Shown here in pieces: positions 1 through 45,618 of a stretch of 45,618 bases of DNA. Within the stretch, counting starts at the first letter, position 1; each line of letters begins with the position of its first letter. The stretch comes from Prevotella sp. (lineage in GTDB: Bacteria; Bacteroidota; Bacteroidia; Bacteroidales; Bacteroidaceae). The position numbers and the translations under genes are program-made. The stretch covers positions 1-45,618 of the forward strand of contig JAFWSS010000164.1 in NCBI GenBank assembly GCA_017524385.1, written 5' to 3'. Below the pieces are notes generated by a model. The model searched no databases, was not told where the DNA came from, and worked only from the letters and a program-made list of their open reading frames with translations.

Positions 1-88
1 ATTATCCGCTTGTATCCGAAGGGCGGCCTGAAAGGCCAGCAAGCACATAGCCCAAGGCAACGCCTTGGGTGTCAAGATGTTCATAGTC

Positions 89-141
89 GCCCTGTAGGGG
101 CATAAGCATTTGTAGATGAAAGGCTTATGCCCCTACAGGGC
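89..141. repeat. 19-bp perfect inverted repeat
   Basis: GCCCTGTAGGGGCATAAGC at 89-107 is the exact reverse complement of 123-141, separated by a 15-nt loop. Each arm is G/C-rich in an A/T-rich setting, so the transcript of either strand would form a strong stem. It resembles REP/MITE-type intergenic palindromes. There is no T-run on either side, so it is not an obvious terminator. Confidence 0.7.
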
Positions 142-314
142 ATTATCGGAAAGATGCGGATAATCATAAATTTAATGTTACACGAATTATCTGTAACACG
201 AATTATCACGAATTTTTCATTAATTGATACACGAAACAAGGATTGCTTACAACTGAAAAAAACACTTTAAAAGCCCTTTTGTTCACGTTCTACTTTTTCA
301 AGTGGACTCAAATT

Positions 315-345
315 TGGAAATATCACACAAAAGTGTTACCTTTGC
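315..345 (+). promoter_or_regulatory. Bacteroidetes-type promoter candidate
   Basis: On the plus strand a TTTG (-33-like) is followed after 20 nt by TACCTTTG (-7-like), close to the Bacteroidetes consensus TTTG-N19-TAnnTTTG. No plus-strand coding region follows. The next sequence holds two hairpins (366-383 and 392-415), so the product could be a short non-coding RNA, or the promoter could be a relic. Confidence 0.4.
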
Positions 346-391
346 AAAATGTCAAGGATAATATAGACGCCATACACTAGCGTCAACACTA

Positions 392-415
392 GAGGGGATG
401 CCTTTGCATCCCCTC
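392..415. terminator. 10-bp hairpin downstream of the AAA ATPase
   Basis: GAGGGGATGC (392-401) pairs perfectly with GCATCCCCTC (406-415) around a 4-nt loop. It lies downstream of the minus-strand AAA gene and of the plus-strand promoter candidate, so it could stop either transcript. There is no T-tract on either strand, which lowers confidence. Confidence 0.35.
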
Positions 416-418
416 ATT

Positions 419-661
419 TCACTTCCTTGCGTACCCCGTTGGAGAACTCCCAAAGGGAGTTGCATACCTGGAAAGGACTGACAAACCCGGAATCATCCGA
501 CCACAGCTTTGAGGAGGGATGGGAAAGCCATGACGTCCCTCGTCCACATGGTCGCCGATATTGAGGCCATAGAACTTCATGCCTTTCTTTTTCTCCTCGT
601 CAATCATCTCCATCGTCTCCTTGTTGACAAGCAGTGGATGGCGGAAGGAAAAGCCTGTCAT
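419..661 (-). CDS. Small hypothetical protein overlapping the AAA ATPase stop
   Basis: An 80-codon frame whose ATG overlaps the TGA of the upstream AAA ATPase gene (ATGA), an arrangement typical of translational coupling. The first 40 residues look protein-like (charged, with MIDEEKKKGMKFYGLNIGD). The last third translates a palindromic intergenic sequence (AACTCCCAAAGGGAGTT near 447-463), so the gene may be truncated and reading into junk. I recognise no family. It could be a real small partner of the ATPase, a decayed gene tail, or chance. Confidence 0.3.
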   Translation of the reverse strand: MTGFSFRHPLLVNKETMEMIDEEKKKGMKFYGLNIGDHVDEGRHGFPIPPQSCGRMIPGLSVLSRYATPFGSSPTGYARK

Positions 662-2379
662 CGAAAACCGATGACAGACTCTGCATTATTACTCCTGCCC
701 ATGACCTCCGCCTTGCAGTACCCCTCAATATCCTCTATCGACGTTTGCTTTCCCGACAGTATGAAGCCTATCGTGCGCTTGCGTGCAATGTTCTCAATCT
801 GTCCGCCTGAGAAGTTGTAACTCATAGCCAACCGACGTGCATCCTCCTCGGTAATGCCTTGCAGCATGGAGCTCCACAACTGTTGCTTCACCGACACCCC
901 GGGCATATGGAACTCCACCTTGAAGAGGAACCTCCGCTCGAAAGCGTTGTCGAGGTTGGACGTGAGGTTGGTAGTGGCAATGAGAATGCCTTCCAAGTCC
1001 TCCAACTCCTGCAGGATAATGTTCTGCATGGCGTTGTCCATCTTGTCCACCGACGTCTCCACGTTCTCATTGCGTTTGCTGAAAAGCGCATCGGCCTCGT
1101 TGAAGAAGAGAATGGGCATCACCTCGCTACGCTTGCATGCCTCACGGTAACGCTCGAACACCATCTTTATGTTCTTCTCGCTCTCCCCCACGTATTTGTC
1201 GCGCATGCCAGCAATGTCCACCTGCATAATGTCGCGACCCGTAAGTCGTGCTATCTGCAGCACAGTCTCCGTCTTACCCGTGCCCGGAGCACCGTAGAAG
1301 AGGCAGGCGAACCCTTTGCGCATACCCTGTTCCTCCAACCTCTGCTGTATGTCGGGAAGTCTTTCCTGACTTAGCAGGCTTGTCAGACGCTCTATCTGCT
1401 GTTGTTCTACCATGTTGTAGAACATGGCCTTCTCCTTAATGAGCGTGTGTCGTGTCAAACCTTGCAAAGACAGGTTGTTGGCATTCCTCAGCCCATTGGG
1501 GGTGAAACCGTCGAGCAGTTCTTCCTTGCATCGACGCGTTATGACGTAACAGTTTGTGTTTGCCAAGCCACCCTCGAAAGCATGTCCTATCCAACCCTCA
1601 CTGAACAACATATGCCGACCTTGTTGAAGCGCATCTTTCATGGCGTCGACATAATAGCTGTCGCGGAACACCTCATCTATAGTGGAAAGCTGAAGACCTT
1701 CTGTCTCCGTCCCTCCCCATTCGGCATAATTGCAGACCATCATCATGAAAAGCAGAAGGTCGTCCTGGTTGCTTTTTAATTTGAGCGCCTCGGTGCACAA
1801 CGGCAAATGGGTGTTGGCCTCACACATCATGAGCATCCATTTCGCATCGTCACACACCCTCGAGTTCAGGCTTATGACATTTTTGTTGACATACTTCACC
1901 ATCTTGTTAACAAATGTTCCGAGTTCCAGACCGTCTATTTTCTCTGGTACAAACGGTTTGTTCTCCTGTAGTGCATTCACCAGCCCATCGGCCACACGGA
2001 AACTGTCAAAGAAGGTTCCGCACTCGTTAACATTGTTGCGTATGACCCAACGCCTAGCCACCAACTCCTCTATCTCGTTGGAATAGCTCATAATGGAAAG
2101 ACGGCTGCACCTTAGGCATTTGGCAAAACCTTTCCATGTCAAAGCCTCGCCGCATTCCACAAGTATCGCAAACACTACCACCTGCATCCTTGTCATTTCC
2201 AGCTCCTTCGTCAAGTATTCCAATGGGTTCTTGCAATCATTCCAGAACTTTTTCGAGAGGTTAGAGCCAATTGCCTCGTTCAACACCCTGTCAAGGGCGG
2301 AAATGAGGGTCCATGTCTCTGGTTCTTCGTACTCTTCGTTGTAATCGGGGGCAATGTAATCAAAATCTTCGTCAAACAT
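658..2379 (-). CDS. AAA+ ATPase with large unknown N-terminal region
   Basis: About 573 residues. The C-terminal third is a classical AAA+ domain (numbering from the longest frame, which is 19 codons longer): Walker A GAPGTGKT at 382-389, Walker B PILFFNEAD at 441-449 with Asn in place of the usual first Asp, sensor-1 TTN near 488-490, arginine finger in FERRF at 499-503 and a sensor-2-like SGGQIENI at 543-550. The domain resembles the FtsH/katanin-like ATPases found in bacterial accessory cassettes. The N-terminal 370 residues hold helical segments and match no family I recognise. I chose the ATG at 2379 because the only upstream in-frame start is a TTG (2436). The gene is on the same strand as the kinase/peptidase cassette upstream but is separated from it by a plus-strand fragment. 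Probable role: remodelling a protein partner by ATP hydrolysis. Confidence 0.8.
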   Translation of the reverse strand: MFDEDFDYIAPDYNEEYEEPETWTLISALDRVLNEAIGSNLSKKFWNDCKNPLEYLTKELEMTRMQVVVFAILVECGEALTWKGFAKCLRCSRLSIMSYSNEIEELVARRWVIRNNVNECGTFFDSFRVADGLVNALQENKPFVPEKIDGLELGTFVNKMVKYVNKNVISLNSRVCDDAKWMLMMCEANTHLPLCTEALKLKSNQDDLLLFMMMVCNYAEWGGTETEGLQLSTIDEVFRDSYYVDAMKDALQQGRHMLFSEGWIGHAFEGGLANTNCYVITRRCKEELLDGFTPNGLRNANNLSLQGLTRHTLIKEKAMFYNMVEQQQIERLTSLLSQERLPDIQQRLEEQGMRKGFACLFYGAPGTGKTETVLQIARLTGRDIMQVDIAGMRDKYVGESEKNIKMVFERYREACKRSEVMPILFFNEADALFSKRNENVETSVDKMDNAMQNIILQELEDLEGILIATTNLTSNLDNAFERRFLFKVEFHMPGVSVKQQLWSSMLQGITEEDARRLAMSYNFSGGQIENIARKRTIGFILSGKQTSIEDIEGYCKAEVMGRSNNAESVIGFR

Positions 2380-2455
2380 CCTTTTCTGTTTATGTGAATA
2401 TGGTATATTTATAATTTGAATTCGCTCTTTTTTCAAGAGTTCATGAGGAGGCTAA

Positions 2456-2471
2456 GAGGAGTTCACTCCTC
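2456..2471. repeat. Hairpin upstream of the AAA gene, similar to 392-427
   Basis: GAGGAGT (2456-2462) pairs with ACTCCTC (2465-2471). It is followed by ATTTCACCTACTTGC, close to the ATTTCACTTCCTTGC that follows the hairpin at 392-415. The AAA gene is therefore bracketed by two same-orientation hairpin-plus-ATTTCAC sequences. Confidence 0.4.
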
Positions 2472-2512
2472 ATTTCACCTACTTGCAAAAGTTGATGGCA
2501 TATATTATTGAT

Positions 2513-3004
2513 ATGAAAAAAGAGTCATTCGATGATGCGCCGAAAGCAAGATTCCATATGATCAACCTGGTAACAGTTCAAGGCTATCAAGGGGTGTATC
2601 AAAAAATCAAAGAACGATTGATTTGTGATGCAAAGGTAGGTCTAAAATTTGATACAGGTGGTTTTTTTATAGGTATAACATCATCTTTCGCAAAAAGAAG
2701 AATATCATTCCTCACTTTTTTGTGCTGCTTATTACCGATTGTGCAATCCCTGTCCTGTGACCAACAGGAAAGAAGCGTTAGGTCTTCATTTGTAGCTGTC
2801 ATCACCGAGGATGAGGAGATAGACATACACACCTTCTGCGGTGGCATTGAACTATTCGTACCCACCCATGTCAACGTGCTGGTGAAAAGCCGCAGTTTCA
2901 TCGGCGGTGTCGGCAACAGTGCCATACACAACACCGACCCGAAAACCCCATGCCTGCACATTGTCGCCAGCAACTTCATCGGCGGTGTGGATATCAAGAA
3001 TTAA
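2513..3004 (+). pseudogene. LiaF-type C-terminal domain remnant
   Basis: The last 65 residues of this plus-strand frame show the alternating beta pattern of the LiaF/DUF2154 C-terminal domain: an HTFCGGIELFVP segment, then VLVKSRSFIGGVG, then LHIVASNFIGGVDIKN at the very end. In Bacteroidetes this domain usually ends a membrane protein with N-terminal transmembrane helices. Here those helices are absent, and the upstream half does not look like the family (it includes one hydrophobic stretch, ISFLTFLCCLLPIVQSL). I therefore read it as a truncated gene whose 5' part was lost or replaced. It is oriented against both neighbours and interrupts the minus-strand cassette. The start is arbitrary (ATG at 2513; 2495 is also possible). 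A short secreted beta-helix-like protein beginning before the hydrophobic stretch remains possible. Confidence 0.45.
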
Positions 3005-3065
3005 ACCTGGGGCCAATTAATGAGCTTCTCCCCCAATGCAAGTGAACATGGATTTTGACGACTTG

Positions 3066-5075
3066 TCATATTTCATGGTTCAACAGTTCTGTTTGAAGTA
3101 TGGAGACCTCCTTTCCTTGTTTTACATCTATTAAAATGTATTTAATTCTATGCGACAAATTAACATCACAAAGGATTTTCAAAGACTTGGGGGTGTAGCC
3201 GAACAATTCCTGAACATCTATCTTGAAACGTTTTCCAAGAAAAACTATGACAATGGAAGAACAATTATCATCCTTTATAGGATAAGTCTTCTTGAATGGT
3301 ATGGTTGTCATGCTTTCCATCAAGTTGAGAGCATCCCTATAAGAACCATTAATCCATATTTCTGCATTGATATCAAAAGGAAACATGGAGAGCAAAACGG
3401 TTTCGTCTGTTAGATAGTGATTAAAGATGTTATATTGGATGATTGCTCCCAACACCAAAGATGCAAACCCTTCAAACGCAGACAATTTTTTGACAACAGG
3501 CTCATTTTCCACGAAAACCCACTCTGCAAAATTGTTTTTCCTCTCACCTATAAAGCCTGACTGGTATATCTCTGCAACACTCCCTCCTTGCAACACGTCA
3601 CAATATTGGCATTGATATTCAAAGCTATAAGCGCAATCCTCGTTTGCATCAAAACAAAGTGGAATCAACTGCATTTCCATCTCTATGCGATAGTCGCCAA
3701 AGACAGAAGGACTTTGTTGCAAACGGAAGATTTCGAAAAGGTCGGATTCGCTGCAAAAGGTAATCATATTGAAAGCATGGGCTATCGTGTCTCTGTTGCC
3801 ATTCAAATATGTTACCAAATCTGTCCGCCGACCATCTTTCACACGAAGGGAAGCCTTGAAAAGTCTCATGGAGGATTCCACATCACTGAATGACCTTAGT
3901 TTCGACACGAGGTCTACATCACATTCATAGGTGTAACCCCTGTAATATATGGTGACGCCATGACCATGTGAAATAGAAATAACAGAAATGCCATATTGCT
4001 CGATCTCTTCACGACTATAGGAATACAATTTCCCCATCGCTTCCCCAACAAAAGACTCATCGCCCATATCAATGGAGGTTTCTTCCTCCTTCACTCCGCT
4101 GAAGAATCCATCAATCTTCACCTCTGTGGTCTCATCCAGAATCGTCGCACTGGAGTTTTCGTCCTCCCGCTTTTCACCAGAGGATTTCCCAAGAAACCTC
4201 AATATCTCCTCCACCGACTGAGGGCGGCCGTTTTGGTTGGGGGTCATCATCCAGACGACGAGTTGGCGCATACGAGGGCTCACCGAAGGAGGCAACGGGA
4301 TGGAATCGCTCTTGTCTGGCGTGGAGTCGTTGTTGATGGCAGAAGGGTTTGCCGGCTTCTTACCAGTGAGAAGGTTGAACAGCGTTGCACCAAGGGCGTA
4401 GAAGTCTGTCCAAGGCCCCATGTCTGCCCTGATGCCCGCCAGTTGTTCGATGGGTGCGTAACCGGGAGTGTAGGCAATGGATGTGGAAGACGACTTCTCT
4501 TCGTCGTAGGTGGAGACATATTTGCTAGCACCAAAGTCGACCAGCACCGTCCTGTTTCCATAACCCAGCATGATGTTGGCAGGTTTGATGTCAAGATGGC
4601 AGAGCTGCGGTCTTTGGTTATGGATGCAATTGAGGGCATCAAGCATCTGTTCAAGGATTTCCATCACCATACTCTCGTTGAAAGGCCTTCCCGACAGGTT
4701 GAGCAGGTCGGCGAGGTTCTTGCCATCGATGAAGTCCATCACATAGTAGGCAGTGCCGTTCTCCTCGAACAGGTCATAAACCTGCACAATGTGAGGATTG
4801 GAGAGTTGGGCCAACCGACGGGCCTCGTCAAGGAACCTTTTCTTTTGTTTCATAAAAAACTCACGGTTGCTCCTCAACACGAAAACCGACTTCTCGTCAT
4901 CTTCACGGTCGCAGACACCGTTCAAAAAGCACTCCTTCAAGACCACGCGCTTGCCAAGGAGCACCTGCTCACCTTCGTAGGTGATACCGAAACCACCCTG
5001 GCCCAATTTCTTGCGGATTACGTATTTTATTCCTTGCAGCGTGGTGCCTTCCTTCAAAAAAGTATTTTGTGACAT
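3066..5075 (-). CDS. Ser/Thr protein kinase with long C-terminal extension
   Basis: 669 residues. Residues 15-295 form a eukaryotic-like kinase domain: glycine loop GQGGFG (25-30), VVLKE with Lys47 as the probable ATP-anchoring lysine, catalytic loop HLDIKPANIM (160-169, with Asp162 and Lys164; the HRD arginine is Leu), DFG at 180-182 and the APE-like YAPIEQ (206-211). Leu in place of Arg is common in bacterial kinases lacking activation-loop control. A low-complexity linker (300-345) leads to about 320 residues without a clear family. The last 100 residues show spacing like an Hsp70 substrate-binding beta domain (TIPFKKT near 587, then an IDVKQGKE segment near 650). There is no transmembrane segment, so it should be cytoplasmic. 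It starts 78 nt after the peptidase gene and is probably co-transcribed. Likely role: phosphorylating cassette partners. Confidence 0.88.
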   Translation of the reverse strand: MSQNTFLKEGTTLQGIKYVIRKKLGQGGFGITYEGEQVLLGKRVVLKECFLNGVCDREDDEKSVFVLRSNREFFMKQKKRFLDEARRLAQLSNPHIVQVYDLFEENGTAYYVMDFIDGKNLADLLNLSGRPFNESMVMEILEQMLDALNCIHNQRPQLCHLDIKPANIMLGYGNRTVLVDFGASKYVSTYDEEKSSSTSIAYTPGYAPIEQLAGIRADMGPWTDFYALGATLFNLLTGKKPANPSAINNDSTPDKSDSIPLPPSVSPRMRQLVVWMMTPNQNGRPQSVEEILRFLGKSSGEKREDENSSATILDETTEVKIDGFFSGVKEEETSIDMGDESFVGEAMGKLYSYSREEIEQYGISVISISHGHGVTIYYRGYTYECDVDLVSKLRSFSDVESSMRLFKASLRVKDGRRTDLVTYLNGNRDTIAHAFNMITFCSESDLFEIFRLQQSPSVFGDYRIEMEMQLIPLCFDANEDCAYSFEYQCQYCDVLQGGSVAEIYQSGFIGERKNNFAEWVFVENEPVVKKLSAFEGFASLVLGAIIQYNIFNHYLTDETVLLSMFPFDINAEIWINGSYRDALNLMESMTTIPFKKTYPIKDDNCSSIVIVFLGKRFKIDVQELFGYTPKSLKILCDVNLSHRIKYILIDVKQGKEVSILQTELLNHEI

Positions 5076-5153
5076 GACGTTTTTCAGATGTTGCTAATGA
5101 CTCTATTCATCGAATAACTATAAAACATACAATACCTGGATGTGTCAAACGGG

Positions 5154-6983
5154 TTATTTGGCTTGAATGGCATCAAGCAGCCGGCCGTTTTCATCAAGAC
5201 GAGCCCTGATTTGTGAACGGATGACACCCTCCTGTTTGCCATAGTTGTAGAGATATCCTTTCTCAGGGTGGCCTTCAGCATCGGTGGTCTCGAAATGCTC
5301 CACACTGTATAGGTCGCGGGGCTCCACACCCAGTTGTTGGTAGAGTTGTTTGGTGATGGTGTCATGGATCATGCGCAGATTGCCATCCACCCTGCCACGC
5401 ACCTCTTCGAGTAACGACTTCGTGCCACCGTTCTCTTTCTGAGACCTCATCACCACCGTGCGCTTCATCTTGCGGAAGGGAATGCAATGATGTTTCGAAC
5501 CATCATCTTCCTGTATATGGGCGATGGCGTTGACATCAGGCACGGTCCGTAGTTTCGGGTTTCCATAGAGGTTGAACATGAGCACCGTGCCCAAGGTCAG
5601 TTCATCCTCCTCTATCTGGCGGCTAGAATTATAGTAGTCGCACTTGGCCTTCAGAAAAGCCTCGCCAGCAGTCATCGTACCCAAACATTCATATTCGGCG
5701 AAACGAGCCATGAATGTCTCGCTGTAGGCGGCAGGGTTGATGCGCCATGTACTGTCGCTCTGGAATTTCTGGCATTTACCCCATGCCGGCACACAAGCAC
5801 CGCTATAGAGTAGCACTCCCCTGCCATGCATGGCAGAGAGCAACATGCTCTGCTCACGGCTGTATCTGATGTATCTCCCACCCCAGCAAGCCACAGTATT
5901 GAAGATGCGGGCATTGCTTTCCTGCAACATGTCGATGCTGAAAGCCAGGTCACTGCTGTAGAATCCTGAATAATCGGGGTGGCAGGTTCCATGGAGGTTG
6001 AACATCAGCATGTCGGCCTCCGACAGTTTTTCGTAGTACATCTCACTGAGTTCCTCTGCCATGTCCTCCATGATCAAAGGGCTGAGAAACATATTGTCGA
6101 GCACCACATGGTCTTCGTTGTCCATATGCTCGGTGGGCAGGTTGCGCGACATCTCTCGGCTGGCGGGTATCCAGTCGTAGAAGGAGGTCATCACGGCTCG
6201 CCCTATCTTGATGCCACCCTCCTCGGTGACCATGTTGCTGAGATTGAAATAGGCCTGCAAGTCTTCCTCCAAGGATGTCTCCATCTCGCCTGTTTCCAAA
6301 GGCAGACGGGCCACATTGCATCGCGCCTTCCTGAAATCGAGAAAGTCGAGTTGCAACCGCCCATAGAAGCAATAGTAGAAGTCGGCATAGACATGGTCCT
6401 GGTAATTGTCGTCATACCATTCCGACCCTTCATAGCATGGGTTGGCCTCCGCGGGCTGTGGAATCACGTCGTTGCCGCCGATGATGAACAGCGAGAGATG
6501 CGGGCCGGGGGTGATGTCCTTGTCGGAGATATACTTCTGCAACACGTCGCTGTAGTCCATCCACGTGGCTTCTCCCAATTCGTGCTGGCGGCTGGCCATG
6601 TCGAGCAGATGCCATTCCACTCCCAACTCCTCGTTGTCGGAGATGAATTTCATCAGCAGCGCTTCTACTTCGTCGCAACTGGTGCCATATTTTCGTGCCA
6701 ATTCTGACGTGTCGGTCCAGATGATGCCCTCATCTGTCCTGCTGTCATCCCAATGATTTGGTTTATCCGCATCATTATATGAAGAGGCACCCTCTTTCAA
6801 CTTGCTTCCGCAGTTGGGGCAGAAGTTCGTGCCCGCATCCACTTTCGTCCCACATTCCGGACAATAATTCAACTCTCTCCCTCCTGACGTATGGCGTTCT
6901 TGTTGGGAGTTACTCAACCCAAATTGCGACAATTGGTCGTCTAGTTCAGATTGTAACCTGTTAAGTTGCTCGTCTATGTCCAT
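5154..6983 (-). CDS. Zinc-ribbon protein with C25/gingipain-like cysteine peptidase domain
   Basis: 609 residues. A zinc ribbon (Cys41, 44, 55, 58) follows a short coiled N-terminus. Residues 155-480 follow the layout of caspase-fold C25 peptidases: a LSLFIIGGNDVIPQP strand (163-177), an ARCNVARLPLETGE segment (220-233) like the family's 'VGRLP.E', a candidate catalytic His331 in FNLHGT, a candidate catalytic Cys366 in NTVACWGGR, and a closing FNLYGNPKLR (470-479) like the 'GDP.L' end of C25 domains. There is no signal peptide, unlike secreted gingipains, so it should act in the cytoplasm. The C-terminal 120 residues are unassigned. Its position between two zinc-ribbon coiled-coil genes and a kinase suggests a regulated effector or processing protease. 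An inactive caspase-like fold is possible, but the His/Cys pair argues for activity. Confidence 0.72.
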   Translation of the reverse strand: MDIDEQLNRLQSELDDQLSQFGLSNSQQERHTSGGRELNYCPECGTKVDAGTNFCPNCGSKLKEGASSYNDADKPNHWDDSRTDEGIIWTDTSELARKYGTSCDEVEALLMKFISDNEELGVEWHLLDMASRQHELGEATWMDYSDVLQKYISDKDITPGPHLSLFIIGGNDVIPQPAEANPCYEGSEWYDDNYQDHVYADFYYCFYGRLQLDFLDFRKARCNVARLPLETGEMETSLEEDLQAYFNLSNMVTEEGGIKIGRAVMTSFYDWIPASREMSRNLPTEHMDNEDHVVLDNMFLSPLIMEDMAEELSEMYYEKLSEADMLMFNLHGTCHPDYSGFYSSDLAFSIDMLQESNARIFNTVACWGGRYIRYSREQSMLLSAMHGRGVLLYSGACVPAWGKCQKFQSDSTWRINPAAYSETFMARFAEYECLGTMTAGEAFLKAKCDYYNSSRQIEEDELTLGTVLMFNLYGNPKLRTVPDVNAIAHIQEDDGSKHHCIPFRKMKRTVVMRSQKENGGTKSLLEEVRGRVDGNLRMIHDTITKQLYQQLGVEPRDLYSVEHFETTDAEGHPEKGYLYNYGKQEGVIRSQIRARLDENGRLLDAIQAK

Positions 6984-7281
6984 AATTTGCTTTATTTAGT
7001 AAAAGAAAAAGAACTTGGTATTATTATAACATATAATTACCATACAATTAATCATAAATTGCTGTGCGTCAGAATTTTTGGTTAATTCATGATAATTCGT
7101 GTTCTTTATTATTCATCCCAGTTTATTTTTTAATCGTCACTTATTTTGTAACATTATCGTCTTTTATTCCTATGTTGTAGTCGAACGCTCTACTTAAAGA
7201 AAACACATCTGCTTTTTCTTGTCATTCGAGATGAAGTAAGCAACGGGATCAGTGAAAGAAACAATTGTAGGCATTCTGTGA
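6984..7281. other. 298-nt gap inside the cassette
   Basis: A/T-rich spacer between the 524-aa and 609-aa genes. I see no TAnnTTTG box on the minus strand here. It contains an inverted copy of the ACACGAATTATC motif also found at 193-212. A short minus-strand frame at 7190-7375 overlaps the upstream gene end and looks spurious. Confidence 0.5.
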
Positions 7282-8856
7282 TTAGAAAAATAATTTCAAT
7301 ATCAACCCAATAATCCAAATGATAAAATGGAATGGTAATGTAATGTACCAGAAAAAGGAATATAGAAAACCCCAAAAACCTCCAAACCTTTCATGAGCAT
7401 AAAAATAGAAAATCAATCCTCCTACGGCCAACATGACAACGAATCCTATGATTTGAGAAATCAGCTCACCTTTCTGCTTATCACTTTCCTCACCATCTTT
7501 TTCTTTATTTTCAGACTCGCTCTCAGCCTTTTGCCGAGACTCTGCCCTTTTGAGAGCCTCTGCCTTCTTGCGAGCTTCTGCTTTCTTGCGAGCTTCTGCT
7601 TTCTTGCGAGCTTCTGCCTTTTGACGTGCTTCTTCCTCCGCCCTCTGACGTGCTTCTTCCTCCGCCTTCTTACGTGCTTCCTCCTCCGCCTTCTTACGTG
7701 CTTCCTCAACCCTCTTCCGTGTCTCTTCTTCGACTCTCTTCCGGGCCTCTTCTTCGACTCTCTTCCGTGCTTCTTCCTCTGCCCTCTTTCTAAGCTCCCT
7801 TTCTGCCTTTTGCCGTGCTTCCTCCTCGGCTTTCTTACGTGCATCCCTTTCAATCTTGACCATTGGATCCACTTGTCCGAAGAAGTTAAAGAGGAAGAAG
7901 GCACAATCCTGCTCGGTGGCACCCATTTCCTTGGCCACCTCAGGCTCCAACAACAAGAAAACCGTATCGGCGAATCGCTGCAAGACCGGAGAATAATCAC
8001 CTGTCACATTATTTAAATATTCAAGCGCCTCGTCTTTTCCATTCTTGACGAGCGAACCAGCAGCAGCGAGCAGTTTGATGTTGTCTTCAGGATACTGGGG
8101 AAACTTGTCACCCAGAGAATATAACACCTCGGATGCCTCAACAGGTTTTTCCGCTTTCAAATAAGCCAAATAACTCCAGAACGACATCCAATAATTATCG
8201 ACCTTCGACATCTCGAATCTCTCGATGCACTTCTTGTGGTTCAAGGCGGCCAATACCAAATAGTATTTGTATTGCAATTCGTCATTAGCGAATTTCCCTG
8301 CCAGCACCCCTATACTGTCCAACTGCTGCATGATGGCCTCAACATCGTTCTTTTTCAAAGCATCATTCAACCGCTTCAGTTTGATTTTCCCAATATCAGT
8401 CAACTCGGTTTTCAATGGCCTGCGCAAAGTCATCTGTCGCACCTGCTCCAAAAGGCTGTCGGCGGTCGCCTCATCAAGTCCCAAATCAAGACGAAGCCTG
8501 TCCAACTCCATCTTTTCCGATGGTTCCAGCACATTGTCTTCATAGGCACGCTTGCAAGCATTGAGATAACGTGTCTTGCGCTCCTGCAGCATCTCCATCT
8601 CCGTCCTCTGAACAGCAACATTGGTGATGTTGTTGACCGTGGAACTGGTGTTTGAGATATTGTGCACACTATGGTCTTCATTGTGCACGTCATGGCTGTC
8701 GGCCATATGGACCTCGCCATTGAAGGCGTTGGCGTCGCCAATGTTCAGGGACGCGCTTGTGTCTTGTTGACGTGGTGATTCCTCGACAAGAGCAACACCA
8801 CATTCGGGACAAAACTTTTCGTTATGATATTGTTTGTTGCACTTTGGACAAATCAT
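7282..8856 (-). CDS. Zinc-ribbon, coiled-coil, tail-anchored membrane protein
   Basis: 524 residues. An N-terminal zinc ribbon (Cys3, 6, 16, 19) is followed by a low-complexity His/Asn stretch (30-80), a helical domain (about 85-145, ERKTRYLNACKRAYEDNVLE...) and a helical, possibly TPR-like region (150-340). A highly charged coiled coil of repeated ARKKAEEE-type units occupies about 345-450. The end is hydrophobic: one transmembrane helix at about 467-487 and another at 500-522. There is no signal peptide, so the N-terminus is probably cytoplasmic with a C-terminal anchor. The charged repeats are also tandem repeats in the DNA. I do not recognise the family. Its zinc ribbon matches in kind those of the two flanking genes, suggesting a shared complex or shared mode of recruitment. 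Confidence 0.75.
   Translation of the reverse strand: MICPKCNKQYHNEKFCPECGVALVEESPRQQDTSASLNIGDANAFNGEVHMADSHDVHNEDHSVHNISNTSSTVNNITNVAVQRTEMEMLQERKTRYLNACKRAYEDNVLEPSEKMELDRLRLDLGLDEATADSLLEQVRQMTLRRPLKTELTDIGKIKLKRLNDALKKNDVEAIMQQLDSIGVLAGKFANDELQYKYYLVLAALNHKKCIERFEMSKVDNYWMSFWSYLAYLKAEKPVEASEVLYSLGDKFPQYPEDNIKLLAAAGSLVKNGKDEALEYLNNVTGDYSPVLQRFADTVFLLLEPEVAKEMGATEQDCAFFLFNFFGQVDPMVKIERDARKKAEEEARQKAERELRKRAEEEARKRVEEEARKRVEEETRKRVEEARKKAEEEARKKAEEEARQRAEEEARQKAEARKKAEARKKAEARKKAEALKRAESRQKAESESENKEKDGEESDKQKGELISQIIGFVVMLAVGGLIFYFYAHERFGGFWGFLYSFFWYITLPFHFIIWIIGLILKLFF
7561..7712. repeat. Tandem 18-nt and 24-nt coding repeats
   Basis: About three copies of an 18-nt unit (TTGCGAGCTTCTGCTTTC on the plus strand, 7561-7620) followed by about four copies of a 24-nt unit built on ACGTGCTTC-TTCCTCCGCC (7621-7712). 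They encode the Ala/Lys/Glu/Arg coiled coil of the 524-aa protein. All unit lengths are multiples of three, so copy-number change would lengthen the rod without breaking the frame. Confidence 0.75.
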
Positions 8857-9031
8857 GATTATGCTATGGTTTTATGGGTTATTGGCTCCCGTCTCCGCGC
8901 CATTTGTAGCACTAAACATTCTTGGCAACGGGCGCACACAAATCCCGACCCTACAGACGCAATGTTTGTTGCTATGAACATTCTTTGCTTCTTATGGCCA
9001 GAGAACCGAATGATCTGTTTATTAATCCATC

Positions 9032-11794
9032 CTATAGTTTGCTGCTACACTCCGGGCAGTATAAATCGTCGTCTGAGATTTCTGAACCACAACTGGGACA
9101 GAAGCGGTGGTTTCCAGAGGCAGGCTCTGTGGGATTTACAGGCTGAGGCTCTGGTTGCTGACCCTGCGGTGGATAGGGTTGTTGCTGAGGTGCTTGCTGT
9201 ACGCCTTGCGGTGCGCCACCCATGGCCTGTGCGGCACTCAGTGAGTCGGCCTGATGGGCACGGGTGGTGTAGTTGAGGGCTTGGTCCATCGTATGGTCCA
9301 TACGGTCTTGCTGTCGTTGGGCATCCTCACGATACTCATCGGCACGTTGCTGCTGCATGGCTTGTTGGGCACTACCGACAGAAATGGCAGTATCTCTGAC
9401 CATCCCAGCCATATCCTTCGCAAAATCCATAAGGTCTGCCTTTTCCTTGGCAGCAGCTTTTTCTCTTTCCTCCGCCGCCTTGCGATCCCTTTCCGCCTGC
9501 TGCTTGAGCAACTCATTCTCACCATCCTTGCTATAAGCATTGGCCATCGCCACCTGGGCATCCCCTGCAAGATGGTCCAACTGTGCTGCACGGATTTGTT
9601 CTGCTGTCATATTGGCAAAGAGGTTGTCGCGTTTGGTTTCTCTCTGAACGTCCATACCGTGGAGCGCCTCTTCTGAGCGGTTCTGCTCTTGGCGGTCACG
9701 GAATTCTGCATCCTTCATGGCCTGCATGTTGCGCTGGGCAATGGCGGCTTTGCGTGCCAAGACCTCCACATCGTCGAATTTGTCCTGCCGTTGACGGTCG
9801 TATTCCGTCTGTGCGTTCTCACGACGCACCTGCTCCTCACGCTGGCGCTGCTGCCACTCGGCCTCTCGCCGACGCTCCTCTTGCTGCCAGGCATGGTCTT
9901 CCTCACGGATGCGACGCTGCCACACATATTCATCCTGCTGCTGGGCACGGTTGAACATACGGTTGTACTCCTGCTCCTCATGCATCCACGCACGCTCGCG
10001 CTCTTCATCCTCGATACCCCAGTTGCGGCGGCGCTGCAAGTCCTCACGCTCCCAGTCGTGGTCTTGCTTCTGGTCGCCGAGTGCCCATTGTGCCTTCAGC
10101 CGTGCGTCTTCAATGCTTTGTTGGTGCTGGATGCGCATGATCTCCGTCAACGAAATGCGCTCAATCTTTTTGTGGAGAAGAGCGTCTTCCAATGCAGCCA
10201 TCTCGTCCTCCTTCACCAACCGATTCTTCTTGAGGTCGAGGAGTGCCTCGTATACCTCTTCCTGGCTCTTGGCCTGACGAAGGCGCTTCTGAGCACTGAG
10301 CATCAGCACAAACTCCTCCATCTCGTCTTCATGCAAGAGTCTGTCTTGGTTGATCTGCTGAAGGGTGTAGCGCAAATCCTCATCGCTGACGGCCTTGTCG
10401 ATCTCCTGTTTGTTGGTCTCGATAGCCAGGCGGTTGCGGAATTCTCCCGTGCGCTGCAAGTAACCCAGTTCACGTTCCGTGCAATACAGTTCACGCTCCA
10501 CCTGGCGGAAACGCTCGAAGTCGGCAGACTGGTCGGTGATTTGCAGGATGCGGATGCACTGGATGCCCTGCATCTGCTCGTTGATCATATTTTGAATACG
10601 GATGCGCATGTTGCTGACAATCGGCAGGGGAAGGCCTTCCTGCTGATAGTCAAGATTGCGGAGCATCTGACGGAGAAGGGCCTGGATGGAAGGCATCAGC
10701 ATCTGTTGAATCTGATTGGTGGTCACGCTGTCGCTGTCGGCCAGGTAATTGGCAAGAAACAGGTTGATGTTCGTGATTTGCATCTGCAAGGAAACGGCGA
10801 TGTCAACATCAAGAATTTTAGTCTCCACTGTGAAAGGAGCGAAATCGATGCCTCCTTCCGGATTCTTCTTCCCACCAAAGGTAAGCGTTATCAAACGATC
10901 ACTCACCAAATACACACGAACGAGTTTTGCCTGGTTGTTTTCTCTCAAGATACGCTCCACCCGCTCCTGACGCGCGCGTCTCTTCTGCTCTGTCTCACCT
11001 TTCTTGTTGCCAAAGAAGAAGCGGCGGATGGTGCTCAGTGCGATGCCGATGGTGCCGAATAGGCCACGGTCCATGAAAGACTCTCCCTGTCGCTGACGAC
11101 GCTCCTCGTAATCCAACTGCTGCTCGGCGGCTTCTCGCTCCGCCATTCTCTCTGCCTCTGTTTTCGCATAGAACGTATAGGCTCCCCCGGAAAGCATTCC
11201 TACCAAATTGCCATCTAAATAAACAATGGCAGAACAGCCTTCCTGGATGATGACGCCTCTCATCTCCTCAATCTCGTAGAACTCGCTTTCAGTCACCCGA
11301 CGGGCAATCTGACCCGGCTGGATGCTCCATATGGCTCGTCCGCGCACCACGTCGATGCCATCGATGGCCTCTTGGTTGCGTCGGTCACGCACTCGTTCGG
11401 CATCACGCTCGGCCTGCTCTGCAGCATCGCGTGCTTGTTGGTTCTGCTCATTCTGCCTCTGGCTTTCCAATGCCTGCTGTTGCTCATTAGCAATTTCACG
11501 GTTGAGAGCACCTCCTGTAATGGCATTGGCCACCGCACGCACACCATTGGTGAACCATCCTTTCTCACCCGGCTGCCCCTGCTGCTGAGAAGGCACACTC
11601 ACTGGTGTCCCACACTTTGTGCAGAACTTCTGGCCTGGTTTCAATTCAGCTCCACATCCGGTACATTTCACAACAGTGGTCGGCTGCTTGGTAGCTGACG
11701 AAGGCTGTGGATTATTCACACTCACTGGTGTCCCACACTTTGTGCAGAACTTCTGGCCTGGTTTCAATTCGGCTCCACATTTAGAACATTTCAT
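9032..11794 (-). CDS. Triple zinc-ribbon, SPFH-like, coiled-coil protein
   Basis: 920 residues. Two nearly identical zinc ribbons open the protein (Cys3/6/17/20 and Cys44/47/58/61) and a third closes it (Cys899/902/913/916). Residues 150-425 resemble the SPFH/'virion core protein'-like family: a GRAIWSIQPGQ strand near 152, EGCSAIVYLDGNLVGML near 185-201, and a VDIAVSLQMQITNINLF strand near 330-346 before a helical segment. Residues 425-800 are a long charged coiled coil with Trp/Arg/Gln/Glu repeats. A Pro/Gln-rich linker (about 855-890) precedes the last ribbon. There is no signal peptide or clear transmembrane helix. SPFH proteins oligomerise into membrane-associated rings, so a scaffold role is plausible. 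This is the first gene after the promoter at 11,871-11,878. Confidence 0.78.
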   Translation of the reverse strand: MKCSKCGAELKPGQKFCTKCGTPVSVNNPQPSSATKQPTTVVKCTGCGAELKPGQKFCTKCGTPVSVPSQQQGQPGEKGWFTNGVRAVANAITGGALNREIANEQQQALESQRQNEQNQQARDAAEQAERDAERVRDRRNQEAIDGIDVVRGRAIWSIQPGQIARRVTESEFYEIEEMRGVIIQEGCSAIVYLDGNLVGMLSGGAYTFYAKTEAERMAEREAAEQQLDYEERRQRQGESFMDRGLFGTIGIALSTIRRFFFGNKKGETEQKRRARQERVERILRENNQAKLVRVYLVSDRLITLTFGGKKNPEGGIDFAPFTVETKILDVDIAVSLQMQITNINLFLANYLADSDSVTTNQIQQMLMPSIQALLRQMLRNLDYQQEGLPLPIVSNMRIRIQNMINEQMQGIQCIRILQITDQSADFERFRQVERELYCTERELGYLQRTGEFRNRLAIETNKQEIDKAVSDEDLRYTLQQINQDRLLHEDEMEEFVLMLSAQKRLRQAKSQEEVYEALLDLKKNRLVKEDEMAALEDALLHKKIERISLTEIMRIQHQQSIEDARLKAQWALGDQKQDHDWEREDLQRRRNWGIEDEERERAWMHEEQEYNRMFNRAQQQDEYVWQRRIREEDHAWQQEERRREAEWQQRQREEQVRRENAQTEYDRQRQDKFDDVEVLARKAAIAQRNMQAMKDAEFRDRQEQNRSEEALHGMDVQRETKRDNLFANMTAEQIRAAQLDHLAGDAQVAMANAYSKDGENELLKQQAERDRKAAEEREKAAAKEKADLMDFAKDMAGMVRDTAISVGSAQQAMQQQRADEYREDAQRQQDRMDHTMDQALNYTTRAHQADSLSAAQAMGGAPQGVQQAPQQQPYPPQGQQPEPQPVNPTEPASGNHRFCPSCGSEISDDDLYCPECSSKL
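11594..11780. repeat. 64-bp direct duplication encoding twin zinc ribbons
   Basis: Positions 594-657 and 717-780 of the 11-kb block (11594-11657, 11717-11780) are nearly identical, with one mismatch seen, at a spacing of 123 nt (41 codons). They encode the first two CxxC...CxxC ribbons of the 920-aa protein. Near-identity at DNA level points to a recent in-frame duplication or ongoing gene conversion. Confidence 0.85.
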
Positions 11795-11870
11795 AGTATA
11801 TATGTTTTTACAATATTACTGAGGTAAAGACTCACAATGGCTTGTTTTCAAAGCACACTTTATCAAAATG

Positions 11871-11878
11871 CAAAGATA
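11871..11878 (-). promoter_or_regulatory. -7 box for the zinc-ribbon/kinase cassette
   Basis: CAAAGATA on the plus strand reads TATCTTTG on the minus strand, a perfect TAnnTTTG, 77 nt upstream of the 920-aa gene. No equally good box was seen before the next three minus-strand genes, so this may drive all of them. Confidence 0.6.
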
Positions 11879-11984
11879 CATATTAATTTTTCAAAACCAC
11901 ACCTTTATCATATAGAAATGTGAAAAACATCCGGCACACAACAAGAAAATGTGTGACGGTGAGACAAAGAAAGACAAGATGCTT

Positions 11985-12307
11985 GGGGGCTGAAATCCGC
12001 CGAGCATGAAACAGTCGTGCCAGAACGTGTCTATGATGCCCACGCCAAGGATCTCGAGCCCCCATTTGGCCTTTCCTGCAACACCGGACCAGAAGTAGCT
12101 GAGTCCGAGCGCGTGCCTGCCCGACTTGCTGATGTAGCTGGGGTCGATGGTCAGAGCCTTGACACCGATACTGCCCTTGAAATACTGCTTCGCCATCCAG
12201 AGGTTGAACGTCAGCGTGTCCATACCGCATTCCTCGAAGTGGCGGCGATAGGTCTTCTCGTTGGCCGTGCCGAACGCGCCCAGCTGCGTGAAATTAGTTT
12301 TTTGCAT
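11985..12307 (-). pseudogene. Truncated DDE transposase (IS4-like)
   Basis: The frame from ATG 12307 encodes the N-terminal 105 or so residues of a Bacteroidetes transposase: MQKTNFTQLGAFGT, then FNLWMAKQYF and the conserved block KALTIDPSYISKSGRHALG followed by YFWSGVAGKAKWGLEILGVG. The full family is around 400 residues. After GGFQPP the frame continues to 11,891 with sequence that no longer looks like transposase. Only the 5' part survives, so the element is dead. It lies at the boundary between the zinc-ribbon/kinase cassette and the low-G+C polysaccharide genes, which fits a history of insertion and deletion at this point. Confidence 0.7.
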
Positions 12308-12405
12308 CACAACAAAAAGAATTAGCGTTTCGATGAACAGAGACTTGATTTTTTAGATTAACTTTGAGGCGTGCTTTGACAGAAACGTATCTGCGAGGCC
12401 TCTCT

Positions 12406-12489
12406 TTTGGCTAATTATGTCAGACATTTTTACTTTACCAATGAGTGACATCCGATGTAAAGTTATTAAACATCAAGCAATTAGCCAAA
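12406..12489. repeat. Nested inverted repeat, 84 bp
   Basis: TTTGGCTAATT (12406-12416) pairs perfectly with AATTAGCCAAA (12479-12489). Inside, ACTTTAC (12432-12438) pairs with GTAAAGT (12457-12463). The size and fold would suit a small non-autonomous element or an operator/attenuator ahead of the TagD-like gene. Confidence 0.55.
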
Positions 12490-12609
12490 TTTTTCAAGTT
12501 AATTTATGTAAAGACAAACGACATTTCTTCATATTGAATCCATCTTGAATGTTAATGAATTTAACTATAATTTACAGAACTATTGATACTTTAATAATGA
12601 AAAAAAATG

Positions 12610-12617
12610 TACCTTTG
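12610..12617 (+). promoter_or_regulatory. -7 box for the glycerophosphate gene pair
   Basis: TACCTTTG on the plus strand matches TAnnTTTG. Transcription would begin near 12,624, which excludes the upstream in-frame ATGs at 12,549 and 12,597 and supports ATG 12,681 as the start of the cytidylyltransferase. Confidence 0.6.
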
Positions 12618-12680
12618 CCAAAGAAATGGATTCTATATCAATTTAAGAAACTTAATAAATACATTTTTAATAATCATTCT

Positions 12681-13094
12681 ATGGTAATAGGCTACACGAC
12701 CGGCGTTTACGACCTTTTTCACATCGGTCACTTGAATTTGCTGAAAAATGCAAAAGGTCTATGTGATAAACTAATTGTTGGAGTCACTGTTGACGAGTTG
12801 GTTTCTTATAAGGGAAAACAAGCTATGATTCCTTTTGAAGAGAGAATAGAAATTGTTCGCAGTATTAAATATGTAGATACTGCTGTGCCACAATATGACA
12901 TGGACAAGCTTACTGCTTGTAAAAAATTAGGTGCCAGCATTTTGTTTGTTGGTGATGATTGGTATGGTACAGAAAAATGGAAGGAATATGAAAAGCAATT
13001 TGAGAAGGCAGGTATAAAGATTATTTATTTCCCATACACTAAAGGGATTTCTTCAACAAAAATCACTCAAATCCTAAATGACGTTCGTCACTAA
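12681..13094 (+). CDS. tagD: Glycerol-3-phosphate cytidylyltransferase-like protein
   Basis: 137 residues from ATG 12681, the usual length of the TagD/GCT family. Reaction in the family: CTP plus glycerol 3-phosphate gives CDP-glycerol plus diphosphate. The nucleotidyltransferase signature is clear: YTTGVYDLFHIGHLNLL near the N-terminus with the HIGH motif, then RIEIVRSIKYVD, and a terminal GISSTKIT matching the family's R/S-T-T-x-I element. It is followed 23 nt later by a CDP-glycerol glycerophosphotransferase-like gene, which would use the product. The G+C content is clearly lower than in the flanking housekeeping genes, suggesting transfer. Substrate could also be another phospho-alcohol (ethanolamine or ribitol phosphate). 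Confidence 0.85.
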   Translation: MVIGYTTGVYDLFHIGHLNLLKNAKGLCDKLIVGVTVDELVSYKGKQAMIPFEERIEIVRSIKYVDTAVPQYDMDKLTACKKLGASILFVGDDWYGTEKWKEYEKQFEKAGIKIIYFPYTKGISSTKITQILNDVRH

Positions 13095-13117
13095 GTCAAT
13101 CATAAATCAAATTTAGC

Positions 13118-14344
13118 ATGACTTTGAAAGCATCCATTATCAAGAATATTTCATATTTGAGATTCTTGTTTTATCACAAAGTATTTCTACCTTGTTTGGT
13201 TTGGAACAAAAGGAGAAAAGATAAAATAAGAATCCTCTTCGTCTTACAGTACTTAGCTGAATGGAAAACTGAGCTGCTTTATCTTGAGATGAAAAAACAT
13301 CCTAGGATAGAACCCATTATTGGGATCATTCCTTGTTTGGAGATGTCAGGCGAAGAAAACAAACTTAAAGAATACTGTAAAGATAAAGGATATGACTATT
13401 TGTCTTTAGATCCTGAAAAGACACTTGTGTCCCAGGTCCAACCCGATTTTATCATCCACCAAAAGCCATATGTTCATCTAATATATGAGAAACATCTTAT
13501 CATAAATAATATAAGCGTCCCCTGTATTATGCTGCCATATGGCATACATACAACTTTAGAAGCATATGGAATAAACTCTTATTTATCACTTAGAAGCTGG
13601 AGACATTTTTATGAGAATCAGAGCACACTAGATGCCCATAAAAAGGTACATCGGCTTAGAGGCATCAACTTCAGAGTAACAGGTCTTCCATTTTTAGACA
13701 CCCTAATACAGCCTAGTGACCAATTCCCTGATCCCTGGCAAGACAAGAAAGGGAGAAAGCGAATCATTTATGCACCTCACCATACAGTTCCCCCTTTATT
13801 TAAAAAAGGGTACAATTTTTCCACTTTTATAGAAAATGGTGAGTTTATGCTGGAAATGAGAAGAAAATATGAAAATCAAGTATATTTCGTGTTCAAACCT
13901 CACCCTTTACTTTATAATAAACTTGTCAGGATTTGGGGTAAAGAAAAGACAGATGCATATTATGCCTCATGGCGAAATGCGCCTAACAGCCACATAGAAG
14001 AGGGTCAGTATTTAGACCTTTTTAAACATTCAGACGCCATGATTCACGATTGTGGTGCATTTATGGTAGAATACCTTTTTACGGGCAACCCCGTCATGTA
14101 TTTAATTAACGAGAAGTATTCCAACGAGAACCTTTCACCTTACGTTAAAAGGGCTTTCGAATTACATAAAAAAGGAAGGACACACGCTGACATCGAACAA
14201 TTCATTCAAAACATAATAGATGGAGTGGATGAAAAAAGAGAAGAGCGTTCCAAGTTTTATGTTGAAGAACTTCTTCCTCCATACGGGAAGACAGCAAGTC
14301 AAAACATCATCAACGCTATTCTCGGTGTGGAGGATTACAAATAA
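13118..14344 (+). CDS. CDP-glycerol glycerophosphotransferase-like (TagB/TagF family)
   Basis: 408 residues. The fold is that of the Glyphos_transf (TagB/TagF) family. The second half has the nucleotide-binding Rossmann features: RIIYAPHHTVPPLF near 220, FVFKPHPLLY near 255, then a DAMIHDCGAFMVEYLFTGNPVMYL segment near 305-328 corresponding to the family's 'SD.SS..FE.....P' donor-binding element. A basic, weakly hydrophobic N-terminus (RFLFYHKVFLPCLVW) may attach it to the inner membrane. In Gram-positives these enzymes build teichoic acid. In Gram-negatives they add glycerol phosphate to capsular or O-antigen sugars, the more likely role here. It is coupled to the tagD-like gene and has equally low G+C. 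Confidence 0.8.
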   Translation: MTLKASIIKNISYLRFLFYHKVFLPCLVWNKRRKDKIRILFVLQYLAEWKTELLYLEMKKHPRIEPIIGIIPCLEMSGEENKLKEYCKDKGYDYLSLDPEKTLVSQVQPDFIIHQKPYVHLIYEKHLIINNISVPCIMLPYGIHTTLEAYGINSYLSLRSWRHFYENQSTLDAHKKVHRLRGINFRVTGLPFLDTLIQPSDQFPDPWQDKKGRKRIIYAPHHTVPPLFKKGYNFSTFIENGEFMLEMRRKYENQVYFVFKPHPLLYNKLVRIWGKEKTDAYYASWRNAPNSHIEEGQYLDLFKHSDAMIHDCGAFMVEYLFTGNPVMYLINEKYSNENLSPYVKRAFELHKKGRTHADIEQFIQNIIDGVDEKREERSKFYVEELLPPYGKTASQNIINAILGVEDYK

Positions 14345-14688
14345 CAATGGTGGCAACGCATATTCACACACTCATCTACAAGAATGTTATTATGTAACAG
14401 ATCCTAAGGGGCATCATCTGAGTTTTTCATAGTTTTGTATCCAATAACATAACTGTTTGACAATGAGCAAAGGTAAAAAATCTTTATATAGTATTTAGGG
14501 GCGTAATTACACCTCAAGTTCTAAATGTCTTTAATTCCATTCACTGAAAATCAACAAGATAGCATTATTAGGTACATTTTATAGAAAAACTCAGAATCAT
14601 TACACTGTTTGATTGGAAATTCGTGTGAATAATACAGAGTAGGTCAACGCCTCCAAGCCATGTATATCAGAAATTTCTTCATCTTGCC
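14345..14688. other. Low-G+C intergenic region, no feature seen
   Basis: I see no gene, terminator or clear repeat. Immediately beyond the MBOAT remnant, the minus strand reads MKKFLIYMAWRR and a stop (about 14,685-14,645). This may be the start of the gene that originally followed the MBOAT gene. Confidence 0.45.
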
Positions 14689-15012
14689 TTAGAATTGGAA
14701 ATAGATGAACAGATTGCCCTCGAACTCTCCCATGAATATTATCATCAGGAGCTATGCGACGCACATGATGATGTGAGAGGGAAGGAAATGACGCTCCACA
14801 TACGACGTCTTCTTGTATTCTATGAAATACTCTATGATGAAAGCAACCCCACAACCCCAGGGTGTTGGTACAGAAGGACACCAATGCCAGCATCACAAGG
14901 AAGAAGGTGACGATGCGGTTCAGCCACAGCCACCACTCCTTTTTCTTGAGTTTGTGCTTCTTCTCAAACTTACGCTGCCGCTTGTCCTTCAAGATACAGG
15001 CCACGAGGAAGA
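14689..15012 (-). pseudogene. MBOAT O-acyltransferase, C-terminal remnant
   Basis: The minus strand reads LFLVACILKDKRQRKFEKKH, then a WWLWLNRIVTFFLVMLALVSF helix and TNTLG, which is the C-terminal part of AlgI/DltB-like membrane-bound O-acyltransferases (the family's 'F.R..T' region). The frame then shifts near 14,850-14,880. The other frame continues VAFIIEYFIEYKKTSYVE..., meets an in-frame TAG (14752-14754) and ends LFIYFQF, a typical end for this family in Bacteroidales, with its TAA at 14689-14691. The N-terminal three quarters are missing. One frameshift plus one stop makes it a dead gene. Confidence 0.7.
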
Positions 15013-15173
15013 GGCCGCCGTCTCGTCGTCACCGGCGACGTGCATTTCCTGATTCCTGTCTTCTTCGTCACCTTTTCGGCATCCCTTTCCGGGAAGTGCT
15101 CCACGAGTTTTTCGTTCGTCACCACCCTCTCAGGGAGGTAATACTCTATGGCTTTGATGTATGCTTCTTTCAC
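15013..15173 (-). pseudogene. 3-oxoacyl-ACP synthase III, N-terminal remnant
   Basis: From ATG 15173 the minus strand reads MKEAYIKAIEYYLPERVVTN, then EKLVEHFPERD and KKTGIR, the beginning of a KAS III (FabH-like) protein. A one-base loss near 15,045 breaks the frame. The next frame reads HVAGDDETAA (15042-15013), exactly the block that follows GIRERH in KAS III. The similarity stops at 15,013, where MBOAT sequence begins, so a deletion has joined the two genes. The catalytic Cys-His-Asn part is gone. It lies 67 nt downstream of an acyl carrier protein gene, its natural partner. Confidence 0.72.
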
Positions 15174-15240
15174 TTCCTATCCTGTTATTTCATCCCACCG
15201 GTTATTCTGACTTCGGAACCTGTCATCCTGGTGAGAAATC

Positions 15241-15468
15241 TCATCTGCTCTTCACCAGGTTGAAAAGGTCTTCGATGGTCTCGCAGGAGCGGATGTCAAG
15301 CGCCGTAATCTTCTTTCCATAATCCGTTCTGACAAAGGCGATGATGGCCAATGATGTCAGCGAACTCCATTCGTCCAGTTGTGAGAAAACAGTGGAAGGG
15401 GTGAATTCAGACTCGTCAGTGTCGTCGAACTGTTCTGCAAACTTCTCTACAAATTCGTTAATATCCAT
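15241..15468 (-). CDS. Acyl carrier protein
   Basis: 75 residues, the normal ACP size. The phosphopantetheine attachment region is DEWSSLTSLAIIAFV, with the modified serine expected in the W-S-S-L stretch as in Bacteroidetes ACPs (EWDSLTAL). It is acidic overall and has the expected helix pattern (MDINEFVEKFAEQF; ETIEDLFNLV). It is not the fatty-acid-synthesis acpP, which normally carries DSL. This type serves specialised acyl transfer, for example to polysaccharides. Its former partners, KAS III and MBOAT, are broken downstream, so the gene may be an orphan heading for loss although its frame is intact. Confidence 0.82.
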   Translation of the reverse strand: MDINEFVEKFAEQFDDTDESEFTPSTVFSQLDEWSSLTSLAIIAFVRTDYGKKITALDIRSCETIEDLFNLVKSR

Positions 15469-15983
15469 AATATGACAATTTTAAATATGGGTGCAAAGTT
15501 ACGACATATTTTCTAAATAATTCTAACAAGGCACTTTTTTTTCTCCGAATTGGACCTCGACATAATTTCATTAAAAAAGTCAATTGTATGTTATTATTTT
15601 CGTTGACACCAGGCCTATAATCCTAACTATTCGGGACGACAATATGATTGTCGGGCGGGCACAAGACCCGCCCCTACGACTTCGGGGGATGGTTTGGCGT
15701 TATTCATCGTCTACGGACTATAAGGACTAAAAGGTCATATGCTCTAATTCGGGACGACAATATGTTTTTCGGGCATTTTGCGATAAAGAGTCACAAAAAT
15801 TAGGGAAAAATTCACTTTTTACAAGAAAAAGTAGTAATTTTGCAGCAATTTGTCAACAACTCGGTTGAAACATCATCATTTTCAGGGTGGAGACCCTTCA
15901 AAAGAAGACGAAACAAACCTTCAAAAGAAGACAGGAAAAGAATCAAACAATAGGTTGAGAACCAATCAATAATCAAGGTAAAA
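15469..15983. other. Intergenic region with repeats and the maeB promoter
   Basis: 515 nt without a gene. It holds two direct copies of ATTCGGGACGACAATATG (15629-15646 and 15747-15764). Between them is a hairpin GGGCGGG/CCCGCCC (15653-15659 with 15666-15672). A plus-strand TAATTTTG box (15835-15842) lies near the end. The sequence around 15,600-15,780 resembles dispersed Bacteroidales intergenic repeats. Confidence 0.55.
15835..15842 (+). promoter_or_regulatory. -7 box for maeB
   Basis: TAATTTTG matches TAnnTTTG on the plus strand and lies about 140 nt before the maeB ATG, giving a long 5' leader that could carry regulation. Confidence 0.5.
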
Positions 15984-18281
15984 ATGGTAAAGATTACGAA
16001 AGAGGCCGCATTGGAATACCACAAAAGCGGCCGTCCCGGCAAAATTGAAGTCACCCCCACGAAACCCTACCGCACACAGACCGACCTGAGTCTGGCATAT
16101 TCTCCCGGCGTGGCCTTCCCATGCCTCGAGATACAAGAGCATCCCGACGAGGCATACAAATACACCGACAAAGGCAACCTCGTTGCGGTCATCAGCAACG
16201 GCACGGCGGTGCTAGGACTTGGCGACATCGGTGCGCTGAGTGGAAAACCCGTGATGGAAGGCAAAGGGCTGCTGTTTAAAATCTACGGCGGCATCGACGT
16301 CTTCGACATCGAAGTGGCAGAGAAAGACCCGGAGAAATTCTGCGAGGCCGTGGAGAAAATCGCACCCACCTTCGGCGGCATCAACCTCGAGGATATCAAA
16401 GCTCCCGAATGTTTCTACATCGAGGAAAGGCTGAAACGCACACTCGACATCCCCGTGATGCACGACGACCAGCACGGCACCGCCATCATATCAGCCGCAG
16501 GCCTGAAAAACGCCCTTGAGGTGAACGGAAAGGACATCACGAAAGTGAACATCGTGGTGAACGGCGCCGGAGCGGCTGCCATCTCATGCACCAAACTCTA
16601 CATGGCACTCGGGGCACGGAAAGAGAACATACTCATGCTCGACTCCAAAGGTGTCATCACCAGCGACAGAGACAACCTCAACGAACAGAAACGATTCTTC
16701 GCAACAGACCGCACCGATGTACACACGTTGGAAGAGGCGGTGAAGGGCGCCGACGTCTTCGTGGGTCTCTCAAAAGGCAACGTGCTCACAAAAGACATGG
16801 TGCGCTCAATGGCCAAAGACCCCATCGTCTTCGCACTCGCAAACCCCGTGCCGGAAATCTCTTACGAGGATGCCATGGAATCCCGACCCGACGTGCTCAT
16901 GGCCACCGGACGCTCTGACTACCCCAACCAAATCAACAACGTCATAGGATTCCCATACATCTTCCGAGGAGCACTCGACGTGCACGCCACCGCCATCAAC
17001 GAAGAAATGAAGATGGCTGCCGTCCACGCCATCGCCGACCTGGCCAAGCAACCCGTTCCCGACGTGGTGAACGATGTCTACAAGGTGAACAACCTCACCT
17101 TCGGGCCTTCCTATTTCATCCCGAAACCCGTGGACCCGCGCCTCATCACAGAGGTTTCCGCTGCCGTGGCGAAAGCTGCCATCGACAGCGGAGTGGCGAG
17201 ACATATCATCACCGACTGGGAGGAATACAAGAACAACCTGCGCCAAATGCTCGGCCTCCAGACGAAAGTGACGCGCAAACTATACGACACAGCACGAGCA
17301 CACCCGCAACGTGTGGTCTTCGCCGAGGGCATCCACCCCACCATGCTCAAGGCGGCCGTACAGGCCAAGGCTGAAGGCATATGCCAACCTATACTCTTGG
17401 GCAACGACGAGCGCATCACAAAACTCGCCGAACAACTCGACCTCTCGCTGGAAGGAATAGAAATCGTCAACCTGAGACACGACCGAGAGGCGGAACGCCG
17501 CGAGCGCTACGCACGCATCCTCACGGAGAAACGCCAGCGCGACGGTTACACCTTCGAGGAGGCCAACGACAAGATGTTCGAGCGCAACTACTTCGGAATG
17601 ATGATGGTGGAGACGGGCGATGCCGACGCATTCATCACAGGCCTCTACACCAAATATTCCAATACGCTGAAAGTGGTGAAGGAAATCATCGGCGTGAGAC
17701 CAGAATACCAGAATTTCGGCACCATGCACATCATCAACTCACAGAGAGGCACCCTCTTCGTGGCCGACACGCTTATCAACAACAACCCGAACACCGACCA
17801 ATTGGTGGACATCGCCAAACTAGCCTCCACCGCCGTGAGATTCTTCAACGAACAGCCGCGCATTGCACTCATCAGCCACTCCAACTTCGGCAGCGACCAG
17901 TCTGTGGGCTCCAGGAAGGTGCGCGAGGCAGTGGCGAAAATACACGAGCAAGCACCCGACCTCCCCATCGATGGAGAGATGCAAATCAGTACGGCCCTCG
18001 ACCGCGAGCTGCGAGACACCCTCTACCCCTTCAACCGACTGAAAGGGATGGATGTGAACACACTCATCTTCCCCAACCTCACCAGCGCCCGCTCATCCTA
18101 CAAGATGATACAAGCCTTGGAACCCAACATCGAAATCATCGGCCCCATACAGATGGGTCTGAACAAACCCATCCACTTCGCCGACTATGGCAGCAGCGTG
18201 CGCGACGTGGTGAGCATCACTGCCGTCGCCGTCATCGACGCCTACGTCGACAAAATCAAAAGGAGCTTTTCGGTAAATTGA
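15984..18281 (+). CDS. maeB: NADP-dependent malic enzyme with phosphotransacetylase-like domain
   Basis: 765 residues, the full length of MaeB-type enzymes. It catalyses oxidative decarboxylation of malate to pyruvate with NADP+ reduction, supplying NADPH and linking C4 acids to pyruvate. Residues 1-420 are the malic enzyme part: [12 protein letters not shown] with the catalytic Tyr at 39, GKGLLFK with the Lys near 94, the metal-binding HDDQHGTA near 161-168 and the dinucleotide loop VNGAGAAA near 192-199. Residues 430-765 form a phosphate acetyltransferase-like domain, which in MaeB proteins is regulatory (acetyl-CoA sensing) rather than catalytic. It stands alone, convergent with nqrF. The codon use and higher G+C match the other core genes. 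Confidence 0.95.
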
Positions 18282-18285
18282 AAAT

Positions 18286-18420
18286 TGAATATTGAGTCTA
18301 CTTTAAAAAAGTGGGAAGTGAGCAAAAGGGCGGTGCGCATCTCCCCTCCCCTCGCAGGGGAGGGGATAACTAACACCGATATTTGCTCAAACTGGACTTT
18401 TTAAAGGGGGCTCAATATTG
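18286..18420. repeat. Fold-back (MITE-like) element between maeB and nqrF
   Basis: The left half reads AATATTGAG..CTTTAAAAAAGT..GAGCAAA..CGGTG. The right half read backwards gives AATATTGAG..CTTTAAAAAGT..GAGCAAA..CGGTG, so imperfect terminal repeats of about 45 bp face each other. At the centre lies a perfect hairpin, CCCCTCCCCT-CGC-AGGGGAGGGG. It has no coding capacity. Its shape is that of a small non-autonomous element, and the folded RNA could also serve as a bidirectional terminator. Confidence 0.6.
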
Positions 18421-18451
18421 AAAATTGAATATTCTTGCGAGCACCTAAGGC

Positions 18452-18480
18452 AAGAAAGCCGCCCTGAGGGCGGCTTTCTT
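18452..18480. terminator. Bidirectional terminator between maeB and nqrF
   Basis: AAGAAAGCCGCCC (18452-18464) and GGGCGGCTTTCTT (18468-18480) form a perfect 13-bp stem with a TGA loop. The stem's A-rich and T-rich ends give a T-containing run on both strands, stronger in the plus direction (CTTTCTTAATTTT). It sits between convergent genes, 35 nt downstream of the nqrF stop. Confidence 0.8.
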
Positions 18481-18515
18481 AATTTTCAATTTTCAATCTT
18501 CAATCTTCTTCCCTC

Positions 18516-19781
18516 TTATCCGAAGTTGTCGAACATGATGCTTTCCGGTTCCACACCCAGGGAGTCGAGCATTCCCTGCACGGCCTTCGACATGGGGCCG
18601 GGACCGCACATATAGTACTCGATGTCCTCAGGTGCCTCGTGGTCCTTGAGATAGGTCTCATACATCACCTGATGCACGAAGCCAGCGGTGTATTTCACCC
18701 CTGCGGCATCGGCGGCGGGGTCGGGACGGTCGAGGGCGAGGTGGAAATGGAAATTGGGGAACTCCTTCTCCAATTCCAGAAAATCGTCGATGAAGAAAGC
18801 CTCGACCAATGCGCGGGCGCCATAGAAGAAATGCATCTCGCGGTCGCGTGTCTTCAACGTCTTCGTCATATGCATGATTTGTGCACGGAGGGGAGCCATG
18901 CCGGCGCCACCGCCCACCCATATCATCTCCTTCTTGGAGTCGAAGATGGGATGGAAGTCGCCGTAAGGACCGCTCATGATCACCTTGTCGCCTGGCTTGC
19001 GCGAGAAGATATAGGACGAGGCGATACCCGTAGGCACATCCATGAAGCCAACCTCTGGCTTGGGCTTGAACGGCGTGGTGGCGATGCGCACCGTCAGAGT
19101 GATGCGGTCGCCCTCTGCCGGGTAGTTGGCCATGGAGTAGGCACGGATGGTGGCCTCCGGGTTGTGGGCCTTGAGCGAGAAAATGTTGAACCTCTCCCAA
19201 GCGCCAATGTATTCCTGCCCGATGTCGTCCTTGTCGAAGTCCTTGTCATAGTCGATGCAGTCGTAGGCTGGAATCTTGATTTGGGCGTAAGAGCCGGGGA
19301 CGAAGTCCATGTGCTCTCCCGGGGGCAATGCCACGATGAACTCCTTGATGAACGACGACACGTTCTTGTTGGAGATTACAGTGCACTCCCATTCCTTCAC
19401 GCCCATGACGCTCTCGGGCACCTTGATCTTGAGGTCGCCTTTCACCTTGCACTGGCAACCCAGTCGCCAGTGGTCCTTGATTTCCTTACGGGTGAAGTGC
19501 GGACGCTCGGAGTCTAGGATTTCTCCCCCACCCTCCAAGACCTGCACCTTGCACTGGCCACAGGAAGCCTTGCCGCCACAAGCCGACGGCAGGAAGATGC
19601 CATTCTCATTGAGCGTGGTCATCAGACTGCTGCCCTGACCCACCGTGATGGTTTTGTCACCGTTGATTTCAATGGTCACGTCACCGCTGGGCGACAAGTA
19701 ACTTTTCGCCACGAGCAGGATGATGACCAACAGGAGAATCGTCACGAGGAAAACTCCTATACTTGCTAAAATGAAACTCAT
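18516..19781 (-). CDS. nqrF: Na+-translocating NADH:quinone reductase subunit F
   Basis: 421 residues, full family length. It is the NADH-oxidising entry point of the Na+-pumping quinone reductase. One N-terminal membrane helix (2-25) is followed by a [2Fe-2S] ferredoxin domain with ligands Cys68, 74, 77 and 109, an FAD domain with the RAYSMANYP motif and a C-terminal NADH-binding domain (GGGAGMAPLRAQ; YYMCGPGPM). The last residues (SIMFDNFG) are typical. Last gene of the nqrABCDEF operon, 18 nt after nqrE. A good Shine-Dalgarno sequence (AGGAGG) lies 8 nt before the ATG, unusual for this phylum. Confidence 0.97.
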   Translation of the reverse strand: MSFILASIGVFLVTILLLVIILLVAKSYLSPSGDVTIEINGDKTITVGQGSSLMTTLNENGIFLPSACGGKASCGQCKVQVLEGGGEILDSERPHFTRKEIKDHWRLGCQCKVKGDLKIKVPESVMGVKEWECTVISNKNVSSFIKEFIVALPPGEHMDFVPGSYAQIKIPAYDCIDYDKDFDKDDIGQEYIGAWERFNIFSLKAHNPEATIRAYSMANYPAEGDRITLTVRIATTPFKPKPEVGFMDVPTGIASSYIFSRKPGDKVIMSGPYGDFHPIFDSKKEMIWVGGGAGMAPLRAQIMHMTKTLKTRDREMHFFYGARALVEAFFIDDFLELEKEFPNFHFHLALDRPDPAADAAGVKYTAGFVHQVMYETYLKDHEAPEDIEYYMCGPGPMSKAVQGMLDSLGVEPESIMFDNFG

Positions 19782-19789
19782 ATACGTAT

Positions 19790-19795
19790 CCTCCT
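19790..19795 (-). promoter_or_regulatory. Shine-Dalgarno-like RBS of nqrF
   Basis: CCTCCT on the plus strand reads AGGAGG on the minus strand, 8 nt before the nqrF ATG, in the short intergenic gap after nqrE. Most genes in the window have no such sequence. Confidence 0.55.
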
Positions 19796-19799
19796 TTCT

Positions 19800-20426
19800 T
19801 TAAATGTTAAGTCCTGAGAAACACATCATGGCCATTGCCATGAGTCCCACGGTGATGAAAGTGATGCCCAGTCCCTTGAGCGGCTCGGGCACATCGCTGT
19901 ATTCCATCTTCTCCCTGATGGCTCCCATGGCCACGATGGCCAATGTCCAACCGATGCCACTGCCGAAGGCATAGACGATGGCATCGACGACCGAACCGAT
20001 ATATTGAGAGTTGGACGGGTCGAGGTTGATGCGCTGCTGCATGAAGAGCGAGGCACCCATGATGGCACAGTTGACAGCAATCAGCGGCAAGAAGATGCCC
20101 AGTGCCGCATAGAGCGAAGGAGAATATTTCTCCACCGTCATCTCCACGAGTTGCACCATGCCGGCGATGACCGCGATGAACAAGATGAAACTCAAGTAGG
20201 AAAGGTCCACGCCTTCTACAAGGCAGTCGGGACCCAGCACCTTCGTCTGCAGGAGATAGTCGACGGGGACGGTGACGAGCAGCACGAAAGTGACCGCCAT
20301 ACCCAGTCCGAGAGACGTTTTCACATTCTTCGACACTGCCAGGAACGAGCACATTCCCAGGAAGAATGCGAAGATCATGTTGTCGATGAATATCGACCTG
20401 AAAAACAAACTAACCAGATGTTCCAT
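19800..20426 (-). CDS. nqrE: Na+-translocating NADH:quinone reductase subunit E
   Basis: 208 residues, polytopic (about six helices), same family as NqrD. With NqrD it coordinates an intramembrane Fe cluster and forms part of the electron path across the membrane. Typical segments: [19 protein letters not shown] at the N-terminus, with a Cys in the first helix, and [12 protein letters not shown] in the fourth, with the second conserved Cys. The start is the ATG at 20426, overlapping the nqrD stop as TGATG. A GTG one codon upstream is less likely. The end FSGLNI is usual for the family. Confidence 0.96.
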
Positions 20427-21055
20427 CACTTCTCCTCCTTATAAAAATATGCCCTGTGTATCCAGATGACGCATCCCAGGAGGATGAGCGCCATGGCAGG
20501 CATCGTCATCATGCCATTGTTGATATAGCCTGCATCGTATGCTCCCTGCGGGATGATTTGGAATCCCAGCAGCGAACCTCTTCCGAAGAATTCCCTCACC
20601 GCGCCGACGATGACGAGGATGAGCGCGTAGCTCAGTCCGTTGGACACGCCGTCGAGGAAACTCGGCCAGGGTTTGTTCATCATGGCGAAAGCCTCCAAGC
20701 GTCCCATGAGGATGCAGTTGGTGATGATAAGTCCCACATAGACCGAGAGTTGGACGCTGACATCATAGGCGAACGCCTTGAGCACCTGGCTGACGATGGT
20801 GACGAGCGTCGCCACGACAACGAGTTGCACGATGATGCGAATGCGGTTGGGAATGGTGTTGCGTATGACCGAAATGATCACGTTGGAGAATGCCGTGATG
20901 ATGGTGACGGCGAGTCCCATGACGATGGCCGGCTTCAGTTGTGAAGTGACAGCCAAGGCGGAGCAGATGCCCAGCACCTGCACAAGGATGGGATGGTCAA
21001 GGTTCAATGGCTTTGCGAAAGCCTCCTTGTTCTCCTTGGAAAACAGTTTGCTCAT
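20426..21055 (-). CDS. nqrD: Na+-translocating NADH:quinone reductase subunit D
   Basis: 209 residues with about six transmembrane helices. Conserved segments: [17 protein letters not shown] with a Cys in the first helix, and [18 protein letters not shown] with the second Cys; paired with NqrE they bind the membrane Fe centre. It starts three bases after the nqrC stop; its stop overlaps the nqrE ATG. The codons at the end of nqrC (Lys-Gly-Gly) form an AGGAGG sequence ahead of it. Confidence 0.96.
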
Positions 21056-21058
21056 ATC

Positions 21059-21799
21059 TTAGTTTCCTCCTTTGATTTGTTTTGACTTGAAAAAACCGAT
21101 GTATTTCCCCAGACCTTCCTTGAGCATGTCTCTCACGCCATTGGAAGTCAGCGTGGCACCGGTGACAGCATCCACTTGATATTCGGGCTTTTCGACATTC
21201 TTCTCCACGGAGAGAGCGATGTCGTCGGAACCCTCGGCGAAGAGTTTCTTGCCGATGAATTTCTCCTGCCAAGCCTGGCTGTCCTTGATTTCGGCACCCA
21301 GACCGGCTGTCTCAGAGTCATGGTTGAAATAGGCGCCGAAGACTGTCTGGCAGTCGCTGTCGAGGGCGATGTAACCACTGATGGGTCCCCAAAGTCCCAT
21401 GCCATAGACAGGGATGACATACTTCGTGTCCTCGCCTATCTTGCAGGTGTAGACAGCCAACTTGCCTTCCTTGTAGTCGCCGCTGCCCAACTTGAAGCCG
21501 TTGCTCTCGTTGTCCTTGCCCTCAAACGGAGCGACTTCCCAGTTTTCGGTGAGGATGTCATCGCTGACAACGACTTCCTTGTATTTAGCAGCAGCATCCT
21601 CATCATTCAGGCCGCGTATGTTGAGCGCGTAGAGGATTTGCTTCTTCTTGTCGAGTGCCACGTTGGCATCCTGCCTGTCCTTCAGCGTCTGATAGACGAA
21701 AGCAAGGAGGAAGGCCACGATGATGACCATGATGGCCGAATAGATGATGGTGTATGAATTCGAATTGGTATTCAACCCCTTTTTTGTTTCGTTTGCCAT
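21059..21799 (-). CDS. nqrC: Na+-translocating NADH:quinone reductase subunit C
   Basis: 246 residues. One N-terminal membrane helix (about 16-38) anchors a periplasmic flavin-binding domain. The flavinylation motif DAVTGATLTS places covalent FMN on Thr216 (TGAT at 213-216), the modification made by ApbE. GLWGPISGYIALD near the middle is also typical of NqrC/RnfG. It follows nqrB by 7 nt. No apbE gene is present in this window, so the flavin transferase must be encoded elsewhere. Confidence 0.96.
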   Translation of the reverse strand: MANETKKGLNTNSNSYTIIYSAIMVIIVAFLLAFVYQTLKDRQDANVALDKKKQILYALNIRGLNDEDAAAKYKEVVVSDDILTENWEVAPFEGKDNESNGFKLGSGDYKEGKLAVYTCKIGEDTKYVIPVYGMGLWGPISGYIALDSDCQTVFGAYFNHDSETAGLGAEIKDSQAWQEKFIGKKLFAEGSDDIALSVEKNVEKPEYQVDAVTGATLTSNGVRDMLKEGLGKYIGFFKSKQIKGGN

Positions 21800-21806
21800 G
21801 GCCTTG

Positions 21807-22964
21807 TCATTTAGAGGTGAGACGTTTCATTCGCTTCGACACGTTGCGCTGCACGACACAATGGTCGATGAGCGGTGCAAACATGTTCATCAGAAGTATG
21901 GCCAGCATCATGCCCTCAGGGTAGCCGGGATTCATCACGCGTATGATGATGGCCATGGCACCCACGAGGAGTCCGAAAATCCATTTGCCGCCCTCCGTGC
22001 GAGCGCTGGTGACGGGGTCGGTAGCCATGAAGACAGCACCGAAGGCGAAACCGCCCAGTACGAGGTGCTCATAAAATGGTATGGGCGTCTTGTCTGCAGC
22101 CTGGAAGATGAACGCCATAACAGAGCCTCCAACGAAGACGCTGAGCATGGTCTTCCAAGATGCAATGCCCGTCCACAACAGGATAACGGCGCCAAGTGCG
22201 ATGGCGATGACACTGGTCTCACCGATGGAACCGGGGATGAGTCCCGTCACCATGTCGCAAAGCTCTGTCGTCGTCGCCCCGTCCTGTCCTATCTGTGCCA
22301 GCGGTGTGGCGGCGGTGTAGCCATCAGGCAGGGTGTATCCCAGTCCAAGAATCTTGTCGGATGCCACCCACACTGTGTCGCCACTCATCTTCTGGGGATA
22401 GGAGAAGAAGAGGAACGCTCTTGTGACCAGGGCCACATTGAAGATGTTCATGCCCGTTCCACCGAAAATCTCCTTGGCGAAAATCACAGCGAAGGCACAG
22501 GCGATGGCCAAAATCCACAACGGGCAGTCGACAGGTATGATCAGCGGAATGAGGATGCCCGACACGAGGTAGCCCTCCTGGATTTCCTCACCTTTCCACT
22601 GCGCCCAGGCGAACTCGATGCCCAGACCGACGATGTAGCTGACCAAAATCTTGGGCAGCACGGCGAAGAAACCGTAGAAGAAAATGCTGAAGAAGGTGGC
22701 GTCGGCCGGTTTTCCGGCTGCCAGGAAGTTCTGGTATCCCACATTGTACATGCCGAACAACATGGCCGGCATAAGGGCGATGACCACCATGCTCATGATA
22801 CGCTTGGAATCGATGGCGTCGTGGATGTGCGCCCCACTCTTCGCGGTGGTGTTGGGCACATAGAGGAACGTCTCGAAACCATCGAACACGCTTCTGAAAG
22901 CGTGCAGCTTGCCTCCTTCCTCGAAGGCAGGCTTGATTTTATTCAGATAATTTCTCAGTGACAT
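21807..22964 (-). CDS. nqrB: Na+-translocating NADH:quinone reductase subunit B
   Basis: 385 residues, polytopic, the large membrane subunit that carries covalent FMN and riboflavin. The flavinylation site is DGYTAATPLAQ with Thr220; it reads T-A-A-T where many homologues have S-G-A-T, but the D-x-x-(S/T)-x-A-T pattern is kept. Other marks: GGTGMNIFNVALVTRAFLFF near 168-187 and MATDPVTSARTEGGKW in the C-terminal half. Operon gene two, 19 nt after nqrA. Confidence 0.96.
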   Translation of the reverse strand: MSLRNYLNKIKPAFEEGGKLHAFRSVFDGFETFLYVPNTTAKSGAHIHDAIDSKRIMSMVVIALMPAMLFGMYNVGYQNFLAAGKPADATFFSIFFYGFFAVLPKILVSYIVGLGIEFAWAQWKGEEIQEGYLVSGILIPLIIPVDCPLWILAIACAFAVIFAKEIFGGTGMNIFNVALVTRAFLFFSYPQKMSGDTVWVASDKILGLGYTLPDGYTAATPLAQIGQDGATTTELCDMVTGLIPGSIGETSVIAIALGAVILLWTGIASWKTMLSVFVGGSVMAFIFQAADKTPIPFYEHLVLGGFAFGAVFMATDPVTSARTEGGKWIFGLLVGAMAIIIRVMNPGYPEGMMLAILLMNMFAPLIDHCVVQRNVSKRMKRLTSK

Positions 22965-22983
22965 AGTCTAACGCTTTTAGGGG

Positions 22984-24336
22984 TTACGCATTCTCCTTCC
23001 TGAGCATGTCGAGTCCCTCACGCACGATGCGCTGCAACTCGAGTTTGGAAGAGTCAACGAATTCTGCCAATGCAAAATCCTCGGGTGCCACCTCGTAGAT
23101 GCCCAACTGCTCCATCTTGTCGATGTTGCCGGCGATGATGGCCTTGATGAGGTATTCGGGGAAGATGTCCATTGGAATCACGCTCTCGTATTCACCGCTC
23201 ATGATCATGTGTCGCTCACCGCCTTTGACACGAGCGTCGAGGGTATATTCCCTGCTCCTTCCTAACAGCCATGAGAAATAACTGCGGTTGGCGGAGAACT
23301 CCTTGAAGCGCGGCATGATCCATCCGAGCATCTCGTCGCGGTCGTCACCCTCAGGGATGGCTGTGATTTCCGAGGTATGACCTCCCACATATCCATCGAG
23401 CGTGGCGAGTGTGCCCGTGAGGGGGTTGCCATTGATGAGACGCACGTGTCTGCCGGCATCGATGCGCTGCTCCACCAACGGTCGGATGGGATATCCCACG
23501 CAGACATCGACATAGCAGGGGTCGCTCATCTCACTGCCGGCGAGAGCCACCGTCTTTCTGAGGTCCGCCTTGCCGTCAAGGAACAACCTGCCGATGAAAA
23601 TCACGGCAGACGGGTCCACTGTCCATACCACCTCGCCCTTGTTCACCGGGTCGAGATGATTGACTTGCACACCCACGTTTCCAGCGGGGCAAGGGCCGTC
23701 GAAGATGTTGGTTTCCACATCCTTCATGGCAGCGAGTGCTCCGGAAACCTGTGAGGGACGGATGCCGAGATAAGTCTTGGCGATGCGCGAGAGGGCGGTC
23801 AGTCCGGCCTGGAAGGCCTTCTCGTTGCCCTCCAATTCCACTTCGAAATCGCCAGCGAGCGGCATGTCACGGAATGCACTGACAAAGATGGCTTTGGGGT
23901 CGGCATCAGGTGTGGCGGAGACAGCGTAAGGAAGCTGGTTGATGTAACCGAACAATCCAGCGTCGAGCAAAGCACTCACCACGGCCTTCGCATCGAGGGA
24001 GGCAGGGTCTTTGGCATCGAATTTCCGGTATTCCTGCTTGCTGTCGGCCTTCACCTTGACACAAAGCAATTTCCTGCGTTCACCCCTGACCACCTCGGCG
24101 ACCGTGCCGCTGACAGGGGAAGCGAAGCCTACTTCAGGGAATTTCTTGTTGACAAACAAGGCATCCCCGGCTTTGACAACGTCCCCCTCACGCACGACCA
24201 CCTTTGGGACGACACCTATGAAATCCGCAGGAACCAAAGCGTATTCCCCGGCGGGTTTCACATCGACCCTTTTCCTGGCGGCCTTGCCTTTAAGGTTGAT
24301 GTCTAAGCCTTTTCGTAACTTGATAACATTTGACAT
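22984..24336 (-). CDS. nqrA: Na+-translocating NADH:quinone reductase subunit A
   Basis: 450 residues, the soluble cytoplasmic subunit involved in quinone interaction. The N-terminus MSNVIKLRKGLDINLKG, followed by a biotinyl-lipoyl-like domain (VREGDVVKAGDALFVNKKFP), is diagnostic. The end, with QRIVREGLDMLRKENA, is also typical. First gene of the operon, with a TAACTTTG box 47 nt upstream. Confidence 0.97.
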   Translation of the reverse strand: MSNVIKLRKGLDINLKGKAARKRVDVKPAGEYALVPADFIGVVPKVVVREGDVVKAGDALFVNKKFPEVGFASPVSGTVAEVVRGERRKLLCVKVKADSKQEYRKFDAKDPASLDAKAVVSALLDAGLFGYINQLPYAVSATPDADPKAIFVSAFRDMPLAGDFEVELEGNEKAFQAGLTALSRIAKTYLGIRPSQVSGALAAMKDVETNIFDGPCPAGNVGVQVNHLDPVNKGEVVWTVDPSAVIFIGRLFLDGKADLRKTVALAGSEMSDPCYVDVCVGYPIRPLVEQRIDAGRHVRLINGNPLTGTLATLDGYVGGHTSEITAIPEGDDRDEMLGWIMPRFKEFSANRSYFSWLLGRSREYTLDARVKGGERHMIMSGEYESVIPMDIFPEYLIKAIIAGNIDKMEQLGIYEVAPEDFALAEFVDSSKLELQRIVREGLDMLRKENA

Positions 24337-24382
24337 ATAGTAGAAAAAGTTGATGAATAAGCCCTATTTTGACTATTTTTGG

Positions 24383-24390
24383 CAAAGTTA
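24383..24390 (-). promoter_or_regulatory. -7 box for nqrABCDEF
   Basis: CAAAGTTA on the plus strand reads TAACTTTG on the minus strand, a TAnnTTTG match 47 nt upstream of nqrA. Confidence 0.7.
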
Positions 24391-24422
24391 ACATTTTTTT
24401 CCGAATAACGGGCTGAAAAACG

Positions 24423-25772
24423 TCACTTATTTTTCCTCAACTGCAGTTTTGGAATCATATATTTCTGTCCTGGCTGCGGATTATCGTTCCCGTTATTGAG
24501 AACAACGAGATATTCCGTGTAATCCGTACCAAGATAGCGTCTCGAAATGTCCTTTAACGTAAGACCGGGAGTGACGGTGATGGTGCTGGCCACCCCAACG
24601 ATGTCATAGCCGCAATACGGCAACTGAGCATTCAACTTGGCGAAGTCGAGTTGTGGCGCTTCGGCAGAAGATGGAGCGGCACCTTCGCTCCCCACTGCTT
24701 GGCCGGCCTCTCCGGAAGTCTCGCCAGCAGGAGCATCCGACTTGTCTGCCGGCACTGATGGCTGGCCATCTACATTGCGGTTCTCCACCACGGCGCCGGA
24801 ATCCTTTTCAGATGGATTTTCCATTTCACCCTTTCCCCTCATCAGGAAGAAAGCCGCCACGCAGGCAAGCAGCACCAGCGATGCCACGGCATACTTCCAC
24901 CAACGAGCGAAGGGGGAAGAGCCCTCTGGGTCATCAGAGAGGCTGGTGGCTTCTGAAGGCTCGGCAGGAGTGGTGGCGGCAGAGCCGCCGCTTGCGGAGA
25001 AGCGCCGAGAGGCCCCATCAAGCACATCAGGCCCATCAGACCCATCAAGCCCATCTGTCCCATCAAGCCCATCAGGCCCATTAGACCCATCTACCCCATC
25101 AGACCCATCAGTCTCATCTTGCGGTGTGGGAGCCTCCTCCTTGAAAATCAAGAAAACCTGCTCGCCCTTGTCGTCCTGGGAGCGGTGGGTGGTTGTCTCG
25201 ACATCTTCAAATTCCACCCCCTCATTTACTTCCACGGGTTGGAAATATGAGAAGGGACGATTGATGTCGGCCAACATGCTCCCGTCGGGCGTGTACGACA
25301 CCTTCCCATAGATGGCATCGTCAACCTTCATCTTGGTGAGAAGGAAAGTGCCTAATCCGTCAACAACGACAGGAGCACCCTCCTCCATGGCATCCAGGAT
25401 GGTCTTGAAAAACATAACGGCATATTTCCTTGCTGCGAGTTGCTTTTCCTGGTGCTGACGCTCGATGACTTCGGCGATGACAGGGATGACCTTGCCCTTG
25501 TCTCTCTCCTCTTCCTCTAACAAAGGAGCGGGAATGAACTTGATAGAGAGCCTGGGCGGCACAAGCCATCTTTTCTTGGTGGCAATATCAAGGTAAACAT
25601 ATTCCATATGCTTCTCCACCAAGAACTTTCCGAAATCGTTGACAACAAGGCACCCTTCTTCTGCGACTTGGCGTACGACCCATTTGACAATCGTGGCGGC
25701 ATACTGTCGTGCCACCTCTTTAGTCCCTCCGGCATTCCTCGCCAAATCTGTTATGAGTATGTCGTAATACAT
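24423..25772 (-). CDS. HU-like, collagen-like linker, transmembrane, LysM-like protein
   Basis: 449 residues in four parts. Residues 1-190 look like two diverged HU/IHF-type modules (ILITDLARNAGG...VNDFGKFLVEKH; VIPVIAEVIERQ...VDGLGTFLL), as in Bacteroidetes HU-domain proteins. Residues about 217-252 are a Gly-Asp repeat of DGxDGx triplets. A transmembrane helix follows near 290-310 (YAVASLVLLACVAAFFLM). The C-terminal 65 residues resemble a LysM module (TVTPGLTLKDISRRYLG...YLVVLNNG...IPKL). The topology suggests cytoplasmic HU modules and a periplasmic peptidoglycan-binding end. It starts 11 nt after the rimO stop, so it is the third gene of an ftsY-rimO operon. The function is not known to me. 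Confidence 0.7.
   Translation of the reverse strand: MYYDILITDLARNAGGTKEVARQYAATIVKWVVRQVAEEGCLVVNDFGKFLVEKHMEYVYLDIATKKRWLVPPRLSIKFIPAPLLEEEERDKGKVIPVIAEVIERQHQEKQLAARKYAVMFFKTILDAMEEGAPVVVDGLGTFLLTKMKVDDAIYGKVSYTPDGSMLADINRPFSYFQPVEVNEGVEFEDVETTTHRSQDDKGEQVFLIFKEEAPTPQDETDGSDGVDGSNGPDGLDGTDGLDGSDGPDVLDGASRRFSASGGSAATTPAEPSEATSLSDDPEGSSPFARWWKYAVASLVLLACVAAFFLMRGKGEMENPSEKDSGAVVENRNVDGQPSVPADKSDAPAGETSGEAGQAVGSEGAAPSSAEAPQLDFAKLNAQLPYCGYDIVGVASTITVTPGLTLKDISRRYLGTDYTEYLVVLNNGNDNPQPGQKYMIPKLQLRKNK
25018..25113. repeat. 9-nt tandem repeat encoding Gly-Asp linker
   Basis: About ten imperfect copies of a 9-nt unit of the CCCATCAAG/CCCATCAGA type (plus strand) encode the DGxDGx linker. Repeat number can change without loss of frame. 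Confidence 0.75.
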
Positions 25773-25783
25773 TGCAATACAAT

Positions 25784-27082
25784 CTATTTCACCGTACCAT
25801 AGACGTCGAACTCTTCTGAATTAGTGATGAGCACTTGATAGAAACGACCCTTTCTCAAGACTTTATCTTGAAGAGGTATGAGCACCTCTGGATCCACTTC
25901 AGGCGATGAATACTGCGTCCTTCCTACATAATAGTCGCCCTCTTTCCTGTCAATGAGCACCTTCATGGTTTTCCCCACCGCCGAAGCCTCTATCTCGCCG
26001 CTGATGTTTTGCTGCAATGCCATCAGCTGGTTCAACCGCTTCAGTTTCAAGTCATAAGGCACGTCATCCTTGAAATGAGTGGCACTGTAGGTCCCATCCT
26101 CTTCCGAGTAGGCGAAAGCGCCAAGCCTTTCAAACCTTGCCCATTCCACAAATTCCATCAGTTGGTCGAAATCCTCCTCCGTCTCACCGGGAAAACCCAC
26201 CAGCATAGTGGTGCGAAGGGCGATGCCCGGCACTCTCTCCCTGACATCCCTTACGAATTGGTAGGTCTGCTCCTTGGTGAAATTTCTCCCCATCTTCTTA
26301 AGCATATGGTCCGACACATGCTGCAGGGCCACGTCGAGATATTTGCACACATTGTCACGTCTGCGTATGACATCCAGAAGGTCATAAGGGAACTGAGTGG
26401 GATAGGCATAATGCAACCTTATCCATTCCACACCCTTGACATCGGCTATCATGTCGACCAACTCAGCGATGCACCTTTTGCCATAAAGGTCCATGCCATA
26501 ATAAGTTAGTTCCTGAGCGATGACCTGCAACTCTTTCACTCCCCTGGCCACCAGCGCCTCCACTTCAGCGACAATCTCCTCCATGGGGCGGCTCCTATGC
26601 CTGCCCGTCATCATCGGGATGGCGCAATAGGCGCAATGCCTGTCGCACCCCTCGCTGATCTTCAAGTAGGCGTAGTGCTTGGGGGTGGTGATGCAACGCA
26701 TGGCCTCGGGCAAACCAAAAACTGGCTTCCCGAGGTCGGATATCAACTGGTTGTAGTCGAATTTTCCATAGAATTTGTCCACGGCAGGAATCTCCTTCTC
26801 CAATTCCTCCTTGTATCTTCGAGAGAGACAACCCATGACAAAGAGTTTGGCAATGCGGCCTTCCTCCTTGGCCTGGGCGAATTCCAGGATGGTCTGGATG
26901 CTCTCCTCTTTGGCATCCTGGATGAAACCGCAAGTGTTGATGACAACGATTTCTCCTTTCGGGTTACTACTGTCGTGTTTGCACACATAACCATTCGCCA
27001 TGAACTGCCCCATCAAAGCCTCGCTGTCAACGAGGTTTTTAGAGCAACCCATGGTGATGATGTCAACACGGTTCTTGATCAT
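25784..27082 (-). CDS. rimO: Ribosomal protein S12 methylthiotransferase
   Basis: 432 residues from ATG 27082; longer starts would overlap ftsY. RimO is a radical SAM enzyme that adds a methylthio group to Asp88 of ribosomal protein S12. The N-terminal domain carries three cluster cysteines (GCSKN, NTCGF, MGCLSRRY). The radical SAM domain has CDRHCAYCAIP. A C-terminal TRAM domain follows (about 365-432). The start lies 10 nt after the ftsY stop, indicating an operon. Confidence 0.95.
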   Translation of the reverse strand: MIKNRVDIITMGCSKNLVDSEALMGQFMANGYVCKHDSSNPKGEIVVINTCGFIQDAKEESIQTILEFAQAKEEGRIAKLFVMGCLSRRYKEELEKEIPAVDKFYGKFDYNQLISDLGKPVFGLPEAMRCITTPKHYAYLKISEGCDRHCAYCAIPMMTGRHRSRPMEEIVAEVEALVARGVKELQVIAQELTYYGMDLYGKRCIAELVDMIADVKGVEWIRLHYAYPTQFPYDLLDVIRRRDNVCKYLDVALQHVSDHMLKKMGRNFTKEQTYQFVRDVRERVPGIALRTTMLVGFPGETEEDFDQLMEFVEWARFERLGAFAYSEEDGTYSATHFKDDVPYDLKLKRLNQLMALQQNISGEIEASAVGKTMKVLIDRKEGDYYVGRTQYSSPEVDPEVLIPLQDKVLRKGRFYQVLITNSEEFDVYGTVK

Positions 27083-27092
27083 ACAAGCATTA

Positions 27093-28055
27093 TCATTTCT
27101 TCCTGTCGCCAAACAGGGAATCAACAAACTCCCTTCTGTTGAAGAGTTGGAGGTCTTCCATCCCCTCGCCAAGTCCGATGTATTTCACAGGCACCTTCAA
27201 CTGGTCGCTGATGCCGATGACAACACCTCCCTTGGCTGTGCCATCAAGTTTGGTGACCGCCATGGAGGTGATGTTGGTGACGGCAGAGAATTGCCTGGCT
27301 TGTTCGAAAGCATTCTGGCCCGTGCTGCCGTCGAGGATGAGCAGCACCTCGTCGGGAGCCTCCGGCAGCACCTTCTTCATCACATCCTTGATTTTCTTCA
27401 ACTCGTTCATCAACCCCACCTTGTTATGCAATCTGCCGGCAGTATCGATGATAACGACATCGGCATTATTGGCCTTGGCCGAGCACAAGGTGTCGTATGC
27501 CACCGATGCAGGGTCGGCACCCATCTGCTGCTTGATGACAGGAACACCTACCCTTTCACCCCAGATGCAGAGTTGGTCCACGGCTGCGGCTCTGAAAGTG
27601 TCGGCGGCGCCAAGGTATACCTTTTTGCCGGCATTCTTGAACTGGTAGGCAAGTTTTCCTATCGTGGTGGTCTTGCCCACACCGTTGACACCCACCACCA
27701 GTATGACATAGGGCTTGTGGTCCGAGGGGAGATCCCAGTCGTCATTATCAGAGGAGTTGTTCTCTGTCAGAAGTGATGCAATCTCGTCCCTGAGGAGATG
27801 GTTGAGTTCTGAAGTGGACACGTATTTGTCTCTTGCCACCCTCGCTTCGATGCGTTCGATGATTTTCAAGGTGGTCTCAACACCAACGTCAGAAGTGATG
27901 AGCACCTCTTCAAGGTTGTCGAGAACCTCGTCGTCCACCTTTGACTTTCCTGCAATGGCTTTGGTTATCTTTGAGAAAATACTTTGCGAGGACCTTTCCA
28001 GACCCTGGTCGAGAGTCTCCTTCTTCTTCTTTCCGAAAATACCGAATAATCCCAT
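27093..28055 (-). CDS. ftsY: Signal recognition particle receptor FtsY
   Basis: 320 residues. It is the SRP receptor GTPase for co-translational membrane targeting. NG domain motifs: G1 GVNGVGKTTTIGKLA near 121, DTFRAAAVDQL, G3 DTAGRLHNK, and TKLDGTAKGG. The end, IGLGEGMEDLQLFNRREFVDSLF, is typical of FtsY. The acidic A domain is short, as in other Bacteroidetes. First gene of the ftsY-rimO-HU/LysM operon. Confidence 0.96.
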   Translation of the reverse strand: MGLFGIFGKKKKETLDQGLERSSQSIFSKITKAIAGKSKVDDEVLDNLEEVLITSDVGVETTLKIIERIEARVARDKYVSTSELNHLLRDEIASLLTENNSSDNDDWDLPSDHKPYVILVVGVNGVGKTTTIGKLAYQFKNAGKKVYLGAADTFRAAAVDQLCIWGERVGVPVIKQQMGADPASVAYDTLCSAKANNADVVIIDTAGRLHNKVGLMNELKKIKDVMKKVLPEAPDEVLLILDGSTGQNAFEQARQFSAVTNITSMAVTKLDGTAKGGVVIGISDQLKVPVKYIGLGEGMEDLQLFNRREFVDSLFGDRKK

Positions 28056-28115
28056 GGTTTTTTATTTTATTACGAAGGAAGTGCAAACCTGCAAACCACC
28101 TTCGACATTCATGTG

Positions 28116-28123
28116 CAAAGGTA
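28116..28123 (-). promoter_or_regulatory. -7 box for ftsY operon
   Basis: CAAAGGTA on the plus strand reads TACCTTTG on the minus strand, 61 nt before the ftsY ATG and just after the terminator of the upstream ribosomal operon. Confidence 0.65.
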
Positions 28124-28181
28124 GGAAAAAAAAATGGCATTGGCGCAAGAAGTAACATTTTTTTTACTCATGCGGCCAAAT

Positions 28182-28218
28182 GCAAAAGAGGGTGCACTAT
28201 CGCGCACCCTCCATTTGC
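28182..28218 (-). terminator. Terminator of the rpmB-rpmG-DUF4295 operon
   Basis: GAGGGTGC (28188-28195) pairs with GCACCCTC (28204-28211), and the flanking GCAAAAG/CATTTGC extends the stem imperfectly. On the minus strand the stem ends in CTCTTTTGC. It lies 19 nt downstream of the DUF4295 gene stop. Confidence 0.7.
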
Positions 28219-28236
28219 CATATGTTTCACTAATTG

Positions 28237-28395
28237 TTATTTCTTGAAGAAATCGTTAACAGCCTCGTTGGGAACCATTTGCTCATCGAAAACGTAAGCA
28301 CCGGTCTTCGGGCTCTTCACCATCTTGATCACCTTGGAATATGCGCGTCCTTCCGTCGAACCTTCGTGGAGGGAGGCAACTGTTTTCTTTGCCAT
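28237..28395 (-). CDS. DUF4295 family small protein
   Basis: 52 residues beginning MAKKTVASLHEGSTEGRAYS and ending NEAVNDFFKK. It is a small basic protein found in Bacteroidetes immediately after rpmG, as here (10 nt). Its conserved company suggests a ribosome-linked role, but I know of no demonstrated function. The reading frame is complete from ATG 28395 to TAA 28237. Confidence 0.85.
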   Translation of the reverse strand: MAKKTVASLHEGSTEGRAYSKVIKMVKSPKTGAYVFDEQMVPNEAVNDFFKK

Positions 28396-28405
28396 ATTCT
28401 AATAA

Positions 28406-28597
28406 TTATTTGATTTCTTTATGAACAGTCATTTTCTTCAGGATGGGGTTGTATTTCTTCAACTCCATACGCTCCGGCGTGTTTTTACGGTTCTTGGTGG
28501 TAACATACCTGCTGGTACCAGGAAGGCCGCTGTTCTTCATCTCAGTGCACTCGAGGATGACCTGCACTCTGTTGCCTTTAGCTTTCTTTGATGCCAT
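28406..28597 (-). CDS. rpmG: 50S ribosomal protein L33
   Basis: 63 residues: [20 protein letters not shown], then [23 protein letters not shown], a standard L33. It has a single Cys, so it is the zinc-independent form. It follows rpmB by 5 nt and precedes the DUF4295 gene. Confidence 0.95.
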
Positions 28598-28602
28598 GTG
28601 TA

Positions 28603-28866
28603 TTAATCTCCTATCACTTTAATTTCCTTCCAATCGATATAGCCTTTGGCTACAGCCTGCTTCAGAGCAGCGTCAAGTCCCACCTTGTTGATCATACGCA
28701 GTCCTGCAGCGCTGATTTTAAGACTAATCCAGCAGTCTTCTTCCACGTAGTAGAATTTCTTTGTGAACAAGTTCACGTCGAAAGTCCTCTTCGTGCGATG
28801 CTTCGAGTGGGAAACGTTATTGCCAACTTGTGCTTTTTTCCCTGTAATCTGACAAATCTTCGACAT
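28603..28866 (-). CDS. rpmB: 50S ribosomal protein L28
   Basis: 87 residues: [20 protein letters not shown], then a [13 protein letters not shown] segment and [13 protein letters not shown], a standard L28. It lacks a CxxC pair and is thus zinc-independent. First gene of the rpmB-rpmG-DUF4295 operon. Confidence 0.95.
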
Positions 28867-29169
28867 TTCTATCTAAATTTTTTTTCGTTTTTTGATACCT
28901 ATTCCAAACAGGGTGCAAAATTACGAATATTTTTATTTATTACAAAATTTATTCGTCTTTTATTCTTCCATTTAAAGATTTTTTTGATTTTACGCTACAA
29001 TACCGAAAAGGATTTCTCTAATTCTTGGCAAGGAAGCAACAAATTGGGCAACCTTTCACTCCATATTCAATTTCTGTCATCCAATTTGTCGCAACCCTTC
29101 ATTTTTTCAATATATGAGCCCTAATCTTCAATTTTCAATTTTCAATCTTCATTTTTCAATTTTCAATCT
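28867..29169. other. Intergenic region: rpmB promoter and TTCAATTTTC repeats
   Basis: The rpmB -7 box lies at 28916-28923. The rest is A/T-rich. The end (about 29,126-29,169) is made of TTCAATTTTCAATCTTC-type words running up to the stop of the carboxylesterase gene. I see no gene. Confidence 0.6.
28916..28923 (-). promoter_or_regulatory. -7 box for rpmB operon
   Basis: CAAAATTA on the plus strand reads TAATTTTG on the minus strand, 50 nt before the rpmB ATG. Confidence 0.7.
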
Positions 29170-30738
29170 TCAATCTTTTCTCATCTTTTCCGTTTCTTCC
29201 CTCTTCCACTTGTAGAAGCGGTCCACAAAGTCGATTTGTTCGCGATTAGGGACCATGATGAGCGAAGCACCATTGGAGAACTGCATCGTAGTGGGTTTCG
29301 ACTCGTCGAACGTAGGCCAATAGGGCAATCCCACGCCATTGGGGTTGCCCGTCTTGGCGAAGTTGATCCAGTAGCGCTGCATGATTTCCGCCACGGCGGC
29401 TTCAGCAGGATATTTGTCGGGCTGTGTGAGGAACGTGCCATTGAGATAGAGGATGTCGTCGGCGTGCGACACCCCGCGCCGCTTCGGGTTTGGGGAAAAA
29501 CTCACCGTAGAGGGCTGGGCGAGGAAGGCGGCATAGGCAGGACTTTTCCCTGTCTTGGACTGGAGACTCGCCCAGGCGAAGGAGGGCCATGCGAAACCCA
29601 TGTCGCGGAAGGCGTCGCCATTGGCGTGGAAGGCCTCGTCGGGGGTGTTACCTGGATAGACCTTCATCGCCTCGTCGGCAAAGGGGCCAAAGATACCCTT
29701 TGCTGCATTCTTATAGTCTTCCGGCGAGACGTTTCCTGTGAAGAGCACGCCCTCGTCGCTGTTCGTCATCACGATGGCAGGCACGTCGTTGTATTCACCA
29801 CGCTCATAGAGTCGGTAGAGGTCGTCGGTGATCACATAGCCATCGACACAAGGCCAGAAACCGCCAAACCCGACATTGTCGCCACAGAGTTGAAGGGCAT
29901 CCATCTTCCGCATCTGCTTGACAGACTTTTTCCCGAGATGTTTCTGGAAGGCCAGCCCCTGTTGCTCTGCACCTTTCTGCGAAGCATTGACGGCAAGAGA
30001 CCGGGGTTGATCGCTCCAGGGTGCGAACGACCCGCCGCTCTGGCTGATGACCCTATGGAAAAGGCCCTTGGCCAAGGGCGAGGCGCACAATATGCTGCAA
30101 CTGATGGCACCGGCACTCTCGCCGAAGATGGTCACATTCGAGGGGTCGCCTCCAAAGTTGGAGATGTTTCTCTGCACCCACTGCAGGGCATAGAGCTGGT
30201 CGAGCAGACCGTAGTTGCCCGAATGCCCTCCCTTCGACTCCTTGGTTAGTTCCGGATGTGCCATGAATCCCAGCGCCCCCGTGCGATACTCCACGCTGAC
30301 GATGACCACGCCGCGTCGTGCGAGATGCACCCAGAGGTCGCCACCATAATGCTCGGTGGCAAAACCTCCGCCATGGATCCACACCATCACCGGCAGGCGG
30401 TCGTTGACGGAAGTGGCAGACGTGGCGATGCCAAGGTAGAGGCAGTCCTCGCTCATTTTCGGATGCGACCCGTCGCGCCTCGATGGCTGGGGCGGCCACG
30501 GTCCGAAGTCCTCGGCTTTCAACACGCCATCCCACGGCTTAGCGGGCTGCGGAGGGCACCATCTCAGTTCACCCACGGGTGGTGCGGCATAGGGTATGGC
30601 CTTGTAGATGGCCAGGTCGCTGCCGTTCATTACGGCTTCAAGGTCTCCGGTTTCCACATGGGTCCTCATGAGAGGCTGCCCCTTGACTGTGGCCAAACAC
30701 AGCAATCCGGTGACAAAAAGCAAGAATATTCTTTTCAT
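29170..30738 (-). CDS. Secreted type-B carboxylesterase
   Basis: 522 residues from ATG 30738; the longer frame upstream is the antisense of dcp sequence. A signal peptide (MKRIFLLFVTGLLCLATVKG) sends it to the periplasm. It is an alpha/beta-hydrolase of the cholinesterase/carboxylesterase family: EDCLYLGI, oxyanion loop WIHGGGF, nucleophile elbow FGESAGA, candidate acidic residue in TNSDEGVLF and candidate His in GVSHADDILY. Substrates are probably esters of plant or host origin; the sequence does not fix which. It begins 53 nt after the dcp stop, so the two may be co-transcribed. Confidence 0.9.
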   Translation of the reverse strand: MKRIFLLFVTGLLCLATVKGQPLMRTHVETGDLEAVMNGSDLAIYKAIPYAAPPVGELRWCPPQPAKPWDGVLKAEDFGPWPPQPSRRDGSHPKMSEDCLYLGIATSATSVNDRLPVMVWIHGGGFATEHYGGDLWVHLARRGVVIVSVEYRTGALGFMAHPELTKESKGGHSGNYGLLDQLYALQWVQRNISNFGGDPSNVTIFGESAGAISCSILCASPLAKGLFHRVISQSGGSFAPWSDQPRSLAVNASQKGAEQQGLAFQKHLGKKSVKQMRKMDALQLCGDNVGFGGFWPCVDGYVITDDLYRLYERGEYNDVPAIVMTNSDEGVLFTGNVSPEDYKNAAKGIFGPFADEAMKVYPGNTPDEAFHANGDAFRDMGFAWPSFAWASLQSKTGKSPAYAAFLAQPSTVSFSPNPKRRGVSHADDILYLNGTFLTQPDKYPAEAAVAEIMQRYWINFAKTGNPNGVGLPYWPTFDESKPTTMQFSNGASLIMVPNREQIDFVDRFYKWKREETEKMRKD

Positions 30739-30791
30739 ATCATTTCTATATTGGTTGGGACATGATCTATGCAAATGCAGGATGGAGGTCA

Positions 30792-32927
30792 TCACAACCC
30801 CCTGGCTTTGAGAAGAGACGATGGGTCGGGAGCCTTCATACCTGTGAAATCGGTGAACATCTCCATCAGGTCCTTGGTGTTGCCTCGACTGAGTATCTTG
30901 TCGCGGAGCGCCTGACCCACCTCGGGGTTGAGTGGCCCGTGTGCTTTGAAGTAATCGGCCACATTGTCGGCCAACACCTCCGTCCAAAGATAACTGTAGT
31001 AACCGGCGGCATATCCCCCACCCCACACATGGTTGAAATAAGAGGTGGAATAGCGAGGTGGTATCTGTGGATTGAGCAATCCTATCTTCCTCAACGCCTC
31101 GGTCTCGAATGCGGGTGCCTCGGCGGCTGTGGGAATCTCGTTGCTTGGCAGCATATGCCAGGCCATGTCGAGGCACGACGCCGTCAGGTTCTCACCCAGC
31201 GCGTAAGCGGAATGGAAATTGATGGAGTTGAGCATCTTTTCCTTCAATGCTGCCGGCATGGGCTCTCCCGTGTCGGTGTGCTTGGCGTAATGGTCGAAAA
31301 TCTCCGGCACGGATGCGAAGAACTCATTGAACTGGGAAGGCATCTCCACAAAGTCGCGTGCCACCGCCGTTCCGCTGAGTGTGTTGTACTTGCAGTTGGA
31401 AAGGATGCCATGGATGGCGTGTCCGAACTCATGGAAAAGCGTGGTCACCTCGTCCCATGAGATGAGGGAGGGTTGACCATCAGGGGCCTTGGCATTGTTG
31501 CACACATTATATATTAAAGGGATCTGTTGGCGCAACCCGCTCTGTTTGGCGAAAGCACTCATCCAGGCTCCTCCCCTCTTCGTGGGCCGGCGGAAATAGT
31601 CGTTGTAGAAAATGGCCAAGGTCTTGCCATCCTTGTCTGTCACCTCCCATACTTTCATATCGGGATGATAGGTGGGGATGTCTTTCCTTTCCTTGAAAGA
31701 CAGGCCGTAAACCCTGTTGGCGGCATAGAAGACACCGTTGACCAACACGCTGTCGATATTGAAATAGGGTTTCACTTCGTCCTCGGAGAAGTTGCATTCC
31801 TCTTTCTTCATCTTGGCGGAGAAATAGAAGCGGTCGTAGGGCTGGAGCTGGAAATCGATACCCATGGTCTTGCGCGCATAAGCCTCGATGGCCTTGGTCT
31901 CGGCATCAGCCTTCGACTCATATTCACGCACGAGTTGCGTCAGGAAGTTGTAAACCTGCTCTGGGGTCTTCGCCATCGTCTTTTCCAGCGAGAGCGACGC
32001 GTAGTTGTCATAACCCATCAGTTCGGCCTTCTCGGCACGGAGACGGGCGATCTCCACCACGATGGGGAAGGTGTTGAACGACCTTTCTCCGTCGGCGCGA
32101 TGCCTGGAAGCCTCATAAACCCGTTTTCGCAACTGCCTGTTGTCAAGGCTGGCGAGGATGGGTTGCTGCGTGGTGTTGATGATGACGATGCAATAGGGTG
32201 TCTTGCCACCGCGGCTCTCGGCATCTTTCTTGCACTGAGCGATGTCGGCCTCGCTCAGTCCGGCCAGTTCCTCCACATTGTTCACCCAAATGACAGAATT
32301 GTTGGTGGCGCTGGGGAGCAAGTCGCCCCACTGCTGCTGCAGTTCAGCTATGCGAAGGTTGATGGCTTTCATACGCTCCATCTTCTCTGGGGGGAGAAGG
32401 GCGCCCGAACGCACGAAACTCTTGTAGGTCTCTTCCAACAGTTTCTTGTCCTCTCCTTTCAATGACTTGTACTGATGGTCATAAACATATTTGATTCGTT
32501 GGAACAATTCCGGGTTGAAAGCGATGTCGTTCTCCAATTCCGTCAGCATCGGCATCACCTTGCGCTCGATTTCCGCTATTTCGGAGGTCTTGTCGGCACT
32601 GACAAGGCCAAAGAAGATGCTGGTCACCCTGTCGAGCAGCACCCCGCTTTTCTCCAAGGCGAGAATGGTGTTCTCGAAAGTGGGCTTCTTCTTGTTGGCC
32701 AGGATGGCGTCGATTTCCTCTCTTTGCTGTTGGATGGCGGTTTGGATGGCGGGCAGGTAGTCAGAGGTTTTTATCTTGCTGAAGTCTGGCGCTCCGAAAG
32801 GAAGTGTGCTTTTCTGCAACAAGGGGTTGACAGGATCGTCGGGCCCCATCGTGTCGATGGTGGCTGCGGGAGACTGCAACATCATGGATGCCAGTCCCAT
32901 GGTCATCAGTATTCTCTTGATTCTCAT
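30792..32927 (-). CDS. dcp: Peptidyl-dipeptidase Dcp (M3 family)
   Basis: 711 residues with an N-terminal signal peptide (MRIKRILMTMGLASMMLQSP), so periplasmic or envelope-bound. The zinc motif is LFHEFGHAIHG (HExxH) with the third ligand Glu in DFVEMPSQFNEFF 25 or so residues on, the M3 signature. The end has the family's WGGGYAAGYYSYLWTEVLADN. It cleaves dipeptides from peptide C-termini, fitting the amino-acid and peptide use common in Prevotella. Confidence 0.94.
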   Translation of the reverse strand: MRIKRILMTMGLASMMLQSPAATIDTMGPDDPVNPLLQKSTLPFGAPDFSKIKTSDYLPAIQTAIQQQREEIDAILANKKKPTFENTILALEKSGVLLDRVTSIFFGLVSADKTSEIAEIERKVMPMLTELENDIAFNPELFQRIKYVYDHQYKSLKGEDKKLLEETYKSFVRSGALLPPEKMERMKAINLRIAELQQQWGDLLPSATNNSVIWVNNVEELAGLSEADIAQCKKDAESRGGKTPYCIVIINTTQQPILASLDNRQLRKRVYEASRHRADGERSFNTFPIVVEIARLRAEKAELMGYDNYASLSLEKTMAKTPEQVYNFLTQLVREYESKADAETKAIEAYARKTMGIDFQLQPYDRFYFSAKMKKEECNFSEDEVKPYFNIDSVLVNGVFYAANRVYGLSFKERKDIPTYHPDMKVWEVTDKDGKTLAIFYNDYFRRPTKRGGAWMSAFAKQSGLRQQIPLIYNVCNNAKAPDGQPSLISWDEVTTLFHEFGHAIHGILSNCKYNTLSGTAVARDFVEMPSQFNEFFASVPEIFDHYAKHTDTGEPMPAALKEKMLNSINFHSAYALGENLTASCLDMAWHMLPSNEIPTAAEAPAFETEALRKIGLLNPQIPPRYSTSYFNHVWGGGYAAGYYSYLWTEVLADNVADYFKAHGPLNPEVGQALRDKILSRGNTKDLMEMFTDFTGMKAPDPSSLLKARGL

Positions 32928-33110
32928 ATGATGTGTTTTTGATGTTATTTTTTCAATCTACCAAACATTTCCACTCCGTGATGTTGCGCTCCTTCGACGA
33001 GGTTTCCTCACACTTTTCGGTCTGTTGGCACATATCGGGGTGCATTAGTATATTTCTCCTCCGTGATACGAGAGAGTCACGAAACCAGGCACTAAGAAAA
33101 TGTTGGGAAG

Positions 33111-33971
33111 CTATAATGCCAGGCGCAGTCCTACAAAGTAGTAGCGGTTGTCAGGAAACCAATAGTAACGATTCGCCACACGGTGATCCTTGGACTTGTC
33201 AAACCAACAGCCACCGCGGCAAACGCGGAAATTCCCCTTTGTGGCGCCGGTAGGGTCTTTCTGGGCAGAAGAGCCATAATCACCATAAAAGTCGCTGCAC
33301 CACTCCCACACATTGCCAGACATGTCGTAAAGACCCAGTTCGTTAGGCTTTTTCTGACCGCCAGGGTGAGTGCCGTAATTTGCATTTGACCAATGCCGGC
33401 CATAGGCATTCTTCTCATACCACCCCACGGAGTCGAGGTCGTTTCCCCCGGCATAATTGTACCCCTTGCTTATGTTGCCTCCACGTGCGGCATACTCCCA
33501 CTCCGCCTCTGTCGGCAGGCGGAATTGCTTGCCTGTCTTTTCATTCAATTTAGTAATGAATTCCTGGCAGTCTTCCCAAGAGACACACTCCACGGGAAGA
33601 TTGCCATCCTTGAAATAAGAGGGATTCTCACCCATCACAGCTTCCCACTGCTCTTGTGTCACCTCGTAACGACCGAGGGAGAATGAGGATATCGTCACCT
33701 GATGGACAGGGCCTTCATCTTCATCAACTTTATCGTCTTTCTTACCTTTTTGGATCTTCATGCCCTTTTTATCCTTTTTGTCCTTTTCGGGACCAATGGA
33801 AGTGCCCATGTTGAAAGTGCCACCCTCTATAGGAACCATGTTATTGACCAGTTTTTCAATGGCACTGGCCGACTGTTCGGGAGTCATAGGTTCTCTCTGT
33901 TGCTCGCAACCTATGGTGGTGAGCAATAGGATCATGGTGAAGGGTAAAACCTTCAGTTTATTCAAATTCAT
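33111..33971 (-). CDS. Formylglycine-generating-enzyme-like lipoprotein
   Basis: 286 residues. The N-terminus MNLNKLKVLPFTMILLLTTI-GC is a lipoprotein signal with Cys22. Residues about 45-286 are an FGE-sulfatase (SUMF1-like) domain: GGTFNMG, LGRYEVTQEQWEAVMG, PVECVSWEDCQEFI, RLPTEAEWEYAARGG, GLYDMSGNVWEWCSDFYG and RGGCWF. Relatives often lack catalytic activity and act as binding or gliding-related proteins (GldK/GldJ-like). A Lys/Asp-rich insertion (KDKKDKKGMKIQKGKKDDK near 65-85) interrupts the first strand pair. Substrate and partner are unknown. Confidence 0.88.
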   Translation of the reverse strand: MNLNKLKVLPFTMILLLTTIGCEQQREPMTPEQSASAIEKLVNNMVPIEGGTFNMGTSIGPEKDKKDKKGMKIQKGKKDDKVDEDEGPVHQVTISSFSLGRYEVTQEQWEAVMGENPSYFKDGNLPVECVSWEDCQEFITKLNEKTGKQFRLPTEAEWEYAARGGNISKGYNYAGGNDLDSVGWYEKNAYGRHWSNANYGTHPGGQKKPNELGLYDMSGNVWEWCSDFYGDYGSSAQKDPTGATKGNFRVCRGGCWFDKSKDHRVANRYYWFPDNRYYFVGLRLAL

Positions 33972-33993
33972 ATTGATTGATTGTAATTTGTCA

Positions 33994-34001
33994 CAAAGAT
34001 A
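33994..34001 (-). promoter_or_regulatory. -7 box for the FGE-like lipoprotein
   Basis: CAAAGATA on the plus strand reads TATCTTTG on the minus strand, 23 nt before the ATG at 33971. Confidence 0.65.
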
Positions 34002-34056
34002 CGGATAATTATCGGAACGGCAAAAAATGGGTGTGTTTTTTTGGGATGGCGAACAA

Positions 34057-34087
34057 AAAAATCGGATGTCTCACGACGTCCGATTTT
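34057..34087 (-). terminator. Rho-independent terminator of groES-groEL
   Basis: AATCGGATGTC (about 34060-34070) pairs with GACGTCCGATT (34075-34085), with one G-T pair and a TCAC loop. On the minus strand it is followed by a run of seven T. It lies downstream of groEL. The rest of the 33,972-34,303 gap contains no gene. Confidence 0.8.
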
Positions 34088-34245
34088 CAAAAACAAACTA
34101 CTTAAAAACTAATCTACTAAAACAAATCAAAAAAATATTCTTAACAATGATGTATCTATGTTATTTGGTGTGCAAAATTAATGACTTTTGTTGAGTGAGC
34201 AAAATTTTAGGTGAAAAAAAACACTTAAAATTTGTTTTTTCTAAA

Positions 34246-34274
34246 GGTGAGGGCAAAACAACCTTGCCCTCACC
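34246..34274. repeat. 11-bp hairpin just after groEL
   Basis: GGTGAGGGCAA (34246-34256) pairs perfectly with TTGCCCTCACC (34264-34274), 30 nt beyond the groEL stop. It lacks a T-run on the minus strand, so it may protect the 3' end or act together with the terminator at 34,057-34,087. Confidence 0.55.
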
Positions 34275-34303
34275 CCTATTTTGTCATGTCAACTTGTCAA
34301 AAA

Positions 34304-35947
<1,644 letters not shown>

Positions 35948-35957
35948 TTAAGAATGA

Positions 35958-36230
35958 TTACTCTTCGATGATGGCGAGCACGTCGCTCTGCCGCATGATG
36001 AGGTATTTCTCTCCGTCGAGTTCAACCTCGGTTCCGGCATACTTGCCATAAAGCACGATGTCGCCCTCCTCAAGCACCATCTCTTCGTCCTTTGTTCCGT
36101 CACCGGCGGCGACGACAGTACCCTTGAGGGGTTTCTCTTTAGCGGTGTCGGGGATGATGATTCCGCCGACTTTCTGTTCTGCTGGCATGGGGAGCACGAG
36201 CACCCTGTCTGCCAATGGTCTGATGTTCAT
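35958..36230 (-). CDS. groES: 10 kDa co-chaperonin GroES
   Basis: 90 residues from ATG 36230: [20 protein letters not shown], then the mobile-loop equivalent [13 protein letters not shown] and the end [18 protein letters not shown]. The frame continues upstream to 36,365, but that part is unlike GroES and covers the promoter, so I placed the start at 36230. The upstream region carries a sigma-54-type promoter candidate. Confidence 0.97.
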
Positions 36231-36278
36231 TTCCTTAAAAATTTTATATGTTGATAAATCATTTTCCTCCCATCTTAT

Positions 36279-36295
36279 AGCGAAAATCGTGCCAA
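36279..36295 (-). promoter_or_regulatory. Sigma-54-type promoter candidate for groESL
   Basis: On the minus strand TTGGCACG (-24; 36295-36288) is followed by TTCGCT (-12; 36284-36279) with the obligatory GG-N10-GC spacing. Only one base of the -12 TTGCW differs. The start site would lie near 36,268, 38 nt before the groES ATG. I found no TAnnTTTG box in this gap. Confidence 0.6.
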
Positions 36296-36314
36296 AAATG
36301 ACATTGGCACGATT
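36285..36314. repeat. 10-bp inverted repeat overlapping the -24 element
   Basis: AATCGTGCCA (36285-36294) and TGGCACGATT (36305-36314) are perfect reverse complements 10 nt apart. It is not the CIRCE/HrcA sequence (TTAGCACTC-N9-GAGTGCTAA). It might be an operator, or the second arm may be a duplicated -24 element without a -12 partner. Confidence 0.6.
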
Positions 36315-36337
36315 CATATGGTCAGAAATGTCACTTT

Positions 36338-36353
36338 TGTCAGTGGTGTGACA
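36338..36353. promoter_or_regulatory. Possible activator site upstream of groES
   Basis: TGTCA-N6-TGACA (36338-36342 and 36349-36353) is an inverted repeat about 70-85 nt upstream of the predicted start, the usual place for sigma-54 activator binding. It has one further TGTCAC word close by (36329-36334). Confidence 0.35.
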
Positions 36354-36446
36354 AACCGACAACAACCACGTAGCAACTGTGCTTGGCTCTGCCGCTTCGC
36401 TCGTCGAAGAAATAGCCGAAGCAATTGATTTATTCCATTGGCAGAG

Positions 36447-36546
36447 TAATGCCGTTAACTTCGAGCGAAGCGATTAACTTCTTTAACTTCAAGCAAAGCG
36501 ATTAACTTCTTTAACTTCAAGCGAAGCGATTAACTTCTTTAACTTC
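36447..36546. repeat. 28-nt tandem repeat upstream of groES
   Basis: About three and a half copies of a 28-nt unit made of TAACTTCTTTAACTTC plus AAGCGAAGCGAT, in the gap between groES and the 388-aa gene. The core TTAACTTCTTTAACTTC recurs at 37,912-37,930 and, on the other strand, in the 9-nt array at 40,070-40,144. Confidence 0.75.
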
Positions 36547-36576
36547 CATTACTTCGACAACACCTGTATCACGAAA

Positions 36577-37743
36577 TTATTCATCTTTCATATAATAATA
36601 ATACCAATAGGTGTCGCCAAACTTTTTCCGCAGTTGTAGCGCCCATCCCGGTTTGTCTTTCTTTTCCTTCATTTTCAAGAATTCGTCGAGACGCAGCTGC
36701 ATCGGGTCGGGGGCTTGCACCACCACCTTTTCTTCCTCCTTTTTCTTCTTCTTTTTCTTCCCTTTCTTGGAATCTGTCTCTTCTGCTTTCGGTGGAGGAG
36801 GCGGTGCAATCTTCTTGTATATGGCCAACGCCTCGGCGTAGTGCTTAGGCATAATGGAGTCGGGATACGCCTTTCGCACTGTGACGGCAAACTTTTCCAC
36901 ATCTCGGTCGATGAGCATGTCAATGAGCTTGTAGTCGAGCCTTGCCCTCGACGACTTGACAACGGTAGCCAGGATGCTGTCGTTCAAGAGGATGGTGCGA
37001 TTGCCTATGGTGTCGTGCATCAAGGTCTTGCCCTCCCTGACGAAAGGATATTCGAAGAAATGCTCTCCCATAAGTCCTTTTTTCGACAGGGCGAAGGCTC
37101 TGAGCATGGTGATTTGCGGGTCGGCGACCTGTGATTTTCTACCCACCTTGATGGCCTGCGCATATTTTCCTTGTGCGATGAGCCTCTCCATCCTCATACG
37201 TTGATGAAACGCCTCGTCGCCGTTGCTGAAGATGCCCGTCAGCACCATCATCACCACCATGGCGATGAGGTTGACCCAGATGGTGCGCGAAGTGACCCCC
37301 GGACTCGCCGGTTCTGGTTCAAACGGCTCCATCTGCCTTGCCGTCCACACGGCACCGATGAAGAACAGCATAAGTATCGGCACTGCCACATACCACCCCC
37401 CGAAGGAGAACCCCAAGTCGATGTTGGAACTCACATCCGTGACAATGGTGAGGATGAGCATAGAGGGGAAATAGGTGAGGAAATGGGCGCGTTTTGACAA
37501 CTTGGTGAACATGAACACCACCCGTTGGAGAAGGAATAGTGTGAGGGTGATGAGTACCGCTCCAACCCATCCTACATAATGTGTCTTCCCCTCTGAGAGC
37601 ACATGCTGCCCCGCCACAAGAACGTCGGTCTGGTAGAAAAGGAGGTAGCAGAACGAGAAGAGGCAGAACGCGCAGGCGCAAGCCACCACCGTATACCATT
37701 TCGTCGCAGGACCTTGTTGGCTGTTGAAAAAGAGGAAAGGCAT
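36577..37743 (-). CDS. Polytopic membrane protein with charged C-terminus, unknown
   Basis: 388 residues. About four transmembrane helices lie in the first 180 residues (YTVVACACAFCLFSFCYLLF near 18-37; WVGAVLITLTLFLLQRVVFMF near 58-78; a helix near 88-104; YVAVPILMLFFIGAVW near 117-132; TIWVNLIAMVVMMVLTGIF near 154-172). A soluble helical domain follows (about 175-310) with a TPR-like QGKYAQAIKVGRKSQ segment. A Lys/Glu-rich stretch (about 318-340, KKGKKKKKKKEEE) precedes a short C-terminal domain rich in Tyr (WYYYYMKDE). The layout resembles Bacteroidetes DUF6057-like proteins, but I am not certain. No functional partner is evident nearby. Confidence 0.7.
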   Translation of the reverse strand: MPFLFFNSQQGPATKWYTVVACACAFCLFSFCYLLFYQTDVLVAGQHVLSEGKTHYVGWVGAVLITLTLFLLQRVVFMFTKLSKRAHFLTYFPSMLILTIVTDVSSNIDLGFSFGGWYVAVPILMLFFIGAVWTARQMEPFEPEPASPGVTSRTIWVNLIAMVVMMVLTGIFSNGDEAFHQRMRMERLIAQGKYAQAIKVGRKSQVADPQITMLRAFALSKKGLMGEHFFEYPFVREGKTLMHDTIGNRTILLNDSILATVVKSSRARLDYKLIDMLIDRDVEKFAVTVRKAYPDSIMPKHYAEALAIYKKIAPPPPPKAEETDSKKGKKKKKKKEEEKVVVQAPDPMQLRLDEFLKMKEKKDKPGWALQLRKKFGDTYWYYYYMKDE

Positions 37744-37885
37744 CAGTTTTTGTCCTTGTATTCATTAAAGGCGTGAGGCATTGCTGCCTCACGCACAAGA
37801 ATTATCAGTTTTCTATTCGAAGTAATCGAAGTATCGGAGTTAAAGAAGATAAAGACATTAGTTTTGCTATTGCGGGACTATTGTC

Positions 37886-37930
37886 GCTAACTTCGAGCGA
37901 AGCGATGACTTCGTTAACTTCTTTAACTTC
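37886..37930. repeat. Copy of the TTAACTTC repeat
   Basis: CTAACTTCGAGCGAAGCGAT followed by GACTTCGTTAACTTCTTT carries the same words as the 28-nt array at 36,447-36,546. It lies between the 388-aa gene and the end of glgB. Confidence 0.6.
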
Positions 37931-37945
37931 GTCTCCTATCACCCT

Positions 37946-40036
37946 TCAATTCTTTTTCAGCACCACTGCCGACCTTGCCGGGATGTAGAGTTTGAGCCAC
38001 TCCTTATGGTCCTCCACATACAAGGGGTCGAAGTTGGTGAAATGAGTCATCGTGTCATCGGCGAAGCCATTGCCACCAAACTCCTTGGCGTCGGTGTTGA
38101 GTACGACTTCATAAGAACCCGTGGGGACGAGGAAGCCGTAGTCGGTGAACGAACGGGTGGGACTGAAGTTAAAGACGAAGACAAGGTCGCCTCGCATAAA
38201 GGCGAGCACCTGGTCGCCATCGTTATGCCATATCTCCTGGACAGGTGTCTTCTGGAAGTTCTTCTGACTCTTGATGACACTGATCATCTTCTTGTCGAAA
38301 TCTCCGAGCCAATGGTAGCACAACTCCTTGTTATCGACAAGGTTCCATTGCCTTCTGGCATACTTGTAACTCCATCCGTTGCCCTCTCTGGGGAAGTCTA
38401 TCCACTCCGGATGGCCAAACTCATTGCCCATGAAGTTGAGATAGCCGCCATTGATGGCTGCCGCCGTGACGAGCCTGATCATCTTGTGAAGGGCGATACC
38501 TCTGTTGGCCATCTCGTTCTCGTCTCCTTTCTTGAAGTGCCAGTACATGTCGGCGTCGATGAGCCTGAACACGATGGTCTTGTCTCCCACCAACGCTTGG
38601 TCATGACTCTCGCAGTAACTGATGGTCTTCTCGTCGGGCCTTCTGTTCTTCACCTCCCAGAAAATGGAACTTGGCTTCCAGTTCTCGTCGCTGAGTTCCT
38701 TGATGGTCTTGATCCAATAGTCGGGTATGTTCATCGCCATACGGTAGTCGAAACCATAGCCTCCATGCTCGAACTTGGCCGCGAGTCCCGGCATTCCGCT
38801 CACCTCCTCGGCGATGGTGATGGCATTGGGATTGACCTCATGGATGAGTTGGTTGGCCAATGTAAGGTAACAGATGGCATTGTCGTCCTCATGACCGTTG
38901 AAATAGTCGCCATAGTTACAGAACGCCTCTCCCAAACCATGGCTGAAATAGAGCATGGAAGTGACACCATCAAACCTGAACCCGTCGAAATGATATTCCT
39001 CAAGCCAGTATTTGCAGTTGGAAAGAAGGAAATGGATGACGTCGTCCTTGCCGTAGTCGAAGCACAAGGAGTCCCAGGCGGGATGCTCATGCTTCTCGCC
39101 GGGATAGAAGAACTGGTTGGGGTCTCCGGCGAGGTTGCCCAGGCCTTCCACCTCGTTCTTCACGGCATGGGAGTGCACGATGTCCATGATGACGGCAACG
39201 CCGTGCAGGTGGGCGGTGTCGATGAGTTCCTTCAGTTCCTCGGGTGTGCCAAACCGGCTTGATGCGGCGAAAAACGAACTGACATGGTAGCCAAAGGAGC
39301 CATAATACGGATGCTCCTGGATGGCCATGATCTGGATGCAGTTGTAACCATCCTCGATAATCCTCGGCAACACGTTGTCCTTGAACTCGGTGTAACTACC
39401 CACCTTTTCTGCATCCTGCGACATGCCGATGTGGCATTCATAGATGAGGAGAGGGTTCACGTTGGGTTTGAACTTGGCCTTCTTCCACTCGTAGGGTTTC
39501 TTGGGGTTCCACACCTGGGCGGAGAAAATCTTGGTGTTCTCGTCCTGAACCACCCTCTGCGCCCATGCGGGAATACGCTCCCCTTCTCCACCGTTCCAAT
39601 GCACATGCATCTTGTAGAGGTCGCCATGTTTCATGGCCTTCGAAGGGAGTTTCAGTTCCCAGTTGTCTGTTCCTTTGACGCGTGTGGCACGGTATTTCTC
39701 GCTTTCCTGCCAGCCGTTGAAATCGCCAACAAGATAGATGTCCGTAGCATTGGGAGCCCACTCGCGAAACACCCAACCCCTCGCTGTTTTATGGAGTCCG
39801 TAATAGTCGTAACCCGACGCAAAGTCGCGCAAAGTGATTTTACCATTCCTGGTGAGTTGGTTGATTTTCCATAACGCATGGTCATGGCGTCCTTTTATGG
39901 CATCCTCGTAAGGTTCGAGATAAGGGTCTTTGGCCACCAGCCCGATATGTTTTGGTGTCCTTGGTTTCCTTGGCTTTACCTCTTTGGTTGCCACTTTTTG
40001 CTTGTCCACACTTTTGGTTGTCTTTTTCTCTGCCAT
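37946..40036 (-). CDS. glgB: 1,4-alpha-glucan branching enzyme
   Basis: 696 residues from ATG 40036. It forms alpha-1,6 branches in glycogen (GH13). An N-terminal CBM48 (GWVFREWAPNATDIYLVGDFNGW) precedes the catalytic barrel with the four GH13 regions: DIVHSHAVKN, GFRFDGVTSML (nucleophile Asp), EEVSGMPG (acid Glu) and YCESHDQALVG. The C-terminal all-beta domain ends SAVVLKKN. The frame continues upstream into a 9-nt repeat that translates as LTSLTS; I rejected that extension. A Lys/Pro-rich leader (MAEKKTTKSVDKQK..) precedes the conserved part. It is more like the eukaryotic-type branching enzymes found in Bacteroidetes than like E. coli GlgB. Confidence 0.95.
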   Translation of the reverse strand: MAEKKTTKSVDKQKVATKEVKPRKPRTPKHIGLVAKDPYLEPYEDAIKGRHDHALWKINQLTRNGKITLRDFASGYDYYGLHKTARGWVFREWAPNATDIYLVGDFNGWQESEKYRATRVKGTDNWELKLPSKAMKHGDLYKMHVHWNGGEGERIPAWAQRVVQDENTKIFSAQVWNPKKPYEWKKAKFKPNVNPLLIYECHIGMSQDAEKVGSYTEFKDNVLPRIIEDGYNCIQIMAIQEHPYYGSFGYHVSSFFAASSRFGTPEELKELIDTAHLHGVAVIMDIVHSHAVKNEVEGLGNLAGDPNQFFYPGEKHEHPAWDSLCFDYGKDDVIHFLLSNCKYWLEEYHFDGFRFDGVTSMLYFSHGLGEAFCNYGDYFNGHEDDNAICYLTLANQLIHEVNPNAITIAEEVSGMPGLAAKFEHGGYGFDYRMAMNIPDYWIKTIKELSDENWKPSSIFWEVKNRRPDEKTISYCESHDQALVGDKTIVFRLIDADMYWHFKKGDENEMANRGIALHKMIRLVTAAAINGGYLNFMGNEFGHPEWIDFPREGNGWSYKYARRQWNLVDNKELCYHWLGDFDKKMISVIKSQKNFQKTPVQEIWHNDGDQVLAFMRGDLVFVFNFSPTRSFTDYGFLVPTGSYEVVLNTDAKEFGGNGFADDTMTHFTNFDPLYVEDHKEWLKLYIPARSAVVLKKN

Positions 40037-40069
40037 AATATGTTTATTTTCAATTATTTGTTTCCTATT

Positions 40070-40144
40070 AGAAGATAGAGAAGATAGAGAAGATAGAGAA
40101 GTTAAAGAAGTTAAAGAAGTTAAAGAAGTTAGAGAAGTTAGAGA
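40070..40144. repeat. 9-nt tandem array upstream of glgB
   Basis: Eight units: three AGAAGATAG, three AGAAGTTAA and two AGAAGTTAG. They begin 34 nt upstream of the glgB ATG, so they fall in its 5' leader or promoter. Confidence 0.85.
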
Positions 40145-40184
40145 CAATTGTTATGCCAATAACACGGAGAGTACGGACTATTGT

Positions 40185-40307
40185 CCCTTTAACTCCCCTT
40201 TAACTCCCTTTTAACTCCCATACAACTCCTTTTTAACTCCTTTTTAACTCCCATACAACTCCTTTTTAACTCCCTTTTAACTCCCATACAACTCCCTTTT
40301 TAACTCC
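40185..40307. repeat. Array of TTTAACTCCC / CATACAACTCC units
   Basis: At least ten units of 11-13 nt alternate between CCTTTTTAACTC and CCATACAACTCC. The array lies between yhcH (stop at 40326) and glgB, next to the 9-nt array. Read on the minus strand, it gives regularly spaced GGAGTT words. It could affect expression of glgB or the mRNA end of yhcH. Confidence 0.8.
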
Positions 40308-40325
40308 AGAATCTCAATTGTCACC

Positions 40326-40772
40326 TCAATTTTTCACTTTGAAGATGGCCTTTTTGATTTCCTTCTCTTGAGAGATGCAGGGTGCATGACCGTCCTGAGG
40401 GAAGAAGATGGCAAACATGCCTGGTTGGCAAGTGACGTGGCACATTGCTTTCTCGCCGGGAAACAAGGCCATGTCCTTTTCAGCATCATATCCACCCTCG
40501 GGCAGTTCGCTGGCGGGGGTGTATCCATAAGTCTCTTTGCTGGAGATGGGAACTTGGATGTCTGTCATAACCTGATGTGTTTCCAAGACCGCTTCCTCAA
40601 CTGTTTTTCCCTTTGCCACTTGAATGTTGACAAAGACGTCATCGCCCTTGATGGCATGTTTCCCTGGCTCAAGAGCGTTGAGGTCGTTTTCTTTGATAAA
40701 CTCTACCACCAGCGCAAAGAGCGGGTTAAGCGGGAGGTAATTCTCCAAATTGTTCAGATTGTCGATGATCAT
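40326..40772 (-). CDS. YhcH/YjgK/YiaL family protein
   Basis: 148 residues, the usual size of the DUF386/EbgC-like cupin family. Conserved metal-site features: LETHQVMTDIQVPISS (the HxxxxDIQ motif), AMCHVTCQPGMFAIFFPQDGHAPC with the terminal PxDxHxP-type motif. Members are linked to sugar-derivative or sialic acid metabolism (isomerase/anomerase-like), but the exact substrate here is unknown. It follows the MORN gene by 27 nt and is probably co-transcribed with it. Confidence 0.88.
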   Translation of the reverse strand: MIIDNLNNLENYLPLNPLFALVVEFIKENDLNALEPGKHAIKGDDVFVNIQVAKGKTVEEAVLETHQVMTDIQVPISSKETYGYTPASELPEGGYDAEKDMALFPGEKAMCHVTCQPGMFAIFFPQDGHAPCISQEKEIKKAIFKVKN

Positions 40773-40799
40773 TGGTTATAGGTTTTAATGTTCTGCTTT

Positions 40800-41915
40800 T
40801 CAGTCATTGTATTTGATGCCGTTGGCATAATGCCCCCGTTCAACGATTTGCCCGTTTTTGTTCTTAATCACGAAATTGCCATCACGCTCTCCGTTCTTGT
40901 AGGAACCGACAAAGATTTTACCATCAGCCTCCTCCTCGCTGCATTGGCCGTGCTTGATGCCTCTGTGAAAATAACCGCGGAACCTTTTTCCGTCGTGGTA
41001 ATGAATGGTTACGAGTCCGTCGAACAGCCCGTTCTTGAACTCTCCCTCAAAACGGTCACCGTTTTTCTTGGTGAGTTTCCCTTGCCCATGTTGCTTGTCC
41101 TTATACCAGTTGCCAATATAGACATCGCCGTTTTTCCAAGTGTAAGTGCCCGCTCCTGAGCGTTCCCCCTCGAGGAATCTGCCGTTATACACTTCCCCGT
41201 CGTGGTACTTGAGCACACCCAGGCCTTGGCGCTGACCCCTGACATATTCTCCTTCATAGACATCGCCGTTGGCGTAATAATATATTCCTTTACCATTGGG
41301 CAGGTCATTCTGCCACATGCCGACATACTTGTCACCTCCCTCATAATAGTTGGTGCCTTTGCCTGAACGTTCATTGTCAACCCAGTTGCCGGAATAATAT
41401 ACTCCGTTACCCCAGTTGAAGACACCGTGACCGTTCTTCATATCGTTTTTCCACATTCCTTCATAGTATTGACCGGAGGAGAAAGTGTATTTGCCTCTTC
41501 CTTCTCGCTTGTCCTTCACCCATTCGCCATTATAGACGTCGCCATTGTAGTAGTACATCACTCCATGGCCTTCCTGATAGTCCTTGAACCAAAGGCCCAC
41601 ATACTTGTTGCCGGTCATGAAATAGTAGGTGCCATGACCATGCTGCTGGTCCAACACCCATTGACCTTCATACTTCTCACCGTCGGAGAAGGTATAGACA
41701 CCCTGGCCTTGTCGTTTTCCTTTCACATATTCACCGACATAGACGTCGCCGTTCTGATATTTTGCCGTGCCCTTTCCATGCGGCTTGTTGCCTAGCATCT
41801 CACCATGGTATGTGGCCCCGTCCTTTGTGTTGCAGGTGCCGATGGTGATGTTCTGAGCAGTCGCTACCGCAGGGATCATCAAGAGCATGAAGACAATCAA
41901 TTTTCCAATTTTCAT
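40800..41915 (-). CDS. Secreted MORN-repeat protein
   Basis: 371 residues from ATG 41915; a longer frame starting at 41939 would begin inside the promoter box. Signal peptide MKIGKLIVFMLLMIPAVATA. About thirteen MORN repeats of around 23 residues run from 30 to 360 (for example YHGEMLGNKPHGKGTAKYQN; YVGEYVKGKRQGQGVYTF; YEGQWVLDQQHGHGTYYF). MORN repeats form elongated beta meanders and often bind membranes or scaffold proteins. I see no other domain, so the role in the envelope is unknown. Confidence 0.92.
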   Translation of the reverse strand: MKIGKLIVFMLLMIPAVATAQNITIGTCNTKDGATYHGEMLGNKPHGKGTAKYQNGDVYVGEYVKGKRQGQGVYTFSDGEKYEGQWVLDQQHGHGTYYFMTGNKYVGLWFKDYQEGHGVMYYYNGDVYNGEWVKDKREGRGKYTFSSGQYYEGMWKNDMKNGHGVFNWGNGVYYSGNWVDNERSGKGTNYYEGGDKYVGMWQNDLPNGKGIYYYANGDVYEGEYVRGQRQGLGVLKYHDGEVYNGRFLEGERSGAGTYTWKNGDVYIGNWYKDKQHGQGKLTKKNGDRFEGEFKNGLFDGLVTIHYHDGKRFRGYFHRGIKHGQCSEEEADGKIFVGSYKNGERDGNFVIKNKNGQIVERGHYANGIKYND

Positions 41916-41936
41916 TCTTTCTTCGGATTTGCACCC

Positions 41937-41944
41937 CAAAAGTA
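41937..41944 (-). promoter_or_regulatory. -7 box for the MORN gene
   Basis: CAAAAGTA on the plus strand reads TACTTTTG on the minus strand, 22 nt before ATG 41915; the transcript would start just ahead of the ATG. Confidence 0.6.
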
Positions 41945-42077
41945 GTAAATATTGTGGATATAGGGAAAAAAATAACGTTTTTTTATAACTTATTTACTAA
42001 AAGATTACATTTCCCCCTTCATCAAGAGATGAAATCACATTGGCCTACGCGGTCTGAAAGTGAAAGCAAAAACACAC

Positions 42078-42130
42078 ATTTTTCAATTTTCAATCTTCAA
42101 TTTTCAATCTTCAATCTTCAATTTTCAATT
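42078..42130. repeat. TTCAATTTTCAATCTTC repeat upstream of the AEC gene
   Basis: Alternating TTCAATTTTCAA and TTCAATCTTCAA words. The same family is present at about 18,412-18,432, 18,481-18,507 and 29,126-29,175. It appears intergenic only and lies just before the promoter at 42,139. Confidence 0.8.
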
Positions 42131-42138
42131 TTATTCAT

Positions 42139-42146
42139 TACTTTTG
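42139..42146 (+). promoter_or_regulatory. -7 box for the AEC transporter
   Basis: TACTTTTG matches TAnnTTTG and lies 44 nt before ATG 42191, which supports that start over the long upstream extension of the frame. Confidence 0.65.
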
Positions 42147-42190
42147 CAGCCGAATCAGGGGATTATCATATTTTGGAGAACATCAACATC

Positions 42191-43111
42191 ATGCTGATAC
42201 TCCTTGCCATCGTCATCGTTGGCTACGTGGCGGGCAAGTTGAAGTATATGGGAGGCGACTTCGACCGCCGGCTCTCCAACATCATCATCGACATCACATG
42301 CCCGGCACTCATCCTGTCGTCGACGATGGGTGGCACACTACCCGACCGAAGCCTAATACTGCCCCTATTGGGCATCAGTCTGCTCACCTACCTGCTACTC
42401 ACCGCCGTGGCATTCTATCTTCCTACACTGCTCACAAAACAAAGTGAAAACCGCGGACCCGTGGGCTTCGCACTGATGTTCGGCAACGTAGGATTCATAG
42501 GCTATCCCATTGTTGGTGCCATCTTCGGGCAGCAAGCCGTCTTCTATGCCGCCATACTCAACATGGTCAACTCCCTCGCCGTCTTCACCATCGGCGTGAT
42601 GCTAGTCAACGGCGAAAAGCAACCCTCTCAGAAGGCGGAAAGCAAACGGATGGCGTTTCAACCCAAAATCCTGGTCAGTTCACCACTGATAGCCGCATAC
42701 CTCGCCATCCTCATTGTCGCCTTCGGCATCGACAACATCCCAAAGGTCGTCAGCCAGCCCATCACCATGATCGGCAACATCACCGTGCCAGGGGCATTGC
42801 TCATCATCGGGTCGTCGATGTCGAAACTCTCATGGCGCACAATGCTCGGCTCCACTGTCGTTTATGTCACCACAGCCTTCCGACTACTCATTCTCCCTCT
42901 CCTACTCTATGTCATCTTCCGTGTCATCGGCTTCGACACGTTGGTCATCAACATCAACACCCTGGTCATCGCCATGCCGGTGGCGACATATGGCACCATC
43001 CTCTGTCTCAGATACGGACGCGACACCACACTCATCACAGAAATCACATTGGTCAGCACACTCCTTTCCGTGCTCACCATTCCCCTCGTGGCACAACTGC
43101 TCACGAAGTGA
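42191..43111 (+). CDS. AEC family (auxin efflux carrier-like) transporter
   Basis: 306 residues from ATG 42191, the standard length of bacterial AEC permeases. About ten hydrophobic helices in two inverted repeats; the first begins at residue 1 (MLILLAIVIVGYVAGKL). Family marks: RRLSNIIIDITCPALILSS, GFALMFGNVGFIGYPIVGAIFG (the FGNxGFxGxP motif) and a final NTLVIAMPVATYGTIL. Relatives move small carboxylates such as malate out of or into the cell. It is convergent with the DUF554 gene and has no evident partner. Confidence 0.9.
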   Translation: MLILLAIVIVGYVAGKLKYMGGDFDRRLSNIIIDITCPALILSSTMGGTLPDRSLILPLLGISLLTYLLLTAVAFYLPTLLTKQSENRGPVGFALMFGNVGFIGYPIVGAIFGQQAVFYAAILNMVNSLAVFTIGVMLVNGEKQPSQKAESKRMAFQPKILVSSPLIAAYLAILIVAFGIDNIPKVVSQPITMIGNITVPGALLIIGSSMSKLSWRTMLGSTVVYVTTAFRLLILPLLLYVIFRVIGFDTLVININTLVIAMPVATYGTILCLRYGRDTTLITEITLVSTLLSVLTIPLVAQLLTK

Positions 43112-43158
43112 AAGAAATTGAGGAGTTGTCTTCGCCTCCTTGCCAACTCCGCGGCAAA

Positions 43159-43854
43159 TCAAAACAGTGACCGGAGCAAGAACCAGGCAACGGGCACCAG
43201 CAACGCCGGCAACAGATTGAGCGTACGGCAGTCCTTCAATTGAAGAAGCGACAAGCCACTACCTGTGATGAGCAGACCGCCGACAATCAACAACTCCGCC
43301 ATCAAGGCATCGCTGATGGCCGAGGCCGAAATGTGAGCCACCAACCAGAACATCCCCTGCCAACAAAAGAGGACAGGAGCCGCCAATATCATTCCGATGC
43401 CGTAGGTGGAGGCGAACACCATCGACGACACGAAGTCGAGCGTTGCGTTGGTGAAAAGAAAGGTGTGGTCGCCCTTCAAGGCAGAGATGACAGGACCGAG
43501 CATCGACAAGGGACCGATGCAATATAGCAGGATGGCAGTGGCAAGACCGTCGGCAAGACGGTTCTTCTTACCCTCACCCTGCTTCGAGATTTTGTCCACC
43601 AAGCGCTTGAAACGCCCGTCGATGTCAAGGGCTGTGCCCACGACACCTCCCACCGCCAAAGACACGATGAAGAGCACGGGATACTCTGATTCCTTGAAAT
43701 GTGAGATGGTGGCGTTGAGGCCGATGGCCAGCGACGCCAGCCCCAAACCCGTATAAAGCACCTCCTTGTATTTCTCCTTGATGCCACGGTGAAGCAGCGC
43801 CCCAATGATGCCACCCACGATGATGGTGGCGGTGTTAACAATGGTTCCTATCAT
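43159..43854 (-). CDS. DUF554 family membrane protein
   Basis: 231 residues from ATG 43854. Seven or so hydrophobic helices, with MIGTIVNTATIIVGGIIGAL at the N-terminus and GPLSMLGPVISALKGDHTFLFTNATLDF in the middle, are characteristic of DUF554 (YdfK/YqgA-like). Function unknown; often described as a possible transporter. An upstream in-frame start at 43878 gives 8 more residues that do not belong to the family. Confidence 0.9.
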   Translation of the reverse strand: MIGTIVNTATIIVGGIIGALLHRGIKEKYKEVLYTGLGLASLAIGLNATISHFKESEYPVLFIVSLAVGGVVGTALDIDGRFKRLVDKISKQGEGKKNRLADGLATAILLYCIGPLSMLGPVISALKGDHTFLFTNATLDFVSSMVFASTYGIGMILAAPVLFCWQGMFWLVAHISASAISDALMAELLIVGGLLITGSGLSLLQLKDCRTLNLLPALLVPVAWFLLRSLF

Positions 43855-43931
43855 TTGAAAAATGAGGCATACGCCCAATAAAACCCATAAGACCCATAAC
43901 CATCCCGCTTGAAATCATCGCCATTCCTCGA

Positions 43932-44768
43932 TCAGAAGGAATCCCCGATGACATTGATGAAGTCCATAGCCTTTTCCAGTTTCTTGAAGATGTTTTTCTC
44001 CATTCTCGAAACCACGGCGAACTTCACGCCTTGACTATTGTTGTTCCACAGTTTCATCAAATCTTCCTTGCCTTTCTTCGGCTTGCAAACGGAGGAGGTG
44101 GCATCAGCCTTGTCCAGGTGTAGTGTCGCGATACGTTCACTCACCTCGCCATTGCTCACGACGAACACGTCAAACCACTGGTTGCTGCGCACGCCATCGT
44201 TGGTGCCAAGGTCGATATACACCTTGCCAGCACGCTTGGACTTCTTCGGGTCAGGTTCAATCTTCGTGATGAGACCCACCAAAGCGAAAGCCTCCTCTGC
44301 CACTTCGTTGAAATCGCTTGCATCGGGATATCTCTGACAAGCCTGGTCGAATGCATCAGCAAAGCTCTTCAATGACTTGACATAAGCCGTTTTCGTCGCA
44401 CCCTGCGCCAACACTTCGTTCGTCTGCGTGTTTTTGATAGCCAGTATGTAATGGAAATCAATCCTATAATAGAACTTCCCGTCGGTGGAGTCCCTGTAGG
44501 TGTAACGCTTGTAGTTCTGGATGACAGTAAGCAGTTTGTTGACGCAATTCCTGTCCTCCACCGTCTGCACTTTCGGGTTTTGGTTCACCTTCTTGATAAG
44601 CGGTGCGCGCATGGCGGCAAAGGTGGTCTGCTCATTGCTGTTGCTGCCATTGGAAAGGATGGGAGACTCGACATAAATGTCATTCGTTTTCTTCGTGAAG
44701 TCCGTCTGTGCAAAAACCGTTCCGGCAAGCACGCAAACCAACAAGGTAAAAAAGTATCTTGTCTTCAT
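43932..44768 (-). CDS. Secreted protein of unknown function, FlgT_C-like end
   Basis: 278 residues with a signal peptide (MKTRYFFTLLVCVLAGTVFA, cleavage after FAQ). The middle (about 75-165) has alternating strands and helices (YYRIDFHYILAIKNTQTNEV; SFADAFDQACQRYPD) reminiscent of CsgG/LpoB-like envelope domains. Residues 180-235 (GKVYIDLGTNDGVRSNQWFD, VFVV) resemble the small beta-barrel that ends FlgT-like and other envelope proteins. I cannot name the family. It lies 11 nt after the YoeB-like toxin stop, which may be chance. Confidence 0.65.
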   Translation of the reverse strand: MKTRYFFTLLVCVLAGTVFAQTDFTKKTNDIYVESPILSNGSNSNEQTTFAAMRAPLIKKVNQNPKVQTVEDRNCVNKLLTVIQNYKRYTYRDSTDGKFYYRIDFHYILAIKNTQTNEVLAQGATKTAYVKSLKSFADAFDQACQRYPDASDFNEVAEEAFALVGLITKIEPDPKKSKRAGKVYIDLGTNDGVRSNQWFDVFVVSNGEVSERIATLHLDKADATSSVCKPKKGKEDLMKLWNNNSQGVKFAVVSRMEKNIFKKLEKAMDFINVIGDSF

Positions 44769-44779
44769 TGGATAACTAT

Positions 44780-45046
44780 TTATTTGGAATAATGATGGCG
44801 CATAGAAAAAACGAAAATGTAAATACGCCCACTACTGATGGAATAAACCAAGCGGTGTTCGTCTGTGATACGTCGGCTCCACTTCCCGTTTTCTCCTTTT
44901 AGGGGTTCAGGCTTACCCATACCTGAAAACGGATGTCGCTCAATATCGTGCAACAAGTCGGAAATGCGCTTCATTATGCGCTTGTTTCCTGTCCTTAGCC
45001 AATAGTCACGATCTTCGCGAGCTTTTTTTAAGAGAACTATTTCCAT
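44780..45046 (-). CDS. yoeB: YoeB-type mRNA interferase toxin
   Basis: 88 residues of the Txe/YoeB family. YoeB cuts mRNA at the ribosomal A site. Key residues are present: GKPEPLKG with the catalytic Glu, WSRRITDEHRLVY with the Arg and His and the end FSMRHHYSK with the terminal His-Tyr. The gene overlaps the antitoxin stop by 10 nt. Toxin after antitoxin is the usual order, and the antitoxin's binding would normally repress both. Confidence 0.93.
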   Translation of the reverse strand: MEIVLLKKAREDRDYWLRTGNKRIMKRISDLLHDIERHPFSGMGKPEPLKGENGKWSRRITDEHRLVYSISSGRIYIFVFSMRHHYSK

Positions 45047-45276
45047 AAATCTTCTATGGCTATGGCATGGAAATCACCCTCTTCTATCTCTTTTTCTCCT
45101 TCACGAATAATTTCAGCCATAGCAGGTGAAGACATAATGCCCTCCATCTCGTCCTTTGCTCGTTTTTGGGCTGCCAGCCTCTTGATGGCTTTCAATGCTT
45201 TTTTCATCATTCCTTCATCCTCGGCTATGACACTCAATTCGCGAAACAACTGTGCATTCAATTCTAATGTTGTCAT
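45037..45276 (-). CDS. Antitoxin of the YoeB-like toxin
   Basis: 79 residues from ATG 45276. It is acidic and helical (MTTLELNAQLFRELSVIAED, then KALKAIKRLAAQKRAK). It is not a classical YefM; this short form resembles antitoxins paired with YoeB/RelE toxins in Bacteroidetes. The frame reaches 45,372 upstream, but that part is hydrophobic, translates an A-run and covers the promoter, so I rejected it. Confidence 0.85.
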   Translation of the reverse strand: MTTLELNAQLFRELSVIAEDEGMMKKALKAIKRLAAQKRAKDEMEGIMSSPAMAEIIREGEKEIEEGDFHAIAIEDLWK

Positions 45277-45299
45277 ATCATCTGTTTTTTTTGCGAATG

Positions 45300-45307
45300 C
45301 AAATGTA
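45300..45307 (-). promoter_or_regulatory. -7 box for the toxin-antitoxin operon
   Basis: CAAATGTA on the plus strand reads TACATTTG on the minus strand, 24 nt before the antitoxin ATG. It fits TAnnTTTG. Confidence 0.7.
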
Positions 45308-45434
45308 GTGATTTTTTTTGATAAAATCATCATAACAATCATAAAAAAAAAGAAAAACATACCTCTATACACATTTGTTCTTTGAGGGCAATGGGATTTT
45401 ACGACCTATGTTGTTGTAATTTGATGTACGACCT

Positions 45435-45598
45435 ACGCCAAGAATGTTCTGACGGATTTGAAATCCGGCAAGTTTAGATATAAAGTTACTATGTTTGCAT
45501 CGGCTAACACCCCGCCCCTTGGCGACAGCCTTCAAAACAGGCGGGAAATGCCACCGAATGTAGCCGTATAACGACCTTCTGTACACCATTCTTGGCGT
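45435..45598. repeat. Element bounded by 12-bp inverted repeats
   Basis: ACGCCAAGAATG (45435-45446) is the exact reverse complement of 45587-45598; with a 2-nt insertion the match extends to 16 bp (ACCTACGCC.. against ..GGCGTTTAGGT). The 140 nt between hold no gene I recognise. A 74-codon minus-strand frame crosses it (45365-45589) but lacks any family likeness. It might be a small MITE or an attachment-like site next to the toxin-antitoxin pair. Confidence 0.45.
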
Positions 45599-45618
45599 TT
45601 AGGTTTTCTTAGCGGACG

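Follow-up and report, generated by a model that had tools for sequence, protein, structure and literature searches.

Results and Discussion

Gene content and organization of the locus

The window analysed here (the whole 45,618-nt stretch of Prevotella sp. DNA) contains five large open reading frames (ORFs) on the minus strand, each so long that random codons would stay free of stops over its length with a probability of only about 1e-11 or lower. The ORFs lie where a preliminary description of this DNA, based on the sequence alone, had placed them. The genes and features are as follows:

658..2436, minus strand: AAA ATPase (P0005), 592 aa; a neighbour, judged to lie outside the module
2483-3004, mainly 2800-3004, plus strand: LiaF-like (cell-wall-active antibiotic response) remnant (Pfam)
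3066..5075, minus strand: Ser/Thr protein kinase (P0004), 669 aa; an optional neighbour, not part of the core
5154..6983, minus strand: zinc-ribbon peptidase of family C25 (P0003), 609 aa
7282..8856, minus strand: adaptor (P0002), 524 aa
9032..11794, minus strand: SPFH-domain protein (P0001), 920 aa
11871..11878, minus strand: TATCTTTG, presumed Bacteroidetes-type -7 promoter motif, 76 nt upstream of the SPFH start codon
11891-12310, minus strand: transposase fragment just upstream of the SPFH gene (DDE_5, E 0.007; IS701, E 0.002; both below the cut-off)

The intergenic gaps, in the order from the SPFH gene to the AAA gene, are 175, 298, 78 and 629 nt. The last of these, between the kinase and AAA genes, holds a TACCTTTG motif of its own (2638-2631) as well as the end of the LiaF-like remnant gene, which runs on the other strand (LiaF-like_C, E 9.5e-5, below the cut-off). 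This remnant, together with the transposase fragment before the SPFH gene, indicates that the five genes do not form one tidy operon; the order and common strand given in the preliminary description were confirmed, whereas transcription as a single unit is uncertain in view of the gaps. The good promoter reported there corresponds to TATCTTTG, which we take to be of the Bacteroidetes type, and its standing is tempered by the unclear enrichment of TANNTTTG in the window (28 copies versus 20.9 ± 4.8, with 28 or more in eight of 100 shuffles). An inverted repeat with 23-nt arms (96% complementary) and a 7-nt loop lies at positions 89-141, beyond the 3' end of the AAA gene, and a dispersed 42-nt inverted repeat (74%) has copies at 184-225 and at 7073-7114, the latter falling in the 298 nt that separate the adaptor gene from the protease gene.

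Architecture of the SPFH, C25 and adaptor proteins

CxxC zinc ribbons were identified in three of the proteins, as previously noted: sequence inspection and Pfam place three in P0001 and a single one in both P0002 and P0003. Structure comparison confirmed the SPFH and C25 assignments, which had been guesses in the preliminary description. P0001 consists of two N-terminal zinc ribbons, an SPFH domain (residues ~147-424), a long coiled coil, a disordered linker and a C-terminal zinc ribbon, and both the SPFH/Band 7 fold and the coiled coil following it were recovered by structure comparison. A hydrophobic N-terminus was detected in none of 50 SPFH rows (simple hydropathy rule, with the most favourable early Met). 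An inner hydrophobic stretch, absent from the window protein, was found by a crude scan in 23 of the 50 rows, suggesting that some SPFH proteins may hold the membrane themselves.

The peptidase P0003 has one N-terminal zinc ribbon and the C25 catalytic fold (structure comparison), with a predicted catalytic dyad of His331 and Cys366. The His331-Gly and Cys366-x-Gly signatures were invariant in 50 of 50 C25 rows (the window, 47 loci and the second copies of two loci; L174 and L175 were left out). The PF01364 score of the window protein (20.9 bits) is below the cut-off of 23, whereas the copy at L022 scores above it (27.1 bits), and 31 of 43 C25 members match this model at E 0.01 or better. A search of PDB sequences with the C25 profile retrieved no gingipain chain; the sole match was a zinc-finger protein, obtained through the ribbon. 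The simple hydropathy rule identified no hydrophobic N-terminus, and hence no signal peptide of the kind carried by type IX secretion cargo, in any of 48 C25 rows.

The adaptor P0002 comprises an N-terminal zinc ribbon scoring below the Pfam cut-off, an Asn/Ser/Thr-rich stretch, a helical domain, a coiled coil and two C-terminal hydrophobic segments. None of 45 adaptor rows has a hydrophobic N-terminus by the same rule.

Conserved association of the SPFH, adaptor and C25 genes

A three-row SPFH profile was scanned against 84,980 species, each represented by a single genome, and the best 80 of the 258 confirmed stretches were used. These included 48 SPFH relatives, all of which were counted, and 32 stretches (L110-L141) matching the ribbons only (approximately the first 60-96 residues), which were left out. 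A C25 gene was present beside 47 of the 48 SPFH relatives among these best 80 of 258 stretches, on the same strand in all 47 cases, and lay more than 300 nt from the SPFH gene only in L067, L101 and L102. At the single locus lacking this gene, L104 from Treponemataceae, the sequence ends at the SPFH gene; the Treponema relatives L099 and L103 have an SPFH gene followed by a C25 gene. L069 and L098 are query-profile loci found again, giving 45 of 46 new loci with C25; the query loci other than the window had themselves been found through their C25 gene, so the sample may favour C25-linked relatives. Adaptor relatives scoring above 30 bits, fused ones included, were present at 44 of the 48 loci.

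P0003 had matches in 14 of 393 genomes from the order, over most of its length in the window, G146 and G113 and over a ribbon-sized stretch in the rest; in both near full-length relatives, the C25 gene is followed by SPFH and ribbon-adaptor genes. Separate profiles for the two proteins, run against the 393 genomes, identified C25 in three and SPFH beyond the ribbons in the same three, all of which had supplied profile rows, and 14 further genomes were matched by the SPFH profile only within its first 80 positions. The SPFH sequence, searched against 60 genomes mostly of the same genus, gave four weak matches of ribbon size besides the window. A phylum-wide three-row C25 profile matched 44 of 395 genomes, and among the matches listed only those in the window's own genome (G000) and G677 (40 bits) extended over the catalytic part, all remaining rows being confined to the first 86 positions.

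Carriage by viruses or plasmids was considered and rejected: P0003 had no match in either the viral_contigs or the plasmids set, and the SPFH profile found four loci in viral_contigs, at the ribbon end only (residues 3-117 or less).

The similarities of the SPFH and C25 proteins were strongly correlated (r = 0.94, equalled in 0 of 2000 permutations) over 44 rows (43 loci and the window, after the removal of two second copies and truncated rows), a value inflated by the existence of two deep clades and by shared host history. Genes for the SPFH protein, zinc-ribbon adaptor and zinc-ribbon C25 peptidase thus occur side by side throughout Bacteroidales, and a small number of records from other phyla show the same grouping. 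The preliminary description had envisaged an SPFH/ribbon platform to which the ribbon protease is recruited; as an association this is well supported, by the 47 of 48 loci, the parallel divergence and the fusions described below. That description had also asked whether homologues of the five genes lie scattered singly. The SPFH, C25 and adaptor genes are linked at the loci examined, although the window's own genome encodes another relative of the adaptor in isolation, whereas the AAA gene is scattered and the kinase gene largely so.

Two gene layouts

Most Bacteroidales loci have the same gene order (layout I): transglycosylase, C25, SPFH, adaptor, LpoB/CsgG-like, DUF6175, LPP20 and small LPP20-like genes. 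Across the 48 loci, the transglycosylase was counted 26 times, the LpoB/CsgG-like gene 29, DUF6175 31, and LPP20 and the small LPP20-like gene 29 times each, with absences that include contigs ending early. LpoB scored above the cut-off in three of the four LpoB/CsgG-like members scanned, the fourth having no Pfam match. By the simple hydropathy rule, hydrophobic N-termini were frequent in the partners encoded by this envelope operon (transglycosylase 19/26, LpoB/CsgG-like 25/29, DUF6175 30/31, LPP20 27/29, small LPP20-like 29/30 rows).

The second arrangement (layout II), comprising the window, L062-L068 and L175, formed one clade of nine in both the C25 and the SPFH trees (100/100; 47 rows each). 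No layout I envelope genes were found at these nine loci. Their neighbours, the counts of which are lower bounds because several loci are cut by contig ends, include a second SPFH protein at five of the nine (L062, L063, L064, L066 and L175; that of L062 has Band_7_1 and GYF_2 domains in Pfam), PDDEXK_4 proteins at L062, L066 and L068, and an Ion_trans protein at L067, with a gene of similar appearance, lacking a Pfam match, identified by eye at L066. The window C25 grouped with that of L067 (100/100), whereas the window SPFH grouped with those of L062, L064 and the loci with adaptor-C25 fusions (95/95) and the SPFH of L067 paired with that of L068 (99/98), indicating an exchange of parts between cassettes.

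L174 (G1037, same genus) is a distant variant in which C25 and SPFH genes are followed by genes for two proteins that have, as judged by eye, CxxC motifs and an Asn-rich stretch; both of these contain Sel1/TPR repeats, one also contains WG repeats, and a HipA-like gene adjoins.

Membrane segments of the adaptor and its fusion to the protease

Most layout I adaptors have one predicted membrane helix and the window adaptor has two, both C-terminal, whereas a hydropathy scan revealed none in the layout II adaptors of L062, L064, L067 and L068. The tail anchor proposed in the preliminary description thus fits P0002, but not what was seen in these four relatives. The solitary adaptor relative in the window's own genome (L169, 2425-4257, C110; 476 bits to P0002) has a C-terminal half made of MORN repeats, suggesting that the ribbon, Asn-rich and helical parts constitute a reusable module.

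At L063, L065, L066 and L175, the adaptor and the protease are fused in genes encoding approximately 920-980 aa, in which the adaptor stretch and helical domain precede a C25 domain that lacks its ribbon. The fused proteins formed one clade in the C25 tree (99/95), indicating one fusion event rather than four. The C25 ribbon is present in 44 of 50 C25 rows; those without it are the fusions L063, L065 and L066, together with L073, L081 and L094, which start at a contig end. The loss of the ribbon on fusion suggests that its job may be to bind the adaptor.

Kinase and AAA ATPase genes

P0004 has a Pkinase domain (126 bits, Pfam), and the motifs GQGGFG, Lys47, HLDIKPAN and DFG are all intact, so the protein looks like an active kinase. 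Its best solved relative is PpkA, a likeness that indicates a Ser/Thr kinase and nothing more. The window's own genome gave 32 match rows to P0004, including P0004 itself, of which 31 lay in the kinase domain and some shared one gene; one Ser/Thr kinase family is strongly expanded in this genome. A kinase gene was present at three of the nine layout II loci (the window, L063 and L068), within 1 kb upstream of the SPFH gene in the latter two, the kinases of which are shorter than P0004 and contain a hydrophobic segment, a different architecture. The kinase was rejected as a fixed component on these three grounds: its presence at three of nine loci, the differing architectures and the expansion of the family.

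P0005 has an AAA domain (85 bits) with the Walker A motif GAPGTGKT. No peptidase domain was detected in it with Pfam, and FtsH models matched the ATPase part only, far below the cut-off. One paralogue at 71% identity and two at 36% are encoded elsewhere in the same genome, with no recognisable module genes nearby (by eye; C25 and SPFH were each matched just once in this genome). An AAA relative was found at one of the 48 SPFH loci, on the opposite strand. Given these paralogues, this single occurrence and the remnant gene separating the kinase from the AAA gene, the AAA protein was rejected as a component. The proposal in the preliminary description that the AAA ATPase belongs to the cassette thus fell, and that of the kinase and ATPase as fixed controls was largely refuted for the ATPase and reduced to an optional neighbour for the kinase.

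A proposed membrane-associated proteolysis module

The neighbouring genes of this gut bacterium for a stomatin-family SPFH scaffold, a zinc-ribbon adaptor and a caspase-like protease, which recur as a group in many bacterial genomes, suggest an undescribed membrane-tethered proteolysis device. We estimate at about 0.5 the probability that these three core proteins work as a membrane-associated proteolysis module, in which the SPFH/adaptor platform would dock and gate the C25 protease. The SPFH protein would assemble into a ring or dome at the inner membrane, and the adaptor would tether the complex to that membrane. The protease would dock through its zinc ribbon or, at the four fusion loci, would be joined directly to the adaptor. 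While docked, the protease may be restrained or aimed; once damage to the membrane or envelope perturbs the platform, the protease would cut a substrate in the cytosol or close to the membrane. The layout I partners suggest that the signal originates in the envelope: in this layout, it would come from the periplasm through the LpoB/CsgG-like, DUF6175 and LPP20-like proteins and a lytic transglycosylase encoded alongside them. At the layout II loci, the periplasmic part is absent and the neighbours are cytosolic or inner-membrane proteins, including the kinase in the window. The AAA ATPase would be a bystander.

Alternative interpretations

An anti-phage or other conflict system, as which the cassette was viewed in the preliminary description, is a possible alternative with the odds against it. 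The SPFH/adaptor platform would sense invasion at the membrane and free the caspase-like executor, and the kinase, PD-(D/E)XK and ion-channel-like neighbours would act as alternative effectors. Three features favour that view: the sparse presence of the module, found in four of 299 genomes of the genus (including the window's own and the distant variant L174) and in three of 393 of the order, the window's counted; its variable sites, only 24 of the 595 pairs that 35 loci can form having a flanking gene family in common, some of these being pairs of near-identical loci (34 of the 48 loci and the window, with several flanks shorter than 6 kb); and the changing layout II neighbours. Separase and CHAT proteases are also among the fold neighbours of the C25 protein (structure comparison). 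PADLOC models were matched by the kinase and the AAA protein (mad6, PD-T4-6; IetA) and, weakly, by the adaptor coiled coil (LeoBC), but the kinase and AAA matches cover general domains, and P0005 scores 91.6 against a cut-off of 510 for the NCBIfam anti-phage ATPase. None of 43 C25 members matched any model in PADLOC-DB 2.0.0, the window SPFH protein had no PADLOC match, and the nature of layout I as an envelope operon also argues against a conflict system.

A bolder and rather unlikely reading is a bacterial inflammasome-like device, in which a dome of SPFH proteins, offering zinc ribbons as docking sites, would hold a gingipain/separase-type executor protease at the membrane, and breakdown of the membrane or envelope would release it to cut a specific target, possibly killing the infected or damaged cell. 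Loss of integrity might then, just as tentatively, be reported by periplasmic lipoproteins in one layout and by kinases or other partners in the other.

We consider it unlikely that the C25 protease constitutively trims the SPFH protein or membrane proteins, as housekeeping quality control or SPFH maturation. There is a precedent, in that the NfeD-type protease PH1510 is reported to cut the C-terminus of the stomatin PH1511 encoded in the same operon (PMC13086221). A conserved peptide, RMDxxxDxALNYTTR, occupies residues 831-845 of P0001, at the end of the coiled coil and before the disordered linker. The pattern [AS]L[DN]Y[TSA]TR was found in 29 of 49 SPFH rows (two stricter patterns in 21 of 51 rows each), and its status as a candidate cleavage site of the C25 protease is only an idea. 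Its absence from the other 20 rows, three of which (L091, L094 and L104) are cut at contig ends and which include five of the seven layout II relatives counted, argues against maturation, and the sparse presence of the module speaks against housekeeping. Finally, it is highly improbable that all five genes form one system constantly controlled by phosphorylation through the kinase and remodelling through the AAA protein: the gene order in the window and the kinases close to the SPFH genes of L063 and L068 favour such a system, but the rarity, orientation and paralogues of the AAA gene, the intervening remnant and the inconstant kinase, from an expanded family, count against it.

Comparison with known systems

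The roles of SPFH proteins, which are common as membrane scaffolds, are poorly understood, and to our knowledge few bacterial protease partners of these proteins have been described. No description of an SPFH-C25 pair was found among the literature matches listed (titles, starts of abstracts and passages, from a collection with subscription journals mostly outside it). The words zinc, caspase and peptidase are absent from the text of a paper on prokaryotic SPFH proteins (PMC2636767), a word count for one on prokaryotic caspase homologues (PMC3501461) gave zero mentions of SPFH, and the sole paper found to combine SPFH, caspase-like and zinc ribbon (PMC7159879) has SPFH in the title of a reference only. 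The NTP-dependent conflict systems of that last paper resemble the window in that their multi-gene cassettes combine a protease of the caspase superfamily with zinc ribbons and kinases, but differ in their vWA, STAND or GTPase hub, no match to which was obtained with Pfam for the five proteins encoded here. The vWA and MoxR components of the vWA-MoxR ternary conflict system were likewise not found among these five proteins, the AAA_5 match (E 0.03) lying below the cut-off.

In passages of two papers on the Bacillus subtilis PspA-YdjGHI system (PMC8581546, PMC9239133), the soluble SPFH protein YdjI is brought to the membrane by the operon-encoded YdjG/H, YdjG has a zinc ribbon, and the system is linked to stress. 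The likeness to the window module lies in a soluble SPFH protein with membrane partners, one of which carries a zinc ribbon. The partner of YdjGHI is PspA and, in those passages, the operon is described without a protease; they mention no ribbon for YdjI, and the word zinc is absent from PMC8581546.

The proposed module resembles HflK/C-FtsH and prohibitin-type complexes in combining an SPFH assembly with a protease at the membrane, and the SPFH fold is the same (structure comparison). Those complexes are not known to have zinc ribbons or an adaptor, and the window protease is a gingipain-type cysteine peptidase rather than an AAA metalloprotease; no linked AAA metalloprotease was found beside the module, the only adjoining AAA protein being P0005, without a peptidase domain. 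A conserved SPFH-C25 pair would extend SPFH biology by a second class of protease, and the small operons in named Bacteroidales strains, such as Butyricimonas synergistica and Mediterranea massiliensis with layout I, would make the purpose of the SPFH platform testable by deletion. P0003 shares its catalytic fold and His/Cys dyad with the C25 gingipains RgpB and Kgp and with PorU. Gingipains reach the cell surface via the type IX secretion system (PMC7712824), whereas the window-type C25 peptidases have no signal peptide, carry an N-terminal zinc ribbon and are encoded with an SPFH protein; a conserved pair would give family C25 a cytosolic branch.
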